Origin: Mesorhizobium loti
Lineage (GTDB): Bacteria; Pseudomonadota; Alphaproteobacteria; Rhizobiales; Rhizobiaceae
Length of the DNA: 64,000 nucleotides
Reading direction: 5' to 3'
Assembly: GCA_002356515.1 (NCBI GenBank)
Contig: AP017607.1
Coordinates: forward strand, 124,001 to 188,000
The position numbers and the translations under genes were made by a program. The notes under the pieces were generated by a model. That model was not told the DNA's origin. It ran no database searches and saw nothing but the letters and a program-made list of their open reading frames with translations. How positions within the stretch are numbered: position 1 is the first letter of the stretch; every line of letters starts with the position of its first letter. Shown here piece after piece: positions 1 to 64,000 of the stretch.

Positions 1-299
1 CCAACCTTAACACGTTCGCTCTGACAGATCGGGTTTGAAGGCGGCGCTTGGGCGATCACCGCACAGCGCGTCGGTCGCGAAATGAACTGAGCCGGCACAA
101 TAGTCGATTTCCACGTCCAGGGTGAGGATCCCCTGAGCGGGCGCTCGGCGCTGACCTCAGTTCAGCGCGCAAGGTTCAGAATGAAATTAGTCTGCGGTAA
201 ACCGCTGAGAAGGCCGGTGTTGCCGCTTCGCTAAGAGACTGTGACGTCCAGGGTGGTCCGAAACGATGATCAAACACTGGATCAAAAAAGGGGAATACC
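1..299. other. Upstream region without a supported gene
   Basis: I see no convincing coding sequence here. The only recognisable element is the leader directly before the next gene: ATCAAAAAAGGGGAAT at 281-296, containing the AGGGGA ribosome-binding site. The same 16 bases occur before the intact solute-binding gene at 45415-45430, so the two leaders probably share ancestry. Confidence 0.5.
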
Positions 300-1025
300 A
301 TGACAGACGACACCAAAACTGCGAATTTTGTGATTGACCGCCGTAAGTTACTCTCTACCGCTGCGGTGGGGGTAGGAGCTGCTTTGGCTCTCTCACTTGC
401 TCCTTCCGTTGCAAGAGCCCAAGCGCCACGACGCGGGGGCAAATTTATCGCTGGGGTCAAAGGCGGATCGACGACAGATACGGTTGACCCTACCAATATG
501 CCTTCCTCGGTCCCGCTGTTTGTCTCCTATCAGCTTGGAAATCGGCTACTGGAACGCACGACGGATGGAAAATTGGCCAGCGAGTTGGCTGAGACGTGGG
601 AGCCGAGCGACGGCGGAAAGACCTGGAAATTTACCCTGAGAAAGGACGTCACCTTTCACAACGGTAAAGAATTCACCGCCAAGGACATGGTGTACTCGCT
701 GAACCGTCACCGCGGCCCCGATACGAAATCCGGCGCTGCCGCCCTGATGAAAGCGATCACGGATATCAAGGTAAACGACCCTCATCAATTGACGGTGACC
801 CTGGCTGCTCCGGACGTCAATTTTCCTTACCTGATGACCAATGCGGCGCTCATTGCGCAGCCCGAGGGAGAGGACCCAGCCAAAGGGATTGGAACGGGAC
901 CGTTTATCCTTGCCTCGGCGCAACCCGGCGTCCGCTACAACTTCAAGAGGAATCCGAACTATTTCAGGCCAGAGCAGCCACTGTTCGATGAGCTTGAGAT
1001 ACTGGTGATCAATGATGATATGGCC
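300..1025 (+). pseudogene. 5' part of ABC transporter solute-binding protein (family 5), truncated
   Basis: The first 240 or so residues are a typical peptide/nickel/opine-class (SBP_bac_5) periplasmic binding protein: a twin-arginine-like signal (DRRKLLSTAAVGVGAALALS, ending at ARAQA), then the family pattern LAETWEPSDGGKTWKFTLRK and DVTFHNGKEFTAKDMVYSL near residues 95-135, and GTGPFIL near 200. Family members are about 500-540 residues, so more than half is missing. Homology stops close to ILVINDDMARV and reading continues only about six codons before a stop at 1053-1055; the following DNA encodes an unrelated oxidoreductase. A deletion or recombination has therefore joined two genes. The truncated protein lacks most of lobe 2 and should not bind ligand. 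Confidence 0.8.
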
Positions 1026-1893
1026 CGAGTGTCCTCACTCCTACGCTCAGCCTGAAGGTCGCCTTGGCGCGTTGTATACCCCCGCTGACGGAAGTGCTGA
1101 CCAGGAGTTGGCAGCCACGGCCTTTGCGCGAGCAGCGGCGCGCCACGGCGCCGTGATCTGGGAAAATACTGCCGCACGTTCCATCGACGTCTGGGGAGAG
1201 GTTGTCTGTGGCGCTGACACCGAGCGCGGCCGTTTAGGATGTCAGAACATCGTCGTTGCCGCGGGATGCTGGACCAGCCTCTTGTTAAAGCCGCTTGGCA
1301 TTGACCATCCGAGCCTCTGGATTCGAGGCTCTGTCGGCCGGTCTTCGGTGGTGCCTTACGACATGAAGCTTGCCGTCTCCTGTGAGGAGTACGCCTATCT
1401 GCAAGAAGCAGACGGGCGCCTCAACCTCGCCGCTGTCGGCGCGCCGGTACACGACCTGATGACCCACAGCCGCCTCAAGCTCCTGAGGTTTCACCAGCTC
1501 AGACAGAAGAAAATCAAGCTTGAGTTAGGCAAACCGATGGTCCGCAGCCTCCTGGGCGATTTCAATGATTTTACTACTCACCGGACACTCGATCCGGTCC
1601 CCGATTTGACAGGTTTGAAGCGTGCTGCGGCAGCCTTCCGTGCGGAGCATCCCGTCATTGGCTCAATTCAATACGAGCGATCGTGGGCTGGCTACATGGA
1701 TTACACTCCTGACGGTCTGCCAATCATCGAAGCTGTGGCCGAGCCTAGGGGTCTGTTCGTCGCTGCAGGCTTCGGTCACCGCGGCTTCGGCCTTGCACCA
1801 GCTGTCGGCCGGTCAATTTCCGATCTGATCATCAAGGGCGCTACCGACCGCGATCTGTCGCAGTTTAGCTCACATCGGTTCCATCATGCCTGA
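1026..1893 (+). pseudogene. 3' part of FAD-dependent oxidoreductase (DAO superfamily)
   Basis: The translation from about 1030 (PECPHSYAQPEGRLGALYTP onward) is the middle and C-terminal part of a glycine/D-amino-acid oxidase-like flavoprotein. It has NIVVAAGCWTS, which is the typical segment before the substrate domain, and the C-terminal FAD-binding signature DYTPDGLPIIEAV followed by GLFVAAGFGHRGFGLAPAVG. The N-terminal GxGxxG nucleotide-binding motif and roughly the first third are absent because the preceding DNA is a piece of a transporter gene. An open frame begins at 1012, but nothing suggests that it makes a working enzyme. Such oxidoreductases are commonly encoded next to SBP_bac_5 transporters in rhizobial amine or opine catabolic loci. 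Confidence 0.8.
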
Positions 1894-1957
1894 AATGTCG
1901 GGTCGAACTGTAATCGTAGTGGGTGCGGGGATCATTGGTCTCACGTCCGAACAATAG
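1886..1957 (+). pseudogene. N-terminal stub of a second FAD oxidoreductase
   Basis: An ATG at 1886 overlaps the stop of the preceding oxidoreductase fragment, as in a translationally coupled operon. It encodes MPEMSGRTVIVVGAGIIGLT, an N-terminal dinucleotide-binding motif (GAGIIG), then runs into a stop at 1955-1957. Only 23 codons remain. The downstream DNA is the C-terminal end of a related flavoprotein in the opposite orientation, so an inversion or deletion breakpoint lies near 1945. Confidence 0.65.
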
Positions 1958-2150
1958 ATCGCCAATGAGCTTGCCGGTGGTTGGGCCTTGTGTGAGGCCG
2001 AGGTGACCGTGCCCGAATGCATACAGAATGTGGGCATGGGTCACGGAGCGACTGATAACGGGCAACGTGTCGGGAGTCGCGGGCCGGTGACCGCTCCACA
2101 TCACACCGCTTTGGCCATCCAGCCCAGGGAGAAACGTCTCTTCTGCTGCT
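1946..2150 (-). pseudogene. C-terminal fragment of D-amino-acid dehydrogenase-like flavoprotein
   Basis: Read on the minus strand this encodes ETFLPGLDGQSGVMWSGHRP, ATPDTLPVIS and AFGHGHLGLTQGPTTGKLI, which is the characteristic C-terminus of DadA-type and hydroxyproline/opine-type FAD dehydrogenases. Everything N-terminal is missing on the 2150 side, and on the 1946 side it runs into the N-terminal stub of an opposite-strand oxidoreductase. It is head to head with that stub, which may mean that one original gene was split by an inversion. Confidence 0.65.
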
Positions 2151-2259
2151 GGTCATAGGAGCAGCTTCTTTTCCAATCGAACATGTGAATCTCCATGATA
2201 CGAAAGCGCCCGGGCGCGCTGTGGCGATCCCGGGCTTGAGAGTGAGTTGGAACTGAAAT

Positions 2260-2283
2260 GGGTCCGGCGGAGGTGCCGGACCC
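2260..2283 (-). terminator. Hairpin downstream of parB-like gene
   Basis: GGGTCCGGC (2260-2268) and GCCGGACCC (2275-2283) form a perfect 9-bp stem with a 6-nt loop about 20 nt beyond the stop of the minus-strand ParB-like gene. The minus-strand sequence after it (ATTTCAG) is not a strong U tract, so termination is plausible rather than shown. Confidence 0.45.
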
Positions 2284-2302
2284 GTTCGGAGCAGGAGGCT
2301 GA

Positions 2303-4447
2303 TTATTCGGCAGCCTGCAGCTGGTCCGTTTCGTCGCTGTCGATGGTCACCAGCTTATCGGAGGGCGGATCCAAATCGTCGGCGAGGAAGGCCGGCAGCT
2401 CGGCTGCATCACCGTCAAGAGCCGCCTCGTCCGAATTGTCGTCGGCGACCGCGTCACCAGCATCCACTCCATCGGCCTCAAGGCGCAGCGGCTCAGGCAG
2501 CCAGTTCGATCCTTCAAGAAGACGGGCGGCTTCACAGGCCATGATGTCCTTCTTCATGTGGTCGATCAGCTGCGCGGAGTCTGCGCCACGCGCTTCACGG
2601 ACAGCCTGTAGAATCCGCGCCTTGGTGAGCCGCCCGAGGAACTCGACCGTGGGCGTCCATCCGGCGTCGACCATATCGAACTGGAGAGAGCGGCCAAGCA
2701 CGTCTGCATGCTCAAGCGCCTTCGCTCGCCTGTTCCAGGGTTCGACCACCGCATTGAGGGTCAGCGAGACACAGTGCGCGAACAGCGCCTTGCGGCTTGC
2801 TTCGTCGAGGCCGAGAAGGAAGTCCCACAGGCCTTCCGCTTCATCGGGCAACTCGCGGTCCCAGGCTTCGTGCCGCTCGGAGATCTCCTTGGCCCAGGAT
2901 GTCTCGGCAAGACCGTCGACCTGGCTGAAGCTGCCGCTCTTCAGGCTGATCTCCAGGCACGTGTCCGGCGCGAAGCGATAGAAAACCTGCAGGACGAAGG
3001 CATGAAGTGCGGCGACGAAGGCGATGTCGACGTCACCGGCGAGCGCGTTGCGTAGTGCCAATGTCCGCTGCGCGGTCAGGTCGAAGACGAGCCGATCGGG
3101 CAGTGGCTTGATGCCATCGTCCTCGCCATCATCGCCAGAGGCGTCGTTCACCGGCTTGCCGTTGACGACAACACCATCGCCATCGTCGTCGCCATTGGAT
3201 CGGTTTGCGCCGTCGGCGCCCCCTTCCTCGCCCTCATCGACATCGCCGGGTTCGGTCCGCGGTTCGTCCTCTGACCGCACGAAACCCGCGTCGACCTGGA
3301 GCTTGCCATTCGCGGCAAGCGTAACGAACACACCGGCGATGGTCTTCTGGGCGGGATCGTAACTTTGAGGACGATCATCGATCGCATCGAGCTCGGCTCC
3401 CAGCTGGTCGAGCTTCGCCTCGATTGCTTCGTCGGCATCCTCGGCCTTGGCATAATCCGCATCCAGCTTGTCATATTCGGCCTTCAGCGCGTCGTAGCGT
3501 TCGATCTCCTCGGCGCTGAGTTCCTGCGCCTCGGCGTAGATGCGCCGCATTCCAGCGGTGTGGCCGTAAGGAAAGCTGATCGCCGCCTCGACCCATTTCC
3601 AGCCTTCGGCGCGTATCGCCTCGGCATCCACCTTCAGCCTGTCGAAGACAAGCTGCTCGAGAAGTGCGGCATCCTGGAACCAGCCGCCGGAATCCTGTTC
3701 GAAAAGGTCGCGAAGGATGATGCCGCCAGCTGCTTCATAGGCCTCGGCGCCGACATAGACGGCCCGACGATCATCGGCCCGCACGGTCGTCTCCGTCAGC
3801 AGGCGCCTGATGTAGTAGGGTTCCTGCATGTGCGCGCTGGAAATCCGCTCCCAGACCTGCTCCTGACGCGCGTGATCGTCCGAGATCGAGAATGCCATGA
3901 TCTGTTCGAGCCGGATTTCGTCCTTCTCGTAGAGATCGAGAAGTTTCGGTGACACCGAGGCCAACCGCAGGCGCTGCCTCACCGTCGCTGGCGATACGAA
4001 GAAGCGGGCGCCGATCTCGTCGGGGTCAAGGCCCTGCTCGCTGAGCGTCTTGAAGGCCCGAAATTGGTCGAGCGGGTGCAGGTCGGCGCGCCGCAGGTTT
4101 TCGGCAAGCGAATCCTCCTCGGCCGACGTCTCCTGCCCGCGGTTGACGATGCAGGGGATCGGCTCGTTCTTGGCCAGGCGCTTTTGATTGATGAGGATGC
4201 CGAGCGCGAGATAGCGCCGGCCGCCGGCGGGCACCTCGAACGTGCCGGTCTCTTCGCCTTCACCGTCGAGCACGGGACGGACATTCAGGCTCTGGATCAG
4301 CTTTCGCCGTCCGATGTCTTCGGCCAGCTGCTCGATCGACACGCCGTCCTTGATGCGCCGAACATTCTTCTGCGACAGCATCAGCTTGTCGTAGGGAATA
4401 TTCTCCGCGGCGTTCATCGCGATCTTCTCAATGGCGTTCTTTGCCAT
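2303..4447 (-). CDS. ParB/RepB/Spo0J-family partition-like protein, long form
   Basis: About 714 residues. The N-terminal half carries a ParB-type CTPase/DNA-binding core: the segment SQKNVRRIKDGVSIEQLAED and, further on, the characteristic ENLRRADLHPLDQFRAF (box II-like), followed by a helix-turn-helix around RFFVSPATVRQRLRLASVSP. The C-terminal half has no family match that I recognise; it holds an acidic low-complexity stretch (roughly residues 395-450, rich in D, E and G) and a long acidic tail. This long architecture occurs on many alphaproteobacterial plasmids beside a DUF932 gene, as here, and is separate from the RepB of the replication cassette. I chose the ATG at 4447 because GGAG lies about nine bases upstream; an ATG at 4462 is also in frame. 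The true role (partition, nucleoid spreading or plasmid maintenance) is inferred. Confidence 0.85.
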   Translation of the reverse strand: MAKNAIEKIAMNAAENIPYDKLMLSQKNVRRIKDGVSIEQLAEDIGRRKLIQSLNVRPVLDGEGEETGTFEVPAGGRRYLALGILINQKRLAKNEPIPCIVNRGQETSAEEDSLAENLRRADLHPLDQFRAFKTLSEQGLDPDEIGARFFVSPATVRQRLRLASVSPKLLDLYEKDEIRLEQIMAFSISDDHARQEQVWERISSAHMQEPYYIRRLLTETTVRADDRRAVYVGAEAYEAAGGIILRDLFEQDSGGWFQDAALLEQLVFDRLKVDAEAIRAEGWKWVEAAISFPYGHTAGMRRIYAEAQELSAEEIERYDALKAEYDKLDADYAKAEDADEAIEAKLDQLGAELDAIDDRPQSYDPAQKTIAGVFVTLAANGKLQVDAGFVRSEDEPRTEPGDVDEGEEGGADGANRSNGDDDGDGVVVNGKPVNDASGDDGEDDGIKPLPDRLVFDLTAQRTLALRNALAGDVDIAFVAALHAFVLQVFYRFAPDTCLEISLKSGSFSQVDGLAETSWAKEISERHEAWDRELPDEAEGLWDFLLGLDEASRKALFAHCVSLTLNAVVEPWNRRAKALEHADVLGRSLQFDMVDAGWTPTVEFLGRLTKARILQAVREARGADSAQLIDHMKKDIMACEAARLLEGSNWLPEPLRLEADGVDAGDAVADDNSDEAALDGDAAELPAFLADDLDPPSDKLVTIDSDETDQLQAAE

Positions 4448-4688
4448 GGTCAGGTTCTCCATGACGGGCGGCCCGGGGCCTCTCCCCGAACCTCCAAGCC
4501 CGTCAGAACCCTCCCCTCCCCCCTCTGCCTCCAGGTCTCACGCCGACCCGGGCGCGGCTTCCGCGACATCGGATTCTCCCACGGTAAAAAGCGCCGTCCT
4601 CTTGCGTCGGAGGACCGCGCTGGACTTGATGGAGACGGCCCGGAGGCGAGGCCGACTATGAGAGTTTTCGCTACCGGCCTCCGCAGGA

Positions 4689-5885
4689 TCAGGCGGCAAA
4701 ATCGAGAAGCTTCTTGGCCTTGCCCTCCATTTCCAGGCGAACATCCTGATGCGGCTTGTCGCGCGCGATCCGCGTGATGCCCTGCACGAAATCAAAGATC
4801 GATTCCGGTGGTCTGCCTTCCTCCATGAGAACAGTATCGATGATCTTTGCAGTCTCAGACTTGGAGAAGCCGCGCTTGCGCAGGAAGCTCTGGCGATCGT
4901 CGTCGTCCCGAGCGACGACCCGTTGCCGCGCTGTCTTGATGCCGTTGACGAACGGCATGGGCGAGGAATCGGCAAACTGGATCAGGGCCGGCTCGGCCTC
5001 CAGGGCGAAACGGGAGGCTGCGTATTTTGAATGGCGGATGGTGATTTCCTCGAAATCTTCCACGCCCCACAGATTGCGATTCTGGCACACTGCGCGCAGA
5101 TAGAAGCTGGCGATCCCGAGGGTGCGGGCTCCAACTTCGGAATTCCAGCAGTAGAAGCCGCGGAAATAGAGGTCCGGTTCCCCATTCGGCAGCCGCCCGG
5201 CCTCGATCGGGTTCAGATCGTCGACGAGGAAGACAAAGATATCGCGATCAGACGCGTAGAGCGTCGTGGTGTCGCTGGAGATGTCGACGTGCGGATTATA
5301 GATTCCCGTTGACCAGTCGAGCACGCCGGGCACTTTCCAGCGCGTGTCGCCGGTACCGTTGCCGGCGATCTTTTGAACGGCGTCCACCAACTCTGAGTCA
5401 AATATTCTGCCGTAATCAGGGCCTGTTACCGCCCGCAACTCAAGTCGTCCGTTCTCGATTTCAAGCGTCTTCACCTGCTCGGCACGATGATTGAGGAGAC
5501 CGTGCTGGAGATTAATCGCCGCGAGCGGAGCAGGAAGCAGGCGAAGATAGGTGGCCGGCGCGCCGACCAGGCTGGCGAGTTGGCCAAAACTCCAATGCGT
5601 GGGGGCAACTGGGGCCGGCGCATCGGGTAGCATTAGCCTCAGGCGCTCCGGGTCATCGCGGCTGGCCTCGACGCGGATCAGCTCACTTTCGACGACGCGG
5701 GTCTTGCTGCGTTCCGATCGGCTCTTCACCGAATTCTGAAGGTCGGTGAGCGATAGGTATCGCTCGTCCGCTGGCCGGTTGAACCATTCTGACGACACGC
5801 GGCCGATGCGCTGGCCGCGGCTGACGTCGACCTTGTAACCGGCACGCTCGTTGCGCTTGGGCGTGTGAATTTCCATCTGGGTCAT
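4689..5885 (-). CDS. DUF932 domain-containing protein
   Basis: 398 residues matching the DUF932 family found on plasmids and phages: SFGQLASLVGAPATYLRLLP near residues 100-120, AVTGPDYGRIFDSELV, the DRDIFVFLVDDLNPIE core, and YFRGFYCWNSEVGARTLGI. Function is unknown; the family shows no catalytic signature that I can point to, and no signal peptide or membrane segment is visible, so it is probably cytoplasmic. It lies 241 nt upstream of the ParB-like gene on the same strand, and this pairing is common on rhizobial plasmids, suggesting joint expression and a role in plasmid maintenance or host-plasmid interaction. Confidence 0.85.
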   Translation of the reverse strand: MTQMEIHTPKRNERAGYKVDVSRGQRIGRVSSEWFNRPADERYLSLTDLQNSVKSRSERSKTRVVESELIRVEASRDDPERLRLMLPDAPAPVAPTHWSFGQLASLVGAPATYLRLLPAPLAAINLQHGLLNHRAEQVKTLEIENGRLELRAVTGPDYGRIFDSELVDAVQKIAGNGTGDTRWKVPGVLDWSTGIYNPHVDISSDTTTLYASDRDIFVFLVDDLNPIEAGRLPNGEPDLYFRGFYCWNSEVGARTLGIASFYLRAVCQNRNLWGVEDFEEITIRHSKYAASRFALEAEPALIQFADSSPMPFVNGIKTARQRVVARDDDDRQSFLRKRGFSKSETAKIIDTVLMEEGRPPESIFDFVQGITRIARDKPHQDVRLEMEGKAKKLLDFAA

Positions 5886-6298
5886 GGGTGTCGCTCCTCG
5901 GCGGGCGCCGGAAGACTCTCTCCCGGACCTTTACCCGCCACCGCAACCCGCCCGCCCTCTTCCTCTCCCGGCATCCGCCTCCGAGAAGCGTCGCATCGCG
6001 GCAGCGGCCTCTTTAAGGCCTGCAACCAGGAAGGAATGCTTGTCCTCCGGGAAAGCCAGAGCCTGGACCCAGCGCCGCCTCACCTTCCGGACGCGACAGA
6101 ATTCCGCTGGGCCTTCTTGCGCAACAAGACCGAGGCCGCTCCGAATGCAGATAGCAGCCTGCGGAAATTGGAGAGGCAACTGGCCTTGAGATTGGGCAAC
6201 TGCCAGTTCTGTTCTGGCCCTAGCCAGAAATGTATGAATTGACCCAACGTCATGATACGCGAAGGCCGCGTCATGGTCGGAATTGAAAGTCTAATGGC
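5886..6298. other. Intergenic region, no supported gene
   Basis: Between the divergent DUF932 and DUF982 genes. Several open frames overlap here but none has family similarity or a convincing ribosome-binding site. It probably holds the promoters for both neighbours; I could not identify a clear -35/-10 pair. Confidence 0.4.
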
Positions 6299-6541
6299 AT
6301 GTCGAGCAGGTTCGTCCGGCCCGTGGTGGTGCAAGTTGGCCGGCAGGAGCGTGAGCGCGTCATATTCGACGTGAACGATGCAGCCGCGATCCTGCTGCGG
6401 AGTTTTCCTCATCAGACGACGAAGCGAAAACTGGCAATGGATGCATGCCTTCAGGTTCTACGCGGTCAAGCTCAGACGCCCGTTGCGAGACGGGCCTTCG
6501 TTGCAGCAGCGTTGGAAGCCAAAATCCTACGCAGCGACTGA
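6299..6541 (+). CDS. DUF982 family small protein
   Basis: 80 residues. It fits the rhizobial DUF982 pattern: an N-terminal strand segment, FDVNDAAAILLRSFP (residues 24-38), a central helix with the conserved Cys (MDACLQVLRG) and a C-terminal VARRAFVAAALEAKI. Function is unknown. These proteins are abundant in Rhizobium and Mesorhizobium accessory replicons, often as several paralogues; a second one lies at 60709-60999 in this window. Confidence 0.7.
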   Translation: MSSRFVRPVVVQVGRQERERVIFDVNDAAAILLRSFPHQTTKRKLAMDACLQVLRGQAQTPVARRAFVAAALEAKILRSD

Positions 6542-6743
6542 GGTCCAAGTTGATAGTGGCCTCGATGGCTTCCAAAGCGGTCGGGAAAAATAGAGCTTCA
6601 CAACGGCGCGGCGGTGACCCGGATTTCTAGAGCCGGCAGTAGAGGATCCAGTCCTGCCGTCGTGGGAAACAACCCGACATCCATCTGCTTGACTCGACAA
6701 CGGTCAGGATGGCGGCAATATCTACCTCGATCGGAGATGGGAT

Positions 6744-6962
6744 ATGCGAGATTTGCCGAGCGGCATCGATGCTGACGTTGTGATTGAAGTCGGTCGGCTT
6801 CTCGATGATGCCGAGGATCTCCCGCCGTTGCCGGTGCACGATCTGGTCAAGCGGATTCGTACGACACTGCGGACCCGCCTATCCGATCAGGAAATCGAAA
6901 AACTGGTCGTCGAGATGGCGTCTAATCGTGGATTGCCCATGGTCTTCGACAAGCCTGCATGA
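6744..6962 (+). CDS. Small hypothetical protein
   Basis: 72 residues, acidic, with a predicted helical centre (PPLPVHDLVKRIRTTLRTRL, then SDQEIEKLVVEMASNRGLPM). I do not recognise a domain. Amino-acid composition and codon pattern look like real rhizobial coding sequence, and no larger gene overlaps it, but there is no context that assigns a function. Confidence 0.45.
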   Translation: MRDLPSGIDADVVIEVGRLLDDAEDLPPLPVHDLVKRIRTTLRTRLSDQEIEKLVVEMASNRGLPMVFDKPA

Positions 6963-7226
6963 TCGGAGAGGATGGCCGGACGTCGTCACCCCAGTTTAAC
7001 TGTTTCTCGCGCGCAAGAAAAAGGCCGGACTAGGGGCCCGGCCAGGTGTGAAGGTCAAAAACCTCCAGAGGGGAACGCGCCAGACGAATGGGAGGAACAT
7101 CCGGCGCATCGCGCATATGGGTCAGAAAGGTGACACTTCAACGACATGACGTAGGCCACCAGACTTGATCTCTTGGTGCACCGAAGCTTGCATGCGTAAT
7201 GCGATTGCTGAAACGATATGGCTGGT

Positions 7227-7439
7227 TCAGCCAGCCTTGCTCAGGTTGCCGGCCGACGATTTGCCGGTCCGCCGATCCTGCTCCATCTCATAGTTGATCT
7301 TCTGGCCGTCAACGAGCGTCGACAGGCCAGCGCGCTCGACAGCAGAAATATGGACAAACACGTCCTGTCCACCACCGTCGGGCTGGATGAAGCCAAAGCC
7401 CTTGGTCGCGTTGAACCACTTTACCGTTCCAGTCGCCAT
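7227..7439 (-). CDS. cspA: Cold-shock protein (CspA family)
   Basis: 70 residues. The single cold-shock domain is clear: GTVKWFNATKGFGFIQPDGG contains the RNP1 motif KGFGFI, and DVFVHISAVERAG contains RNP2 (VFVH). These motifs bind single-stranded RNA or DNA, and the protein probably acts as a nucleic-acid chaperone in the cytoplasm. The ATG at 7439 fits family length; an open frame extends 53 codons further upstream, but that part has no similarity to the family. Bacterial csp genes usually have long structured leaders, and the 7440-7600 stretch upstream could serve as one. Alphaproteobacteria carry many csp paralogues, so the symbol is generic. Confidence 0.93.
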   Translation of the reverse strand: MATGTVKWFNATKGFGFIQPDGGGQDVFVHISAVERAGLSTLVDGQKINYEMEQDRRTGKSSAGNLSKAG

Positions 7440-7787
7440 ATAGGTATTTCCTCGCCGTAGGTGTCTGCATGTCTTCTCGGCTGACCGCACCGGCCGCTGC
7501 CGTTCCAGATAGATGCAGCAAATGGCCGTCATGGCAAGTCTGTAGCCTGTTTTAGGGCCGTTGGCACCAAGCGGCGGTCCGCTAACCGCCGACGCCACCT
7601 CGATAAGTGACCAATGCTAGCATCGTATGAATAGGACACGCGGAACACCTGCCCTGCCCTTGCGCCTCGTTGTCAGACTGTCCGGATAGCCACCAAGTCC
7701 CCTTGCCGGTCGGCGAAACCAAAGATCCATAAGGCCACATTGGCTTTGAGCCAGGCGCAAAGCGACAAGCTGCGGGATTGGCGACCG

Positions 7788-8993
7788 TCATCCGGTCATC
7801 CTCGCCGTCGCGCCGTTCGCCTTGAGCGCCGCCATCAGCATCGGCCCGACAGAGAACTGCCCCGCCGTCGCCTTTTCGGTCAGTACCCGCAAATAGCCGC
7901 CGGCCGAGTTGATATGCTGCGCCCTTTGCAGAATGCAGGCAATCACGATCGCCGCGATCTCCTGGCCCATCACATGGCAAGCCTCCTCATACGCTGACGG
8001 CGAAACGCCCAGATATCCCCGCACCTGGGCGGCAGTAATCATGAGATCGCGCCAATTGCCGATCCCGTCGACGGCATAATCCGTAATTTCGGGGCAGGCC
8101 TTCAGCACCATCCCTAGCGGGTATGTTTTCGGCGCCTCCGCGGTCCTCGTCCTGGGCTCGGCCGTCGCCCCGCTTTTCTCTAAAGCAGGTTCAAATTCAA
8201 AAATAGAGTCGGTATTTGAATCAGATTGCTGCCGCTCATTTTGAGAGTCATTGCCGCTCGGATTCGTGGATTTCATATGAATTTCCAGCAGCTTATCCAC
8301 TTCGTCATGCAATGCGGCAAGCTCAGCTACGATAGGCTCCAGCTCGGCAATGCAGCCTCGGCGCGGGATTGCCTCTACAACGCTGCGAAAGCGTCTCCAC
8401 AGGCCTCCCCAGTCGCCCGGGACATCTTCGTCAACGGCCGCCTCGATCAGCTTGTGGATGTCACGGCGGTGCAAGGTGATCCGCTCGCGCATAAGCCTCA
8501 GCGCCCGGTTGCCGGCACGAACACATTCTGCCGCGGCCTCGAACTCGCTAGCACGGGCCAGCAGCGGAGCCAGGGAGAAGCCAAATGCTTCCTCGATCGC
8601 CCCTCCCCGGCCCTTGCGGGCGTAACGCTTGCCGTTCGGGCTATCCCGACGGACGATCAGCCCGCAGTCAACAAGAGCCGCCAGGTGCCGCCTGACCGTG
8701 GGCTCCGGCATTCCGTGCGCCCTAAGCGACAGCTGTGCGTTCGAGGGAAAGACGATGAGGTCGTTTTCCTCACTCAATTCGCTGTCAGGATAGAATGATA
8801 GCAACGCATTCAGGACGGCCAGAGCACGATCGCCGATCCCGATTATGCTCTTGCCTTCGCAGAGGTTGCGGTAGATCTGCCACTTGTCGGCGACCCTGCC
8901 CTTGGGGATTTCACGTGAATCGTTTTGAGCTGCCAGCATGGCAAGCGACATCGGCCGCCGCCCAAAGGGCGTCGTTGCAATACCCGTCTCCAT
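7788..8993 (-). CDS. repC: RepC replication initiator
   Basis: 401 residues, the normal size for RepC of alphaproteobacterial repABC plasmids. Recognisable features are the N-terminal TPFGRRPMSLAMLAAQ, a winged-helix DNA-binding segment (GMPEPTVRRHLAALVDCGLI, followed by RRDSPNGKRYARK), and the conserved C-terminal ITAAQVRGYLGVSPSAYEEA and NSAGGYLRVLTEKA. RepC is the essential initiator and binds an origin that lies inside its own gene. It is the last gene of the repA-repB-repC order and is separated from repB by 154 nt that encode the antisense regulator. Translation is probably limited by that RNA. Confidence 0.95.
   Translation of the reverse strand: METGIATTPFGRRPMSLAMLAAQNDSREIPKGRVADKWQIYRNLCEGKSIIGIGDRALAVLNALLSFYPDSELSEENDLIVFPSNAQLSLRAHGMPEPTVRRHLAALVDCGLIVRRDSPNGKRYARKGRGGAIEEAFGFSLAPLLARASEFEAAAECVRAGNRALRLMRERITLHRRDIHKLIEAAVDEDVPGDWGGLWRRFRSVVEAIPRRGCIAELEPIVAELAALHDEVDKLLEIHMKSTNPSGNDSQNERQQSDSNTDSIFEFEPALEKSGATAEPRTRTAEAPKTYPLGMVLKACPEITDYAVDGIGNWRDLMITAAQVRGYLGVSPSAYEEACHVMGQEIAAIVIACILQRAQHINSAGGYLRVLTEKATAGQFSVGPMLMAALKANGATARMTG
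8160..8290. other. Probable origin region (oriV) inside repC
   Basis: In repABC plasmids the origin lies in an AT-rich stretch within the centre of repC. Here the only clearly AT-rich segment in the gene is around 8175-8290 (for example CAAATTCAAAAATAGAGTC), flanked by GC-rich coding sequence. The position agrees with the family rule; the exact RepC-binding site is not identifiable by eye. Confidence 0.4.
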
Positions 8994-9052
8994 TTTCTTT
9001 CACCCTCTATCAGGCAAAAGAAATCTGCTCGCCAAAACGACGCCAATGACTC

Positions 9053-9081
9053 TTGACAGTGATTCGTGGAGATGCGATTCT
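9053..9081 (+). promoter_or_regulatory. Promoter of counter-transcribed RNA
   Basis: TTGACA at 9053-9058 and GATTCT at 9076-9081 with a 17-nt spacer, pointing against repB-repC. A perfect -35 at this location is typical of the constitutive promoter of the repABC antisense RNA. Confidence 0.7.
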
Positions 9082-9087
9082 CAGAGT

Positions 9088-9139
9088 GCTTAGTTCAGAG
9101 AGAGGCTTCCACGGCTTGCCGTTCGGGGGCCTTTTTCTT
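9088..9139 (+). ncRNA. incA: Counter-transcribed antisense RNA (ctRNA/incA) of repABC
   Basis: A short RNA of about 50-55 nt is predicted from the promoter just upstream to a strong intrinsic terminator: AGGCTTCC (9103-9110) pairs with GGGGGCCT (9125-9132) with two G-U pairs, ACGGC and GCCGT extend the stem, and TTTTTCTTTT follows. It lies in the repB-repC gap on the opposite strand, exactly where alphaproteobacterial repABC plasmids encode the RNA that represses repC translation and determines incompatibility. The exact 5' end is estimated from the -10 position. Confidence 0.8.
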
Positions 9140-9147
9140 TTGCGGTT

Positions 9148-10182
9148 TCAGACTCCTTGTTTCATTGTGGACTTCCGAAAGGCCTCAAACAGGTCGTCCA
9201 GTTGTCCGGCGATAAACGCTGCGAAACGCGATCCTTCGGCCTCTCCCACCGCAATCATGGTAGTTTTTCCGTTGTCTTTGAGGCTGACGCTGACTGTTTT
9301 GTCTGGAGCGGCCCAGGATCTCATAGCAATCTTGGGCTTTGATGGCTTAGCCGGTCCCGCGGGTACTTTGATCGCGTTTTGATCCAGTGGCAGCGTCTCA
9401 AGCAGCATAATGAATCTGTCGTCGGACGTTGCCTCGCGGAACTTGTTTTTGCGAATAAGATCGGAGGCTTTTGCGAGTGAGCCGTCGACGGAATAGCGGT
9501 TCGAGAATTCCTGCCAACGTCCTCGACCAATACCGGGAGCTTTACCGATCGATTGCAGTATCTCCTTGTCGACCGAGGACGCGATTTTGATCATCTCGGA
9601 GACATGCGATTTTCCTGTCGACAAAGAAGCGCAGATGGTGTCCCGTTTGTATCCCGCTTCCTGCTGCGCAAGCGCAAAAGCGCACTTTTCAATGTATGAA
9701 AGATCCTCTCGAGCGGTGTTTTCTTCGCCTTGGAAAATGACTGCTTGTTCATCAGTTAACTCGCGGACGGCCGCTTTGAATCCGATCCCGAGCTGCTTAG
9801 CTGCCGCTAGCCTTCTGCGGCCATAGACGATTTGAAACTCGCCATCCTTGCCTTGTACTGGCCTAACCAATCCAGGCACAATTTGACCGCGCTCCCGCAT
9901 GGATTCTGTGATCTCAGCAATGGCTGAAATTTCGTAGGCGTCATCATATCGGTCGGTGATAGATGACGGCCGTATTTTGTCGGGATCGAGTTCAATGATC
10001 TGTTCGCCTGACCTCAGTAACTTGTCGGCGATATCGCTACGCTCTTGCATCTGGCGAACACCAGCCGCCACCTTCATCAGGTGCGGCGATGACGTGCGGC
10101 GGCTAACGCCCTCCTCCGGATTCTCCTCCCCGAGTTGCCCCAAAACAGCAGCAAACATGCCTTTAGAATCTTTACGGCTCAC
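9148..10182 (-). CDS. repB: RepB plasmid partition protein (ParB-type)
   Basis: 344 residues, the usual RepB size. The order is an N-terminal repABC-type segment (MSRKDSKGMFAAVLGQLGEE), a ParB nuclease/CTPase-like fold with IVPGLVRPVQGKDGEFQIVY and GRRRLAAAKQLG, the box II-like GEENTAREDLSYIEKC, and a helix-turn-helix at TICASLSTGKSHVSEMIKIA. It binds parS and acts with RepA in segregation. Its ATG overlaps the repA stop by four bases (ATGA at 10179-10182), implying translational coupling. The two perfect parS sites upstream of repA are its expected binding sites. Confidence 0.95.
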   Translation of the reverse strand: MSRKDSKGMFAAVLGQLGEENPEEGVSRRTSSPHLMKVAAGVRQMQERSDIADKLLRSGEQIIELDPDKIRPSSITDRYDDAYEISAIAEITESMRERGQIVPGLVRPVQGKDGEFQIVYGRRRLAAAKQLGIGFKAAVRELTDEQAVIFQGEENTAREDLSYIEKCAFALAQQEAGYKRDTICASLSTGKSHVSEMIKIASSVDKEILQSIGKAPGIGRGRWQEFSNRYSVDGSLAKASDLIRKNKFREATSDDRFIMLLETLPLDQNAIKVPAGPAKPSKPKIAMRSWAAPDKTVSVSLKDNGKTTMIAVGEAEGSRFAAFIAGQLDDLFEAFRKSTMKQGV

Positions 10183-11360
10183 TGTTCACGCCTCCATGCC
10201 ATTGTGATGAGGCTTTCTATTTCTGCGTTCGCGGCGTTGATCGATTCGATTGCACGATCATAAGTTTTAGGTGCCGAGAACCTCGATCGTTGCACTTCAT
10301 AGAGGCTTTGCTTCCAAGTAAGAGCGTCCGCAACGGCAGTGGATTTGGAGACCGAATTGAGAAGTAAATCCTCGCCAAACACTTGGCGCATTAGGGCCTG
10401 CATGTTGGCTTGCGGGTGGTCGTTAGCCTCAAACTTTGTGATGAGGAATTTGGCGAAATCCCAACGCGCGCCTGCGCCAGCCTGATCCAGGATTTGCATA
10501 TAAGATGCGGCGAGCTCCAAAAACTTCCCTGTGGAGTCGACATCGAGCATGTGCGCTGGAACTGGGATTAGGACTCCGGTAGCGGCAGTGAGCGACGAAA
10601 GCGTCAGGAAATTGAGTGACGGCGCACAGTCGAGAAGAACGATATCGTAGCTATCGACAATCTGTTCGAGGGCCTGTGACACTCGAAGCAGGAAACTGGT
10701 TCCTCCACTCTTGCGCATCTCAAGGGTAACGGCCGTTTCGAATTCTGTCAGCTCAAGACCCGCGCAGATGACGTCGAATCCGATGATATGAGTCTGATGA
10801 ATAATCTTTTCTGTTGGCACTGGATCATCAAACCGAATCGCCGAGTAGAGGGTGTCACCTTCTCGGTAGTCAAATCCGGGTAACGCTCCCTGCAGACTTG
10901 TTAACGACGCCTGGGGATCCATGTCGACTGCGAGAACGCGATATCCCCGTAGTGCCAACCAATGACCTAAATGAATGGTGGTCGCTGTCTTGGACGATCC
11001 ACCTTTGAAGTTCGTGATCGCGATGATCTGGCAATCCTCGCCTTTAACGCGACGGGGATTAATCCATTTCTTCCGAGCTTTTTCCGCCAGGTGCATCCGA
11101 AGGTCCAGCACCTGCTCCACAGAATATAGGCGCTTTCCGGTGGTCGTTGTCTCTGGCTCGGGTCCCTGCCCTTTCAAGGAAACCTGCCGTATGTAGGCTT
11201 CGGTCACTCCCAGCAATGCCGCCACTTCCGTCGAGGTGAACTTTCGCATCGTACGAACTGCGTCAGGAGGATACTGAGCCAGCGAAAGATTGTTGAGTGC
11301 CTTCTCGAGTTTCGTCGAAAAGGTATTCATGAATTGAAGGCTACTTAGATGCCGCGTCAC
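10179..11360 (-). CDS. repA: RepA plasmid partition ATPase (ParA-type)
   Basis: 393 residues. It has an N-terminal helix-turn-helix (FTSTEVAALLGVTEAYIRQV), the deviant Walker A ITNFKGGSSKTATTIHLGHW near residues 116-135, the Walker A' segment VLAVDMDPQASLT and Walker B-like DIVLLDCAPSLNFLTL. RepA drives plasmid segregation with RepB and represses the operon from its own promoter. I chose the GTG at 11360 because AGGAG lies seven bases before it; the in-frame ATG at 11330 has no ribosome-binding site. It is the first gene of the minus-strand repA-repB-repC operon. Confidence 0.95.
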   Translation of the reverse strand: MTRHLSSLQFMNTFSTKLEKALNNLSLAQYPPDAVRTMRKFTSTEVAALLGVTEAYIRQVSLKGQGPEPETTTTGKRLYSVEQVLDLRMHLAEKARKKWINPRRVKGEDCQIIAITNFKGGSSKTATTIHLGHWLALRGYRVLAVDMDPQASLTSLQGALPGFDYREGDTLYSAIRFDDPVPTEKIIHQTHIIGFDVICAGLELTEFETAVTLEMRKSGGTSFLLRVSQALEQIVDSYDIVLLDCAPSLNFLTLSSLTAATGVLIPVPAHMLDVDSTGKFLELAASYMQILDQAGAGARWDFAKFLITKFEANDHPQANMQALMRQVFGEDLLLNSVSKSTAVADALTWKQSLYEVQRSRFSAPKTYDRAIESINAANAEIESLITMAWRREQ

Positions 11361-11404
11361 CCAGATTCTCCTCTTGCACCCAGCGCCTATTGATAGCGAC
11401 TGTG

Positions 11405-11421
11405 GTTAACAAGCTGTTAAC
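11405..11421. promoter_or_regulatory. Palindromic operator candidate upstream of repA
   Basis: GTTAACAAGCTGTTAAC places two GTTAAC palindromes around a 5-nt centre, 45-61 bp upstream of the repA start and next to a possible minus-strand promoter. Its location suits autoregulation by RepA with RepB. It differs from the two parS copies further upstream. Confidence 0.5.
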
Positions 11422-11516
11422 GCCACGCCAACTACGCCAACTTTTCGAATTACGCGGTTTTCCCGTTACTGGGCTTATGCCCGATTCGGAGAATTCGGGC
11501 AAATGAACATAAGGCA

Positions 11517-11532
11517 GTTCCCAGCTGGGAAC
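11517..11532. promoter_or_regulatory. parS: parS site 1
   Basis: GTTCCCAGCTGGGAAC is a perfect 16-bp palindrome matching the repABC parS consensus GTTNNCNGCNGNNAAC at every fixed position. It lies about 160 bp upstream of repA. RepB is expected to bind here. Confidence 0.85.
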
Positions 11533-12118
11533 TTTTCTTTCTCGCTCGCTTCCGGTCGCGCATCGTCGGTGTACGTCTTGTTCTCGTAGGTAGTCGACGT
11601 TGGTGTACCGATTGGCCTGCCAGCGTCGGCGTGCGGCGGCGAGCGCCCTACAAACGGTGGCAGCCTTCGGCCCCTGGAGAGATACCCCACGTTGGAGCGG
11701 CAGCGACAATCCCATTGCCACGGCAGGCACAGAGCTCGCGCAATCCCTGGGGAGTTACCCTCCTTTGCATCGGAGACTATCGGTTGTGTTTGCGATGCTG
11801 TCATGCCACGCCGCTTCCGATGTCACTTCGGTGATCACCCTTACCGGCCCACGGGCCCTTCCCGGCATCAAGCCATACCGGGCCGAGCCATTCTCGCGAA
11901 TGGCAGCTCAAGAGTTAGGATTGTCGCCAGGCGTCCCACTCGTCTTTGACAGCACTCATCGTTTGGCACGTGGGCGTCCTGTCATGCGACATTCTTCCAG
12001 TGCGTCGAGGATGCCGCAAGCAAGTGGCTCCGTGTTGGCGTCGGAACCTGGAAGAACCATCGAGAAGCAAACTCCTCGCATGACTCTTAATCGAGCGGAG
12101 GCACCATCCGAACCTTGA

Positions 12119-12134
12119 GTTCCCAGCTGGGAAC
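12119..12134. promoter_or_regulatory. parS: parS site 2
   Basis: A second exact copy of GTTCCCAGCTGGGAAC, 602 bp from the first. Two identical copies of a 16-bp palindrome in one upstream region are very unlikely by chance and support an extended centromere-like region upstream of repA. Confidence 0.85.
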
Positions 12135-12262
12135 AACTCTCGAGTTGGAGGCTGCACGGCACCAACAACCCCGGACCCATATCAACTGATGGGTTGGGAT
12201 TGTGGTTCTCTGGTGGATTGGCGCAGCCAGAGTCACCTTGGCTGGGGGCGTATCGCTGTAAT

Positions 12263-12520
12263 CCTGACCCCTTAGTTAGATTGACTCGGAAACGACCGCG
12301 TAGGCGCTGATATTTGCGGGTCATCTAGGCGGAGGCGTGGCCGAGTTGCTTTTGCACACAGCGCGTCGTCGACCTCGGCTGACGAGGCGAGGGCGACGGG
12401 CGGCGAATGGCCAGAAAACTTGTGTCCCCGCTGCGGGACCATGGGCGATGCGCGATGCGAGCAAACTTCAACCAGGTTCTGCAGGGCGACACCGGGCATG
12501 TGGCATACCGCGGCCGATCT
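12263..12520 (-). pseudogene. 3'-end fragment of tyrosine recombinase (copy A)
   Basis: The minus-strand translation matches the C-terminal part of the intact recombinase at 16205-17362: a VALQNLVEV-type segment corresponding to VVALQTWLKF, then KFSGHSPPVALASSAEVDDA corresponding to KFSGHSLRAGLASSAEVDER, and the tail up to a stop at the same place. Frameshifts break the active-site region (the LGHASAEMTRRYQ equivalent is read in another frame). It abuts a resolvase fragment on the N-terminal side. This is the first of three copies of this 3' end within 4 kb. Confidence 0.75.
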
Positions 12521-12874
12521 CGGCCTCGCGCTTGAGTTCCGCCACGGCGCCGACGCCTGCAGCGAGAGCGTGCCCTGCGGCGTCCTTGTGTCGATCGGAA
12601 TCCGCAGCGAGCGAAAATTCGCACCCTTGGCGCCGATATCATCGACCACCTCAAGGAGATGGCTGATGGATCGCGCGAGGCCACGAGCGTGGCTCCGATA
12701 CAGGGGTTTTGACAGGGCAGGCCGGGTGCGAGAGGCGACAAATCCTTCTCCTCGACGTCGCAGCCGGCGGTCCGCAACTCCATTCCTGAGCGGGGTCACC
12801 TGCTCACCGGTAGAGACGCGCGCATAGCCGATTTGTCGACCTGTGGAAGCGTGATTTTGCGTGTCAGCAGCCAT
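12521..12874 (-). pseudogene. Serine recombinase (resolvase) remnant
   Basis: The minus-strand frames contain GRQIGYARVSTGEQ, the catalytic N-terminus of Tn3-type resolvases/invertases with its active-site serine, then, after frame changes, ELRTAGCDV, GLARSISHLLEVVDDIGAKG and FRSLRIPIDTRTPQGTLSLQ, all in the resolvase order. At least two frameshifts and the missing C-terminal helix-turn-helix show that it is dead. It is fused directly to a tyrosine recombinase fragment, so a recombination breakpoint lies near 12520. Confidence 0.75.
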
Positions 12875-12971
12875 CCGAAGCGCCTAGGAGAGTGTTTGGA
12901 AGCAACTCGATAAGGACAATCGATCTGTTGCGGCACACATTTGAGGAGCATGACCGGCCTCAGTTGCATAA

Positions 12972-13012
12972 TGATTTCACAACTTGACAAATATGAAATC
13001 AAAACGTAAGTA
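12972..13012 (+). promoter_or_regulatory. Promoter with operator-like inverted repeat for RES module
   Basis: TTGACA at 12984-12989 and TAAGTA at 13007-13012 are 17 nt apart. The inverted repeat TGATTTCA (12972-12979) and TGAAATCA (12994-13001) brackets the -35 box. Toxin-antitoxin promoters are usually repressed by the antitoxin at such repeats, so the Xre-type antitoxin downstream is the expected ligand. That link is inferred. Confidence 0.55.
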
Positions 13013-13028
13013 GTAGCAGGAGCACAAG

Positions 13029-14321
13029 ATGAGCGAGAACGTCGTCTACCTGCATGGCCAGCCGAAACCGGTCGGCCACTTTTTGCGCGTTGGAACTAGC
13101 GGTCACCGACAGCTTGAGACACTGTTGGGCTCCGGAAAGATGATGGTTGATCGGGTGGTGGTGGAGGCCTCGGCGGCTCTGAGGCAACATGATCTCCTGA
13201 CGGCCCTCACCGAGGTCGGCGGAGAGCTGATCCTGGACACCAATGTCGCCGAGCTTTCGTCGATCGGCCGATTTGGTGGAGCGGCCAAGTCTGCGCCTTG
13301 GGCAAATCCTGATAGCGTTCTGACGCCCGACGATCTGCGACCAAACGCGAACCGGGACGTCATCGGCCAGATATCCCGCTTTGCGGTGAAACAGGGCTTT
13401 CACGCCGTACAGGCACCTGCGCATGTCCTTGAGGGCTCGACAGACCAGCTTTTTGCCCTCGACTGCGAGGCCACCGCCGCTCTGCGCCGTGCGCTCGATG
13501 CGGAAGGAGGCAAACACATCGGCATCGACTACCCGCTGATGATCAAGAATTCATCCCTTCGCGATCCTGCTCAGCGACGGGCCTTGATAGCCGCGTTGAA
13601 GAACGTGCCGTTTGACAATCTGTGGTTCCGTGTCTCGGGTTTCGGCGCGGACGCCACACCGATGGGATTGCGTCGGTACATAGCAGCCATGATGGACTTT
13701 CACAGACTGGAAGTTCCTATCGTGGCCGATGGAGTCGGTGGTCTTGCGGGCGTCGCCATTGCGGCTTTCGGTGCCGCCGGCGGAATTTGTCATGGCGTTG
13801 CCGAAAAGGAACGCTTCGATGCTAGCGACTGGGCGAAGCCGCCTCAGACTGGTGGCGGAGGACGCGAAAAGCGAGTTCTGATCGGCGGCCTGGATCGCCT
13901 TCTCAGCATGAAGCAGGTCGACGCGCTGATGGCTGCGCAGGGAGCCAAACCTCTGCTGAGTTGCCACGATCGATCATGCTGTCCGAATGGACTGAGCGAT
14001 ACGTTGAAGGATCCGAAGGCGCACTATCTGCGCCAGCGTGCTCGCCAGATCCGAGAACTGTCGGCGGTACCCGACGCGCGACGTCCGCAGCATTTTCTTG
14101 AAAAGGAGCTGGCTGCGGCGGAACGGATCGCGCGGTCGGCCGCAAAGCTCAAGGTATCGGACGAAGGCTTATCTGAGGTGCTACAGCGCAGTAGCGACCG
14201 GCTAGAAAAGATGCATGCGGTTCTGGAGTCCTTGAACGGCACGATTGCCGGCCAGCCAAGGGCTCCTGTTCCACCGCGGCGGCAGGGGAGGGGTGCGAGC
14301 GTGGCCTCGCACCGCAGGTAA
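13029..14321 (+). CDS. Unknown protein, possible TIM-barrel with Cys cluster, first gene of RES/Xre operon
   Basis: 430 residues, no family that I can name with certainty. Barrel-like strand/loop repeats are suggested by LWFRVSGFGADATPMGLRRY and VPIVADGVGGLAGVAIAAFG (residues 198-250), reminiscent of TIM-barrel enzymes such as tRNA-guanine transglycosylases. A Cys/His cluster (LLSCHDRSCCPNGLSDTL, then a His near residue 333) could bind zinc. The C-terminal 90 residues are helical and basic. There is no signal peptide or membrane segment. It has its own ribosome-binding site (GGAG eight bases before ATG) and ends three bases before the Xre-type antitoxin gene, so the three genes form one transcript. 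The transglycosylase resemblance is a fold guess, not a functional call. Confidence 0.7.
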   Translation: MSENVVYLHGQPKPVGHFLRVGTSGHRQLETLLGSGKMMVDRVVVEASAALRQHDLLTALTEVGGELILDTNVAELSSIGRFGGAAKSAPWANPDSVLTPDDLRPNANRDVIGQISRFAVKQGFHAVQAPAHVLEGSTDQLFALDCEATAALRRALDAEGGKHIGIDYPLMIKNSSLRDPAQRRALIAALKNVPFDNLWFRVSGFGADATPMGLRRYIAAMMDFHRLEVPIVADGVGGLAGVAIAAFGAAGGICHGVAEKERFDASDWAKPPQTGGGGREKRVLIGGLDRLLSMKQVDALMAAQGAKPLLSCHDRSCCPNGLSDTLKDPKAHYLRQRARQIRELSAVPDARRPQHFLEKELAAAERIARSAAKLKVSDEGLSEVLQRSSDRLEKMHAVLESLNGTIAGQPRAPVPPRRQGRGASVASHRR

Positions 14322-14324
14322 AAC

Positions 14325-14663
14325 ATGAGCACAGCTGTAGCACGAATTCTGGACGATCTTCGGTCTCGGGGAGGCCTGCAGGGCAAGGACATCGCCAACA
14401 TTGTCGATGTATCGACCGCGACTGTGTCGCGGTGGTCGCACGGCAACGGCTCTCCAAATCTTCGAACCCAGACGGTCATTGCCGATCTGCGGTACGTTGT
14501 TGATCGCCTCTCTGACTTTTATACGGCCGATGAAACTCGGCTTTGGCTGCATTCGCGCCATCCTCTTCTCAACAACGAGCGCGCGATTGATCTCATCAAT
14601 GCCGATCGTACCCAGGAAGTCCTGGCGGTGATCGAACGCCTCGACGCCGGCGCTTACATTTGA
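14325..14663 (+). CDS. Xre/MbcA/ParS-type antitoxin
   Basis: 112 residues. It has an N-terminal helix-turn-helix (GKDIANIVDVSTATVSRWSH) and a C-terminal toxin-binding domain of the MbcA/ParS/Xre (DUF2384) type, recognisable from ADETRLWLHSRHPLLNNERA followed by IDLINADRTQEVLAVIERLD. It neutralises the RES toxin encoded immediately downstream and probably represses the operon through the inverted repeat at 12972-13001. Its stop overlaps the toxin start by four bases. Size and gene order (antitoxin before toxin) are the usual ones for RES/Xre loci. Confidence 0.85.
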   Translation: MSTAVARILDDLRSRGGLQGKDIANIVDVSTATVSRWSHGNGSPNLRTQTVIADLRYVVDRLSDFYTADETRLWLHSRHPLLNNERAIDLINADRTQEVLAVIERLDAGAYI

Positions 14664-15241
14664 GGCGACGCGTGGAGCGAAGGGCGCGAGATCTTGAACT
14701 GCTTGACCTGCTTGACACGCACAAGGGCGTGTCATTCGAGGGGAATGTCTGGCGCATTGTCCGCGAGGAACGCGAGCCCCTGCTGGGCTATCCGGCTGGG
14801 GCTCGTTGGGATCCGGGCTCGTTCGACGTGCTCTACACCTCGCTGGAGCGGGAGGGCTCACTCGAGGAGATTCACTTTCATCTAAGCCGTCAACCGGTCT
14901 TTCCGTCCAAAATTCGATCGGTCTTGCATCAGATTTCGGTCCGCACCCAACGGACGCTTCGAATTGCCAACCTGGCGGAGTTGAAGGCACTTGGGATAAC
15001 GCCGGAAACCTATGGGTCGCTCTCCTATCAGCGCACGCAGGAAATTGGGGATGCGGCCGCCTTCCTCGGATTCGATGGCATTTTGGCGCCAAGCGCGCGA
15101 TGGCCGTGTCAGAACCTCGTTCTCTTTACCGAGCACTTCACACCGGCGGATCTTATTGTCGTCAGCACGGAGCCGGTCGATTGGGACGACTGGAGAAAGA
15201 GAAGAAACACCCAGCGAGAGCACCGCGACCACCAATCTTGA
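14660..15241 (+). CDS. RES-domain toxin
   Basis: 193 residues with the RES-domain pattern: VWRIVREEREPLLGYPAGAR followed by WDPGSFDVLYTSLEREGSLE near residues 30-75. The family is named for conserved Arg, Glu and Ser residues in these regions. Characterised RES toxins (ParT, MbcT, Res) degrade or transfer NAD+ and so arrest growth. Translation appears to begin at a TTG overlapping the antitoxin stop (14660), which implies coupling; no closer ATG is available. Related loci have two genes; here a third gene precedes the antitoxin. Confidence 0.82.
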   Translation: MRRRVERRARDLELLDLLDTHKGVSFEGNVWRIVREEREPLLGYPAGARWDPGSFDVLYTSLEREGSLEEIHFHLSRQPVFPSKIRSVLHQISVRTQRTLRIANLAELKALGITPETYGSLSYQRTQEIGDAAAFLGFDGILAPSARWPCQNLVLFTEHFTPADLIVVSTEPVDWDDWRKRRNTQREHRDHQS

Positions 15242-15285
15242 ACCTAGACTAGTAGGGCAGGGAGGGCTTTTGCTCCCTACAGACC

Positions 15286-15420
15286 GCTCGCCTTGGTGAG
15301 ATCGACCCGGAAGCGATCGCGGCGGCGCTGGTACTTGCGGGTCATCTCGGCACTCGAGTGGCCGAGTTGCTTGCACATAGCGTTCGTCGACCTCGGACGA
15401 CGAGGTAAGGCCAGCTTGCC
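15286..15420 (-). pseudogene. 3'-end fragment of tyrosine recombinase (copy B)
   Basis: The minus strand encodes SSSEVDERYV, then, after a 1-nt frame change, the equivalent of LGHASAEMTRRYQRRRDRFR and the terminal LTKASGL-like tail, in the same order as the intact recombinase at 16205. The flanking sequence GGGCAGGGAGGG (15255-15266) is also shared with that next to the intact gene (16180-16193). It therefore duplicates about 170 bp of recombinase 3' end and its downstream flank, and lies between the RES and the RelE-type modules. Confidence 0.75.
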
Positions 15421-15435
15421 TTATCCAAACAGTCG

Positions 15436-15480
15436 TTGACATTCGAGTTAAACCAAACCATATCGTAACCCATTGGGTTA
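15436..15480 (+). promoter_or_regulatory. Promoter and operator palindrome of RelE/HigA-type module
   Basis: TTGACA at 15436-15441 with a weak -10 (TATCGT at 15461-15466, 19-nt spacer), followed immediately by the palindrome TAACCCATTGGGTTA (15466-15480; 7-bp arms), which ends six bases before the toxin ATG. A palindrome spanning the transcription start is typical of antitoxin operators. Confidence 0.55.
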
Positions 15481-15485
15481 TCGGG

Positions 15486-15830
15486 ATGGCATGCAGAACA
15501 GTCGCCGAGACACCATTATTCATCAAGCAAGCTTCGGAGCTTTTCACCGAGGAGGAGCGGAAGGAGCTGATCGATTTTCTAGCCACCAATCCGTTGGTCG
15601 GCGATGAAATTCCGGGGACAGGCGGCGTTCGCAAGGTTCGGTTTGGCGCGAAGGGCAGAGGCAAACGAGGCGGAGCGAGGGTGATCTATTATTGGTACAG
15701 TGACGATGCCCCGATTTATGCGCTTTTGGCTTACGGCAAGAACGAAAAGACGGATTTAAAGCCTGAGGAGGCCAAGGCAGTCGCAGCGTTTACGAAGGCG
15801 ATAAAGGCCACGAACAGGAGCAGGACATGA
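15486..15830 (+). CDS. RelE/HigB-family toxin
   Basis: 114 residues with the RelE/ParE-fold pattern: FIKQASELFTEEERKELIDF near residues 12-31, IPGTGGVRKVRFGAKGRGKR, then RVIYYWYSDDAPIYALLAYG (residues 66-86) and a KNEKTDLKPEEAKAV helix. Members of this group (HigB2-like) are ribosome-dependent mRNA endonucleases. The ATG at 15486 starts just after an operator-like palindrome. The antitoxin gene overlaps its stop by four bases, so this pair has toxin-first order like higBA. Confidence 0.85.
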   Translation: MACRTVAETPLFIKQASELFTEEERKELIDFLATNPLVGDEIPGTGGVRKVRFGAKGRGKRGGARVIYYWYSDDAPIYALLAYGKNEKTDLKPEEAKAVAAFTKAIKATNRSRT

Positions 15831-16174
15831 GCGAGATGACGAAATTTGGTGCGGATCTGATCCAGGCCATGTCTGAGGCCTTGGCACATGCGCAAGGTAA
15901 GGACATTTCCGGCATTCGGGTGAGTGCTGTGGATGTCGGTACAGTCGATGCGAAGGCGATCCGCAAGAAGCTTGACCTCACCCAGGACGAAATGGCGACT
16001 GTGCTCGGCACTAGTCCTTCCGGCTACAAGAAATGGGAGCAAGGAAAGCGGCAACCCAGTGGCGCTGCGCGAACCTTGCTTCGGATCATGGAGAAAGAGC
16101 CCGAAGCGGTGTTGCGGGCTCTGTCGACCGATAAATCTGCCGATGAAAATCACACCGTCGCTGCACCTCACTGA
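15827..16174 (+). CDS. HigA/NadS-type helix-turn-helix antitoxin
   Basis: 115 residues with a central Xre helix-turn-helix: IRKKLDLTQDEMATVLGTSP and SGYKKWEQGKRQPSGAARTL (residues 46-85), typical of the HigA/NadS antitoxins that pair with RelE-fold toxins. Translation is coupled to the toxin by ATGA at 15827-15830. It should neutralise the toxin and repress the promoter through the TAACCCA/TGGGTTA palindrome; that is family knowledge plus position. Confidence 0.87.
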   Translation: MSEMTKFGADLIQAMSEALAHAQGKDISGIRVSAVDVGTVDAKAIRKKLDLTQDEMATVLGTSPSGYKKWEQGKRQPSGAARTLLRIMEKEPEAVLRALSTDKSADENHTVAAPH

Positions 16175-16204
16175 AATTTGGGCAGGGGAGGGGTCTTTTC
16201 GCCT

Positions 16205-17362
16205 CTACAGGCCTGATGCTTTAGTGAGATTGACGCGAAACCGGTCTCTGCGCCGCTGATAGCGGCGGGTCATTTCAGCGGAGGCATGTCCGAGTTGTTT
16301 TTGCACATAGCGCTCGTCAACCTCGGCGGAGGAGGCAAGACCTGCGCGCAACGAATGGCCCGAGAATTTTGTCGCACGATCGCCTTCGGACAGGTCGCCG
16401 CCGACACCGGCGGCGAGAGCGGTGCGCTTGACCAGCCGCGCCACTTCCTGGTCGTTGAGCCGCTCGGCGCCCACTTGTTTGCCTTGCCCTGCCACCCTGC
16501 GAAAGACGGGGCCATGGCCGATCCTGGAAAATTTGAGCCAGGTCTGCAGGGCGACAACCGGGCAGGTGGCATCGGACGAGCCGCGGCCGATTTCGACCTC
16601 GCGCCAGCCGGTCTTTCCGCGCAAGGTCACCAAAATCCCTTTGTCGGGAAAGATCTCGATCCAGCCCGAAGAATCCTCGGTCTGGTCGCGGCCGACGTCG
16701 AGACCGACGATTTCGGAGCGGCGCAGGCCGCCGGCGAAACCCAGGAGCAGCATGGCGCGGTCACGTAGGCCACGCAGCGTGCCGCGGTCGAGCGTTTCCA
16801 GCATGGCAATCAGATCCTCGGGCAACACCGCCTCCTTCTGCCGAGGCGGGGCGGCGTGCTTGTTGCGTATGCCGGCCATAACGGTGGCGATGTGGCGGTC
16901 CTTCCTGTCCAGCGGCTGGCCGCGCTGGGCAAAATTCCAGGTCAGCGACGAGAGACGTCGCTCGATCGTCGACACGGCGTTCGGTTTTTTGTCTCCGGTT
17001 GCCTTACCAGACGCGCAAGCCGTGATGTAGAGGCCGACCGTCTGCGGTTCTGGCGGCAACACCTCCAGACCTTGGCGGCGCGCCCAGGCGCAAAAATGCT
17101 TCCAGTCCGAGGCGTAGGCACGACGCGTGTTGGTGGAACTCGCTGCTTCGACATAGTCGCGCGCGCGATCCGCGAGCCCTGCCAGGTGGGCTGGCAAATG
17201 GGATAGCGGCTGCATTCTGCCGACCGGCGGGGCAGGGGAGGGCGGCTCGTCCGACGCTTCGCTGCCGGCGCGGCCCATCTCCATGACGAGATCGACGATG
17301 TCTGGCATGTCCTCGCTGCCGTGCTCGGCGGTGTCGGACGAGCGTGGTCCCGGGTTGGTCAT
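16205..17362 (-). CDS. Tyrosine recombinase / integrase
   Basis: About 385 residues. It has an N-terminal SAM-like arm/core-binding domain (RDYVEAASSTNTRRAYASDW) and a C-terminal catalytic domain with the first Arg in GFAGGLRRSEIVGLDV, the His-x-x-Arg in KFSGHSLRAGLASSAE, the second His in QLGHASAEMT and the nucleophile Tyr in MTRRYQRRRDRF. All catalytic residues are visible, so it is probably active. The ATG at 17362 is a choice; a GTG at 17395 is also in frame. Two degraded copies of its 3' end lie at 12263 and 15286. It is divergent from a DUF1403-ScpB gene pair with which similar recombinases are associated on rhizobial plasmids. Confidence 0.92.
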   Translation of the reverse strand: MTNPGPRSSDTAEHGSEDMPDIVDLVMEMGRAGSEASDEPPSPAPPVGRMQPLSHLPAHLAGLADRARDYVEAASSTNTRRAYASDWKHFCAWARRQGLEVLPPEPQTVGLYITACASGKATGDKKPNAVSTIERRLSSLTWNFAQRGQPLDRKDRHIATVMAGIRNKHAAPPRQKEAVLPEDLIAMLETLDRGTLRGLRDRAMLLLGFAGGLRRSEIVGLDVGRDQTEDSSGWIEIFPDKGILVTLRGKTGWREVEIGRGSSDATCPVVALQTWLKFSRIGHGPVFRRVAGQGKQVGAERLNDQEVARLVKRTALAAGVGGDLSEGDRATKFSGHSLRAGLASSAEVDERYVQKQLGHASAEMTRRYQRRRDRFRVNLTKASGL

Positions 17363-17579
17363 GAGGAGCGCACGCTTGTCATGCCGTTCGCGCACGTTTC
17401 CTGTGGTCGAGCGGAGCGATGCCGAGCACGCTTTTCGGCGTTTTGATCGACGAGAGAGACCATTTCCGCACTAGGCCATACAACAAACGATAATGCAATC
17501 TTATCATTCGTTGTTGATGCACGACAAGCACAGCGCTTTTCGTCCATATGTGTTGCTAAAAGCGCCGCCATGATTCATC

Positions 17580-18608
17580 GTGCTCTCTATGATTCTCCGT
17601 CCCAGACCTTCTGAACGTCACCACGCCACGCCTGCCGGAACCCCTCCGACCGTGCCAATGGCAGCGGTGCCGGCCTGGCTGCGCCGGGCCATCTCGGATG
17701 CGCACAGTCATGCGGGAAACGAGTTCGAGGACGTCTCGCTCGCCGCGGGCGCTGCCATCGGCGCGCTCGATGCTGTCGTCCGCCGTCAGGAGCGGTGGGC
17801 TGGCGCCTGGCGGCAGCGCCTGGCGCTTTCGGCTGCCGTGGCAACGGCAAAGCAGGCTGGCCGCGTCGAGGATGAAAGCGCGCTGCGCGACGCCGTGTTG
17901 CTCACCCGGCCCGGCGACAATGTCGGCCCCGCCGGCCGTTTTCTCCTCGCCTGGCGTCGGCTGGCATCTCGGCCAGCGGAGGATCTACTGACGGAGAAAA
18001 ATCTCGCGGCGGTGTTGGAGGAGTTTGGCTACGCGCCGGATGATGAGGCGGTCAGCGATCTGGCGGATGATCTTCGACAGCTTTCCGCAGGCATCGGAAT
18101 GGTCGGCATGCTGACCGGTGCGTTCACGGCCGCCGAACGCCGTGGCTTCGCACGCACCGTTGGAGCTTGGCTCGCCGACGCCCTGCGGGCGCAGCGGCTG
18201 GGTTGGGCATACGCCATGCCGCTGCTGGGTGCCGAGGCAGCCTTGGGGACAGGCGCCCGCACGCCTCGACTGGCAGCCAGCTCCGTGGCGACAGGCATTG
18301 AGACAGATCCTAATGAGCGTGCGAAAGGCCTGCTGGCCGCGCAGGCGCGCGCCGCGCTGCGCGCCATTGATTTATCCGTCGAGCTCGAGCGCCGCGCGGA
18401 CCGGCTGCTTGCGGTCGCGCCGAAACTCCGGGCCAAGGCGGCGGACATGGTCGTCGAAAGGCTCTTGTCCGACGACGCGATCGTGGCATCCGAAAAGATT
18501 GCCGGCATGAGCGATCGCGGCCTGCGCCGCCTGTTCGACCGGCTGGTCGAACTCGGTGCCGTGCGAGAATTGTCCGGCCGCGCTACCTTCCGCATCTACG
18601 GGCTGTGA
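17580..18608 (+). CDS. DUF1403 family protein
   Basis: 342 residues, alanine- and arginine-rich and almost entirely helical. It fits the DUF1403 family of Rhizobiales: FEDVSLAAGAAIGALDAVVR near residues 45-65, WRQRLALSAAVATAKQAGRV, the AARAALRAIDLSVELERRAD segment and a winged-helix-like C-terminus (GLRRLFDRLVELGAVRELSG, then RATFRIYGL). Function is unknown; the C-terminus suggests DNA contact. The start is GTG 17580 or ATG 17589. The next gene overlaps its stop by four bases. The recurrent recombinase-DUF1403-ScpB arrangement suggests a DNA-related role. Confidence 0.82.
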   Translation: MLSMILRPRPSERHHATPAGTPPTVPMAAVPAWLRRAISDAHSHAGNEFEDVSLAAGAAIGALDAVVRRQERWAGAWRQRLALSAAVATAKQAGRVEDESALRDAVLLTRPGDNVGPAGRFLLAWRRLASRPAEDLLTEKNLAAVLEEFGYAPDDEAVSDLADDLRQLSAGIGMVGMLTGAFTAAERRGFARTVGAWLADALRAQRLGWAYAMPLLGAEAALGTGARTPRLAASSVATGIETDPNERAKGLLAAQARAALRAIDLSVELERRADRLLAVAPKLRAKAADMVVERLLSDDAIVASEKIAGMSDRGLRRLFDRLVELGAVRELSGRATFRIYGL

Positions 18609-19318
18609 AGACGATGGTGGAGAGTGCACGCAGGAGAAAGGGAGGAGCGCAAGGAGGCGACGGCCGGCCAAATGACCATCTGTTTGATCGAGAGCTGGAT
18701 CACCTGCCGCCGGATGCGCGTTGGCGCGAGTGGATGCATCGAATCGAGGCAACGATCTTCGCCGCCAGCGAACCGGTCGGCCGCGAGACGCTGGCACGGA
18801 TCGTCGGCAAAAGCTGCAGCGTCGATCTGCTGATCGATGACATCCGCGAGGAATTGCGCGGCCGGCCCTATGATCTGGTCGCCGTCGCCGGTGGCTGGAA
18901 GCACCTGACCCGGCCGGCTTACGCAGACGCCATCCGCAGTGCGGTCGGCGGTAACGAGCGCGCGGCAGACCTCACGCAGTCAGACGTGCTCGTGCTGATG
19001 TGCATCGCCTATTTCCAGCCGATTACGCGTGGAGAGCTGTCGTCGTTTTTTGGCAAGGAAGTTACGCGCGATCTGATCGGCCATCTGCGCGGCGCGAAGC
19101 TGATCGCTTCGGGCCCGCGCAGCCCAACACCGGGCGCGCCTTACACCTATGTCACGACCAAAGAGTTCCTGCTGGAGTTCGGCCTCGATACGCTGCGCGA
19201 GCTGCCGGATTTCGAGGCGCTTGAGGATGCTGGCCTGCTGTCAAAAGAGAAGTTGCTGGCGGGCGACATCTTGCCGGCAGTCGAAACCGAAATGAGAGCC
19301 GACGACGAATTCAGCTGA
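18605..19318 (+). CDS. ScpB-like SMC-Scp complex subunit
   Basis: 237 residues with tandem winged-helix character as in ScpB: IEATIFAASEPVGRETLARI and VGKSCSVDLLIDDIREELRG near residues 47-87, LVAVAGGWKHLTRPAYADAI, then SDVLVLMCIAYFQPITRGEL and GAPYTYVTTKEFLLEFGLDT in the second domain. Chromosomal ScpB bridges SMC and ScpA in chromosome condensation. No ScpA or SMC is encoded here, so this plasmid copy may act with host SMC or have been reused. It starts at GTG 18605 inside the DUF1403 stop (translational coupling). Confidence 0.85.
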   Translation: MKTMVESARRRKGGAQGGDGRPNDHLFDRELDHLPPDARWREWMHRIEATIFAASEPVGRETLARIVGKSCSVDLLIDDIREELRGRPYDLVAVAGGWKHLTRPAYADAIRSAVGGNERAADLTQSDVLVLMCIAYFQPITRGELSSFFGKEVTRDLIGHLRGAKLIASGPRSPTPGAPYTYVTTKEFLLEFGLDTLRELPDFEALEDAGLLSKEKLLAGDILPAVETEMRADDEFS

Positions 19319-19362
19319 GTGACATCAACCACGACCGGTTAACCCACCCCACGAGGTTTTGC

Positions 19363-19665
19363 ATGAGAATCGATTACAAGGGCTACAGGATTCACACATG
19401 GATCGACGACGATACCAACCATGCCCAGATGCTTAAGGGCAAGAAGGGACCGGAGCGGCTCTATGTCGACATCGATCCCATTGAGGCCGGGGATGGGCGG
19501 CACCCATCGAGCAAGCGCTTCATGGGCGATATAGTAAAGAAGTTCCAGTTCTCGGGCACCGAAACAGAGCAGCTTGTGCAGGTTGCCCAGCTCTGGATCG
19601 ACGATCCTGCGCACTTTGTCGCTCCTCCCAGTCCCATTGCCGCCGGCTTCAAATCGGGTCGGTGA
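19363..19665 (+). CDS. Small hypothetical protein
   Basis: 100 residues preceded by a GAGG ribosome-binding site. Sequence begins MRIDYKGYRIHTWIDDDTNH and contains YVDIDPIEAGDGRHPSSKRF; composition suggests a small alpha/beta protein without membrane segments. I do not recognise the family. It follows scpB by 44 nt on the same strand and might share its transcript. Confidence 0.55.
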   Translation: MRIDYKGYRIHTWIDDDTNHAQMLKGKKGPERLYVDIDPIEAGDGRHPSSKRFMGDIVKKFQFSGTETEQLVQVAQLWIDDPAHFVAPPSPIAAGFKSGR

Positions 19666-19716
19666 TCGGATCCGACGCAGCAATGAGAGGATGTATGGTC
19701 AAAGTAGCTGGGTGAG

Positions 19717-19890
19717 ATGGCTGAGTTTCGGCTCGAAATCGGATCGGAGACGGATTGCCAGACATGTGGCGCCGCTATCCCGCTCAGTTCGGCTGCGTGT
19801 CCGGGCTGTTCAACAGACGCTCCTCATCGGGTAACCTTCGAGGAGTTCTTCATCGAACTCGAGCAGGGACGCATGCTCGATGCACGCTAG
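19717..19890 (+). CDS. Small zinc-ribbon protein (57 aa)
   Basis: A short ORF starting at ATG 19717 encodes MAEFRLEIGSETDCQTCGAA and then IPLSSAACPGCSTDAPHRVT, giving two CxxC knuckles (CQTC, CPGC) separated by 13 residues, followed by an acidic helix (FEEFFIELEQGRMLDAR). The spacing fits a mini zinc ribbon. It is the second of three small plus-strand ORFs in a row (19363-20265). No function can be assigned; it may be a nucleic-acid or protein adaptor. Confidence 0.55.
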   Translation: MAEFRLEIGSETDCQTCGAAIPLSSAACPGCSTDAPHRVTFEEFFIELEQGRMLDAR

Positions 19891-19896
19891 GGGGGC

Positions 19897-20265
19897 TTGG
19901 TCATAGGCCGCTCCGGGCCAGATGATGATATCCCGATGTACCGACATTTCGGCAAGGGCATTTTCGAGGTCGTTGGCCTGATGCAGGGTGGCGAGTTCAT
20001 TGTCTCGAAGCTCGCAACGGAGAAACATCGAGAGTGGTTGGAAGAAATAAACCAGGAAAAGGGCGAGCGTCCAGCCGCTCTCGCGCTGGGGCATTCGCCG
20101 GTCACGTCGGTGATCAATACGAACCTGTTGCCAGAGTGGGGCGGGCTTTGGATCAGCCACCAGTTCGTGGTCAACCGGTTCGCGACTGCCAAATGGCTGG
20201 ATGAGCTCCAATGGCGTAATGCGACAGCGAACCGTGACAACGTTGCCGGGCAATTCATTCGATGA
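19897..20265 (+). CDS. Hypothetical protein
   Basis: 122 residues if started at TTG 19897, or 109 from ATG 19936 (MYRHFGKGIFEVVGLMQGGE). It contains KHREWLEEINQEKGERPAAL and a segment ending in VNRFATAKWLDELQWR. I do not recognise a domain. The composition looks coding and it follows the zinc-ribbon ORF by six bases, so the two could be co-transcribed. A long open frame on the opposite strand makes this call uncertain. Confidence 0.4.
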   Translation: MVIGRSGPDDDIPMYRHFGKGIFEVVGLMQGGEFIVSKLATEKHREWLEEINQEKGERPAALALGHSPVTSVINTNLLPEWGGLWISHQFVVNRFATAKWLDELQWRNATANRDNVAGQFIR

Positions 20266-20633
20266 CGTGTCTAAGCAGCGGCTGCGCGTCGCGGTGGGCA
20301 AAAGATAGCCTAAAGGAGCGTCCCGATCGGGGTCAGATCGGTGATCGCTTCGCCCTGATACGAAAGTGACCCCGTACGGTAGCACATCCGAGCGGGGTCA
20401 ATTGAGTCGAACAGAGAGCGGGGAGGGCGCGTGCGCATGACGCCTCGCTATGACATCACTGGGAACTAGTGAGCGATTTGAGTGCGCTGCTGGAAATCCC
20501 CCTTCATTCGATTTCAGTTATTCAAGGGCGAGATGCGGCGCCAGCGCTGGACTTTTGCCTCAAGCTGGATGCCAGGTTCACGGGCCTCACTGGCGCGTCC
20601 TATGATCGACTGGGTAGGCGGAAGATCAATCGA

Positions 20634-21305
20634 TCATTCATTGTTCTGTAAATTTGCGATGGCGATAGATCGCACATCGCTGGATCGATTGTTCACACGG
20701 ACAAAGCGGTCTCTATACCCAGGAAGGCAGGTGCAATCGTACGAACGTTCCATGCCAATAAGTGCGATGATATTGTCCACACTTTCCGATGGGACTCGCA
20801 TGCGTCCCTCGCGAAGGGCGAGGTAGAGCGCTTCGATGACAAGTTGATCGCCGAGGACGGCAATTGCCGTCGGATGATGGAAAAGGTCTAACGACCAGCC
20901 AACAGTTCGCGTGTTCATAAGGGCGCTGGCGCGCCGTCGCCCCCTCCGTTCGTCGATAACGGGCAAAAAATTTCTAGCCTCAGCGATGGCGATCGTCGCG
21001 GCTTCGCCGTCGTCGAGGGAGGGCGAGGTGGACGTGAGCTCATGAAAAATTTCATACTCCGCGTCGGTCATAGTGGCGAGCGTCACGATTCCACCTGTCA
21101 CGAGGCCATGCAGAAAGAGATGCTCCCCGTTCCGGCGGCTCGTCTCGTGCTCCAGTTCTCCAGCTACGATCTCCGGCACGACGACATCGTTAGGAATGGC
21201 CGAGAGGATGCGCTCGCCACATTTGCAAGCGTGAAGGTTGATCAGAACACTCGTGTCGAGAACCAGCGGATCCGCGATATTAATCAGGGAGCTTGAGCAA
21301 CTCAT
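20634..21305 (-). CDS. PIN-domain protein (putative ribonuclease)
   Basis: 223 residues. PIN-fold markers are LVLDTSVLINLHACKCGERI at the N-terminus (first acidic residue D), a Glu in VPEIVAGELEHET, and the C-terminal acidic centre SLDDGEAATIAIAEARNFLP with VIDERRGRRRA. PIN proteins are Mg-dependent ribonucleases and often toxins. It is larger than VapC (about 130 residues) because of a C-terminal extension (GWSLDLFHHPTAIAVLGDQL onward). I chose the ATG at 21305, which has GAGG upstream; the start overlaps the end of the XRE-ImmA/IrrE gene by 26 nt, implying coupling and a toxin-regulator relation. Confidence 0.82.
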   Translation of the reverse strand: MSCSSSLINIADPLVLDTSVLINLHACKCGERILSAIPNDVVVPEIVAGELEHETSRRNGEHLFLHGLVTGGIVTLATMTDAEYEIFHELTSTSPSLDDGEAATIAIAEARNFLPVIDERRGRRRASALMNTRTVGWSLDLFHHPTAIAVLGDQLVIEALYLALREGRMRVPSESVDNIIALIGMERSYDCTCLPGYRDRFVRVNNRSSDVRSIAIANLQNNE

Positions 21306-22470
21306 CCGTGCCTCTTTCCTCAAGCTCGATCTGGTCGATAATACCGCGAAGCTCCACTCTGCCCACCTTCAGAAGCTCCGCCAATTGTCCTTCTGACATC
21401 AGCTCACGTTTCCAGGCGGCATGCGCCATCAGGCTCAGGCGGTGGGAAATGGTTCGGTCCGCGTCGCTCTTCGCCGAATCGCGCCGATCGGCCATTTCGC
21501 CCATAACTTCTCTGACATGGTCATCGGTGATGCCTCCGTTGTTTTCGAACCATGCCCAGGTACCCTTCTTGGCCAGGCCTAGTTCCTCGAGCCGAAGCCC
21601 GCATGCTTGGCGCGAGATATTATATTGCTGGGCGAGGAGAATGATCAGGCGCCGGGTAGTTTTGCCGGTGATCTCCTTCAGTTGGCGGAAGCTTTCTGAG
21701 AAGCTCTCGGCTGGCGTCAGGAATGCACGGCCAAAGGCGTTGGCGTAGCGTTCATCGCGCGAGAGGAATTTCTCGTCGTCTTCCAGCACTTCGGGAGTTT
21801 GGCGGGTACCATAGAAGTGGCCGACCTCATGCGCCGCCGACTGGATGCGCCTCGGCAATGGATGATTGGCGTTGAGAAGAATGCAGGCGCCGACGCTCTC
21901 ATCGTGGCTAAAGATGCCGGCAACCTTTGAACTGGAGGAGAGACGGCGCTGATACAACCGGATGCCGAGACCCAGTTCAATGACCGAGAAGATGTCGGCA
22001 ATCGGTCCCGGGCCAAGGCCCAGCCAGTCACGCAATTCCTTGGCATGCTTTTCGGCGATAGCCACAACTTCGCCCTCGTTGATTCCGCGCTCTGGGGGGT
22101 AATTTCGCCGCCGCTGGATTCCGAGGATGTTCTCCATTTCAACATCGGCCTTGATCAGGTCGTTGAATAACTTAACGGCCTCAACCGTGTGCGCGTCCTC
22201 GGTCTCGCGCAGCTTGCGGAAGCGCGGCATCAAATCGGTATGCACTGCCTCGCGGCGGAGAAGGGCATTAACCGACACGCCGTAACGGCGGGCGAGCATC
22301 TGGATTTCCTGGATACGCACACGGCGCACACCCTTCTCAATGGATACGAGGGTGGGGCGGGACATGCCGATGACCTCGGCGGCGTCATCCTGGCGGATGT
22401 CTGCGTTCTTCCGTGCTATCCGCAGGCGGCGTCCTATCTCCTGTGCGCTCAGCTCATTCAGATCGGCCAT
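21280..22470 (-). CDS. XRE regulator fused to ImmA/IrrE metallopeptidase
   Basis: 396 residues. The N-terminal helix-turn-helix is IGRRLRIARKNADIRQDDAA then EVIGMSRPTLVSIEKGVRRV (residues 11-50). The central domain has the metallopeptidase motif HEVGH (QSAAHEVGHFYGTRQTPEVL) and a downstream Glu in the FLSRDERYANAFGRAFLTP segment, which are the zinc ligands of ImmA/IrrE peptidases. In ICEBs1 and Deinococcus such enzymes cleave a repressor to release a response. Gene overlap links it to the HExxH/Cys-cluster gene upstream and the PIN gene downstream. It may be an antitoxin for the PIN protein or a sensor. Confidence 0.87.
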   Translation of the reverse strand: MADLNELSAQEIGRRLRIARKNADIRQDDAAEVIGMSRPTLVSIEKGVRRVRIQEIQMLARRYGVSVNALLRREAVHTDLMPRFRKLRETEDAHTVEAVKLFNDLIKADVEMENILGIQRRRNYPPERGINEGEVVAIAEKHAKELRDWLGLGPGPIADIFSVIELGLGIRLYQRRLSSSSKVAGIFSHDESVGACILLNANHPLPRRIQSAAHEVGHFYGTRQTPEVLEDDEKFLSRDERYANAFGRAFLTPAESFSESFRQLKEITGKTTRRLIILLAQQYNISRQACGLRLEELGLAKKGTWAWFENNGGITDDHVREVMGEMADRRDSAKSDADRTISHRLSLMAHAAWKRELMSEGQLAELLKVGRVELRGIIDQIELEERGTDELLKLPD

Positions 22471-23689
22471 AGCGCCCTCCATCCATCCAGCTCTTCAAAA
22501 ACCCTTGATCTCCTTGTGCGGATAGAAATACCCGCCATTCCGCGGCATGCGTCACCAACATCGTCCTTAGTTTCGTCAGAGTTTCCTCGTAGGTTGCCTC
22601 CGTCGCGGCCGCGATTTGCGAGGCGTGAACGCGAAGGGCGTCGTCCGGCAGATCGGCCATTTCCGCAAGGTGCTGCAGGTGCCGCGCGCCGACGCTTCCG
22701 TACTCCACCATGATGTCCCGATCAGCCTTTTGGGGTATGACCGACAAAGCGTTGGACGCATGAGAAGCGGCAAGGTTGGACACGACGTAGGTACCAGACG
22801 CTTCGTTGACGCCAGCGGCATGCAGGCTGAGGCGCCTCAGCAAGCAGGCAGCGCACAGGCCACACTGCTTCCTGCCGCCAACATTGACGATCCGGCGCGT
22901 TTGCCAGCAAGAATGGGTATTCGTCAGATGCTGTTCAGACTTTCCGACTATGCCCAAAAATGCGCGCAACGTCTGGCCTTTCGTCGACCATAGGCGTGGC
23001 TGATCAAAACGGACCCGGTAGTCCAGCACTGCCTTGGTGAATCGCTCCATTTTCCGGAAGAACGTCGGATGGTTGCGATAGTCGGCGTAGATGTTGTGCA
23101 GCGGAAGCAGCGCCATCAGCGTGTTGCCATGGGCGATACGGTACGAATGACCGACGTTCTCAAAATGCTGGTTCTGCCTAAGCTCGGATGATCGATTTGG
23201 GCTGTGCGCAAAGAATTTGTAGAACTCGATGTCCAGCGCATTGTTGACGGCAATGTTCGCTTCCGCGAGCGCCTCGGGCGAGGGCGCCGTGCCATGGCGT
23301 AGCGCATCATCAGCCCATCGCTTTAATGATTTCTTCGGCCCAATTTCCGCGATCGCCTTTTGAAGGTTTTCGAGACTGCTTGAAAATTGTGCTGGGTAGC
23401 AGAGGCTGAAAATAAGGCCAGCGGTCGAGCCTACATGCTGCCACCAGTGGATAGTCTCGTGGATGTAGGTCGAGTAGGCTTGGATGAGGTCTGCAGGGTC
23501 GTGACTCCCAAAGTCGCCTGAGGCGAGGGCGTCGACCAACTCATGAACACGCGGGCTCAAGCGCAGCACGAATTGTTTGGTGCTATAGAGACCATGAGCT
23601 TCCAAGGTCGCCGCGAACGTCGTGGGCGCCATCAGGATGCCTCCGCTCGGTTCGAGCAAATCATGTTTGAGGTCGTTGAAAACGATCAT
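22454..23689 (-). CDS. Unknown protein with HExxH motif and QueC-like Cys cluster
   Basis: 411 residues from ATG 23689, chosen because AAAGG lies about ten bases upstream. Two features stand out. Near residue 80 is AYSTYIHETIHWWQHVGSTA, an HExxH zinc-peptidase-like helix. Near residues 290-330 is SCWQTRR followed by RKQCGLCAACLLRRLSLHAA, which has the form of the zinc-binding C-terminus of 7-cyano-7-deazaguanine synthases (QueC/QatC-like). No QueC P-loop-type ATP pyrophosphatase motif is visible, so it is not a full QueC. I cannot name the family. It overlaps the XRE-ImmA/IrrE start, so it belongs to the same operon. Confidence 0.7.
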   Translation of the reverse strand: MIVFNDLKHDLLEPSGGILMAPTTFAATLEAHGLYSTKQFVLRLSPRVHELVDALASGDFGSHDPADLIQAYSTYIHETIHWWQHVGSTAGLIFSLCYPAQFSSSLENLQKAIAEIGPKKSLKRWADDALRHGTAPSPEALAEANIAVNNALDIEFYKFFAHSPNRSSELRQNQHFENVGHSYRIAHGNTLMALLPLHNIYADYRNHPTFFRKMERFTKAVLDYRVRFDQPRLWSTKGQTLRAFLGIVGKSEQHLTNTHSCWQTRRIVNVGGRKQCGLCAACLLRRLSLHAAGVNEASGTYVVSNLAASHASNALSVIPQKADRDIMVEYGSVGARHLQHLAEMADLPDDALRVHASQIAAATEATYEETLTKLRTMLVTHAAEWRVFLSAQGDQGFLKSWMDGGRYGRSE

Positions 23690-23872
23690 ATTGCGGCCTT
23701 TGTGGTTGCGCGTACAATTGAGGCGTGATTTGACCTCTCGTACTGTCGCCGACGGTATGTCGTCTCGCCGCCGGTACTCTGCGCGATCTGCTATAAAGTT
23801 GACATTCGCCCCCCCATGACATAGATGTCCTCTCGGAGGCTTTGTGCGCGGAAACGTGGGCATTGCCTTTTT

Positions 23873-24736
23873 TTATGCCGGGTTGAGAGCGATAGGCCTC
23901 AGATCCCGAATATGCTTAATTCCCCAGATTTTTTCACCTCCTTCGGTCTCGCGACTGAATCGGATTCGCTTTACGCGATCAGCTAGTCCCGCCAATTCGG
24001 GTCTGGCCGGCAGCGTCATGCCGTTCAATCGCAAACCCCAACTGATCACATACGCGACGATGTCCGTCAGCTGAATCAGCGTCGTTAGATCGCTGTGAAC
24101 GAAGAAGGGCTCCGGGATAATGAGTCGGGCGCGCACCCTGCCGTTTCGTGTCCTTATGAAATAGTTCGATACCTGCCCAAGCAAGACATGGCTCTGTGCC
24201 TTATCTAGCTCGTCGAACACGAGATATCCCATCGGATCGTCTGGCATTCCATTCAAAAAGTAATAGAAGCGCTCGAACAGGAAGGCGTAGTCCTTTCGCA
24301 TCGCTTCATCGCTTGGTGGTCGCGGGGCTGATTGCGGGACCATAGTTGCGAAGACCTGTGCTCCGTGGCTACGAGCAAGGTTGAGCGCAAACTCGCAATA
24401 GGCGATCTTCGCCTGGCCGAGCGCAGTCAACCGATCGCGCGTCACTGCTGTCCCATCAAGAAGGATTTCCCGCGCAAGGCGACTGCGGGTGTTCTGCTCG
24501 AAGGCTGGCAATTGTGCAGCGTGTCTGAAAGTTTTTGGCTTGAGCAGCTCCTTGGCTTTCGCCTCCTGGCCGTAAGCCTGATAAAGACGCATCCCGAAGA
24601 TATGCTGCTGAGCGTCGGAAAGTTGCCGGATGAGGGGCCATATCTTTCGGTCCTCGATCGCAACGCCTGCCAGCACTTCATATGGCGAATTCCGGCGATC
24701 TTGGCCTGACTCGTCAATAAATAGCGCCCAACTCAT
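23873..24736 (-). CDS. DUF3800 domain protein
   Basis: 287 residues. The N-terminal MSWALFIDESGQ is the hallmark DES motif, and the C-terminal part has GYLVFDELDKAQSHVLLGQV and FVHSDLTTLIQLTDIVAYVI, matching DUF3800 (an RNase H-like fold with acidic residues in the right places, often found near defence and mobile genes). Nuclease activity is suggested for the family by fold but not proven. It starts with GAGG eight bases upstream of ATG 24736 and lies in a run of five minus-strand genes between 25291 and 20634. Confidence 0.78.
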   Translation of the reverse strand: MSWALFIDESGQDRRNSPYEVLAGVAIEDRKIWPLIRQLSDAQQHIFGMRLYQAYGQEAKAKELLKPKTFRHAAQLPAFEQNTRSRLAREILLDGTAVTRDRLTALGQAKIAYCEFALNLARSHGAQVFATMVPQSAPRPPSDEAMRKDYAFLFERFYYFLNGMPDDPMGYLVFDELDKAQSHVLLGQVSNYFIRTRNGRVRARLIIPEPFFVHSDLTTLIQLTDIVAYVISWGLRLNGMTLPARPELAGLADRVKRIRFSRETEGGEKIWGIKHIRDLRPIALNPA

Positions 24737-24781
24737 TCCAGTCCTCGCTCTTGTTCTTTTTATCCATCGGGCTCCAGGGGA

Positions 24782-25291
24782 TCATCGTGCGACCTCGACG
24801 CTCGGTTTCGCCGTCGCCTTGTAGCCACGCTTCGTCACCGCCTTGCGGGCTGCCTTGGCCGACTCTTCGATTTCGCGGAATTCAGGTTCTAGTTCCTGAA
24901 GGCGCTTCACAAGTCCGCTTAAATCATAGGTATTGCTGAGCTTGCCTCCGTTGCTGCTACGGCGCTCGATCCGCTGGACTAATCCGGCCTGCTCCAGTTC
25001 CGCAATGTACCGTTGGACCTGGCGTTCACTAAGGCTCAACCGCTGTGCAAGGGTCTCCTTGCTTGGAAAAGGTTTCCGCTCCTTATCCCACCAGAAATCG
25101 CACAATTGCAGGAGGACAGCGAGTTGGGTCGGATTAAGCCCGATACGCTGCTGAGCGCGCAGCAAGAGAGACGGAACGAGGCAGAAGCCCAGCTCGATTA
25201 CCTGTTGACCCCATTTATCGGCGGACGCTTTGTTGGTCTTGATCGTCGGCGCCGGCGTTGCGTCTGCTTCTTGTGGAGGATTTGCGGTCAT
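24782..25291 (-). CDS. Helix-turn-helix protein, replication/regulator-like
   Basis: 169 residues. A winged-helix domain is clear: SLLLRAQQRIGLNPTQLAVL, DKERKPFPSKETLAQRLSLS and SERQVQRYIAELEQAGLVQR (residues 43-110), as in phage or plasmid replication-initiation and MarR-like DNA-binding proteins. The C-terminal quarter is lysine/alanine-rich and flexible. It precedes the DUF3800 gene by 45 nt and may regulate the downstream cluster. It starts at ATG 25291 after AGGAC. Confidence 0.72.
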   Translation of the reverse strand: MTANPPQEADATPAPTIKTNKASADKWGQQVIELGFCLVPSLLLRAQQRIGLNPTQLAVLLQLCDFWWDKERKPFPSKETLAQRLSLSERQVQRYIAELEQAGLVQRIERRSSNGGKLSNTYDLSGLVKRLQELEPEFREIEESAKAARKAVTKRGYKATAKPSVEVAR

Positions 25292-26252
25292 GGTAGTGTC
25301 CTTTTGCTAGCTTCTGGGACACAAATGCGCAGCGTTTGCGCTGTTTGCAAGGGGGGCGCAACCGGACGTATATGTCTCTAGGGACCAGACATAAGTGTCG
25401 CTAGGTCACCAGTCAAGGATGGCTGGTAAAGAAAGACGTATCGTCTAATCGCAGATGAAAGCGGATTGCACATAAACGAGTAGTAGTTCCGCACCAGGCG
25501 CCCATGACCAGTGGGAGTGCCAGTTTTTCCGATAATCAGTCTTGTTCTGTCTGATGGGGTCCCTGTCCCGGGCTCATTGCGGCCAATGCCCGGCCGTGGC
25601 CGCAATGAGAAGCAGGGCGACGAACGGTTTGCGTTTGGCCAGCTTCAAGGTTGCTGCCCCTTTTCTCGATGCTATCCCCAAAGGGGTACAGCGTCAGGGC
25701 ATGTGGCAGCCATGGTTCACTCGACCGGTCATATCTTGCGGCCAAGCCGTCTGAAATCCGAGACCGCGAGAGCACGACGGTCATTGCGGGACTTCAATCC
25801 AGGTTCCGCCAATCGGGCAACGACCGCAGTGAAGGGCGCTTCCAGATTTCGACGGGATCGAGCGTAGCGTTATGCAACAGACCAACATGACGACGTCACA
25901 GAGACCTTCAGGTTTGATAGTTCCGATCCGTTGACTGCGCCCAGTTGTGAATCGGCGTGCAATTTGTGACCCCCTAGAAGGGAGGATAGGCGTCCAGTTT
26001 TGAGCCCCTCATGAAGTCGATCTGCGACCAAACCTCTCACTGCTCTAACACATGCTTCGTCATCACGGCGATGGCGACCAAAGCTAGCCCGAAGATGCTT
26101 TCCGGCAGGCGACGGTCAGTCGTGACACTTTACCAGAGTAGGAGGGTTAATCGCCGATGACGATGGATCATGTCCCGCCGCCGCTCGAACGCCCAGGCGT
26201 AGTCACCTGAATGCCGGCGTTTGCCAACATGGTGAAAACTCTACCGTGGAGA
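25292..26252. other. Intergenic region with possible IS remnants
   Basis: About 960 bp to the IS3-family element. I find no convincing gene. The sequence around 25950-26010 has two similar stretches (GGCGTGCAATTTGTGACCCC and AGGCGTCCAGTTTTGAGCCC) resembling the repeated terminal sites seen at ends of IS21-type elements, so this may be a degraded end. The promoter of the minus-strand cluster should lie near 25292-25400. Confidence 0.35.
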
Positions 26253-26330
26253 TGGAGTGCGCCCCTGCGGGTGGACAGATTGATGGAATGGCATTGACCG
26301 TTTGGCCGGGCTTTCGAAGGATGGAAGGCC

Positions 26331-26681
26331 ATGGTTCGACATCGCACACACAGCATCGATTTCAAATGTCAGGTCGTGCAGGACTATCTTGCCGGCGAGA
26401 CGCTTCATGACTTGGCCAGGCGGCACGATCTGTCGCGCAATCTGATCCGCATCTGGATCCAGAAGTTCGAGGCCGGAGCATTCGACGACGAAGCCGCTGC
26501 GGCCGACACGATCCAGACTTACGAAGCCAGGATCGCCGCTCTGGAGCGGCTCGTCGGAAGGCAGGCTTTGGAGATCGAGTTTCTAAAGGGGGCTCTGAAG
26601 CACGGACCGCGGCCGAGAAGCGCGACCACATCCGTGATCACCGGCCCCATGGCATCTCCGTCGCAGAAGGATGCCGTCTGA
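26331..26681 (+). CDS. IS3-family transposase OrfA
   Basis: 116 residues. It has an N-terminal helix-turn-helix ([20 protein letters not shown], then [20 protein letters not shown]) and a leucine-zipper-like segment ([20 protein letters not shown]), the standard OrfA layout for terminal repeat binding and multimerisation. The last 20 or so residues look unnatural, while the orfB frame remains open upstream of the orfB ATG and reads [20 protein letters not shown], so the active enzyme is probably an OrfAB fusion made by a -1 frameshift near 26585. Confidence 0.9.
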
Positions 26682-27478
26682 TGGGGATCGCGCGCTCGAC
26701 CTTCTATGACCGTCCGGCCGTGAGCTTCGACGACACCGCCCTCGTCGAACGAATGATGGCGATCTCCGACAGCTTCGAGGCCTATGGCTATCGCCGCATG
26801 CAGGCCGCGTTGCGCCAGCAGGGCATCGTCGTCAACCACAAGAAGCTGCGACGCCTGATGCGCGAGCATGGCCTCCAGCCCCGCCGGCGCCGTCGTTACG
26901 TCGCCACCACCAATGGCGATCACGACCTGCCGATCTTCCCGAACCTGGCGAGAGAGATCATCCCCGGCGGTCCCGACCAGCTCTGGGTCGCCGACATCAC
27001 CTATGTCGCGATCCCGGCCGGGTTCGTCTACGTCGCCGTCATCCTCGACGCCTGGTCACGCAAGGTGGTGGGCTATGCGATCGCCAGGTCGATCGACGTG
27101 CGGCTCACGCTGGCGGCGCTGCAATCCGCCATCGAGAAGAGGAGACCGCCTCCGGGCTGCATCCATCACACGGACAGGGGTTCGCAATACGCGGCCGGGC
27201 GCTATCGCGAGCTGCTCGCGCAGCACGGCTTCGTCGGCTCGATGGGTCGCCGGGGCAATCCCTACGACAACGCCAAGGCGGAGAGCTTCATGAAGACGCT
27301 GAAGGTCGAGGCGGTTTATCCGATGGCCTACGAGGGCTTCGCGGACGTCGCCGTCGACCTTCCGCGTTTCATCGATCACGTATACAACGAGCGTCGGCTA
27401 CACTCGGCGCTCGGTTATCTGAGCCCGCAGCAGTTTGAGGATCAACACACCCGGCACCCTGTCAAAACCGCCGCCTGA
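26681..27478 (+). CDS. IS3-family transposase OrfB (DDE)
   Basis: 265 residues. The rve integrase core has the first Asp in [20 protein letters not shown], the second in [20 protein letters not shown], and the Glu in [20 protein letters not shown], followed by [20 protein letters not shown], the signature end of IS3-type OrfB. All catalytic residues are present. The ATG at 26681 overlaps the orfA stop by one base (TGATG). Confidence 0.94.
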
Positions 27479-27515
27479 TCCTGTTCACCCGCAGGGGCGC
27501 ACTCCAAGATGCGTA

Positions 27516-28454
27516 TCAACTTAGTTCCAGCTTCGCTAAGAATTCCTCCCACTCACGCTTAGACATTGAGGTGCCAAGTTGCTCTACGTGTTCCCCCGCA
27601 AGCATGCGGCGAAGTGCCTTTAGGGCCTCCCCGGAAAATGTCGCCGCTTCCAGTCGATGCTCGCGAAACGCTTCGTAGGTCAGCGGGACCCATTTTTTCA
27701 GGATGTCCAAAATTACCTCCGCATACACCCTGATCTCATACTGCGCGTGGGGATCGGCGCGAAGCCGGAGAAAATTCATGAGGTTGTGCAGATCGGTCTT
27801 CCAGTACCACTGGGTATAGAAGTTGAGCGACAGGTTCATGCGAGCAAGCTCTCGTGCTAGCCCTTCTTGGTCATCACGAAGCTGCTGGCCGCCTTCATCA
27901 TGATTTAGCAGATCGAGATAGTGATCGTAGTTGCGTTGCGCATCGTCTGTGAGAATTCGCAGTACTCGATCCGCCTCAGCAGCTCCCACGACCTCTCCGC
28001 GACCTTGGCGATTTTGCACCGATTGTGCTGACAGATGTTCCGGGGCGGGAATGTAGAATTCGCGATCGAGAATAGAATAGCGGGCCGAATATTCATTAAC
28101 GCTCGCCATCCGATGCCGGATCCACTGGCGTGCAACGAAGATCGGCAGCTTTACGTGGAACTTGATTTCCGCCATTTCGAACGGCGTGGTGTGCCAGTGG
28201 CGGAGCAGATAGTGGATTAAGCCCCGATCTTCAGAGATTTTTTTCGTGCCCCGGCCGTAGGATACACGGGCCGCCTGCACGACGGCACCGTCGTCGCCCA
28301 TATAGTCGACGACACGTACAAACCCGTGGTCGAGAACCGGAACGGCTTGATAGAGAATTTCCTCAAGCCCCTCGGATACAACGCGGCGTGTCGCCCTCGA
28401 GGCAGCGCGCGCCTCCTTGATCTCGAGTGACTGTTCTTCCGTAAGATTGGTCAT
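27516..28454 (-). CDS. thyX: FAD-dependent thymidylate synthase ThyX
   Basis: 312 residues. The ThyX signature [15 protein letters not shown] (RHRxxSxNxxSxR type) is intact near residues 118-132, with [20 protein letters not shown] before it and YKTDLHN-type residues ([20 protein letters not shown]) later. It makes dTMP from dUMP with methylenetetrahydrofolate and NADPH through FAD. Most alphaproteobacteria carry a chromosomal thymidylate synthase, so this plasmid copy may be extra. It lies 77 nt downstream of the three-gene operon on the same strand and right beside the IS3 element, so its association with the defence-like genes could be functional or only positional. Confidence 0.94.
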
Positions 28455-28531
28455 CGTGTCCCCAAGTTTGGGCTAGCGTGCGCTCGAGTTTTACACTTCG
28501 GCTCATAAGAAAATCGAGACGGTCGCCGCTT

Positions 28532-29560
28532 TCATTGGCTCCAGAAAGAGGCGGGATCGAAGCGGTCGTTGATGCGATAGAAATAGATATTCCCAGAAGC
28601 CTTCACCTCATTCACGACATAGGTCGTTGGAGTCCGGCAGACGACCTGAATCTGGTCATCGGCGAGCGCCGCAATCGCGAATGCGACAGCATGAGTCTTG
28701 GGACCGATCGCAAAACAAGTAGTGCCGGCTGAACGGTTTTGAAGGACGCTGAGGGCGACAGCGGCAATTTCGTGAAGCTCGAATTGCTCCTGCCTGACGC
28801 CAGGAAAAGCCGCGAGTTGCTGAAGCGCCGGCCGCTCCCGGTCGATCACCGACGAAGGCAATCTGCGATGCCCTTCGGTAATGTGATAAAGGACCAAGCC
28901 GTTTGGCTCAAAACGGTCGACGATGGGACTCGCCTGCGTGAGCTCGGCACCAACGGAAATATAGAGATTTCTCCGATCCGGTACGTAGTCTTCCGACTCC
29001 AGATAGGGAATTTGCGACGTCGTCCATTCGCCTTCTGATATCAGCCCAAGCGGTTTGCCAGCGACATCGATCTGTGCGGCCCGCATCTCGTACTTCTCAG
29101 CCTCCGCATAGACAAGGTCGATAGAGGTGAACAGTTCACGACGGAATCCCAATCCGAGCAAAAAAAGCAAATAGCGTTTTGGAATGCACGTCATGTCCAT
29201 CAGCACACGGAGAGCGTGGCCCTTCTTGCGCGCGACCCCGAAAATCTCCTGCTCTAGCTTCTCAGCGTTGTCTGTAAATTGTGCAGACCGTTCCAGATCT
29301 AATATCCGGCAGTCGGCCATCGCGCCCTCAATCGTGGCGCGATTGCCGCTCTTGCGGCTCTCCATTTCGGTATCAGACGATGCGAAATGGATAATCAAAC
29401 TCTCGTCGCTGCGCCCCGAAAGAAGCGGGCTACAGGCGTGGCAGCGGCTCTCCCAGCTGACAGCCGCGATGACGAGATCGTATTGTTCGCGCAGGATACT
29501 GTGATCTTTGAGGATCGTCTGCGATATGCTGAGCGTCCCGATCGCTATCTCGTCAATCAT
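28532..29560 (-). CDS. Unknown Rossmann-like protein, third gene of MPE-ATPase operon
   Basis: 342 residues. I do not recognise a named family. The N-terminal half alternates strands and helices: LREQYDLVIAAVSWESRCHA (residues 22-41), SLIIHFASSDTE, and ALRVLMDMTCIPKRYLLFLL (residues 113-132), a pattern like nucleotide-sensing Rossmann folds such as CARF-type domains with their D-x-T motif, though this is only a resemblance. The C-terminal half has an alpha/beta segment around GTTCFAIGPKTHAVAFAIAA. No signal or membrane segment. It overlaps the ATPase gene by eight bases and so is translated with it. Confidence 0.72.
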   Translation of the reverse strand: MIDEIAIGTLSISQTILKDHSILREQYDLVIAAVSWESRCHACSPLLSGRSDESLIIHFASSDTEMESRKSGNRATIEGAMADCRILDLERSAQFTDNAEKLEQEIFGVARKKGHALRVLMDMTCIPKRYLLFLLGLGFRRELFTSIDLVYAEAEKYEMRAAQIDVAGKPLGLISEGEWTTSQIPYLESEDYVPDRRNLYISVGAELTQASPIVDRFEPNGLVLYHITEGHRRLPSSVIDRERPALQQLAAFPGVRQEQFELHEIAAVALSVLQNRSAGTTCFAIGPKTHAVAFAIAALADDQIQVVCRTPTTYVVNEVKASGNIYFYRINDRFDPASFWSQ

Positions 29561-31652
29561 CGAAACTCGGAACCTCGTGAGCCAGGGGGAGCGTCAGCTG
29601 TGAGCTCGAATTCGGTCGTCGCGCGAACTGCTTTGCCCAATCATCCGCGTCGACCTCTGGTGAGCCGATGCAGATCTGGTAGAGAATGTCCTCGGTCAGT
29701 TTCACAGGTTCGTAAGCACCCCGGTATGAGAACATAAAGCGAGGCGCGAAGCGTCGATGCAGTCGGAAACCAGAGATCTTCGGAGCCTCATCGTCCTCTC
29801 CGGACTTCGCCCCCCGCTTTGATGTCGTAGCGCGTAAATACCCTGACAATTCGGCGCGATGGATGATCTGGTTAATAAGCTCAATCTGGGTGGCGTTTGC
29901 CGGGTAGCTACGAGCTGGGTCAATGAAGAAAAGGCCGCGCTCGGTCGTTGCCAGCGACGAAGGATCTTCGAAATTCGCTTGGAGATGGTGCGTTAGGCGC
30001 CCGAGAACCGTGATGAATCGCATCACTGCTTCAGCATTGGAGTCGGTAAGAATTCCGATGCCGTCATAGAAGGCTTCGCTAGAGGCATAAATGCCATCAG
30101 TCTGAGTCTTGGCAGCAATCTTCGTCCTCGAGCGAGCAAACTTCTCCAGGACTTCTTCGGCCGAAAGCGAGCTGCGGTCCTTCGAAAAGCGGTCGAAAAT
30201 CTCGGCCATGATCTCCAAGAAGTCGCGGATCGAGCCGTCGGCCAGCGACGTGATCACACCCACCCCAGACATCGGCAATCTGCGGAAGCCGAGCCGGTTT
30301 GCAATATGGAGCATTGCACCGACGCTCTTGCGCCGTATCCAGGCCTGCTGGCTTTTGGCTTTCATCGCCGTTGCGTTCTTTGCGATCCTACTGAAATCCT
30401 CAGGTCGCGAGATCGGCGAGAAATTCTCCTTTTGACCAGTCCAGTGCCAAAGCACATAGGTCTGGTAGTAAGGGAGAGCTCCGGCTGGAGTACGATCAAG
30501 CCCATATTGACCGAGATCCAGGCCATGAAGGAACTCGGCAGCTTCGCGAAGCTGCCGTGCAAGCGGGCTAGTTGAGCGCGATATCATCGTTTCGATGATG
30601 TCGTTCACTACAATCGTCCCGAGCCGGCCTTTGAGCGAGAAATAGCGCTCGACCTCAGAACCCGTCACCAGGGGGCGTCGATCTTGCCTCAAAGAGAAAT
30701 ACACCCGCAGACTGGCGACCGCCTCGCAGAGCGCCTGGAATTCTGGCCGGTCTCTGTCGTCGAGCGATACGACACGGCGATCAGCGTCGGTCAAAGGCTG
30801 TTCATCGATGAAAGTCTCGCCTGCCTCTACCGCCTCGCCCACCGAGCAAATGACCCAAGAGGTTGGAAATCTGCTTTTGCGCACGAGCGTATTCACCGAT
30901 TTTCTCTGAAGCGGGCTCATCACCTCGCAATCGTCGAGGCAAAACTTAAAGCCGAGCCTCTGGCCGCAGGTAAGCTTGCTATGGGCCATGGATTGCGACA
31001 GACGCTCGATCACGAAGGAAAGAAGTTCATGCGGCTCGCGGATCGGAAGCTTTTCGACCAGACTCTTGACGTAACCGCGGCCGCAGGCTTCGTTCATTCG
31101 CCTGACCATATTGCGAAGCGCTCGCGAAAGGTCGACAAACGTTTTTGGGGGCTGCTCTGTGAAGGACAAGATTTCTGGAAACTCCGCCGTCGTGTCTGCG
31201 ACAATTGAAAGCTCGCTGCCAGCCGACAGCGTCAAGACGTCCTCGACGCGTAAGGTGTGGGCTGCAGAAAGTGCCTTCTCGACGGCAATTAATTCGAGCG
31301 CGAGGGAATAGAACCGGAAGAACTCGTAATCAGGACGCGGCGAGTCCGGAAAGATCTCGGACCAGCGCATATAGCCCATCGAGCCCGAAACATGATCCGG
31401 CAGGCGTATGTAGACGCCAATGTGGTTAAAGTCCGAGATGGTCTTCTGGATTCGGAGTGAAGGATTGGAGAACAGATCCTCCCAGCAAATGCTCCGAAGA
31501 AGCGTAGTCTTGCCGCTGCCCCGGCTTCCATAAACGAACACCGATTTGTCGGCGGCCAAATGTGCCGCGGTCGGCGTAAACCATATTAGGGGAGAGCCGG
31601 AGCTCTCGTGCTCCCACCGCGTCGGTCGGAAAGGGTTCACGACGGCTGCCAC
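29553..31652 (-). CDS. P-loop ATPase (ORC/CDC6- or STAND-like), second gene of operon
   Basis: 699 residues. Walker A is VFVYGSRGSGKTTLLRSICW near residues 37-56; Walker B is probably LGFKFCLDDCEVMSPLQRKS near 255, with an LDDCE core in place of the usual DDxD/E. A sensor-like strand SWVICSVGEAVEAGETF follows, and the C-terminal 350 residues are helical (winged-helix-like stretches such as RRKSVGAMLHIANRLGFRRL). There is no membrane segment. Large single ATPases of this type serve as sensors or motors in many bacterial conflict systems. It begins at GTG 31652, directly abutting the metallophosphoesterase stop (TAG-GTG), and overlaps the next gene, so the three are one operon. Confidence 0.82.
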   Translation of the reverse strand: MAAVVNPFRPTRWEHESSGSPLIWFTPTAAHLAADKSVFVYGSRGSGKTTLLRSICWEDLFSNPSLRIQKTISDFNHIGVYIRLPDHVSGSMGYMRWSEIFPDSPRPDYEFFRFYSLALELIAVEKALSAAHTLRVEDVLTLSAGSELSIVADTTAEFPEILSFTEQPPKTFVDLSRALRNMVRRMNEACGRGYVKSLVEKLPIREPHELLSFVIERLSQSMAHSKLTCGQRLGFKFCLDDCEVMSPLQRKSVNTLVRKSRFPTSWVICSVGEAVEAGETFIDEQPLTDADRRVVSLDDRDRPEFQALCEAVASLRVYFSLRQDRRPLVTGSEVERYFSLKGRLGTIVVNDIIETMISRSTSPLARQLREAAEFLHGLDLGQYGLDRTPAGALPYYQTYVLWHWTGQKENFSPISRPEDFSRIAKNATAMKAKSQQAWIRRKSVGAMLHIANRLGFRRLPMSGVGVITSLADGSIRDFLEIMAEIFDRFSKDRSSLSAEEVLEKFARSRTKIAAKTQTDGIYASSEAFYDGIGILTDSNAEAVMRFITVLGRLTHHLQANFEDPSSLATTERGLFFIDPARSYPANATQIELINQIIHRAELSGYLRATTSKRGAKSGEDDEAPKISGFRLHRRFAPRFMFSYRGAYEPVKLTEDILYQICIGSPEVDADDWAKQFARRPNSSSQLTLPLAHEVPSFDD

Positions 31653-32921
31653 CTACTTCTCCGCTCTTAAAATCCAATGCGTCGGCGAAAGATCGTAGTT
31701 GTCGATCGTGATACTACTTTCAGCCTGCAACTCCTCGACGATGATCGTCAGTCGTCGTTCATCCAAGCCGTTCGGCTCGTTCAGAAAATGTTTTGTCAGC
31801 TCTGGCCAATACATCTGCCCCACTTCCAGCACCTTTCCATAGATAATACCGGTGTTGCGATCGGAGCTGCGTCTGCGCCCAAGGGCGATCGATATGGCGG
31901 TTTCCCGCTTCAAGATCCCTGATTTGTCGACCCGGTAGGGAGTGATGTGACAGGCAAGCGGAGCCGTGTTCTCGCCGAAAAGAATATCGACCAAATTAAA
32001 GCCCTTCGGAATGTCAGGGGCACTGATCGAGACAACGGGGAAGCCGCCCGGAAGCTGCAAAACCTCAACTGGATCCTCATGGATATGGCCGTGCAAATAT
32101 ATCGCCGGCCGCCCGAGTTCTCCGAGAGCGCCACGCAGCGCACCGCCGTTGACGAGTTCGGTATAGGGCGCAAGACGCGGCCGCCTTTGCGGAAGCAAAT
32201 TGTGGTGGGCGACGAGCACCGGAATGGCGCCCCCCGATAGGGCTTCCATTTTCGTTACAACACTCTCGATCGTTTCTTCGGAGATCGCAGGAGTGTCCAA
32301 CTGGCGATCGTAGTAAGCCCGCATCGCGGCGTCCGAATCAGGCCCGCTCATGACAGTTTTAATTGCCTCGGCAATCTGGAAGCGAAACTCGGGCGGAATG
32401 TAGCTTTCTTCGCCGCAGCCCCAGCAACTGTTGAGAAGAAAAAGCTCTATGCGAGCATTCTCTTTTTCGAGCGATCGATGCATCGCCTTGTTGATCGGCA
32501 AGGCGGGCAGCCCCGCCGCGATTAAGGCCTCCACCAGTGGCGTGAACTTGGTGCTAATGCCTGGTTTAAGGGCAAGAGTGCGGTTGATGTCGTGGTTTCC
32601 GGGAACAATCCCGACCGGGATATCGCGAAAAAGGCCATTTGACCCGATCTGCAGCGCACTGGCGATGTAGGTTGCGCAGGCCGCGTAGCCGTCAAGCTTG
32701 CCATAGTCGGTCAGGTCGCCCATGAAAAGGACGGCATCGATATCTTGTTCCTTTATGATCTCAAAGATGCGCCGGAAGACGGTCTTTATCGGGCTGCGCG
32801 ATATGATGTTCTTCAGGTTCAGCGGAAACGTTGTGTCCTTATCGTCCACGAAGGCCTTATTGCCAGCGTTGGAAACTAGGTGGATGTCGCCGATCTGCAG
32901 AAGCCGAATTTTTGGTAGCAC
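31653..32921 (-). CDS. Calcineurin-like metallophosphoesterase, first gene of operon
   Basis: 422 residues with all five metallophosphoesterase blocks: RLLQIGDIHLVSNAGNKAFV (D-x-H), DAVLFMGDLTDYGK (GD), PVGIVPGNHDINRTL (GNHD), IPVLVAHHNLLPQRRPRL (H) and AIYLHGHIHEDP (GHxH). Such enzymes hydrolyse phosphodiesters, including nucleic acids or cyclic nucleotides. The C-terminal 120 residues form an extra domain without recognisable family. The GTG start at 32921 is preceded by GGAGGGGG. An ATPase and an unknown protein are translationally linked downstream, which makes this the probable effector or signal-hydrolysing part of a multi-protein system. Confidence 0.85.
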   Translation of the reverse strand: MLPKIRLLQIGDIHLVSNAGNKAFVDDKDTTFPLNLKNIISRSPIKTVFRRIFEIIKEQDIDAVLFMGDLTDYGKLDGYAACATYIASALQIGSNGLFRDIPVGIVPGNHDINRTLALKPGISTKFTPLVEALIAAGLPALPINKAMHRSLEKENARIELFLLNSCWGCGEESYIPPEFRFQIAEAIKTVMSGPDSDAAMRAYYDRQLDTPAISEETIESVVTKMEALSGGAIPVLVAHHNLLPQRRPRLAPYTELVNGGALRGALGELGRPAIYLHGHIHEDPVEVLQLPGGFPVVSISAPDIPKGFNLVDILFGENTAPLACHITPYRVDKSGILKRETAISIALGRRRSSDRNTGIIYGKVLEVGQMYWPELTKHFLNEPNGLDERRLTIIVEELQAESSITIDNYDLSPTHWILRAEK

Positions 32922-33269
32922 TACATGTCCCCCTCCCGAAGACTGCAGTATCGTTCTTGTCGGTGCATTGCAACGTCATGGCGGGAACTTGAAACTCTCT
33001 CAGTGCAAGAGGCGAACGACGTTGCGGTTTGGGGTAAGGCCCTAGCAATACCGCCTTCCCCTGAGAATCGAGCCTCCGCGAACGGATCAACGAGAACTCG
33101 TGGAAACTTGCCGCCTATCACGTTCTGGAAGGTCTATCCGAGAGGCTCGGTGGACACCGCTCCCGGACCAAAATGCCCGCTTTTTCACAAGATCCGTTGC
33201 CGTCCATCGGCCCAGCTCATTTCTTGACGGTTGGTCCTCGAGCTCCTGCGACTATCGCCCGACTTCCGC
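32922..33269 (-). other. Intergenic region, promoter of the MPE operon expected
   Basis: About 350 bp between the end of the E1-like gene and the start of the metallophosphoesterase gene, all on the minus strand. No supported gene. It contains the GGAGGGGG ribosome-binding site at about 32929-32936; I cannot identify a reliable promoter by eye. Confidence 0.4.
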
Positions 33270-34613
33270 CTAGCCTACGAACACAACATAGCGCGAGCCC
33301 GCGACTGCGACTTTGTGCACGCTTTTGTCACGACCCTCGCATAGGCAGCCAGTACGATGCGGAATCGGCGTGCCGATCAACAGCGGCTGGCCCTTGAGGC
33401 CAAGCATTACTCGTTCGGCCGAGAACGGGTAACCGGGAGCGTTTAGCTTGAGAACCTCTGCTGCGGTCATTAGACCCGCGGCGAAGGAGAGGAAGGGCAG
33501 AGCCGCGTCGGTGCGCTTTTCCTCGACCGTCGTCTGGGACGCGGTGGACCCGTCTGTGGCGCACGTAGTTGGAGCGTACTTCTCGTCGGGCGGGAACACG
33601 CAGAGCGAACACGCTTTCGCTCCGGGTACATGCCGCATCAAGGTCGCCTGCCAATTCCGACCCGTGGTGGCGTAGAACTGGATCGGAGGGAACCCCATCT
33701 CGATATGGTAGCGCACGTTGAACTCGTTGGCGGCCGAGATCAGAATGTCCGTCGAACCGGCCTCACGGAGACTCCAGAGCGCGGACTCATGCAAGGCGAC
33801 CGCGTCGACCGCTACTTCCTCGACACCGGCTCGGCGCAGAAAGGCGGCGACGGCGTCGACTTTGGCCATGTCGACCTTAGCATGGGCATCTGTGAAGATG
33901 GGTGAGCGGGTGATGTTATGGATTCCGATCCCGTCGTGATCGATGAGGCTTGCGCGGAAGTCCCTCGTCGCAAGCGCCAGAAAGTAGTTGGCGGCGGACC
34001 CCACCGAGCCGAGCCCTGCAGTCATGACGTGGCCTAGCGAGACCCCGACTGGGGAGAATTCCACCCGCTTGGGGACATCGGTCCAATCCCAAGCGTTGCA
34101 GGCGAAGGACTCGGTCATGGCGCCGAAGCGGGTGCGGAACAGATGCGCGGCACCCAATACCACGGCCAGCGCCGCGCCTATTCCGACATCCGATTCGATC
34201 GGGGATAGCGGCGACGGCCCCGGACCAATGTAGGCGTTCCACCCAGAGCCGTGGATGACAGTGTTGTGGCCGTCGGGTCCGAGATGGAAGCGAAAATCGC
34301 CTGCGGTCACTTGGTGTGTGCCGTAGCTGCCGAACGGGTCGGCGGCTCTCATTCCATCAAGGGCATGCTCGACAAGCGAACGGCCGGCCCATGGAAGGCG
34401 CGGGTGGATAGGTATGTCCGGGAAGCCCACCTGCACCGAGGGTGACAGCCGTCCCAACAGGTTGCAGGCGACGAGTGCTGCCACTTGCCCGTCGTAACTT
34501 GCGAGGTAATCGGGCGACGCGGTGATCGCGACGACCTGCGTTTGGTCGAGTGGCGACGTGCCGTAGCGAAGCATGCGATCGTTCAATCGGTCGTAAAACT
34601 GTTGCTGGTCCAT
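33270..34613 (-). CDS. E1-like (ThiF-fold) enzyme of ubiquitin-like operon
   Basis: 447 residues. The C-terminal two-thirds is a ThiF/E1 adenylation fold: HVMTAGLGSVGSAANYFLAL (nucleotide-binding GxGxxG), ASLIDHDGIGIHNITRSPIF, and the downstream Cys segment GAKACSLCVFPPDEKYAPTT with further Cys residues that could include a catalytic or zinc-binding Cys. The N-terminal 190 residues are a non-standard domain. E1 enzymes adenylate and thioesterify the C-terminus of a ubiquitin-like protein. I chose ATG 34613; an upstream start at 34682 is in frame. It overlaps the JAB gene by 31 nt and is the last gene of the Ubl-E2-JAB-E1 operon. Confidence 0.86.
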   Translation of the reverse strand: MDQQQFYDRLNDRMLRYGTSPLDQTQVVAITASPDYLASYDGQVAALVACNLLGRLSPSVQVGFPDIPIHPRLPWAGRSLVEHALDGMRAADPFGSYGTHQVTAGDFRFHLGPDGHNTVIHGSGWNAYIGPGPSPLSPIESDVGIGAALAVVLGAAHLFRTRFGAMTESFACNAWDWTDVPKRVEFSPVGVSLGHVMTAGLGSVGSAANYFLALATRDFRASLIDHDGIGIHNITRSPIFTDAHAKVDMAKVDAVAAFLRRAGVEEVAVDAVALHESALWSLREAGSTDILISAANEFNVRYHIEMGFPPIQFYATTGRNWQATLMRHVPGAKACSLCVFPPDEKYAPTTCATDGSTASQTTVEEKRTDAALPFLSFAAGLMTAAEVLKLNAPGYPFSAERVMLGLKGQPLLIGTPIPHRTGCLCEGRDKSVHKVAVAGSRYVVFVG

Positions 34614-35134
34614 GGCCCGCCTGCCGGAATGATAATGATGTCGTCGTCCGATAGCTCGATCCAGCCGTGCGGCTTCTGCCACAGATAGGCGGCGGCGCCA
34701 GCCAGCGAGGGTAGAAACCGTCCATAATCAGGCAGCACGAGTGAGGCGTATCCCGGGTAACGGATCTTGGCGCCTTCGACGTCACCATCGCTATGGAAGG
34801 CTTGGCCCGGATGGGTGTGGACCTGGGCTACCACCTGCAACTCGAACCGCGCCGCCGCCTGCATGCAGGTCACCATGGCGCGAGTCGGAACATGAAAACT
34901 GCCCGCCGTCGTCCGCGCCTCGGGCGCGAAGACCGCTACGGCAAGAGTGACGGCACCGTCGGTCCGGCCGAGCAGATAGGCGATCCCCTCATGCCGCTGC
35001 TGTTGAGACCGGACCAGCGCGGCCATCAAGTCTTGGAGCGCATCCGTGGTCACCAGCAACCTGGCCGGCTGTGGCGAAATTGCAATGCACTTTGGCTTTC
35101 GGCCGAGAACACGCTTGAGCCAACCGGGGATCAT
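34583..35134 (-). CDS. JAB/MPN (JAMM) peptidase of ubiquitin-like operon
   Basis: 183 residues. The JAMM zinc motif is complete: VVAQVHTHPGQAFHSDGD gives H-x-H-P plus S and D, with a Glu upstream in QQRHEGIAYLLGRTDGAV. Such enzymes deconjugate or process ubiquitin-like proteins. I chose ATG 35134, which overlaps the E2 stop as ATGA; an upstream frame to 35251 runs inside the E2 gene and has no similarity. Its likely substrates are the C-terminal extension of the Ubl and its conjugates. Confidence 0.9.
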   Translation of the reverse strand: MIPGWLKRVLGRKPKCIAISPQPARLLVTTDALQDLMAALVRSQQQRHEGIAYLLGRTDGAVTLAVAVFAPEARTTAGSFHVPTRAMVTCMQAAARFELQVVAQVHTHPGQAFHSDGDVEGAKIRYPGYASLVLPDYGRFLPSLAGAAAYLWQKPHGWIELSDDDIIIIPAGGPWTSNSFTTD

Positions 35135-35586
35135 GCTGCCAGCCTGCCTTCGTAGCTCTTCATCAGCTCGCAGGCGATACGCAGGGCCATGGCACCCAAG
35201 GTGCGGCACGCCCTCGTGTATGCGTTGTTCTGCCAGGCGCCGATCTGCCAATCTGAATGCGGTCCGCGGGAATCGACAGTTTTATAGGCGAGGCGATTCC
35301 ATGGCGCGCAGATCACGCCGTTACCGTGCAGGAAATTGCCGCCCCGCGGAGTATCCGGCCGATTGTCGATCCTGCCGGTCGCCGGGTTGAACCAGTGCCA
35401 GGCAGGAGGTGTGGCAGGATAGCCGTCACACCTCACGCGCAGGTGGTAGATCAAGCCGTCCTTGGCAGGGAGCCCGAGGACGAAGGTCAGGTCATCGATC
35501 TGCTCGATCGACCAGCCCATAAGGCTGGCATTCTCCTTAAGCGCGTCGAGTTCAACCTTCACCAGCAGGGCAGCGGGAGTGCTCAT
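35131..35586 (-). CDS. E2-like (UBC-fold) protein of ubiquitin-like operon
   Basis: 151 residues. The fold is suggested by FVLGLPAKDGLIYHLRVRCD, then GYPATPPAWHWFNPATGRID (a P-P-x-x-x-F type element typical of UBC folds) and FLHGNGVICAPWNRLAYKTV, where the Cys after GV sits at the position of the E2 catalytic Cys. A helical C-terminus follows (ACRTLGAMALRIACELMKSY). E2 proteins receive the Ubl from E1 as a thioester. The start is five bases after the Ubl stop and the stop overlaps the JAB start, so it is tightly coupled to both. Confidence 0.85.
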   Translation of the reverse strand: MSTPAALLVKVELDALKENASLMGWSIEQIDDLTFVLGLPAKDGLIYHLRVRCDGYPATPPAWHWFNPATGRIDNRPDTPRGGNFLHGNGVICAPWNRLAYKTVDSRGPHSDWQIGAWQNNAYTRACRTLGAMALRIACELMKSYEGRLAA

Positions 35587-35591
35587 GATGA

Positions 35592-35888
35592 TCAGACCCC
35601 GGAACCAGTGGCGACCAGCGTCAACTTGTACCTGCCCTTCCTGAGCCCGAAGCTCACCAGCGGACGGTTGACAGGCTCGAGGTGGACCTCCCCGTAGTAG
35701 AGCTCGAAGGCGTCGCCTTCGGCGAGGTCGCGGTCCTTCACCACTTCCTTGATCACTTTCTCCGCCTTTTCTTTCTTGTCGAACGTGCCGCGGAATACGC
35801 CGTTCGGCGTCGCGATCTCGAGCACGACATCGTCGTCGTTATGATCCTTCCCCGAATTCTCGCCGGGGCTTTTGTTGTCCTGAGACAT
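35592..35888 (-). CDS. Ubiquitin-like protein, first gene of conjugation operon
   Basis: 98 residues from ATG 35888 with GGAG seven bases upstream. Residues 1-20 are a charged flexible tail; residues 21-95 fit a beta-grasp: VVLEIATPNGVFRGTFDKKE, KAEKVIKEVVKDRDLAEGDA, FELYYGEVHLEPVNRPLVSF and GLRKGRYKLTLVAT. The C-terminus is ATGSGV, so a Gly is available after removal of one to three residues, which fits processing by the neighbouring JAB peptidase. It starts the order Ubl-E2-JAB-E1, as in the antiphage Bil/Bub conjugation systems (order and membership, not tested). Upstream lies a divergent higBA-type operon. Confidence 0.84.
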   Translation of the reverse strand: MSQDNKSPGENSGKDHNDDDVVLEIATPNGVFRGTFDKKEKAEKVIKEVVKDRDLAEGDAFELYYGEVHLEPVNRPLVSFGLRKGRYKLTLVATGSGV

Positions 35889-35970
35889 TCGCCAACTCCA
35901 TTGTTGTCGCCCCGAATCTGCGCAGGGGAGGGCGGAGCAAACCCCTTGGCCCCAGCGTCGTTGCATGTTA

Positions 35971-36047
35971 GTCCCACTTCCGGGAACACTAATTCCGATA
36001 TGGCATAGCGTGAGGTCATGTGCAATAGTTGTCCCACATTTGGGAAC
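35971..36047. promoter_or_regulatory. Two operator-like palindromes in the divergent promoter region
   Basis: GTCCCACTTCCGGGAAC (35971-35987) and GTCCCACATTTGGGAAC (36031-36047) are 17-bp copies differing at three central positions, with the arms CCCA/GGGA in inverted orientation, 60 bp start to start. They lie between the ATGs of the minus-strand Ubl operon (35888) and the plus-strand HigB gene (36075). Each is a plausible site for the HigA helix-turn-helix, and the spacing would let one regulator control both directions. The regulator assignment is inferred. Confidence 0.65.
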
Positions 36048-36074
36048 CATTTTGTATTGGAGCCGCGGTTTGCC

Positions 36075-36374
36075 ATGAAGCTGATAGGGATATCGAGATT
36101 GCGCGAACTTGCGCGTCGTACCCGTGGCGACCTTGATGGAGCCGTACCGGCGCTCGTTGCCGAACTTGAGGCCGGGTCATGGCGTTCAATGGCTGAAATC
36201 GGGGAATTCTATCCGTCAGCCCTTATCAGAGGCATCAAGGTCCGAATCCCACTCAACGCTGACTATCGGGTCGATCTCGTCGCTGACTGCGAGGCGCAGA
36301 TAGTTCTCATCGAATATGCGGGCGCGACTACTGGGGCACGCGCCACGACTAAGGCAGGGAGCAAGGTGACATGA
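36075..36374 (+). CDS. higB: HigB/RelE-like toxin
   Basis: 99 residues starting MKLIGISRLRELARRTRGDL, then WRSMAEIGEFYPSALIRGIK and VRIPLNADYRVDLVADCEAQ, which follow the HigB pattern (helix, FP segment, then a YR strand). HigB toxins are ribosome-dependent mRNA interferases. The final 15 residues are Ala/Thr-rich and flexible. ATG 36075 has GGAG about 13 bases upstream and lies 28 bp after the second palindrome; the antitoxin starts at the overlapping ATGA. Confidence 0.78.
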   Translation: MKLIGISRLRELARRTRGDLDGAVPALVAELEAGSWRSMAEIGEFYPSALIRGIKVRIPLNADYRVDLVADCEAQIVLIEYAGATTGARATTKAGSKVT

Positions 36375-37519
36375 CAGTTCGACCTATACGCACTGAGGAA
36401 GACTACCAATCGGCACTCAAGCGTGCCACTGCGCTGTTTGGGCACAAAAGCCCGAAAGACCGCGACGAGCTCGAAGTGCTGCAGGCCGTCATCGAACGCT
36501 GGGAACGATCCCGGCATCCCATTGAGGCACCGACGCCTGTCCAAGCGATCAAGTTTCGCATGGTGCAGGAGGGATTGTCACAACGCGATCTGATTCCATA
36601 CCTTGGAAGCAAATCGCGCGTATCCGAGATACTCAACGGTCAGCGACAGCCCACGGTCGATCAGATCAGGGCACTACATCAGCATCTAGGCATTCCCGTC
36701 ACTTCGCTGATTGGCTCGTCGAAGCACGAGCCTGCGGCCGGCTCGTCGAGTACCTCGATAGCAGCCGAAGGAAAGCTTCGTACGCTTGGCGTGATGAGAA
36801 CGAAGGAGAATCTCGCCGGCTTCTTATCGCGTTCGAAGGCCTCTGCTCCGGCAATCGCCATGTTGCGCAAGACCAGGACTGAGCGCACCAACGCTAAGAC
36901 GGACATGGCGGCACTCGAAGCATGGTGCGCAGCCGTATTAGTTCGTGCAGAAAAGATAAATGTCAAAAAAACTAAGATAGGCGATCCAGAGAAAGCGGCG
37001 CGGCAACTGGCACAGCTGAGCCTGTTGGCTGACTGGCAGGATCAGCTCGTCGCTGAGCTACATCGTATGGGAATAATATTGGTCATATTGGAGCACCTGC
37101 CGGGAACATTTCTCGACGGGGCAGCGATGTGCCGCAGCGATGGTGTTCCGGTGATTGCACTAACCTTGCGTCACGATCGATTGGACAATTTCTGGTTTAC
37201 GCTGTTGCATGAGTTCGCCCATGCGGTTCGTCACTTGAGCACTGATCGACAGGTTATTCTGGACGATCTGGATGTGGCGAGTTCGGAAACCATCGAAGCG
37301 GAGGCGGACTCGTTTGCACGGCACGCTCTTATCCCTCCTGCCATGTGGAAGGGGATCGACAAGGGCAGCAGCACGGAGGAGGTGTTGCAGGCGGCGCAGA
37401 AAGCTGGCGTGCATCCCGCGATTGCCGCCGGCCGCTGGCGGTTCGAACATTCGGACTATCGTCGTTTCTCCAAGCTGATTGGTCGGGGCAAGGTGAAGAT
37501 GGCTCTAATTCCGACTTAA
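36371..37519 (+). CDS. higA: HigA-type antitoxin fused to ImmA/IrrE metallopeptidase
   Basis: 382 residues. The N-terminal part is HigA-like: a helix-turn-helix with VQAIKFRMVQEGLSQRDLIP, YLGSKSRVSEILNGQRQPTV and DQIRALHQHLGIPVTSLIG (residues 57-115). The C-terminal part contains FTLLHEFAHAVRHLSTDRQV (HExxH) and an acidic helix SSETIEAEADSFARHALIPP, which are the zinc ligands of ImmA/IrrE peptidases. The antitoxin could therefore be proteolytically inactivated in response to a signal. It is longer than a plain HigA (about 100 residues). Confidence 0.87.
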   Translation: MTVRPIRTEEDYQSALKRATALFGHKSPKDRDELEVLQAVIERWERSRHPIEAPTPVQAIKFRMVQEGLSQRDLIPYLGSKSRVSEILNGQRQPTVDQIRALHQHLGIPVTSLIGSSKHEPAAGSSSTSIAAEGKLRTLGVMRTKENLAGFLSRSKASAPAIAMLRKTRTERTNAKTDMAALEAWCAAVLVRAEKINVKKTKIGDPEKAARQLAQLSLLADWQDQLVAELHRMGIILVILEHLPGTFLDGAAMCRSDGVPVIALTLRHDRLDNFWFTLLHEFAHAVRHLSTDRQVILDDLDVASSETIEAEADSFARHALIPPAMWKGIDKGSSTEEVLQAAQKAGVHPAIAAGRWRFEHSDYRRFSKLIGRGKVKMALIPT

Positions 37520-37659
37520 TTTCTGTTGGTGGCGCGAAAGTGGCCCCAGAGCAGTCGACCGTCAAAGCACCTATGCGACGTCCATGTTCATGAGTTGTTC
37601 TTCGAAATTCGCATAATTGGCAGTGCGGTGTGATGTCCGGAATTATTTGGCATTTTCGG

Positions 37660-38079
37660 GGTTTACCAGTCCGGAATTATGCGCCGCGCGCGCTCGGCTT
37701 ATCCTATTGAATACAGAAGGGTTTTCTGGCTAAAGGTAGGGATTTTCGGTCCTAAGATCGGGTTTACCAATGGCCAAAATGACAGTTAATTCCGGACTGG
37801 GGTTAAGTAATTGGATTTGCGTAGGATATTGCCGTCCTTATTGGTAAACCCAAATGCGTCTGGCAACGGATTGGTAAACTCAGGGCCCCGGCATTGGTAA
37901 ACCCAGCCGCAGCCCTTTGGCCAAGGCCCAGCTCTTCCTTCCACTGTCGCCAATCTCCTCTACACACTCTCGAAACGAACTGTGGCCAATGGCTTCCTAG
38001 GGCTTCGTCAGGCTGTGTGAAGATCAAGGTCTGGCTGTCACGACAGAGATAACTCCAGCTGCTACCCGGTGGTTTACCG
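37660..38079. repeat. TGGTAAACC repeat family upstream of transposase
   Basis: Nine-base motif TGGTAAACC and its complement occur at 37660-37668 and 37761-37769 (as GGTTTACCA), 37842-37850, 37872-37880 (TGGTAAACT), 37895-37903, and 38071-38079 (GGTTTACCG). Orientation changes between the second and third copy. They are distinct from the terminal CCGGAATTA sites and may bind the small HTH protein or the ATPase to regulate transposition. Confidence 0.6.
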
Positions 38080-38104
38080 CTCCCCCGCCAGGGTTCAACG
38101 CACG

Positions 38105-38308
38105 ATGTCGCGGAAAGAGTTCGTCCCACTCAACCTGCTCGCCAAGTCGGCAGGAATCTCTCGGCAGGCAGTTTGGAAGGCCTGCCAGCGCGGCAACTGG
38201 CGAGGGCACGCTCTCAACGTGCGCGTTGTTCAAGGTAAGGGTGGCAACGCGGGAAAGCATTATCTCGTCAGTTTGGCTTCCCTCCCACCTCCGATTGAAG
38301 CCCATTGA
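38105..38308 (+). CDS. Mu-type N-terminal HTH protein or 5' part of transposase
   Basis: 67 residues: MSRKEFVPLNLLAKSAGISR, QAVWKACQRGNWRGHALNVR, then VVQGKGGNAGKHYLVSLASL. This is the HTH_Tnp_Mu N-terminal DNA-binding domain seen at the start of Mu-like transposases. The main transposase frame begins in another frame and overlaps by 83 nt, so this may be the first domain cut off by a frameshift, or a separately made regulator as with Mu Ner/c-type proteins. A programmed shift near 38285-38305 is possible. Confidence 0.6.
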   Translation: MSRKEFVPLNLLAKSAGISRQAVWKACQRGNWRGHALNVRVVQGKGGNAGKHYLVSLASLPPPIEAH

Positions 38309-39869
38309 GCCGAACGGTCCAAACACGATTGCATCCCGAAACCGGCACGGCCCAGCCGATAAAGGCAAGAAACGCGTAGTGGTCAGTCGGCCGTGGGATG
38401 CTTTGGTACCCTTCGACGCTGGCACAAAGGCGAAAATTGCAGAAGACCTAAAACAGGAAATCCGAGGGCTCTTGGCAGCCGGCGCAGCTTGGGGACATGT
38501 CAAGCTCTTGGCCCGTAACTTCCTGATAGAGACCACCAGGTCATGGGGGTTCCGCCCCAGCGATATTGCGAGTTTCGAGCAAGCTTGTTCGATCCCGTGG
38601 ACGCTGATTTCGGAAGAGATACATTATCGGAAGGTCCACCAGTTCCGCACGAACCGCAAAGCTTACGAGGACAGCCGCCCGCGTGGTCGGCGCTCCATCG
38701 AAGGCATGCGCCCGATGGAATTGGTCGTCGGAGACGTGCACCCGATCGACATCCACCTGAGGCGGGCTGACGGCTCGATTTGTACAGCGAAGTTGATCGC
38801 GTTTCTCGATTGGGCGACTGGCCGCGTCTGGTGTGATCTGATCGCATTTGACAAGCGCGGCGGTGTCAACAATCGTGATGTGATTGAGGTATTCGCGGCC
38901 ATGGTGGAGCATCCCGCCTTTGGCCTGCCTGAAGCCCTCTACATCGATAACGGCAAGGAATACTGGTTCGCGACGTACCTGGACGCCGACACGACGCTGA
39001 CGGTGCCCGGATTCCATGGGCCGGCGCGCAAGCTGAGAGTTGTCAACACCTTGCCGTACAACGCTCCGGCAAAGCCAATCGAACGCTGGTTCGGCGACTT
39101 CGAGTCTCGCTATCTGAGCGCGGTACCGGGCTGGATTTCCGGTAACCGTATGAGCAAGCGCCAGGAGGCGATCGGCCAAACGATTGCACCCTATGGCACC
39201 TTCGAAGATTTCGTTCCTGCGTTCTTCGGTCTCCTGAAGGCCTATCACAACGTGCCCACGGGAAAGCAGAGCGGCCTCAAGGGGCTTTCGCCCAATGCCA
39301 TCTTTCAACAGCACGTTGCCGCAGGCTGGTCAGCGATCACCATGAGACGGGATGAGATCCGCGCGTCCGTAGCGCGCCGTGTCGAGCGCACTGTGCTTCA
39401 AGGCGCGTTTCAGATCCGAGGGCGTCGGTGGTCCTGCGAAGAGCTGTGGAAGTATACGCACGATAAGGTTCTGGTCTGCGAGCCGGTCTATCATGCGCCG
39501 GCCGAGCTGCTTGTGCTGGACATGAAGGGCAACAGGCTCGGGATCGCCACCCCCGATGTTGCACTTCATCCGCTTGATCACCGCGGCGCCCAAAGCACGG
39601 CAGCACGGGCGAGGGCGCATCGCAGCGCGATCGTTGAGATGGCTCGCTCGGTCCCGAAAATCGACGTTGCAGCTCGGCTGATAGCGCTTGGCCAGGCTCA
39701 ACCTGACATCATCCCCAACAAGCCGACGGGCAAGGTGTCGTTCGACCCGTCTGGTCGGCCGGCGCGGATCGTGATGCCGAAGAAGCCTTCCAACTCCGAA
39801 GAGCGCCGGCGCGAACAGGACGAGCGGATAGCCGCGCAGATGGACTTGGTGAAGGGGATCGTCGGTTGA
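38226..39869 (+). CDS. DDE transposase (MuA/TniA-like)
   Basis: 547 residues from the first start, though the true N-terminus is unclear because the first 20-25 codons overlap another frame. The rve/DDE core has the first Asp in MELVVGDVHPIDIHLRRADG, the second in ALYIDNGKEYWF and the Glu in APAKPIERWFGDFE, spaced as in Mu-type transposases. The C-terminal third matches the Mu-C beta-barrel and ends with a basic tail (KPSNSEERRREQDERIAAQM) that may bind the ATPase. The stop overlaps the ATPase start. Confidence 0.87.
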   Translation: MFKVRVATRESIISSVWLPSHLRLKPIEPNGPNTIASRNRHGPADKGKKRVVVSRPWDALVPFDAGTKAKIAEDLKQEIRGLLAAGAAWGHVKLLARNFLIETTRSWGFRPSDIASFEQACSIPWTLISEEIHYRKVHQFRTNRKAYEDSRPRGRRSIEGMRPMELVVGDVHPIDIHLRRADGSICTAKLIAFLDWATGRVWCDLIAFDKRGGVNNRDVIEVFAAMVEHPAFGLPEALYIDNGKEYWFATYLDADTTLTVPGFHGPARKLRVVNTLPYNAPAKPIERWFGDFESRYLSAVPGWISGNRMSKRQEAIGQTIAPYGTFEDFVPAFFGLLKAYHNVPTGKQSGLKGLSPNAIFQQHVAAGWSAITMRRDEIRASVARRVERTVLQGAFQIRGRRWSCEELWKYTHDKVLVCEPVYHAPAELLVLDMKGNRLGIATPDVALHPLDHRGAQSTAARARAHRSAIVEMARSVPKIDVAARLIALGQAQPDIIPNKPTGKVSFDPSGRPARIVMPKKPSNSEERRREQDERIAAQMDLVKGIVG

Positions 39870-40633
39870 CGGTGTTCGTTGAGACTCGCGCCGCGCTCAC
39901 CGTGCGCGCCGCCTTCGATATGGCGGTCAAGATGCGCTATCCGGTGCTGGCGGTCGGCAAGGCGGGGCTCGGAAAGACTTTAGCGCTGAAGTGGATAGCT
40001 ACCCACACCGGAGCTGCCTACTGTGAGATTGCGCAGCATACCAAGGCTATGAGGCCGATGTTCCTGATGCTCCACGACGCCTATGGTGTCCAAAATGACA
40101 GCAAGCACACATACGATCTTGGGAAGGATTGCATGAACTTTCTGGGCGGCCGATACGGCCCGCCGCGTCCGTTGCTGGTGGACGAATATCAAAACTTCAC
40201 ACCCACTGTTTTGCGGGAGCTGCTGCACCTTCAGGAGCACTGCGGTTTCGCCTTGCTGCTTGCCGGCAACACTCATCGGTTAGCGGGGACGAGACGTGAT
40301 ACGCACGCCATGGATCAGATCGAAAGCCGCATCGGCATGCGTTTCGAGATCGGGCAGCCGACGCGCGAGGACTGCGTGAGGATAGGCGCCGAATACAACG
40401 TTGAGGGAGCCGATGCCTTCGAGGCAATCGCCACCTACGGTCAGAACACCTCCCTCCGCGCGCTTAGCCACCTGCTCCAGACCTGCGCTGCCGCTACCAC
40501 CAGCGGCGACAGCAGTATTCGTCTTCCCTGGATCGAGACCACGCTTCGCAGCATGTCGTGCGGCAGCGACGCGCTCAAGCTCTTGCACGAGCGCCGAAAC
40601 GACGGTGCACACGACATCAGCGGACCCACTTAA
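39866..40633 (+). CDS. MuB/TniB-like AAA ATPase of transposon
   Basis: 255 residues. Walker A is VGKAGLGKTLALKWIATHTG (residues 32-51) and Walker B is RPLLVDEYQNFTPTVLRELL near residue 108, followed by a sensor-like LLLAGNTHRLAG. It is typical of the ATP-dependent target-selection partners (MuB/TniB/TnsC class). It overlaps the transposase gene by four bases (tga/ttg region) and runs to within about 35 bp of the right end. No TniQ- or resolvase-like gene follows. Confidence 0.88.
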   Translation: MTVFVETRAALTVRAAFDMAVKMRYPVLAVGKAGLGKTLALKWIATHTGAAYCEIAQHTKAMRPMFLMLHDAYGVQNDSKHTYDLGKDCMNFLGGRYGPPRPLLVDEYQNFTPTVLRELLHLQEHCGFALLLAGNTHRLAGTRRDTHAMDQIESRIGMRFEIGQPTREDCVRIGAEYNVEGADAFEAIATYGQNTSLRALSHLLQTCAAATTSGDSSIRLPWIETTLRSMSCGSDALKLLHERRNDGAHDISGPT

Positions 40634-40834
40634 TTCCGGAGAGCGACAGATAATTCCGGACATCACACTGGAACGAAGGCCGAAGATAGCGAGCTGCACG
40701 ATGCAGGCCCTACTGACGTTGTTAAAGTCGCTGCCCGAATTGACCGGCAGAACGGGTGCAAAATTCCCTGGCTGATTCAGCTGCCTGACACTGTCGCCCT
40801 TGCGCGCGAGGGAAGGCTCGGCCGGATTTCCTTA

Positions 40835-42211
40835 TCAAGTCGCAAACACGCTCTTCACCGCATCGGCGGTCTTGGCCACGACGACGTCGGCCTCTTCGCG
40901 CGTCAGGCAGAGTGGCGGCGCGAAGCCGAGAATGTCGCCCTGCGGCATGGCGCGTCCGATGACGCCTCTGGCTGCAAGCGCCGTTGCCACCTGTGGCCCG
41001 ATCTTGAGCGAAGCGTCGAAGAACACCCGATCGTCCTTGTCGGCGACGAACTCGACCGCCGCCAGCATGCCGTCGCCGCGCACATCGCCGACATTTTTGT
41101 GGCCGCCGACCGCCTTGGCGAGTTCGGCGCGGAAATAGGCGCCGGTCTCGCCCGCGTTCTTGACCAGGTCCATCTCGTCAATCAGTTCGAGATTGGCGAC
41201 ACCGGCGGCAACGCAGATCGGATGCGCCGAATAGGTCCATCCATGGCCGAGCGAACCGAACTTGTCGGCCCCCTCGACCAGCACCTGCCACATCTTGTCG
41301 GCGACGATGACGCCCGACAGCGGCGCATAGGCCGAGGTCAGGCCCTTGGCGATGGTGATCAGGTCGGGCTTGATGCCGTAATGGTCGGAGCCGAACATGG
41401 CGCCCAGCCGGCCGAAGCCCGTCACCACCTCGTCGGCGACCAGCAGCACGTCGTACTTCTTGAGCACGGCCTGGATCCTTTCCCAGTAGCCGGCCGGCGG
41501 CGGCACAATGCCGCCAGTCCCGAGGATTGGCTCGCCGATAAAGGCGGCGACGGTTTCGGGACCTTCGGCGAGGATCATCTCCTCGAGCTTGTCGGCGCAG
41601 TGCTGCGAGAACTGTTCCTCGCCCATCGAGCGGTCGGCGCGGCGGAAATAGTAGGGCGCTTCGGTGTGCAGCACCGGTGCGCGCGGCAGGTCGAAGGCGT
41701 TGTGGAACAGGTCGAGCCCCGTCAGCGATCCCGTCATCACGCCCGAGCCGTGATAGCCGCGCCAGCGCGAGATGATTTTCTTCTTCTCCGGCCGGCCAAG
41801 AACGTTGTTGTAGTACCAGATCAGCTTGATGTTGGTTTCGTTGGCATCCGAACCGGAGAGGCCAAAATACACCCTCGACATGCCCTTCGGCGCGCGGTCG
41901 ATGATCATCTTAGCCAATGTGATCGAGGCCTCGGTGCCGTGGCCGACGTAGGCGTGGTAGTAGGCGAGGTTCTTCGCCTGCGTGGCGATGGCATCGGCGA
42001 TCTTCTGGCGGCCATAGCCGACATTGACGCAATAGAGCCCGGCAAAAGCATCGATGCTCTTCCTGCCATTGTTGTCCCAGACAGTGACACCTTCACCGCC
42101 GGCCATGATGCGGGTCGGGCTCTCGCCGCGCGCGTGCGTGCCCATATGCGTCGAGGGATGGAAGAAGTGGTCACGATCCCAGGCGTTGAGTTCGTTTGAC
42201 TGGTCGAGCAT
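40835..42211 (-). CDS. Class III aminotransferase (omega-amino acid type)
   Basis: 458 residues. Fold type I features are SRVYFGLSGSDANETNIKLI (Asn/Thr cofactor loop), VLLVADEVVTGFGRLGAMFG with the PLP-binding Asp, and DLITIAKGLTSAYAPLSGVI with the Lys that forms the internal aldimine. Such enzymes transfer the amino group from omega-amino acids, for example GABA, beta-alanine or putrescine, to pyruvate or 2-oxoglutarate. The start MLDQSNELNAWDRDHFFHPS is the normal N-terminus. It lies 32 nt downstream of the semialdehyde dehydrogenase gene on the same strand, which fits stepwise conversion of an omega-amino acid to a semialdehyde, then acid. Confidence 0.9.
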   Translation of the reverse strand: MLDQSNELNAWDRDHFFHPSTHMGTHARGESPTRIMAGGEGVTVWDNNGRKSIDAFAGLYCVNVGYGRQKIADAIATQAKNLAYYHAYVGHGTEASITLAKMIIDRAPKGMSRVYFGLSGSDANETNIKLIWYYNNVLGRPEKKKIISRWRGYHGSGVMTGSLTGLDLFHNAFDLPRAPVLHTEAPYYFRRADRSMGEEQFSQHCADKLEEMILAEGPETVAAFIGEPILGTGGIVPPPAGYWERIQAVLKKYDVLLVADEVVTGFGRLGAMFGSDHYGIKPDLITIAKGLTSAYAPLSGVIVADKMWQVLVEGADKFGSLGHGWTYSAHPICVAAGVANLELIDEMDLVKNAGETGAYFRAELAKAVGGHKNVGDVRGDGMLAAVEFVADKDDRVFFDASLKIGPQVATALAARGVIGRAMPQGDILGFAPPLCLTREEADVVVAKTADAVKSVFAT

Positions 42212-42243
42212 TTTTGGTCTCCTTGAGGGATGGCCGGACGGAT

Positions 42244-43737
42244 TTATGCGACGTCCAGGCAGAGATATTTGAGATCGGTGAACGCTTCGAGCCCGTGGCG
42301 CGAACCCTCGCGGCCGATGCCGGACTGCTTGACGCCGCCGAAGGGAATTGGCGCCCCGGTGATCTTCACACGGTTGATGGCGACCATGCCGTAGTCAAGC
42401 GCGCGACCCGTGCGCTGCTGGCGGGCGCCGTTCTCGGTCACGACATAGGCAACAAGGCCATATTCGGTGGCATTGGCGCGAGCGATCACCTCGTCCTCGC
42501 TGTCGAACGGCGTCACGGCGGCGACCGGGCCAAACGTCTCTTCGCGCATGATCAGCGCGTCGTCGGGCACGTCAACGAGCAACGTCGGCTGGTAGAACAG
42601 CGATCCCGCAGCGTGGCGCTTGCCGCCGGCAAGGCAACGTGCGCCCTGGGCGAGGGCGTCGGCGACTTGTTCCTCGACCTTCTTGATGGCGCGCTCATGC
42701 ATCAGCGGTCCGATGTCGGTCTCATCGGCAAGCCCATTGCCGATCCTCAAGGTCCCGACGCGGCGGGCGAACGCGGCGCAAAAGCGATCATAGATCGGCC
42801 GCTGCACATAGATGCGGTTGGCTGCCAGGCAATCCTGGCCGGAAGTGGCGAATTTTGCGTCAATCGCGATCGTCACCGCCTTGTCGATGTCGACATCGTC
42901 GAACACGATCAATGGCGCGTGGCCGCCGAGCTCCATCACCAGGCGCTTCATCGTCGGCGCGCTCTGCGCGGCGATCAGGCGGCCGATTTCGGTCGAGCCA
43001 GTAAAACTCATGGCGCGTATGCGCGGATCCTCACACATCCGCCCGACGATGGTGGAGGCGTTCCCAGTGACGACGTTGAAGACGCCGGCGGGCAGGCCCG
43101 CCCGCTCGCCAAGCTCGGCCAGCGCGAGCGCCGAAAGCGGTGTTTCCGACGACGGGTGCGCGATGATGGTGCAGCCAGCGGCGAGTGCGGCCGCCGCCTT
43201 GCGGGTCAACATCGCTGACGGAAAGTTCCACGGCGTGACGATGCCGACGACACCGAGCGGCTCGCGCCGCACCATCATCTCGGCGCCGGGAAGATGGCTG
43301 GTGACGCTCTCGGCGTTGAGACGTTTTGCTTCCTCGGCATACCATTCGACGAAGGAGGCGGCGTAATCGATCTCGCGCAGGGACTCCTGCAGCGGCTTGC
43401 CCTGTTCCAACGTCATCAACAGGGCCAGATCATCTTTGGCGGCGACGATCAGTTCGAACCATTTTCGCAGAATTTTCGAGCGCTCCTGCGGCAGCAGCGC
43501 CCGCCAAGCCGGAAAGGCGCGCGCGGCGGCATCGATCGCCTTAGTCGTCTGTCTGTTATCGAGCGCGGCGACGAAAGCAACGGTGGCGCCGGTTGCCGGA
43601 TCGGTGACCTCAAAGCTCTCGGCTGCCTCGCTTGCCGTCCAATGACCGTCGAGATAGGCGAGCTCGCGCAGCAGCCGACGATCGGTGAGACGGTCGAGCG
43701 CTTCATGGCGATGTGAGCGGGCGAAATGCGCGGACAT
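42244..43737 (-). CDS. gabD: NAD(P)-dependent succinate-semialdehyde dehydrogenase-like enzyme
   Basis: 497 residues. Aldehyde dehydrogenase features are VGIVTPWNFPSAMLTRKAAA (NAD-binding), FNVVTGNASTIVG, the active Glu in VMELGGHAPLIVFDDVDIDK and the catalytic Cys in SGQDCLAANRIYVQRPIYD. The C-terminal IPFGGVKQSGIGREGSRHGL is also typical. Substrate is not certain; the arrangement resembles GABA shunt enzymes, and the gabD symbol is a family guess. It is upstream of the aminotransferase in transcription order. Confidence 0.88.
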   Translation of the reverse strand: MSAHFARSHRHEALDRLTDRRLLRELAYLDGHWTASEAAESFEVTDPATGATVAFVAALDNRQTTKAIDAAARAFPAWRALLPQERSKILRKWFELIVAAKDDLALLMTLEQGKPLQESLREIDYAASFVEWYAEEAKRLNAESVTSHLPGAEMMVRREPLGVVGIVTPWNFPSAMLTRKAAAALAAGCTIIAHPSSETPLSALALAELGERAGLPAGVFNVVTGNASTIVGRMCEDPRIRAMSFTGSTEIGRLIAAQSAPTMKRLVMELGGHAPLIVFDDVDIDKAVTIAIDAKFATSGQDCLAANRIYVQRPIYDRFCAAFARRVGTLRIGNGLADETDIGPLMHERAIKKVEEQVADALAQGARCLAGGKRHAAGSLFYQPTLLVDVPDDALIMREETFGPVAAVTPFDSEDEVIARANATEYGLVAYVVTENGARQQRTGRALDYGMVAINRVKITGAPIPFGGVKQSGIGREGSRHGLEAFTDLKYLCLDVA

Positions 43738-44370
43738 GGTCGAGGCCTCCCGGTTCGGACGATGCGGGAAGACTATCTGCCGTCAGCAGACAGAGAGGCT
43801 GTTTGCACGCCTTGAAGGAGAGGGAATGTCTCTATTGCGCCACCTCGGCAGGTAATCTCTCTGCTCGCTCTGGGGTTACCGGCAGCAGAGTAACAATCGA
43901 CGCTTCTTCGCGATCGAGCACGCCGTCGACCAACCGCTCTAGGCGTCAATGTCGCGCGCCACACTGGAATTTTTTCGACCGGGATGGCGTGCTCGCCAGC
44001 GTGATTTGCCCGGGCGCGGCCTTTTCACATTTCCGCCGTTCACCGTCTTCTCTCGTTGCTATCTTCCAACCCATGGTTTTGGCGATTAGATCTCCCGTTT
44101 CCGCCTGAACAAGCTCGGGATGGGGTCATTCGCGAATATATTCGAGCAACACCAGTCAGGCCACCGAGATATCGGCTTGGCCCACAGAGCGACCATCATC
44201 TGATGACATTTAGTAGTGCGGCAAATGACTTTTTGTTCCGTTGTTTTTTTGTTCCCGCATCGCTACCAATTGTTGGGGGCTTGGGATGTCGCGGTTCGCG
44301 ATCGAACATTAAGCGATCATAAAAAGGGTATCCGCGCATGGTGTAGCGCCCCCCTTTTGAGAGGAAGGCT
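43738..44370. other. Intergenic region, no supported gene
   Basis: About 630 bp. Overlapping open frames occur but with no recognisable family or ribosome-binding site. The gabD promoter should lie near 43740-43850 on the minus strand. Confidence 0.4.
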
Positions 44371-44610
44371 CCATTTGTACATTCCGAGGAAGGCCGGGCT
44401 CAACCGCTTCGTATGGGACGTCAGGCATCCGGGGTCGGCCAAGCGCGAGCGGTCCCTGGTGATCCGGATGTCCTGGTCGGCGCAGCGGGGGACAGGACCC
44501 GAACCCAGCGGTGGTGATTGTTCCCGGGCACGTACAGGGTTGAGGTACGGGGCGAAGGCAAAACCAGACGCTATCCGGTCGACAAGAATCCCCGTATCGC
44601 TACGATCGAA
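44371..44610 (+). pseudogene. Fragment of sortilin/BNR-repeat glycosyl hydrolase-like gene
   Basis: The frames include PRKAGLNRFVWDVRHPG and, after frame changes, VIVPGTYRVEVRGEGKTRRY, both typical of the C-terminal part of WD40/BNR (VPS10-like) exported hydrolase-like proteins. No start, signal peptide or repeat region is present and at least two frameshifts occur. It is probably debris left upstream of the regulator gene. Confidence 0.55.
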
Positions 44611-44687
44611 AGGAATTCGTCGAACAGTTGTAGTTCTTATAATGGTTGGTCGGCAAGCTCTTTATGCTCAATCAGGCGGAGGATTGG

Positions 44688-45254
44688 ATGCAGCTTTTGA
44701 AGCGGCTCGACGATGAGTGGTCGGCGGCTCGTCGCGATCTAGCGGGTGCTGGTCGACATCAAGGGCACGCCCTAGACGCCACCGACCTGCGCATTTTGGA
44801 TGCCATCCAACGCGAGGGGAGGATCACTAAGCTGGCCTTGGCCGAGAAGGTCGGCCTTTCGCCCACTCCCTGCTGGACGAGGCTGAAGCGCCTGGAGAAG
44901 GCCGGCATCATCAGCGGGTATCACGCGCGCGTAGCGCTTCGACTCGTGGCACCGATTACTACTGTTCTCGTGCAGGTCACGCTCGGCGCGCACCGCCAAG
45001 CGTGCTTCGAGCGCTTCGAGCGCGCCGTTCGGGACATTCCCGAGATCGTTGCCTGCTGGTCCGTGGGCGGCGGTGTCGACTATTTTCTTAAGGTTGTGAC
45101 CCGCGACATCGATGAGTACCAGCGGCTGGTTGATGCGCTACTCGAGTGCGAGATTGGCATCGACCGCTACTTCACCTACATCGTAACCAAGCTGGTGAAA
45201 GACGACGTCGTTCTGCCGGTTGTCGACTTGTTCGGTCAGTGCACGGGTGGCTAG
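44688..45254 (+). CDS. Lrp/AsnC-family transcriptional regulator
   Basis: 188 residues from ATG 44688 (GGAGG five bases upstream; earlier ATGs at 44646 and 44664 are in frame). The AsnC helix-turn-helix is LDATDLRILDAIQREGRITK, LALAEKVGLSPTPCWTRLKR and LEKAGIISGYHARVALRLVA (residues 26-85), followed by the ligand-sensing RAM domain (VACWSVGGGVDYFLKVVTRD, EYQRLVDALLEC). It precedes the importer operon on the same strand and probably controls it or the adjacent aminotransferase/dehydrogenase genes in response to an amino-acid-like signal. Confidence 0.9.
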   Translation: MQLLKRLDDEWSAARRDLAGAGRHQGHALDATDLRILDAIQREGRITKLALAEKVGLSPTPCWTRLKRLEKAGIISGYHARVALRLVAPITTVLVQVTLGAHRQACFERFERAVRDIPEIVACWSVGGGVDYFLKVVTRDIDEYQRLVDALLECEIGIDRYFTYIVTKLVKDDVVLPVVDLFGQCTGG

Positions 45255-45435
45255 CCCAAATCGCGCGGATCGGGCGCCGTCGCGGGCCGTTTCTCTCCCA
45301 ACCGGGTGTAGAACAGCCTCTTTCTCCTCTCCCGCTGTCTAAACTCGCGGAAACTGATTTAGATTTCGGTCCATCTCAGTTGGTTTTCGTACGCGCGGAT
45401 AAACGCCGGTATTAATCAAAAAAGGGGAATGGAAT

Positions 45436-47028
45436 ATGACAATCTCTCGACGCGAAATCCTCAAGGCGGGTTTGGCCGCCGGAGCGTCCTTAGCGATCCC
45501 GTCAGTTCTGCGCGCGCAGACGGCGCCCATGGACGCACGGACGGTTCACATGGTGAAGGCCGCCGGCCTAAGCATCTTTGATCCCACTGTCACGACCGTT
45601 AACATGACTTTGGACCATGGCTTGGCGATTTACGATACGCTTTTCTCGCTCGACTCGAAGTTCATGCCGCAGCCGCAAATGGTCGGGAAGTGGGGCGTCT
45701 CCGACGACAAGAAGACGTATACGTTTGGGCTGCGCGACGGCCTTAACTGGCACGACGGAACTCCCGTCACCGCGGCTGACTGTGTTGCCTCGATCCGTCG
45801 ATGGGGCCAAGTGAAACCTGGGGGGAAGTTTCTGATGGCGCGGGCCAGCGACATCTCCAAGAAAGACGAGAAGACATTCACGATAGTGCTCAAGGAGCCG
45901 CTGGGGCTTCTCCCCACTCTCCTGACGCAGTCCCTCTACGTCATGCGCGAGAAGGATGCAGATACACCGGCGACCGAGGCAGTGACCGCGAACATCGGAT
46001 CAGGGCCTTTTACGTTCAATCATGCGCTTGCGAAACCCGGCTCGAGTTTCGCCTACGACCGCAACGAAAAATACGTGCCACGCAGCGAGCCATCTGACGG
46101 GTTGGCTGGCGGGAAGATTGTCAAGGTCGATCGTGTAATCTGGGACCTTATCGGGGACCAGCAGACCGCTTTGGCGGCCTTGCAGGCCGGCGAGATCGAC
46201 TACGTTGAGCTGCCGCCCGCTGATTTTTACCCTGTGATAGAAAGTGATCCCAACTTGACGCTCCAAGTTCTCGATGCGTCGGGTCAGGTTTATTATTTAC
46301 GCATGAATTGTTTGCAAAAGCCGTTTGACAATGTGAAGGCTCGCCAGGCCGTCCTCCACTTGGTCAACCAGGAGGCTTATCTAAGCGTCATTTCGCCTGA
46401 CCCAAAATACAGCAGTACCGTCACTTCGTTTTTCGGGGACGGCAATCCGGTATCGAACGACGAAAATACGGGATGGTTCAAGAAGGGCGGCGATCCGGAG
46501 AAGGCGAAGCAACTCCTCAAGGAGGCTGGTTATGCAGGCGAAAAAGTTGTCATTCTGCAGCCGACGGATTGGGCAGAGGGGAGCAACACCTCGCAAGTTT
46601 TGGCGGCCGAGTTGCAGAAGATCGGCGTTAACGCCGAGCTCGCGGCGAGCGACTGGGGTGGTGTTGCAGCCCGCCGTGTCAACAAGGGTCCAGTCAACGA
46701 GGGGGGCTGGAGCATCTTTATAACAACTGAATCCAACTCCTCTCGAGGCGATCCTACAGCAACAGAGTCGCTCGGGGCTAGTGGTGAGGCAGGTTGGTTC
46801 GGCTGGCCGAAGAGCGCCGAGTATGAGGCTCTTCGCGCCAAGTGGGCCGATGTCCAGACGATCGAGGAGCGCAAGGCGCTGGCGAGCAAGATGCAGCAAC
46901 TTGCTTGGGATCTCGCAGGTACAGTTTTTCTGGGTCGGGTTGTTAGCCCAATCGCACGCCGCAAGACGCTTACCGGCCTTATCGGCATGCCGGAACTTGT
47001 CCCGATGTGGAACATGGAAAAAGCCTGA
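45436..47028 (+). CDS. ABC transporter solute-binding protein, family 5
   Basis: 530 residues with a twin-arginine signal (ISRREILKAGLAAGASLAIP) cleaved near LRAQT. It has the SBP_bac_5 pattern: MVGKWGVSDDKKTYTFGLRD, GLNWHDGTPVTAADCVASIR near residues 90-125, NIGSGPFTFNHALAKPGSSF and YYLRMNCLQKPFDNVKARQA. It captures a peptide-, opine- or amide-like compound in the periplasm. Spacing to the first permease is 3 nt. The leader ATCAAAAAAGGGGAAT (45415-45430) equals that before the truncated gene at 300. A degraded C-terminal copy is at 55535. Confidence 0.92.
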   Translation: MTISRREILKAGLAAGASLAIPSVLRAQTAPMDARTVHMVKAAGLSIFDPTVTTVNMTLDHGLAIYDTLFSLDSKFMPQPQMVGKWGVSDDKKTYTFGLRDGLNWHDGTPVTAADCVASIRRWGQVKPGGKFLMARASDISKKDEKTFTIVLKEPLGLLPTLLTQSLYVMREKDADTPATEAVTANIGSGPFTFNHALAKPGSSFAYDRNEKYVPRSEPSDGLAGGKIVKVDRVIWDLIGDQQTALAALQAGEIDYVELPPADFYPVIESDPNLTLQVLDASGQVYYLRMNCLQKPFDNVKARQAVLHLVNQEAYLSVISPDPKYSSTVTSFFGDGNPVSNDENTGWFKKGGDPEKAKQLLKEAGYAGEKVVILQPTDWAEGSNTSQVLAAELQKIGVNAELAASDWGGVAARRVNKGPVNEGGWSIFITTESNSSRGDPTATESLGASGEAGWFGWPKSAEYEALRAKWADVQTIEERKALASKMQQLAWDLAGTVFLGRVVSPIARRKTLTGLIGMPELVPMWNMEKA

Positions 47029-47031
47029 GCG

Positions 47032-47973
47032 ATGACCTCTTACATCCTTCGCAGGATTATCTCGACTGTCGCCGTCATGGCGATGGTCGGGATCTTTGTC
47101 TTCCTGCTTCTAAGGCTGGCGCCGGGCGATCCGGCGGCTATCATCGCGGGCAAGTCGGCGACGGCGGAGATGATCGCCGGCATCCGGGAAAAACTCGGCC
47201 TGAACGATCCTATGCCGGTTCAGTTCATACGTTGGGTGCGCGACATGCTCGGTGGCGATTTCGGCACCTCAATCTTTGCCGGACGACCGGTCCTCGAGCT
47301 CATCTCGCAGCGGCTTGAACCGACCCTTTCCCTGTCGATCCTGACAATGATCCTTTCGGTGTCGGTCGGGGTCTCTTTCGGCATCCTTGCCGCGTGGCGA
47401 ACGGGCGGGCTCGTCGACCGCCTCCTTGCGGCGTTTTCGGCATTTGGCTATTCCGTCCCGGTCTTTGTCATCGGCTACTTTTTCATATATTTCTTCGCCA
47501 TCAGGGCACACTGGCTACCGGTCCAGGGATACGTGCCGATCGAGCGTGGCCTCGGGCCGTGGTTCGTGCATCTGGTCCTGCCCACCGTGGCTTTAGGCCT
47601 TGGCTTCATTGCATTCATCGCCCGGGTTACGCGGGCGAGCATGCTCGAGGTTCTGTCGGAAGACTATATGCGAACGGCCGCCGCCAAGGGCGCTTCGTCC
47701 TATGCCATGCTTTTCCACCATGCCTTGAAGAATGCGGGGGTCCCCATCCTGACCGTCATCGGCATAAGCTTCGCTTATCTGATCGGCGGAGTCGTCCTCA
47801 CGGAAACGGTGTTCAACCTATCCGGTATCGGTCGTCTGGTCGTCGATGCGATCAACAACCGCGACTATCCGATCATTCAGAGTGTGCTCATTCTGACTTC
47901 GGGTTTGTACGTCGTTATCAACCTAACAGTCGATCTGGCGTACACCCTGATCGATCCCCGTATCCGGTACTGA
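47032..47973 (+). CDS. ABC transporter permease (DppB-like)
   Basis: 313 residues, six predicted membrane segments beginning IISTVAVMAMVGIFVFLLLR. It has the N-terminal LRLAPGDPAAIIAGKSATAE, the long extracytoplasmic loop and the EAA motif region (EVLSEDYMRTAAAKGASSYA, MLFHHALKNAGVPILTVIGI). It pairs with the DppC-like permease two bases downstream. Confidence 0.94.
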   Translation: MTSYILRRIISTVAVMAMVGIFVFLLLRLAPGDPAAIIAGKSATAEMIAGIREKLGLNDPMPVQFIRWVRDMLGGDFGTSIFAGRPVLELISQRLEPTLSLSILTMILSVSVGVSFGILAAWRTGGLVDRLLAAFSAFGYSVPVFVIGYFFIYFFAIRAHWLPVQGYVPIERGLGPWFVHLVLPTVALGLGFIAFIARVTRASMLEVLSEDYMRTAAAKGASSYAMLFHHALKNAGVPILTVIGISFAYLIGGVVLTETVFNLSGIGRLVVDAINNRDYPIIQSVLILTSGLYVVINLTVDLAYTLIDPRIRY

Positions 47974-47974
47974 T

Positions 47975-48856
47975 ATGTCCCTCCTTTCCGCACCAGTTGA
48001 AGCCGCGCCGATCGGTCGGCTGCGAATATCTGACCTTCCCCGTCTTGCAAGGCGGCACCCGCTGGTTCTGGTCGGCGGCGGCCTGTTGGCGCTCCTGATC
48101 ACTCTAGCGATCGCCGCCCCGCTCTATGCCGGCGACCCGGTGAACATGGATCCGTTCAAGCGCCTCCAGCCACCTTCCGGCGAGATGTGGTTCGGTAGCG
48201 ACAATCTGGGCCGGGACGTCTTTGCGCGAACGATCTTCGGCGCCCGGATCTCCCTCATGGTCGGATTGCTGTCGGCGGCGTGCGCAGCTCTTGCCGGGGC
48301 TCTGATCGGTGTCATCGCCGGGTACAGCCGCAGCTTCGACAACGTCGTCATGCGGGTCATGGACGGCCTGATGTCGATCCCGACCATTCTGCTAGCGATC
48401 GCGCTCATCTCTCTGACAGGCCCCGGAATCGGCATCCTCATCGTCGCCATCGCGATCCCCGAGACGCCAGCCGTCGCGCGGTTGGTTCGTTCGGTGGTTC
48501 TGGGTGTTCGCGAGCGGCCCTATGTGGAGGCCGCACTCTGCGGCGGTGCGTGCCTGCCCAAGGTGCTGTGGCGGCATATCCTGCCGAGTACCATTCCTGC
48601 GCTAATGGTCCAGGGCGCTACTGTTTGCGCCAGTGCGATCCTGACGGAGGCGGGGCTGAGCTTCCTCGGTGTGGGCGTGCCGCCCGAGATTCCGAGCTGG
48701 GGCAACATGATCGCTAGTTCGCGCCTGTATCTCGCCATCGCCCCGTTGACGATCTTCGCCCCCGGTATCTGCCTTGCCGTCACGGTCCTTGCCGTCAACC
48801 TGCTCGGCGACGGCCTGCGCGACCTGTTCGATCCTCGCGCGAAGCGGAGGCGCTAA
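47975..48856 (+). CDS. ABC transporter permease (DppC-like)
   Basis: 293 residues with an N-terminal segment ([20 protein letters not shown]), the DppC-type signature [20 protein letters not shown] and [20 protein letters not shown], plus an EAA-type loop ([40 protein letters not shown]). It forms the channel with the DppB-like protein. It starts one base after the preceding stop. Confidence 0.94.
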
Positions 48857-48857
48857 C

Positions 48858-49865
48858 ATGCAGATGCATCAAACTGCAGGGAACGACGTGCTTCTGGATG
48901 TCCGAAATCTAGAAACGCATTTTTACGGCGAAGAGAGTGTCACCCGCGCCTTGGGCGGCATCAGCTTCCAGGTGAAGAAAGGCGAAACGCTCGGCGTCGT
49001 CGGCGAATCGGGATGCGGGAAGAGCGTCACCGCTCTCTCCATCCTTCGCCTGCTGCCGAAGCTGTCCGCGAGGACTGTCGGCGGCGAGGTCCGCTTTCAC
49101 GGACGCGACCTTCTTGAGCTGTCCGATCGGGAGATGCGAAAGATCCGCGGCGACCAGATCGCCATGATCTTCCAGGAGCCTATGACGAGCCTGAACCCCG
49201 TTTATACGGTCGGCCATCAGATCGCCGAAGCCGTGCATATCCACACGAAAGTATCCCGCTCCGCTGCCATAGAGAAAGCAGAAGAGATGCTTCGTCTCGT
49301 CCGGATCGCGGATCCCGAGCGTCGCGTCAACAACTACCCGCATGAAATGTCAGGCGGGATGCGTCAGCGCGCCATGATCGCCATGGCTCTCGCCTGCTCA
49401 CCGGAACTGTTGATTGCCGACGAGCCGACGACCGCGCTCGACGTCACCATCCAGGCGCAGATCTTGCGGCTCATCGTCGATCTGAAAGAGCGCACGGGAA
49501 CGGCGGTCATGTTCATCACGCATGATCTTGGCGTTGTGGCCGAGACATGCCAACGCGCGATCGTGATGTATGCTGGCCGGATCGTTGAGCAAGCAAACGT
49601 GATAGATCTGTTTGCGCGTCCCGCGCACCCCTACACACAGGGCCTCATGCGATCGGTGCCTGATCCGCGGCGCGGCCGTCAGCGCCGCCTTCCGGAAATC
49701 CCTGGCATCGTGCCAAGCCTGCGCGAGCCCATTGTCGGCTGCAGCTTTGCGCCTCGCTGCCCGTTCGCGATCGACATTTGCCGCGAGAAGACACCCATCC
49801 TGCGTGATGTCGGGTCGAGCCACGCCGCCGCTTGCTGGCGCGCCGAAGAGGTGATGGGCGCATGA
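48858..49865 (+). CDS. ABC transporter ATP-binding protein (DppD-like)
   Basis: 335 residues. Walker A is [20 protein letters not shown], the signature is [20 protein letters not shown], and Walker B is [20 protein letters not shown]. The C-terminal oligopeptide domain includes a Cys-rich segment typical of DppD/OppD ([20 protein letters not shown]). ATG 48858 follows the permease stop by one base, and the stop overlaps the next gene. Confidence 0.95.
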
Positions 49866-50905
49866 GTGGTCCTTTGCTGAAAGTCGAGAATCTGACCAAG
49901 CACTATCCGCTTGGCTCGGGACTCTTCAAGAAAAGCATTCCGATGATCCGGGCGGTGCAGGATGTATCCTTCACCGTCGACGCGGGGGAGACGCTTTGCA
50001 TCGTCGGTGAATCCGGCTGCGGCAAGTCCACCGTGGCGCGGCTCCTGATGCGGCTCGTGCAGCCGACTTGCGGGCGCGTAGTGATCGACGGGACCGACAT
50101 TGCGGGCCTCAAGAAGGACGCGCTGCACGCATGGCGCCGTCGGATGCAGATGGTCTTTCAGGATCCTTACTCGTCGCTGAACCCGCGTCTGACGGCCGGA
50201 CAGATCATCACCGAACCCGTGGAGAATTTCGAGCGCCTCAGCCGGAAGCAGCGCCAGGCACTCGCCGCAGACCTTCTCCGAAAAGTCGGAATGTCGCCCG
50301 AAATGATGCACAGGCTGCCATCCGAGTTGTCGGGCGGTCAGCGGCAGCGACTCGGCATTGCACGCGCCCTGTCGCTCAACCCCTCGCTCATCATCGCCGA
50401 CGAGGCAGTGTCAGCCCTCGACGTCTCGGTGCAGGCGCAGATTTTGAATCTGCTTCTGGATCTCCAGCAGCAGATGGGCGTCGCCTTCGTCTTCATCTCG
50501 CATGACCTTAGCGTCGTGGAGCATATCGCGCATCGCGTCGCGGTCATGTATCTGGGGCGGATCGTGGAGCTTGCCCCGAGCGAAGCGCTCTTCGCCAAGC
50601 CGGTCCATCCTTATACCGAGGCGCTTATCGCGGCCGCTCCGGTACCGGATCCGACCCGGGTTCGGCTTGAGGCGCCCGTCGAGGGCGAGGTGCCAAGCCC
50701 CATCAACCCGCCGAGCGGATGCGCCTTTCACCCGCGCTGCCCGCTCGCGGTCGAGCGTTGCCGCATCGACGTGCCGCCTTTGGTGCCGATGGCAGACGGG
50801 CGCATCGTGGCCTGCCATGTGCGCGCTCCGGCGACAGGAATGCCCCACCAACCGGCTGTAGTGAACAACTTAGCTATGCCAATCTCGGCAATTACCGGAA
50901 GATAG
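49862..50905 (+). CDS. ABC transporter ATP-binding protein (DppF-like)
   Basis: 347 residues. It has [20 protein letters not shown] (Walker A), [20 protein letters not shown] (signature) and [20 protein letters not shown] (Walker B), with the C-terminal [14 protein letters not shown] segment. It completes a full five-component importer. ATG 49862 overlaps the DppD stop (ATGA). Confidence 0.95.
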
Positions 50906-51095
50906 AACTGCCAGCCCAGATCGCTAAGCCGCCTCTCGATGATGGAGCAAATTGGTGGCGCCGAATCGGGACGATCCGTTCAGAAAGAATCGTGAAGTGT
51001 GATTCATTAGTCCACGTCCAGATCTGGGACTGGAAGTATGAATGTTCCGGTGCCCAAGGCCCGGCGCGCAACAACTGATGAAAGGAAGTCTATAA

Positions 51096-52334
51096 ATGGG
51101 CGTGCTTCAATTCGGCGGACAGAGCTATCTTGATGGCCGCGCATCCGATCCTCGAGAGCTCGCGTGGATGCTTGGCGCGCCGGCAGCCGCCGACAAGCGC
51201 ATCACATTCGAGAGCGACTGCTTCCGCACCTTTCCACAGATTCGCTGGTCGCTGTCCCACATGCGCGAGCTTATGCCCACAGTAAACGTGTGGCGAGGAC
51301 CAGGTGCACCTTCGCATTTCGCGCGCCATGACAGGACGAACGAGGTCGACGCGTTGGCATTCACGGACGCAAGCGGCCGCCTGCGCGGCTTTGAAGAGGC
51401 GCTGTTTGATACTTACACTGATGGCATCTTAGTACTGCATCGCGGACGCGTCGTTTACGAGCGGTACTTCGGGGCGCTCGAGCCGTATCTGCCGCACGCG
51501 TGTCACTCAATGACAAAGTCTTACGCGGGTACGCTCGCGGCAGCGTTCCTGCACGAAGGTATTCTCGATGATCGTAAAGCGATCTCGCATTACTTGCCCG
51601 AAATGCGGGGAACAGCTTGGGAAGACGCCACGCTTCGTCAGGTAATGGACATGCAGACCGGTCTTGCCCACACTGAGAGCTACGCCGACGAAAAGTCGGA
51701 CATCTGGGCGTATTCGCGCGCCTGTGGTTTTCGGCCGCGGCTGGCCGGCTATGACGGACCGCAGACAATGTGCGATTACCTGCAGACCGTGCGCAAGGAA
51801 GGCACGCACGGCGAAACATTTGATTATCTAACCGTAAACACAGAAGTAATGACTTGGGTAATGTCGCGCGTCACTGGCTATTCGTTCGCGCAGTTGCTTG
51901 AGGAGCGCCTGTGGGGGGCGCTCGGTTGCGAAGACGACGCATATGTCGTCGTTGATAGTGCCGGCATGCCAATGGCGGGCGCTGGCTTGTGCACAACCCT
52001 GCGCGACCTCGCGCGTTTTGGCGAGTTGATGCGGTGCGAAGGCGTGTGGAATGGCAAACAACTCATCCCAGCGTCTGTCGTGCACGACGTGCAAAATGGC
52101 GATCATCCGGCCAAGCTCCCCGACGGCTACTCGTATCGCAGCCAGTGGTGGGTGACGCACAACGAGCTGGGTGCCGTTGAAGCCCGGGGCATCCACGGCC
52201 AGCGCCTCTACATCGCGCCGGAGGCGGCAATGGTGGTCGCACGCTTTGCGTCGCATCCTCTCGCGTCGGCCGAAGCCAGCGACATAATCACTATGCCGCA
52301 AATGCTAGCTTTAGGCCGGATGCTGCGCGGCTAG
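51096..52334 (+). CDS. Serine hydrolase of the beta-lactamase/NylB family
   Basis: 412 residues. The catalytic S-x-x-K is SMTKSYAGTLAAAFLHEGIL near residue 140, and a Tyr-containing block FDYLTVNTEVMTWVMSRVTG follows, as in class C beta-lactamase-like esterases/amidases and 6-aminohexanoate-dimer hydrolase. There is no signal peptide, so it should act in the cytoplasm. The family hydrolyses amide or ester bonds of diverse small molecules. It lies 190 nt after the importer with the same orientation and likely breaks down the imported compound. Confidence 0.88.
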   Translation: MGVLQFGGQSYLDGRASDPRELAWMLGAPAAADKRITFESDCFRTFPQIRWSLSHMRELMPTVNVWRGPGAPSHFARHDRTNEVDALAFTDASGRLRGFEEALFDTYTDGILVLHRGRVVYERYFGALEPYLPHACHSMTKSYAGTLAAAFLHEGILDDRKAISHYLPEMRGTAWEDATLRQVMDMQTGLAHTESYADEKSDIWAYSRACGFRPRLAGYDGPQTMCDYLQTVRKEGTHGETFDYLTVNTEVMTWVMSRVTGYSFAQLLEERLWGALGCEDDAYVVVDSAGMPMAGAGLCTTLRDLARFGELMRCEGVWNGKQLIPASVVHDVQNGDHPAKLPDGYSYRSQWWVTHNELGAVEARGIHGQRLYIAPEAAMVVARFASHPLASAEASDIITMPQMLALGRMLRG

Positions 52335-52437
52335 CCCACGGTCGCAATAGCGCAACAGAATAACGCATGGGGAATGTCGTTCCGAGCTTCGGCTGAAGAA
52401 ACAAATCACGTCTTCGCCATTTGTGAAAGGTATAAGT

Positions 52438-53832
52438 ATGCCAGACGACAATAGTTCTTATCAAGCCTATCGCGCGGATCAGTACGATACCAGAGGCTCT
52501 ACGGAAACAAATGTGGGGGACGGCTTCACTTTGGTTGCGGTAGGCGACCTCATCGTGTCGCGGCCGCTGACCAAAGGCAACCATCCCGGCTTTGACGACA
52601 TCGTCAAGATCCTTGGTGATGCAGATGCCACCTTCGGCAACATGGAAACGCTGATCTTCGATATCCGGTCGTTCAAGGGAAGCCCGCAGGCAGAGTATGG
52701 CGGTGCGTATCACATCAGTGTGCCGGAGTTAGGTCCAGATTTGAGGTCAATGGGTTTCAATCTGATGAGCCGCGCAAATAATCATTCACTTGATTGGGGT
52801 GTCGAAGGCATGAGCGAAACGAGCCGTGTGCTCGACGAGAACAGCATCGTACATGCCGGTGTTGGGGAGAATCTATCACAAGCGGGTGCCGCTCGTTTTT
52901 TGGAGACCACCCGAGGGCGGGTGGCGTTGGTGTCGCTTGCCACAACCTTCATGCCAATGTCTCGAGCGTGCGATCCTGTCGGCGAGGCGCTCGGCCGGCC
53001 AGGGGTCAATGCCCTTCGTTTAACGCGAAACATCACTCTTCCGTCGGATGTGCTTGAATACGTGAGGCGGGTACGTGATGTCTTGCCAGGCTATGCGGCC
53101 GGTGGAAGTGATCCAAGCCGCGTGGTGCTCCTTGGGGAAACTTTCAAAATCGGCGACAAGCCCAGTTTTAGTTACGAAGCAAACCCGCGCGATGTCGCCG
53201 ATATCCTAAGAAACGTTCGCAGGGGTAAGCAGTTCTCCGACTTCTGCATTGTTACGAATCATGGCCACGAGCCTGATTGGAGTGAGTTGGTTAGCCAGGA
53301 ACCTGCGGATTATGAGCAGTCTTTCGCACGAAGAATGATCGATGCCGGAGCAGATGCATATATCGGGCACGGACCGCATCTGCTGCGCGGTATCGAGATC
53401 TACAAGGGCCGGCCAGTGTTTTATAGCCTTGGGAACTTCTTGTTTGATGACCTGCGGACGCCCGTGGGAGCGGACATGTTCGACGCCTATGGCAAAGACC
53501 CGCGGATCGACACGGATGCCGAGGTGACGGTCGACGAGCAGGCAAGGGGATACCCGACGCCCGACGGCTTTGTTGGCCCGTTAGGGACGCCCGTCTGCTA
53601 CGAGAGCGTTATCGCGGTCAGTCGGTTTGAGCAGAACCAGCTCGCTGAATTGCGGCTCTATCCGATTGAACTTGGCTTCTCCAAGAGGTTTGCCAATCGC
53701 GGTATCCCGCGGTTGGTAACCGGGCCGCAGGCAAAGGCCATTCTGGAGCGTCTACAGAACCTCTCGAACCCGTTTGGGACCGAGATAACCATCAAGAACG
53801 ATATCGGTGTCATAAGGCTGAGGAAGCAATGA
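52438..53832 (+). CDS. CapA-family (PGA_cap) metallophosphatase-fold protein
   Basis: 464 residues from ATG 52438, preceded by GAAAGG. It shows CapA-family blocks: FTLVAVGDLIVSRPLTKGNH (GD), DADATFGNMETLIFD (N-E), FNLMSRANNHSLDWGVEGMS (ANNH), CIVTNHGHEPDWSELV (H-x-H) and ADAYIGHGPHLLRGIEIYKG, then PVFYSLGNFLFDD. Members join or process poly-gamma-glutamate, but many lie in catabolic loci with unknown roles. There is no signal peptide. Position in the operon between two hydrolases suggests a hydrolytic role on an amide polymer or conjugate. Confidence 0.87.
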   Translation: MPDDNSSYQAYRADQYDTRGSTETNVGDGFTLVAVGDLIVSRPLTKGNHPGFDDIVKILGDADATFGNMETLIFDIRSFKGSPQAEYGGAYHISVPELGPDLRSMGFNLMSRANNHSLDWGVEGMSETSRVLDENSIVHAGVGENLSQAGAARFLETTRGRVALVSLATTFMPMSRACDPVGEALGRPGVNALRLTRNITLPSDVLEYVRRVRDVLPGYAAGGSDPSRVVLLGETFKIGDKPSFSYEANPRDVADILRNVRRGKQFSDFCIVTNHGHEPDWSELVSQEPADYEQSFARRMIDAGADAYIGHGPHLLRGIEIYKGRPVFYSLGNFLFDDLRTPVGADMFDAYGKDPRIDTDAEVTVDEQARGYPTPDGFVGPLGTPVCYESVIAVSRFEQNQLAELRLYPIELGFSKRFANRGIPRLVTGPQAKAILERLQNLSNPFGTEITIKNDIGVIRLRKQ

Positions 53833-53925
53833 AAGCGGCTCGGCTACCCTGATCAAAAGCCTATCGCAAGAAGCTACGGCGCGCCTTAGGTGTCATTGCT
53901 ATATAACTGTGAGGAACGTGTACGG

Positions 53926-55362
53926 ATGCAAAACGATCGCCTCAGCCTTGGAGAAATCGCCCGTCGGGTGGATGCCAAGGCCTCCGATTACTGCGCTCTC
54001 AGTGACCGTATTTGGGCTACGCCGGAGCTGGCTTTCCAGGAGTATCGTTCAGTTGCTGAGCAGTCTGCCATTTTGGAGCGGGAAGGATTCCGCATAACGG
54101 AGAACGTCGGCGGTGTTCCCACTGCCTTTATGGCCGAGTACGGGCAGGGTGGGCCGATCATCGGAATTCTCGGAGAGTACGACGCATTGCCGGAACTATC
54201 GCAAGTCTCGGGTGCGCTCCGACAAGAGGCTGCCACTCAAGGCGCGAACGGTCACGGTTGTGGTCATAATCTTCTTGGGGCCGGCTCGGCTCTGGCCGCT
54301 GCAGCATTAAAGGAAGCAGTTGCGGGCGAAGGGATCGCTGGGACGGTTCGCTATTACGGCTGCCCGGCGGAGGAGAATGGTGGTGGCAAGACCTACATGG
54401 CTCGCGCCGGCATCTTCGATGATCTTGATGTCGCTCTTTGTTGGCATCCGCACGTCATCAATGAGGTGTACGCTGCTTCCAGCCTCGCTGAAGTCCAAGC
54501 TTACTTTCGCTTTCATGGGCGGGCGACGCATGCTGCGGCTTCGCCTCATATGGGCCGGAGCGCACTCGACGCGGTAGAACTGATGAACGTGGGCGTGAAC
54601 TACATGCGAGAGCACATGCCCTCAGATGCACGTGTGCACTATGCGGTCACCAATTCCGGTGGAGATGCGCCAAATACGGTGCAGGCTTATGCAGAATCGC
54701 TTTATTCGATTCGTTCCCCTCTCCTGCCGGATGCTCAACGACTCTTCGCTCGGGTTAGAAAGACCGCTGAAGGTGCGGCCTTGATGACCGAAACCTCTGT
54801 TGTGGTTCAGATTGCAGGCGGCAGCTCAAACATCATTCCCAACAAAGTGCTGCAGGAAGTAATGCACGAAAACATGTGCCGCATCGGTCCTCCTGCCTTC
54901 GACGAAGCTGACTACGCCTTCGCCAAGAAGCTCCGCGAGGCGGCGCTGACGGAGGAAAGCATCTTGGCAAGTATTGCACCTCGTCAACCCTCGCTCGGTT
55001 CGAAGATCCTCCACGATGGGGTGCTTGCGCTGTCGGGGCGGGAAGACGTGGAAATGGGCACAACGGATGTGGGAGATGTAAGTTGGATTGTGCCGACGGC
55101 GCAATGTTATACAGCCTGCTTTGCCATCGGTACAGACTTTCACACCTGGCAGTTGGTGACGCAGGGCAACCTACCAGCGGCTCACAAGGGTTTGGTACTG
55201 GCGGCAAAAACAATAGCCTCCACCGCCGCCGATTGCCTGCGCAATCCCGCAATTATTGCTCGCGCCAAAGCAGAACTACAGCAACGCATTGGCAGTCATT
55301 CGTATGTCTGCCCAGTTCCACCGGATGTAATGCCCGACGATCTACGCAAGAAGCCGGCATAG
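53926..55362 (+). CDS. M20-family amidohydrolase (AbgB-like)
   Basis: 478 residues from ATG 53926 (a TTG at 53890 is in frame). M20 metal-site features: PIIGILGEYDALPELSQVSG, GANGHGCGHNLLGAGSALAA, VRYYGCPAEENGGGKTYMAR with the catalytic EE pair, and DVALCWHPHVINEVYAASSL. The C-terminal VGDVSWIVPTAQCYTACFAI and FHTWQLVTQGNLPAAHKGLV are typical of AbgB-like (p-aminobenzoyl-glutamate hydrolase) enzymes. It would release an amino acid from an N-acyl compound. It is the last gene of the importer-hydrolase operon. Confidence 0.9.
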   Translation: MQNDRLSLGEIARRVDAKASDYCALSDRIWATPELAFQEYRSVAEQSAILEREGFRITENVGGVPTAFMAEYGQGGPIIGILGEYDALPELSQVSGALRQEAATQGANGHGCGHNLLGAGSALAAAALKEAVAGEGIAGTVRYYGCPAEENGGGKTYMARAGIFDDLDVALCWHPHVINEVYAASSLAEVQAYFRFHGRATHAAASPHMGRSALDAVELMNVGVNYMREHMPSDARVHYAVTNSGGDAPNTVQAYAESLYSIRSPLLPDAQRLFARVRKTAEGAALMTETSVVVQIAGGSSNIIPNKVLQEVMHENMCRIGPPAFDEADYAFAKKLREAALTEESILASIAPRQPSLGSKILHDGVLALSGREDVEMGTTDVGDVSWIVPTAQCYTACFAIGTDFHTWQLVTQGNLPAAHKGLVLAAKTIASTAADCLRNPAIIARAKAELQQRIGSHSYVCPVPPDVMPDDLRKKPA

Positions 55363-55534
55363 GTTCTTGAGGTAGCTTGCACTGCCGACAGAAGGTTGAG
55401 TAGGCCCGGCGTTTGCCGCACTTCAGGGCGGAGCCAGGATTACGGCGGTTTGCTACCGCAGGTGGCAAGCGCTCGCGCATGGGATACAGGAAAAACATTC
55501 TTTTCGGGGATCAGATTCTTTGACTGCTAGTGGC
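55363..55534. other. Short gap after the operon
   Basis: No gene is visible here. It separates the M20 gene from a degraded solute-binding gene. Confidence 0.3.
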
Positions 55535-55695
55535 GAAAAGGTCTTGGCTCGGCTGGCCGAAGGCACGACGAGTTCGAAGCACTTCGGGCCAAGTGGACAG
55601 ACGTCGTGGTGGGATTCGTGGACGACGTAAGGCTGGGTCACCATGTTTCGCCATTGCGCGCCGCATAGCACTGACCGGATTCATCGAGATAGTTG
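55535..55695 (+). pseudogene. C-terminal remnant of a solute-binding protein
   Basis: Translated pieces WLGWPK, DEFEALRAKWTDV and ALTGFIEIV align with GWPKSAEYEALRAKWADV and TLTGLIGMPEL of the intact protein at 45436, but frameshifts and a deletion separate them. It appears to be a third paralogue of this family in the window, decayed to about 160 bp. Confidence 0.6.
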
Positions 55696-55906
55696 GTGAT
55701 TGATTCGAGGAAGTTGAGCGACTCCGCAGATGCGGAACTCGCGCAGGCGCGGTTCATGCGGGAGGCGATACTTCAGCATGCTGCCTATTCAAGTCGGCGC
55801 TGAAAAACATCTGAAAGCCTTGTAGGACATGGATTCCCAAGGGGTTTGAAGTATCGGAGAATGCGGGAAATCGAATCCGATTCGTTCCTTTCCCGGTGTT
55901 TTATCG

Positions 55907-56634
55907 ATGCCTCCATCTGGTCCGTCACGTGACAAGAATGATCTTTTCCGCGAGCGCCTGGATGCGATCCTCAACATGAGGCACCCGCTGGTGCGGCTGT
56001 CGGGGTTGATGCCGTGGGCCCGGTTTGATGAGGCGTTCGACCGCTTCTACCGCCCTGTCGGCAGGCCGGCCAAGCCGACGCGATTGATGGTGGCGCTGCA
56101 TTACCTCAAGCACGTCTACGATGTGTCGGACGAAGAGGTGGTGGAGCGGTGGGTGGAGAATGCGTACTGGCAGTATTTTAGCGGCTTCGAGTTTTTCCAG
56201 CATGAGGCGCCGATCGACGCCAGCACGATGACACGTTGGCGCAAGCGGATCGGACCAGAGGGCCTGGAAGAAATGCTGAAGGCGAGCGTCGAGGCGGCGC
56301 TCGACAGCGGGACCGCCAGGCCGAATTCGCTGGAGCGGATCACCGTCGACACGACGGTGCAGCCGAAAGCGATCGCTCATCCGACCGACAGCCGGCTTTA
56401 CCTGAAGGCGATCCAGATCCTGGCGCGCCAGGCGAAGCGGTATGGCATCGAGCTCAGGCAGAGCCACGCTCGGCTGGCCAAGGCCGCGGCGGTACGCGCC
56501 GGCCGCTATGCCCACGCCCGGCAGTTCCGGCGGAAGCGGCGCGAACTGAAGCGCCTTCGCACCTATCTCGGTCGGGTATTACGCGACGTCGGCCGCAAGA
56601 TCGCCGGCAACGGTGAACTCGAGGGTAAGCGTTG
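55907..56634 (+). pseudogene. IS5/IS1182-type transposase, interrupted
   Basis: The first 240 or so residues match IS5-superfamily transposases: FDRFYRPVGRPAKPTRLMVA, LHYLKHVYDVSDEEVVERWV, IDASTMTRWRKRIGPEGLEE and ITVDTTVQPKAIAHPTDSRL with the first catalytic Asp (VDTT). Sequence similarity stops at 56634, where the IS66-type end begins (GTAAGCG at 56635). The remaining C-terminal part with the other acidic residues is missing from this window. The insertion therefore truncated this gene. Confidence 0.8.
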
Positions 56635-56702
56635 CGCCAAGGCACCTTTCCCGAAATCGTCTTGATGGTTAAGTCGCTTATTGGTCGGCGCGCCGGCGCC
56701 GA

Positions 56703-57302
56703 TCACTCCCGATCGTCATAGCGGGTGACGTAGTGGAGTTCGCGCAGGGCGGGGATGACGAGGGCGATGTCTTTGTACGCCTCGTGCTCGATGAAGTGCG
56801 CGGTGTCGGGCCCCGGCCTGGGCTTACCGAGGACGGGCCTGCCCTTTTTGTCGACGCAGTAGATCAGGATCGGCAGCAGCAGGCCGTGGTTGGGGTTGTC
56901 GAGGTCGAGTAGCCGTTTCCAGCGTTTGATGTTGAGATTCATGGCTGCGTAGAACCCTTGGCACCACGGCCGGGGGTCGATGCCGCCGCTGGGCGTGCTG
57001 GTGAAGCGGGGCGCATAATCCTGCGGTCTGTCGAAGAGCGTCTCGTTGATCCGGTTGTGGATCCTGGCGACGCTGGCAAACACGGCGTGATCGGCTGCAG
57101 ACCCTTTGGCCAGGACGTTCCGCGGCAACCCCATGAGCGGGCACATCCAGTCTTGCGGGTCCCGGTAGCGAGGCTCGGTGACCGACGCCGTTACGAAGCC
57201 ATCCAGCGCCGATATGGTCTGCACCAGCGGGCGGGGGTTGGTCTTGACGGCCATCCAGACCTCGAGCGCCTCGTCCGACAGCGCCACATCGAGCGCGCTC
57301 AT
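56703..57302 (-). CDS. UPF0149 (YecA-like) protein associated with IS66
   Basis: About 199 residues from ATG 57302, which overlaps the tnpC stop (ATGA). TISALDGFVTASVTEPRYRD and PQDWMCPLMGLPRNVLAKGS are the UPF0149 pattern, and IHNRINETLFDRPQDYAPRF and WCQGFYAAMNLNIKRWKRLL follow. Its role in transposition is unknown, but such genes accompany some IS66 elements of rhizobia. Some upstream extension to 57380 is open but lies within tnpC. Confidence 0.7.
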   Translation of the reverse strand: MSALDVALSDEALEVWMAVKTNPRPLVQTISALDGFVTASVTEPRYRDPQDWMCPLMGLPRNVLAKGSAADHAVFASVARIHNRINETLFDRPQDYAPRFTSTPSGGIDPRPWCQGFYAAMNLNIKRWKRLLDLDNPNHGLLLPILIYCVDKKGRPVLGKPRPGPDTAHFIEHEAYKDIALVIPALRELHYVTRYDDRE

Positions 57303-58881
57303 GCCGCCAAGGGGAGCGGCATCTCTTCGCGGCGCACCCAGTTCCATGGCATCAGTTCGTCCCATCGCGAGGCTGGCCAATCATTCTGGATGCGCTCGGT
57401 GACATCGGCCATGTAGGCCTCGGCATCGACGCCGCAGAGCTTGCAAGTCTCTATGATGCTGAGCACGACCGCTGACCGCTCGGCCGCTGCGAAGCTGCCC
57501 GAGAAAAGCCAATTGCGCCTGCCGACCGTAAATCCACGAATGGCCCGCTCCGCGATGAGGTTGTCGGGCTCGAGTTGGCCATCGTAGAGGAAGCGATTGA
57601 AGGCTCGCCATCGCTTGGTGCCATAGGCGAAGGCCTTCGCGATATCGGCATGGCGCGACAAACCCTTGCCCTGGCGCATGAGCTGTCGTCGCAGCGCGCG
57701 GACCAGTGGTCGGGTTCGCCTTCGTCGTGCGGCCAATCGCTCGGCGGGCGGCAGCCCCCGTATCTCTTCCTCGATCCGGTAGATCGCCTGGATACCGGCC
57801 ATCGCCGTCGTGCTGAGCTCGGTCGGCTGGCTGTCGTGAACGTCGAATATCTTGCGACGCAGATGGGCCAGGCAGGCAGCTTCTCGAATGGCGCCGCCCT
57901 TGTAGAGCTGATTGTAGCCGCTGAATCCGTCGGCCTGGAGGGTGCCAGCAAATCCGGCGAGCTCGCTCATCACGCTCTCGCCGGCGCGGCCCATGGTGGC
58001 GCGATACCAGGCTATCGGCCGCTCCTTCGAACCCGAGTTGCGGTCGTCGGCGACGTAGACCCAGAGCGCGCCCTTGTGCGTCTTGCCAGTGCCGGGCGCC
58101 ATGATCGGAAGCCGCGTGTCGTCGGTGTGAATCTTGCTGCGGGTACGGCCGATCTCACGGATGCGGTTGTAGATCGGATCGAGCAAGGCGGCGGCGTAGC
58201 CGGCGCTACGCGCAAGCGTGGATCGCTCGATATCGACGCCCTTGGCGGCCATCATCTGGGCTTGGCGGTAGAACGGCAGATAATAACCCCACTTGGCCAT
58301 CATGATATGGGCAAGTGCGGCATAGCTGAGCTTGCCGCGTGCAATGGCCTTGGCTGGTGCCGGCGCCTGGATGATTTTATCGCAGGTCCGGCAGCTGTAC
58401 TTGGGTCGAACGGTCTCCATCACCTGCCAGGCTTGGGCGACCAGATCGAGCATCTCGTCGCTATCTTCGCCCATGGCGCGCAGATCGCCGCCGCAGCGCG
58501 GGCAGCACGCGCAAGTGGGCTCGCGAACGATCCGTTTGCGCGGCAGGTTCGGGTTGAGCTTGCGCACCGGCAACGCCCGGACCTTGTCGGTGTCGGCGAC
58601 GATGGGCAGCTCGGCATCCGGCACGCCGGCGGCGAAATCGGTCTGGAGATCTTCGAGTTCGAGCCGCATCTGGCCCAGCTTCTCGGACGAGCGGCCGAAG
58701 GCCTTGCGGTTGAAGCGATCGATCTGCAGCTGCAGGCGCTGGATGCGAAGTGCGGCCTCGACGCGTTCTCTTCGCAGTTGCTCATCCCGTTCGGCGATGG
58801 TGACGTCACGGCCGGAAACCGCCGCCTCCAGAGAACGATCCGGGCGAGGAAATCAGCAATTGAAAGGGCTTGTTCCGACAC
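57299..58881 (-). pseudogene. tnpC: IS66 transposase TnpC, frameshifted near the N-terminus
   Basis: The main frame ending at 57299 encodes 456 residues with IS66 features: a Cys-rich zinc motif (CACCPRCGGDLRAMGEDSDE, YSCRTCDKIIQ), SKIHTDDTRLPIMAPGTGKT with the first Asp, LQADGFSGYNQLYKGGAIRE with the second and AERAIRGFTVGRRNWLFSGS with the Glu. The expected N-terminus starts at GTG 58881 (SEQALSIADFLARI) in a different frame; the two frames join at about 58830-58840 with a 1-nt shift, followed by LEAAVSGRDVTIAERDEQLR. The whole product is therefore probably not made unless ribosomes shift. Confidence 0.8.
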
Positions 58882-58953
58882 CCAAATTATGTACCAGAAC
58901 GACCGCCCTTAGGGAAGAAGATTCGACGTAAAATCAATGGCAAACGAGCAAAA

Positions 58954-59256
58954 TCAACCCGCCAGACGCGGTCGATAAGTCGTGCTCGGCCGGCGCCAGT
59001 CGATCCCCTCCAGGAGCAGCGAAAGCTCTGCCTTGGTGAGCGACACGGCGACCTGATCCTTGGTGGTTGGCCAAGCAAAACAGCCGTCGGTCAATCGCTT
59101 TGTGAACAGGCAAAATCCGCGATCGTCATGTGCCAAAATCTTGATGATATGACCCTTGCGTCTTCGGAAGCAGAAGATCGCGCCGGTATGTGGGTCGAGT
59201 GCGAGCACCTGCTGCACCATCCGCGCCAGGCTGTTGATCCCGCGACGCTTATGTAG
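58954..59256 (-). pseudogene. tnpB: IS66 accessory protein TnpB, 5'-truncated
   Basis: The minus strand encodes LHKRRGINSLARMVQQVLAL, DPHTGAIFCFRRRKGHIIKI, AHDDRGFCLFTKRLTDGCFA and VAVSLTKAELSLLLEGIDWR, which is the IS66 Orf2/TnpB family. The usual N-terminal part is lost at the boundary near 59256, so only about 100 of about 115 residues remain. An internal ATG at 59220 could give 88 residues. Confidence 0.8.
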
Positions 59257-59274
59257 AGATCTACATAAGCGTCG
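59243..59274. repeat. Perfect hairpin at truncated IS66 boundary
   Basis: CGACGCTTATGTAG (59243-59256), loop AGAT, CTACATAAGCGTCG (59261-59274): 14 perfect base pairs. It marks the truncation of tnpB and lies 147 bp upstream of a tyrosine recombinase fragment. It could be the recombination site or terminal repeat of the element to which that recombinase belonged. It is not followed by a T run, so it is unlikely to be a simple terminator. Confidence 0.7.
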
Positions 59275-59420
59275 TTATGCGGTGCACAAGATTATGTCGA
59301 GTCCTGAGCGGCAACACCGATTTCATCTAATCATTACGGCATGATGGGCGATCTCGACGACGCAGGAACTCAACATAACCTAGTCTTCCCCGGCGCTGAC
59401 CTAGCGCTGGGAGAGAAGCT

Positions 59421-59860
59421 ATGAACATTCATGAGAGACCAACTAAGATACCAAGGACCATGGAAGCCGGTGAACTGAGGCCGTGGGTCGCCGCATTCGC
59501 CGACGAGCTGGTATCTCTGGGATACACGCCGCTAACCATTGGTGGTTACATCGATTGTGCCCGCCATTTTGCGGCTTGGCTCGCGATCAGCAACATTGGA
59601 CTCGATCAGGTCGGCGACGAGGCTATCGGTCGCTTTGGGCAGCATCGTTGCTGTTGCGGTGGTTATAGGCGCGCAGTGCCGCGCTCCAGTAACTACCTGA
59701 ACCGCGTTCATCGTTTTATCGTGTTTCTCGGCGAACGCGGTGTCGTGCCGCTGGCCGCGCCAGTTGCCAACCCCGTTGATCCCCATGTCGGTGACTATCA
59801 AGAGTGGCTCACGCGCCATCGAGGTATTTGCGGGCGCCGGTCAAGCGGCCCGGGCAGTCC
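59421..59860 (+). pseudogene. N-terminal fragment of tyrosine recombinase
   Basis: The SAM-like core-binding domain is clear: VAAFADELVSLGYTPLTIGG, YIDCARHFAAWLAISNIGLD, then GDEAIGRFGQHRCCCGGYRR and NYLNRVHRFIVFLGERGVVP. The catalytic domain with R-H-R-Y is absent; the frame runs on into a phospholipid methyltransferase gene. The Cys cluster HRCCCGG matches a group of integrases common in rhizobial islands. Confidence 0.72.
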
Positions 59861-59876
59861 ACATCAGGGAGTGAAC

Positions 59877-60529
59877 ATGGTCTTTCGATTGAAGGAGCGC
59901 CTCGGCCGGAAATTTGAAGAAGAAGTGCAATTCTTCAAGAGCTGGCAAAAGGACAAGAAAGGCGTGGGCGCGCTGATGCCGACCTCGGTTCACGCCGCAC
60001 GCCGCATGGCAAGCGTGGTCAGTCCTGCGTCGGGACTGCCGGTGCTCGAGCTTGGCGCCGGAACCGGCGTCATCACAAAGGCGATCCTGGAAACCGGCAT
60101 CAAGCCGCGGCAGCTGGTTTCAGTGGAGTATTCCGAGGACTTCTATCACCGCTTGAGACATCGCTTCCCCGATGTCGATGTTCGGTTGGGTGATGCCTTT
60201 TCGCTGGATGAGGTGCTGGCCGAGCGGAAGGCCGAACAGTTCGATTGTGTCATCAGCGCGGTGCCGCTGCTGAGCTTTCCCATGGAGCGCCGCATGCCCT
60301 GCTCGAGGATCTGCTGGCCCGCATTCCTGCTGGCGCGCCTGTCATCCAGATCACCTACGGACCTTTGTCGCCGGTGATCAAGATGCCGGAACGCTACATT
60401 GTTTCGCATTATGATTTTGTCGTCCGCAACATCCCGCCCGCCCAGCTTTGGACGTACCGCCGGGCAGTCGGACCGCGCACGGCCAATGCAACTGCTGTCC
60501 AGCGCGATCATGTTCAAGGAGGGCAGTAG
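59877..60529 (+). pseudogene. pmtA: Phospholipid N-methyltransferase PmtA-like, frameshifted
   Basis: From ATG 59877 (AGGGAG upstream) the sequence reads MVFRLKERLGRKFEEEVQFF, GALMPTSVHAARRMASVVSP and ASGLPVLELGAGTGVITKAI (SAM-binding motif I), then DCVISAVPLLSFPMERR. At about 60285-60300 the frame changes; the C-terminus continues in another frame as HALLEDLLARIPAGAPVIQI, TYGPLSPVIKMPERYIVSHY and FVVRNIPPAQLWTYRRA. Together they make a full-length rhizobial PmtA of about 216 residues, which methylates phosphatidylethanolamine toward phosphatidylcholine. The frameshift probably inactivates it. The open frame upstream links it to a recombinase fragment by chance. Confidence 0.82.
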
Positions 60530-60708
60530 GCCGGCAAGCTGAGCTGCGCGGCGCGCGGCCTTCTGCTGTTTACGGATGCGGCGAGGTCGGTCTCGCCGAG
60601 AGTGGACGAGAGGGTTCGGCCGCTTGAACGGTCACAGCCCCGACATCATGATTTTGCAGGGATTGTCTAGTCGCCCAGCGTGAGAGCTCATTACGTTGAG
60701 AGGAACCA

Positions 60709-60999
60709 ATGAACGCGGAGGATTTCAGCAGCCCAATATTCGTGAAGCGGGCTGCCTATATCGTGCAGGAGATTGCGACCCTGGCGGACGCCATCGATTT
60801 CCTCAATGACTGGCCCGAAGAGCAAAAGGACCAAATTCACGAAGCGGCCTTGAAGGCATGCTGTGGTGCATATAATGGACACAAACCACTCAGCGCAGCA
60901 CACCAGGCTTTTCTTGATTTCGCCAGGAGCGCCACAATTTTGGAAGATCCAGTCTCGGCCATGCAGTGGATGGCAGCTTGCAAAAAGCTGCGGGCTTAG
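60709..60999 (+). CDS. DUF982 family small protein
   Basis: 96 residues with a GAGG ribosome-binding site seven bases before ATG. The DUF982 pattern is ADAIDFLNDWPEEQKDQIHE, AALKACCGAYNGHKPLSAAH and QAFLDFARSATILEDP. It is a distant paralogue of the protein at 6299-6541. Function unknown. Confidence 0.65.
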   Translation: MNAEDFSSPIFVKRAAYIVQEIATLADAIDFLNDWPEEQKDQIHEAALKACCGAYNGHKPLSAAHQAFLDFARSATILEDPVSAMQWMAACKKLRA

Positions 61000-61769
61000 G
61001 TTTTCACCTGGGATGGGTGAACCTGCGGCAATCCATGGCCGGAGGAAGTCGGGCGACCTGGAGGAGCGGTGGCGGGAGCCGGGTTTCACACCCGACCTGG
61101 GATGTGTATTCCGGCGCTTTGAGACGACCCAATAGCGCCGGCCCGCAAAAGCGGCTGTTAGGTTGGCACGCCCGCTGCGATAATGCAGATGTGAATGGCT
61201 TCAGGCGCTTTGAGAGAGGTCTGCCATGCCGCACCATGGTTTTGCACGTCCAGAACAACTGGAAATGCTCAGCAAAGGCGCTCGCGGAGCTCGGCGGCCA
61301 TTTCCCGCCGGACAGCCCGAGCGTGAGGCCTTGGCCGTGAAGATCAATGGCACTCGTTGAAAGCGGGGCCGACACGCTCGAAGAGATCAAGAAGTCGCTG
61401 AACGACCGCGATGTCACTCCACGACCCCCTGGCCTTATTCGGTCCAGGGGGCCGAAAACGGCTTGCCCGTGGCAGCACGTCGCTCCCCTTTTTGTCGCGG
61501 GTCGAGCCGGTTGACCCTGCCGGCCGGCCCCGTTTGACAAACCGGCCATCGGCGCGGTAGCACCATCCAAAGCTGAGATCGCAGGGCAGAACTGATCGCA
61601 CCCATCGGGCGGCGCGACCCCGACCAGCTTACACCCAATTGGCGCCATTTCGCGCATCAGCATGGCGATGCGACATCTCCTGTGTCGAGCGCGCGATAAC
61701 GGAAACTGGTTGTGACGCAGCGGGGCGCCAAAGGCTCGGCTTTAAGCAGGTAAAGTGGAGGTGAACGTC
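61000..61769. other. Intergenic region with possible recombinase debris
   Basis: About 770 bp without a convincing gene. At 61354-61400 the frame MALVESGADTLEEIKKSLND followed by RDVTPRPPG resembles the C-terminal helix-turn-helix region of some serine recombinases, but the evidence is weak. Confidence 0.35.
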
Positions 61770-63416
61770 ATGCGTTTTGAAAATTCCACGCCCTCTGCGG
61801 CGACCACTTTGATCCCGCTTAACAACCCGGTCTTTCGTTCGATCTGGACAGCCACGCAGATTTCCAGCCTTGGCTGGCTCGTCCAGAGCGTGGCGATCAG
61901 CTGGCTCATGGCCACAATCCCAGCCTCCGATCTGATGGTTGCGCTTGTTCAGGCTGCTTCGACACTGCCCGCCTTCTTTCTGTCGATCCTTGCCGGGGCC
62001 ATTGCCGACAGTCGCAGCCGCCGCGGGGTGATGCTTGCCGGGCACTGCCTGATCGCATTGGCGTCCACGACGCTGGCTCTCTCTGTTGCGCTGGGCTTTG
62101 TCAGTCCGTGGTTGATCCTGGGCCTGAGTTTCCTGGCCGGGTGCGGCTTTGCCTTGAATGATCCAGCCTGGCACGCCTCCGTCGGCGATATCCTGGAAAA
62201 GCGGGAGATACCCGCTGCCGTGACGCTGATGTCGGTCGGATACAATGTTGTTCGAAGCATAGGACCGGCTTTGGGCGGGGTAATTTTGGCGCTTCTGGGA
62301 CCTCTGGCGGCTTTCGTCTTGGCGGCGCTGAGCGATCTCGTCCCGTTGGGCGCGGTCCTGCGCTCCAAATGGCATGTGCGTTCTTCGCCGCTTCCGCGCG
62401 AACGGATGATCACGGCCATACGCGATGGCATGCGCTTCACGGCGATCTCCTCGGAGATCCGCTTCGCAATCGCACGTGCAACTTTATTCGGGCTGTCGAG
62501 CATCTCGATCCTCGCTCTGCTCCCGCTCCTGGTGCGTGATCAGTTGGCAGGAGGTCCACTCGTTTACGGCGTCCTGCTGGCTGGCTTCGGCGCAGGCGCC
62601 TTCATCGCCGGACTGGGCAATGGCCACTTGAGGCGCATCGCCTCACAAGAGAAATTGGTCACGCTGGCATCCGTTGCCTGCGCGGCATGTTGCCTTATGC
62701 TGGCGCTCACATCGTCGGTTGCTGTGGCTGCGATCGCGCTCGCAATCGGTGGCGCAGGCTGGGTTGTCACCTGGACCGGAACCGACGTGTCTGTGCAGTT
62801 GGCAAGCCCAAGGTGGGTCGTCGGTCGCACGCTGTCGATCTATTATGCTTTGACCTATGGCGGCATGGCGGCCGGCAGCTGGATCTGGGGTGCTGTCGCG
62901 CAGAACTATTCCCTGACATGGGCATTTGAAGGTGCTGCAGTGGCACTGGTGCTGGTTGCAGCGGCGGGAAAGGTGCTGCCCATCGAACTTTGGGAAGAGT
63001 CGGACCAAGGCGCCGCCGACTTCATCCCACCCGAACTGGCCCTCACTCTGAGGCCAAGAAGCGGCCCAATCGTGGTCAAGGTGGAGTATCTGATCGCCGA
63101 AGCCAACATCGCGGCATTTCTGCGTTGCATGCGCGAAAGACGGCGCGTTCAAAGCCGCGCCGGCGCGCGCAATTGGACGCTGCAGCGAAATCTCCAGAAG
63201 CCGACGCTGTGGACCGAGACATTTCGCACCCCGACCTGGACCGATTATCTTCGTTTGAACCATCGGCTAACGGTGGCTGACAGGGAGCTCGACGAGCGCC
63301 TCGCCGCTTTGCAGACTGGTGGATCTCCTCTTCATGTCGTGCTTTCGATCGAGCGGTCGACAAGCTTGGCGTCTGGCAGCGAAGTCCAGCCTGTGCCCTT
63401 TGTGTCGCGTCCCTGA
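61770..63416 (+). CDS. MFS transporter (MFS_3, EntS-like) with C-terminal ABM-like domain
   Basis: 548 residues from ATG 61770, preceded by GGAGG. Twelve predicted membrane segments cover residues 15-410, including ISSLGWLVQSVAISWLMATI, STLPAFFLSILAGAIADSRS with RRGVMLAGHCLIALASTTLA, and GYNVVRSIGPALGGVILALL. The C-terminal 130 residues are soluble: PIVVKVEYLIAEANIAAFLR, RRRVQSRAGARNWTLQRNLQ and WTDYLRLNHRLTVADRELDE, as in MFS_3 (DUF894) exporters that carry an antibiotic-biosynthesis-monooxygenase-like module. It probably exports a siderophore- or drug-like compound; the substrate is unknown. Confidence 0.88.
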   Translation: MRFENSTPSAATTLIPLNNPVFRSIWTATQISSLGWLVQSVAISWLMATIPASDLMVALVQAASTLPAFFLSILAGAIADSRSRRGVMLAGHCLIALASTTLALSVALGFVSPWLILGLSFLAGCGFALNDPAWHASVGDILEKREIPAAVTLMSVGYNVVRSIGPALGGVILALLGPLAAFVLAALSDLVPLGAVLRSKWHVRSSPLPRERMITAIRDGMRFTAISSEIRFAIARATLFGLSSISILALLPLLVRDQLAGGPLVYGVLLAGFGAGAFIAGLGNGHLRRIASQEKLVTLASVACAACCLMLALTSSVAVAAIALAIGGAGWVVTWTGTDVSVQLASPRWVVGRTLSIYYALTYGGMAAGSWIWGAVAQNYSLTWAFEGAAVALVLVAAAGKVLPIELWEESDQGAADFIPPELALTLRPRSGPIVVKVEYLIAEANIAAFLRCMRERRRVQSRAGARNWTLQRNLQKPTLWTETFRTPTWTDYLRLNHRLTVADRELDERLAALQTGGSPLHVVLSIERSTSLASGSEVQPVPFVSRP

Positions 63417-63529
63417 ACGACGCTTACAAGGCACTGCAGGGCTTTGCACGCAACAGGGTGGATTGCGGTCGATCCAGGGCCTTAGGATGTCTCGCTTTTG
63501 CTGCGTCTATCTCCGGGTCTCAATGTGCA

Positions 63530-63678
63530 GGGATGGCTATCGCCCAGTCCCTGCTGCGATACGACGGCGTGATCGCCTTCGACGGTGGCTGGCTCGGGGG
63601 GAGACATTCGTCTCGTTCGACCGCAAGGCGGTCAAATTGCTTTCAGCAAAAGGACAAGCGGTTCAGCTTCTTTGCTGA
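63530..63678 (+). pseudogene. VapC-type PIN toxin, C-terminal remnant
   Basis: The pieces GVIAFDGGWLGG and ETFVSFDRKAVKLLSAKGQA, with VQLL to a stop at 63678, are the C-terminal end of a VapC/PIN toxin, but they lie in different frames that meet in a G6 tract at about 63596-63602 (GGGGGG). The N-terminal half and its acidic residues are not recognisable. No VapB-type antitoxin is visible upstream. Confidence 0.55.
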
Positions 63679-64000
63679 GCTGTCTCTTGCATTAATGTCG
63701 GGGCAGGGGATTCCCACCTGCACGCCGATGTGTTCACGTTCGATCTTCACGACCGGGGAGCTGCAGTTTCCCATTTTTCGAGGGTCCCTGAAAAGCTCTA
63801 CGCCAAAACAGGCATTTTGTGCATCTTCTGTTGTATTTTCGAAGCGCATATCCGCGTACAGTGATGGAACTCACAGCGCTTTAAAGGCGGCTCAGCCCGT
63901 CACGCGCACACAGCCATTTCCAGAGGGATGATCATCATCATCGACCGGGCGCTCGGGAGGCACCGCCGGTTGAAAGAGGACGATGGCAAATGTCGCGATC
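63679..64000. other. Window end, no supported gene
   Basis: No convincing coding sequence or structured element to the end of the window. Confidence 0.4.

Follow-up and report, generated by a model that had tools for sequence, protein, structure and literature searches.

A ThyX thymidylate synthase gene accompanies a phosphoesterase, ORC-CDC6-like ATPase and CARF6 triad in Mesorhizobium loti and recurs beside related triads in some rhizobia

We have analysed a 64,000-nucleotide stretch of DNA from Mesorhizobium loti, referred to here as the window, where three contiguous genes that code for a metallophosphoesterase, an ATPase and a CARF6 protein (the triad) are followed by a fourth gene, thyX: nucleotide comparison places thyX in the same homologous unit as the triad genes, and our surveys of genomes and plasmids find that ThyX beside such systems is recurrent in some rhizobia. 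It is rather likely, in our judgement, that the locus serves in anti-phage defence as a signal-gated system that targets nucleotides, and to which a thymidylate synthase is attached. The parts belong to described families; the partnership with ThyX is the new element, and it is apparently undescribed.

Results

The four-gene unit

A first-pass annotation of the window had described the three minus-strand genes of the triad and their junctions, and the open reading frames have been found exactly where it placed them (Table 1): the stop codon TAG of the phosphoesterase gene directly abuts the GTG start codon of the ATPase gene, and the TGA of the ATPase gene overlaps with the ATG of the third gene by eight bases. 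The thyX gene, which is absent from that annotation, begins 77 bases past the stop codon of the third gene and is co-directional with it. A scan of the region for promoter-like and terminator-like sites has returned no excess over shuffled sequence.

Table 1. Genes of the unit, with their positions in the window and their assigned or proposed roles
Gene	Position	Strand	Length	Start	Assignment and proposed role
Phosphoesterase	31653-32921	minus	422 aa	GTG	Calcineurin-like metallophosphoesterase; proposed nucleotide-hydrolysing effector
ATPase	29553-31652	minus	699 aa	GTG	ORC-CDC6-like AAA+ ATPase; proposed oligomerising/DNA-contacting switch
Third gene	28532-29560	minus	342 aa	ATG	CARF6 tandem-CARF protein; proposed nucleotide-signal sensor
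ThyX	27516-28454	minus	312 aa		FAD-dependent thymidylate synthase; fourth gene of the unit

The segment of the window between 20 and 46 kb has been compared at the nucleotide level with eight homologous loci. In three of these (L002, L003 and L100), there is one homologous block of 78-82% identity that consists of the four genes, with unrelated flanks in which no other homology is found over the lengths compared; the limits of the block lie at 27528-27541 and at 32920-32962 in the window, i.e. at most 25 bases from the 3' end of thyX and about 40 bases from the start of the phosphoesterase gene. The locus on plasmid p_2 of Mesorhizobium huakuii (L099) is 98.5% identical to the window over 9.9 kb, a length in which the ubiquitin-like operon is included; its thyX is disrupted by an IS66 insertion, and its triad is intact. 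The dN/dS ratios of all four genes lie between 0.03 and 0.07 (window versus L002, L003 and L100, at a dS of about 1-1.9), which argues against chance.

The ThyX protein matches TIGR02170 with 200.4 bits (cut-off 87.9), and the RHR-X7-S motif is present in all 24 aligned ThyX rows, that of the window included. Because the genome has its own ThyA, on contig C1, and no second ThyX, the thyX gene of the window is accessory. The defence-like context that the first-pass annotation had pointed out is supported, and the neighbouring locus at 36018-37519 matches PD-Lambda-2 A/B.

The proteins of the triad

The ATPase matches the ORC-CDC6-like family PF24389 over the entire profile (positions 1-571 of 571, 307 bits against a cut-off of 27, E 3.3e-91). 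Across 25 aligned ATPases, the one from the window included, the P-loop residues G42, R44, G45, G47, K48 and T49 are nearly invariant, while residues D240-D241-C242-E243 are invariant; the P-loop and DDCE motifs that had been noticed earlier are therefore kept as Walker A and Walker B. With the ATPase as the query, no relative has been found in phage genomes, nor in IMG/VR by a pattern scan derived from the ATPase alignment.

The phosphoesterase matches PF00149 with 43.1 bits (cut-off 21.5). Its metal-binding motifs, in the phosphoesterase blocks of which the first reading of the sequence had recognised all five, are invariant in 16 aligned sequences, the window included (D12, H14, G68-D69, G108-N109-H110-D111, H239-H240, H277-G278-H279 and H281). 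The fold is near that of the cyclic-nucleotide phosphodiesterase Rv0805 and of the cGAMP-cleaving SMPDL3A, and the library matches of the protein include no Calcineurin-CE profile by that name.

The third protein had been proposed as a signal reader that could not be matched to a named system; the first half of this description agrees with our results, and the second half no longer holds, since the protein matches CARF6, next to an ATPase and a phosphoesterase that match PF24389 and PF00149. All seven PADLOC matches of the third protein are to CARF6, among them PDLC01919 (residues 7-337, 72.9 bits, E 9.5e-21), and the AlphaFold2 model of the protein can be aligned over 235 residues to Can1, which has two CARF domains; on account of these matches and of this alignment, we read it as a tandem CARF-type sensor with a predicted CARF-type Rossmann fold. 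Conserved residues of the protein include E37/R39 and K288. Against this reading, Foldseek, a comparison that had been suggested for this protein, by itself places CARF chains only at E of about 1e-3, below transporter C-terminal domains and KaiC with low TM; searches of solved structures by sequence have yielded nothing useful. Every one of the 22 sister proteins scanned matches CARF6 (13 of them come from the 20 further regions described below), and a scan of IMG/VR with the CARF protein has found no relative. A second protein search, from the CARF alignment, has added just three proteins.

A constant core with an exchangeable enzyme

The ATPase alignment, used as a query, has retrieved 15 genome loci, and the order phosphoesterase-ATPase-CARF6 is kept in 13 of them, a count that includes two loci where the phosphoesterase is truncated at the end of the contig (L006 and L014); L011 stops at a contig end, and L007 has, besides a phosphoesterase, just a short ORF for the ATPase, with no CARF6 found. 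On plasmids, the ATPase is detected by tblastn in 34 records, 30 of which are typed as conjugative, and the three genes are in order in all six of the plasmid loci examined out of these records; the third gene has been confirmed by profile in L099, L100, L101, L102 and L104, and by its tree position in L103. The homologues of the three genes do occur together, in the conserved gene order that the first-pass annotation had proposed to tabulate, and the rarity of co-occurrence that it had named as an argument against a common system is not observed.

The PF24389 profile has been searched against two overlapping samples, 397 genomes from the order and 398 from the phylum: 20 and 14 genomes, respectively, are above the cut-off, and 25 of these are different ones. 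The 20 further regions that we have compared come from 19 of the 25 genomes (the window's own genome, G030, G310, G144, G186 and G771 being left out) and from G003, which was chosen for its CARF match. A triad of effector, ATPase and CARF6 is present in 13 of the 20 regions: seven have a PRTase-CE (L077, L078, L082, L083, L084, L087 and L090), three have an HD-CE (L080, L088 and L089) and three have a phosphoesterase (L079, L081 and L096), so that PRTase-CE or HD-CE stands in the place of the phosphoesterase in 10 of the 20 regions. The following have not been accepted as triads: L086, where the ATPase and CARF6 are preceded by DruA, L085, where the ATPase is present and CARF6 has not been found, and L091-L095, which are five weak matches.

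The effector label changes four times on the ATPase tree (27 rows) and three times on the CARF tree (26 rows), against a shuffled mean of 10.1 on both trees; without the DruA row, the changes are three and two, respectively, and the exact number of effector swaps is uncertain because of the long branches in the two trees. The position of L079 in the trees is unsure. Since the effector types alternate across triads and trees, the ATPase and CARF6 are, in these sequence comparisons, the constant core, and the enzyme that is encoded before them is the variable output. The most likely role of the phosphoesterase is that of a swappable effector, as PRTase-CE or HD-CE fills its place in related systems; it had been annotated as an effector or a signal remover, and this replacement favours the former role and makes the latter less likely. 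DNA methyltransferases adjoin several of the PRTase and HD types, as well as L079, to which the search of phosphoesterase-type flanks for methyltransferases was confined.

Recurrence of ThyX

When the ThyX of the window was used as the query (E up to 1e-20), five of the 397 genomes surveyed from the order gave a match, and two of these (one being the window's own) have ThyX beside triads of different effector types; in the other one, G303, ThyX is located beside an HD-CE triad (L080), with a C5 methyltransferase in between. As for the remaining genomes, two have ThyX in surroundings that appear phage-like by eye, and one has it at a contig end.

Plasmid ThyX has been found in 194 records at E 1e-40, of which 166 are from Borrelia/Borreliella. 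Our plasmid set consists of the 21 records whose ThyX is at least 60% identical to that of the window, and all 21 neighbourhoods have been scanned with profiles; plasmid ThyX below 60% identity, among them that of Bradyrhizobium quebecense H49, is excluded. Triad genes of three effector types are present in 11 of the 21 neighbourhoods, namely those of the phosphoesterase type (L099 and L100), of the PRTase-CE type (L116, L124, L119, L120, L129, L130 and L131) and of the HD-CE type (L118 and L122). The candidate defence pair PDC-M65A/B of PADLOC lies directly downstream of ThyX in another three (L113-L115), as called by direct scan in L114 and by matching to L114 in L113 and L115; neither triad nor PDC-M65 is found in the remaining seven, i.e. 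four from Paracoccus and one each from Pseudorhodobacter, Acidiphilium and Acetobacter. All 14 plasmid ThyX loci of the Hyphomicrobiales adjoin triad genes (11) or PDC-M65 (3), versus none of the seven from other orders; the former is a bare count, not set against the adjacency rate of other plasmid genes, and does not amount to 14 independent events, because of shared ancestry and of near copies (L116/L124 and L120/L131). Some of these genes are damaged: the ATPase is split into two or more ORFs in L120, L129 and L131, and ThyX is interrupted in L099 and split in L131.

The arrangement of ThyX varies with the type of system. In the phosphoesterase type, ThyX is located downstream on the same strand; in L119 and L130, it is located upstream on the same strand and overlaps the methyltransferase gene; in L118, L122 and L116/L124, it converges with the CARF gene, the end of which it overlaps in L118 and from which it is separated by a small ORF in L116/L124. 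In L004 and L005, a phosphoesterase triad is accompanied by a nearby ThyX that adjoins PDC-M65A, and for this reason these ThyX genes are not counted in the phosphoesterase unit. In the ThyX tree, which is partly resolved (8 of 21 inner branches are starred), the M65 partners and the phosphoesterase partners share one starred set. The nearest clade with ThyX consists of the window, L002, L003, L099 and L100; no other phosphoesterase-type locus carries its own ThyX in the flanks examined, and ThyX is therefore not required.

Discussion

Proposed mechanism

In the mechanism that we propose, the CARF6 protein, judging from its fold and family, would bind a nucleotide ligand that increases or newly arises upon infection, and would then switch the ORC-CDC6-like AAA+ ATPase, which would assemble, probably on DNA, as its family suggests; the pair of ATPase and CARF6 would activate the enzyme that is encoded first in the operon. 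The phosphoesterase, whose effector role is suggested by its replacement in other triads, would hydrolyse nucleotides or a nucleotide-derived molecule and phage replication would stop. ThyX, which is observed in association with the triad, would make dTMP independently of the host ThyA, and may either re-supply dTTP for survival of the nucleotide attack or keep the thymidine-nucleotide level that is read by the sensor.

No signal-making enzyme has been recognised in the operon. The whole genome has no match to PF18144 (SMODS), the one profile by which CBASS cyclases were searched and which matches 3 of 14 control genomes, and no match to TIGR02578 (Csm1), the sole Cas10 profile used; the cue may thus as plausibly be a change that a phage brings about in a nucleotide, ordinary or modified, as a cyclic oligonucleotide signal.

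Alternative explanations

The neighbourhood of the phosphoesterase fold, close to Rv0805 and to SMPDL3A with its cGAMP-cleaving activity (excerpts of PMC13092281), would also suit an off-switch that degrades the CARF6 ligand, similar to a ring nuclease or to SMPDL3A, while the ATPase and CARF6 act; some calcineurin-like phage enzymes are indeed predicted to counter immune nucleotide signals (excerpts of PMC7824862). We consider this role rather unlikely: PRTase-CE or HD-CE takes the place of the phosphoesterase beside the same core, the ORF maps of 13 phosphoesterase-type loci contain by eye no further shared gene, so that no other effector is evident, and in the DS-8 and DS-9 systems the metallophosphatase activity is needed for protection (excerpts of PMC13092281). 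It is improbable that the phosphoesterase is a DNA nuclease of the SbcD/Mre11 kind, in a restriction system that is guided by the ATPase and operates without nucleotide depletion. Plasmid maintenance or DNA-replication control, exerted by an ORC/Cdc6-like ATPase and a metabolic regulator in place of defence, would fit the predominance of conjugative plasmids among the ATPase records and the presence of repABC or repBC at a distance of a few kb in L104, L120 and L131, but is very improbable, given that copies also occur on contigs of 1.5-2.1 Mb (L010 and L016), that there are defence genes among the neighbours and that the 13 phosphoesterase-type ORF maps have, by eye, no partition or replication partner in common.

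The explanation that comes nearest to an even chance, without reaching it, concerns ThyX by itself: as a plasmid metabolic gene that enters the same hotspots, it may be a hitch-hiker with no functional tie to the triads. This would agree with the finding that, as far as the flanks examined extend, no phosphoesterase-type locus beyond the nearest clade has it, with the damaged copies of L099 and L131, with the seven plasmid loci that have neither triad nor PDC-M65, and with the frequency of ThyX in phages (excerpts of PMC7824862). On the other side, only five of the 397 genomes have ThyX, yet two of these have it beside triads of different effector types; it lies close to the system genes in three arrangements (the overlaps in L119/L130 and in L118, and the distance of 77 bases in the window); and the block limits fall near the ends of thyX and of the phosphoesterase gene, with a dN/dS of about 0.07.

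Relation to described systems

Calcineurin-CE, HD-CE and PRTase-CE were reportedly defined as nucleotide-targeting effectors by Nicastro et al. in 2023; to our knowledge, that work makes no mention of ThyX. Our triads resemble those systems in the alternatives for the effector slot, PF24390 (PRTase-CE) and PF24391 (HD-CE), and in the ATPase family PF24389, whose Pfam accession is adjacent to PF24390. The CARF6 family of PADLOC is said to originate from Makarova et al. 2020; the profile matches of the third protein and of its 22 sister proteins agree with that family, whereas the gene is here a stand-alone one that is partnered with an ATPase, in an operon where neither a CRISPR gene nor a cyclase gene has been recognised.

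The locus shares a metallophosphatase with DS-8 and DS-9, and a P-loop NTPase with DS-8, in which the metallophosphatase is coupled to a NACHT; it differs from them, as far as the excerpts of PMC13092281 describe these systems, in that their metallophosphatase shares a protein with a NACHT or is partnered by a HAD phosphatase. Membership in DS-9 (NF053862, 31.4 bits against a cut-off of 420), in DS-8 (19.5 bits against 790), in DS41 (far below the cut-off) and in MADS (mad8 at 23 bits only) has been rejected or given little weight. The newly validated defence domains that the same excerpts of PMC13092281 list include a thymidylate synthase. The dGTPase of Clover is responsive to viral enzymes by which dTTP is increased (PMC12265719); Clover is similar to the proposed system in its nucleotide-depleting effector and in the use of thymidine nucleotides as a cue, and dissimilar in that it pairs a nucleotidyltransferase with an HD dGTPase as the effector, the excerpts of that paper describing no CARF, ORC ATPase or ThyX. 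One or the other type of thymidylate synthase is encoded by the majority of jumbo phages, and ThyX is a common phage gene (excerpts of PMC7824862); a defence would thus have a plausible target if it monitored thymidine nucleotides or spared them. Among the open-licence matches listed for ThyX and CARF together (one listing being the best 20 of 46), the only paper is PMC7824862, the excerpts of which deal with the ThyX of phages and have CARF just as part of a cited title.

Conclusions

The third protein of the triad now has a family, a fold and a likely role, and the enzymes with which related sensor-ATPase cores pair, and which are predicted to act on nucleotides, are of at least three kinds; the recurrent partnership of these triads with a nucleotide-making enzyme has been brought to light. 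We tentatively advance, as a possibility, that several defence systems that target nucleotides on rhizobial plasmids have ThyX as a functional and exchangeable fourth component, which the phosphoesterase, PRTase-CE and HD-CE triads and the PDC-M65 pair would each have acquired, and which would restore dTMP after the effector has emptied the pool or would set the thymidine-nucleotide level for the CARF6/ATPase sensor. If this is true, a bacterial immune system would have in ThyX a built-in enzyme for recovery or calibration, and the way in which bacteria survive their own nucleotide-depleting defences would become testable.

Genes flanking the triad in the window

The minus-strand operon that resembles ubiquitin-like conjugation systems has Bil-like matches, while its protein at 35592-36050 is itself without one; in the Mesorhizobium huakuii plasmid p_2, the same operon precedes the triad. 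The PD-Lambda-2 A/B-like pair is probably one of the two loci near the triad that the first-pass annotation had described as toxin-antitoxin-like. On the thyX side, the QueC/QatC-like and HTH/IrrE-peptidase genes (21280-23863) may constitute an additional defence locus.

Features around the triad in the window and at compared loci (L-handles)
Feature	Position	Strand	Remark
HTH + IrrE-peptidase protein	window 21280-22482	-	adjoins QueC/QatC-like protein
QueC/QatC-like protein	window 22454-23863	-	adjoins HTH + IrrE-peptidase protein
Transposase-like genes	window 26331-27478	+	immediately beside thyX end
Integrase core with HTH_21	window 26681-27478	+	one of the transposase-like genes; preceded by short ORF
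Ubiquitin-like conjugation operon	window 33270-36050	-	BilB/BilC/BilD-like matches
PD-Lambda-2 A/B-like pair	window 36018-37519	+	B match E 2.8e-109; A weaker, E 6.8e-6
LmuB (Lamassu)-like protein	L002:15279-17294		Agrobacterium leguminum
HD-domain phosphohydrolase (dNTPase-like) + dUTPase	L078:5345-7177		adjoin PRTase-CE triad

Neighbours of ThyX and of the triads at other loci

The thymidylate synthase ThyX also adjoins the PADLOC candidate pair PDC-M65A/B at four compared loci (L113, L114, L115 and L004), with PDC-M65A alone being found at L005; since neither protein of the L114 pair has a Pfam match, we regard the pair as an unexplained two-gene candidate defence system that is accompanied by ThyX. 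In A. leguminum, the ThyX of the phosphoesterase-type unit is followed, approximately 3 kb downstream, by the LmuB-like gene.

Near the PRTase-CE triads of L083, L084, L087 and L090, SIS/HAD-like, PfkB or NADAR-like genes are located (confirmed for HAD at L083 and for PfkB at L084; all other assignments were made by eye), a gene set that differs from that of the methyltransferase-linked triad types. The phosphohydrolase and dUTPase that adjoin the L078 triad are a further link to nucleotide metabolism.
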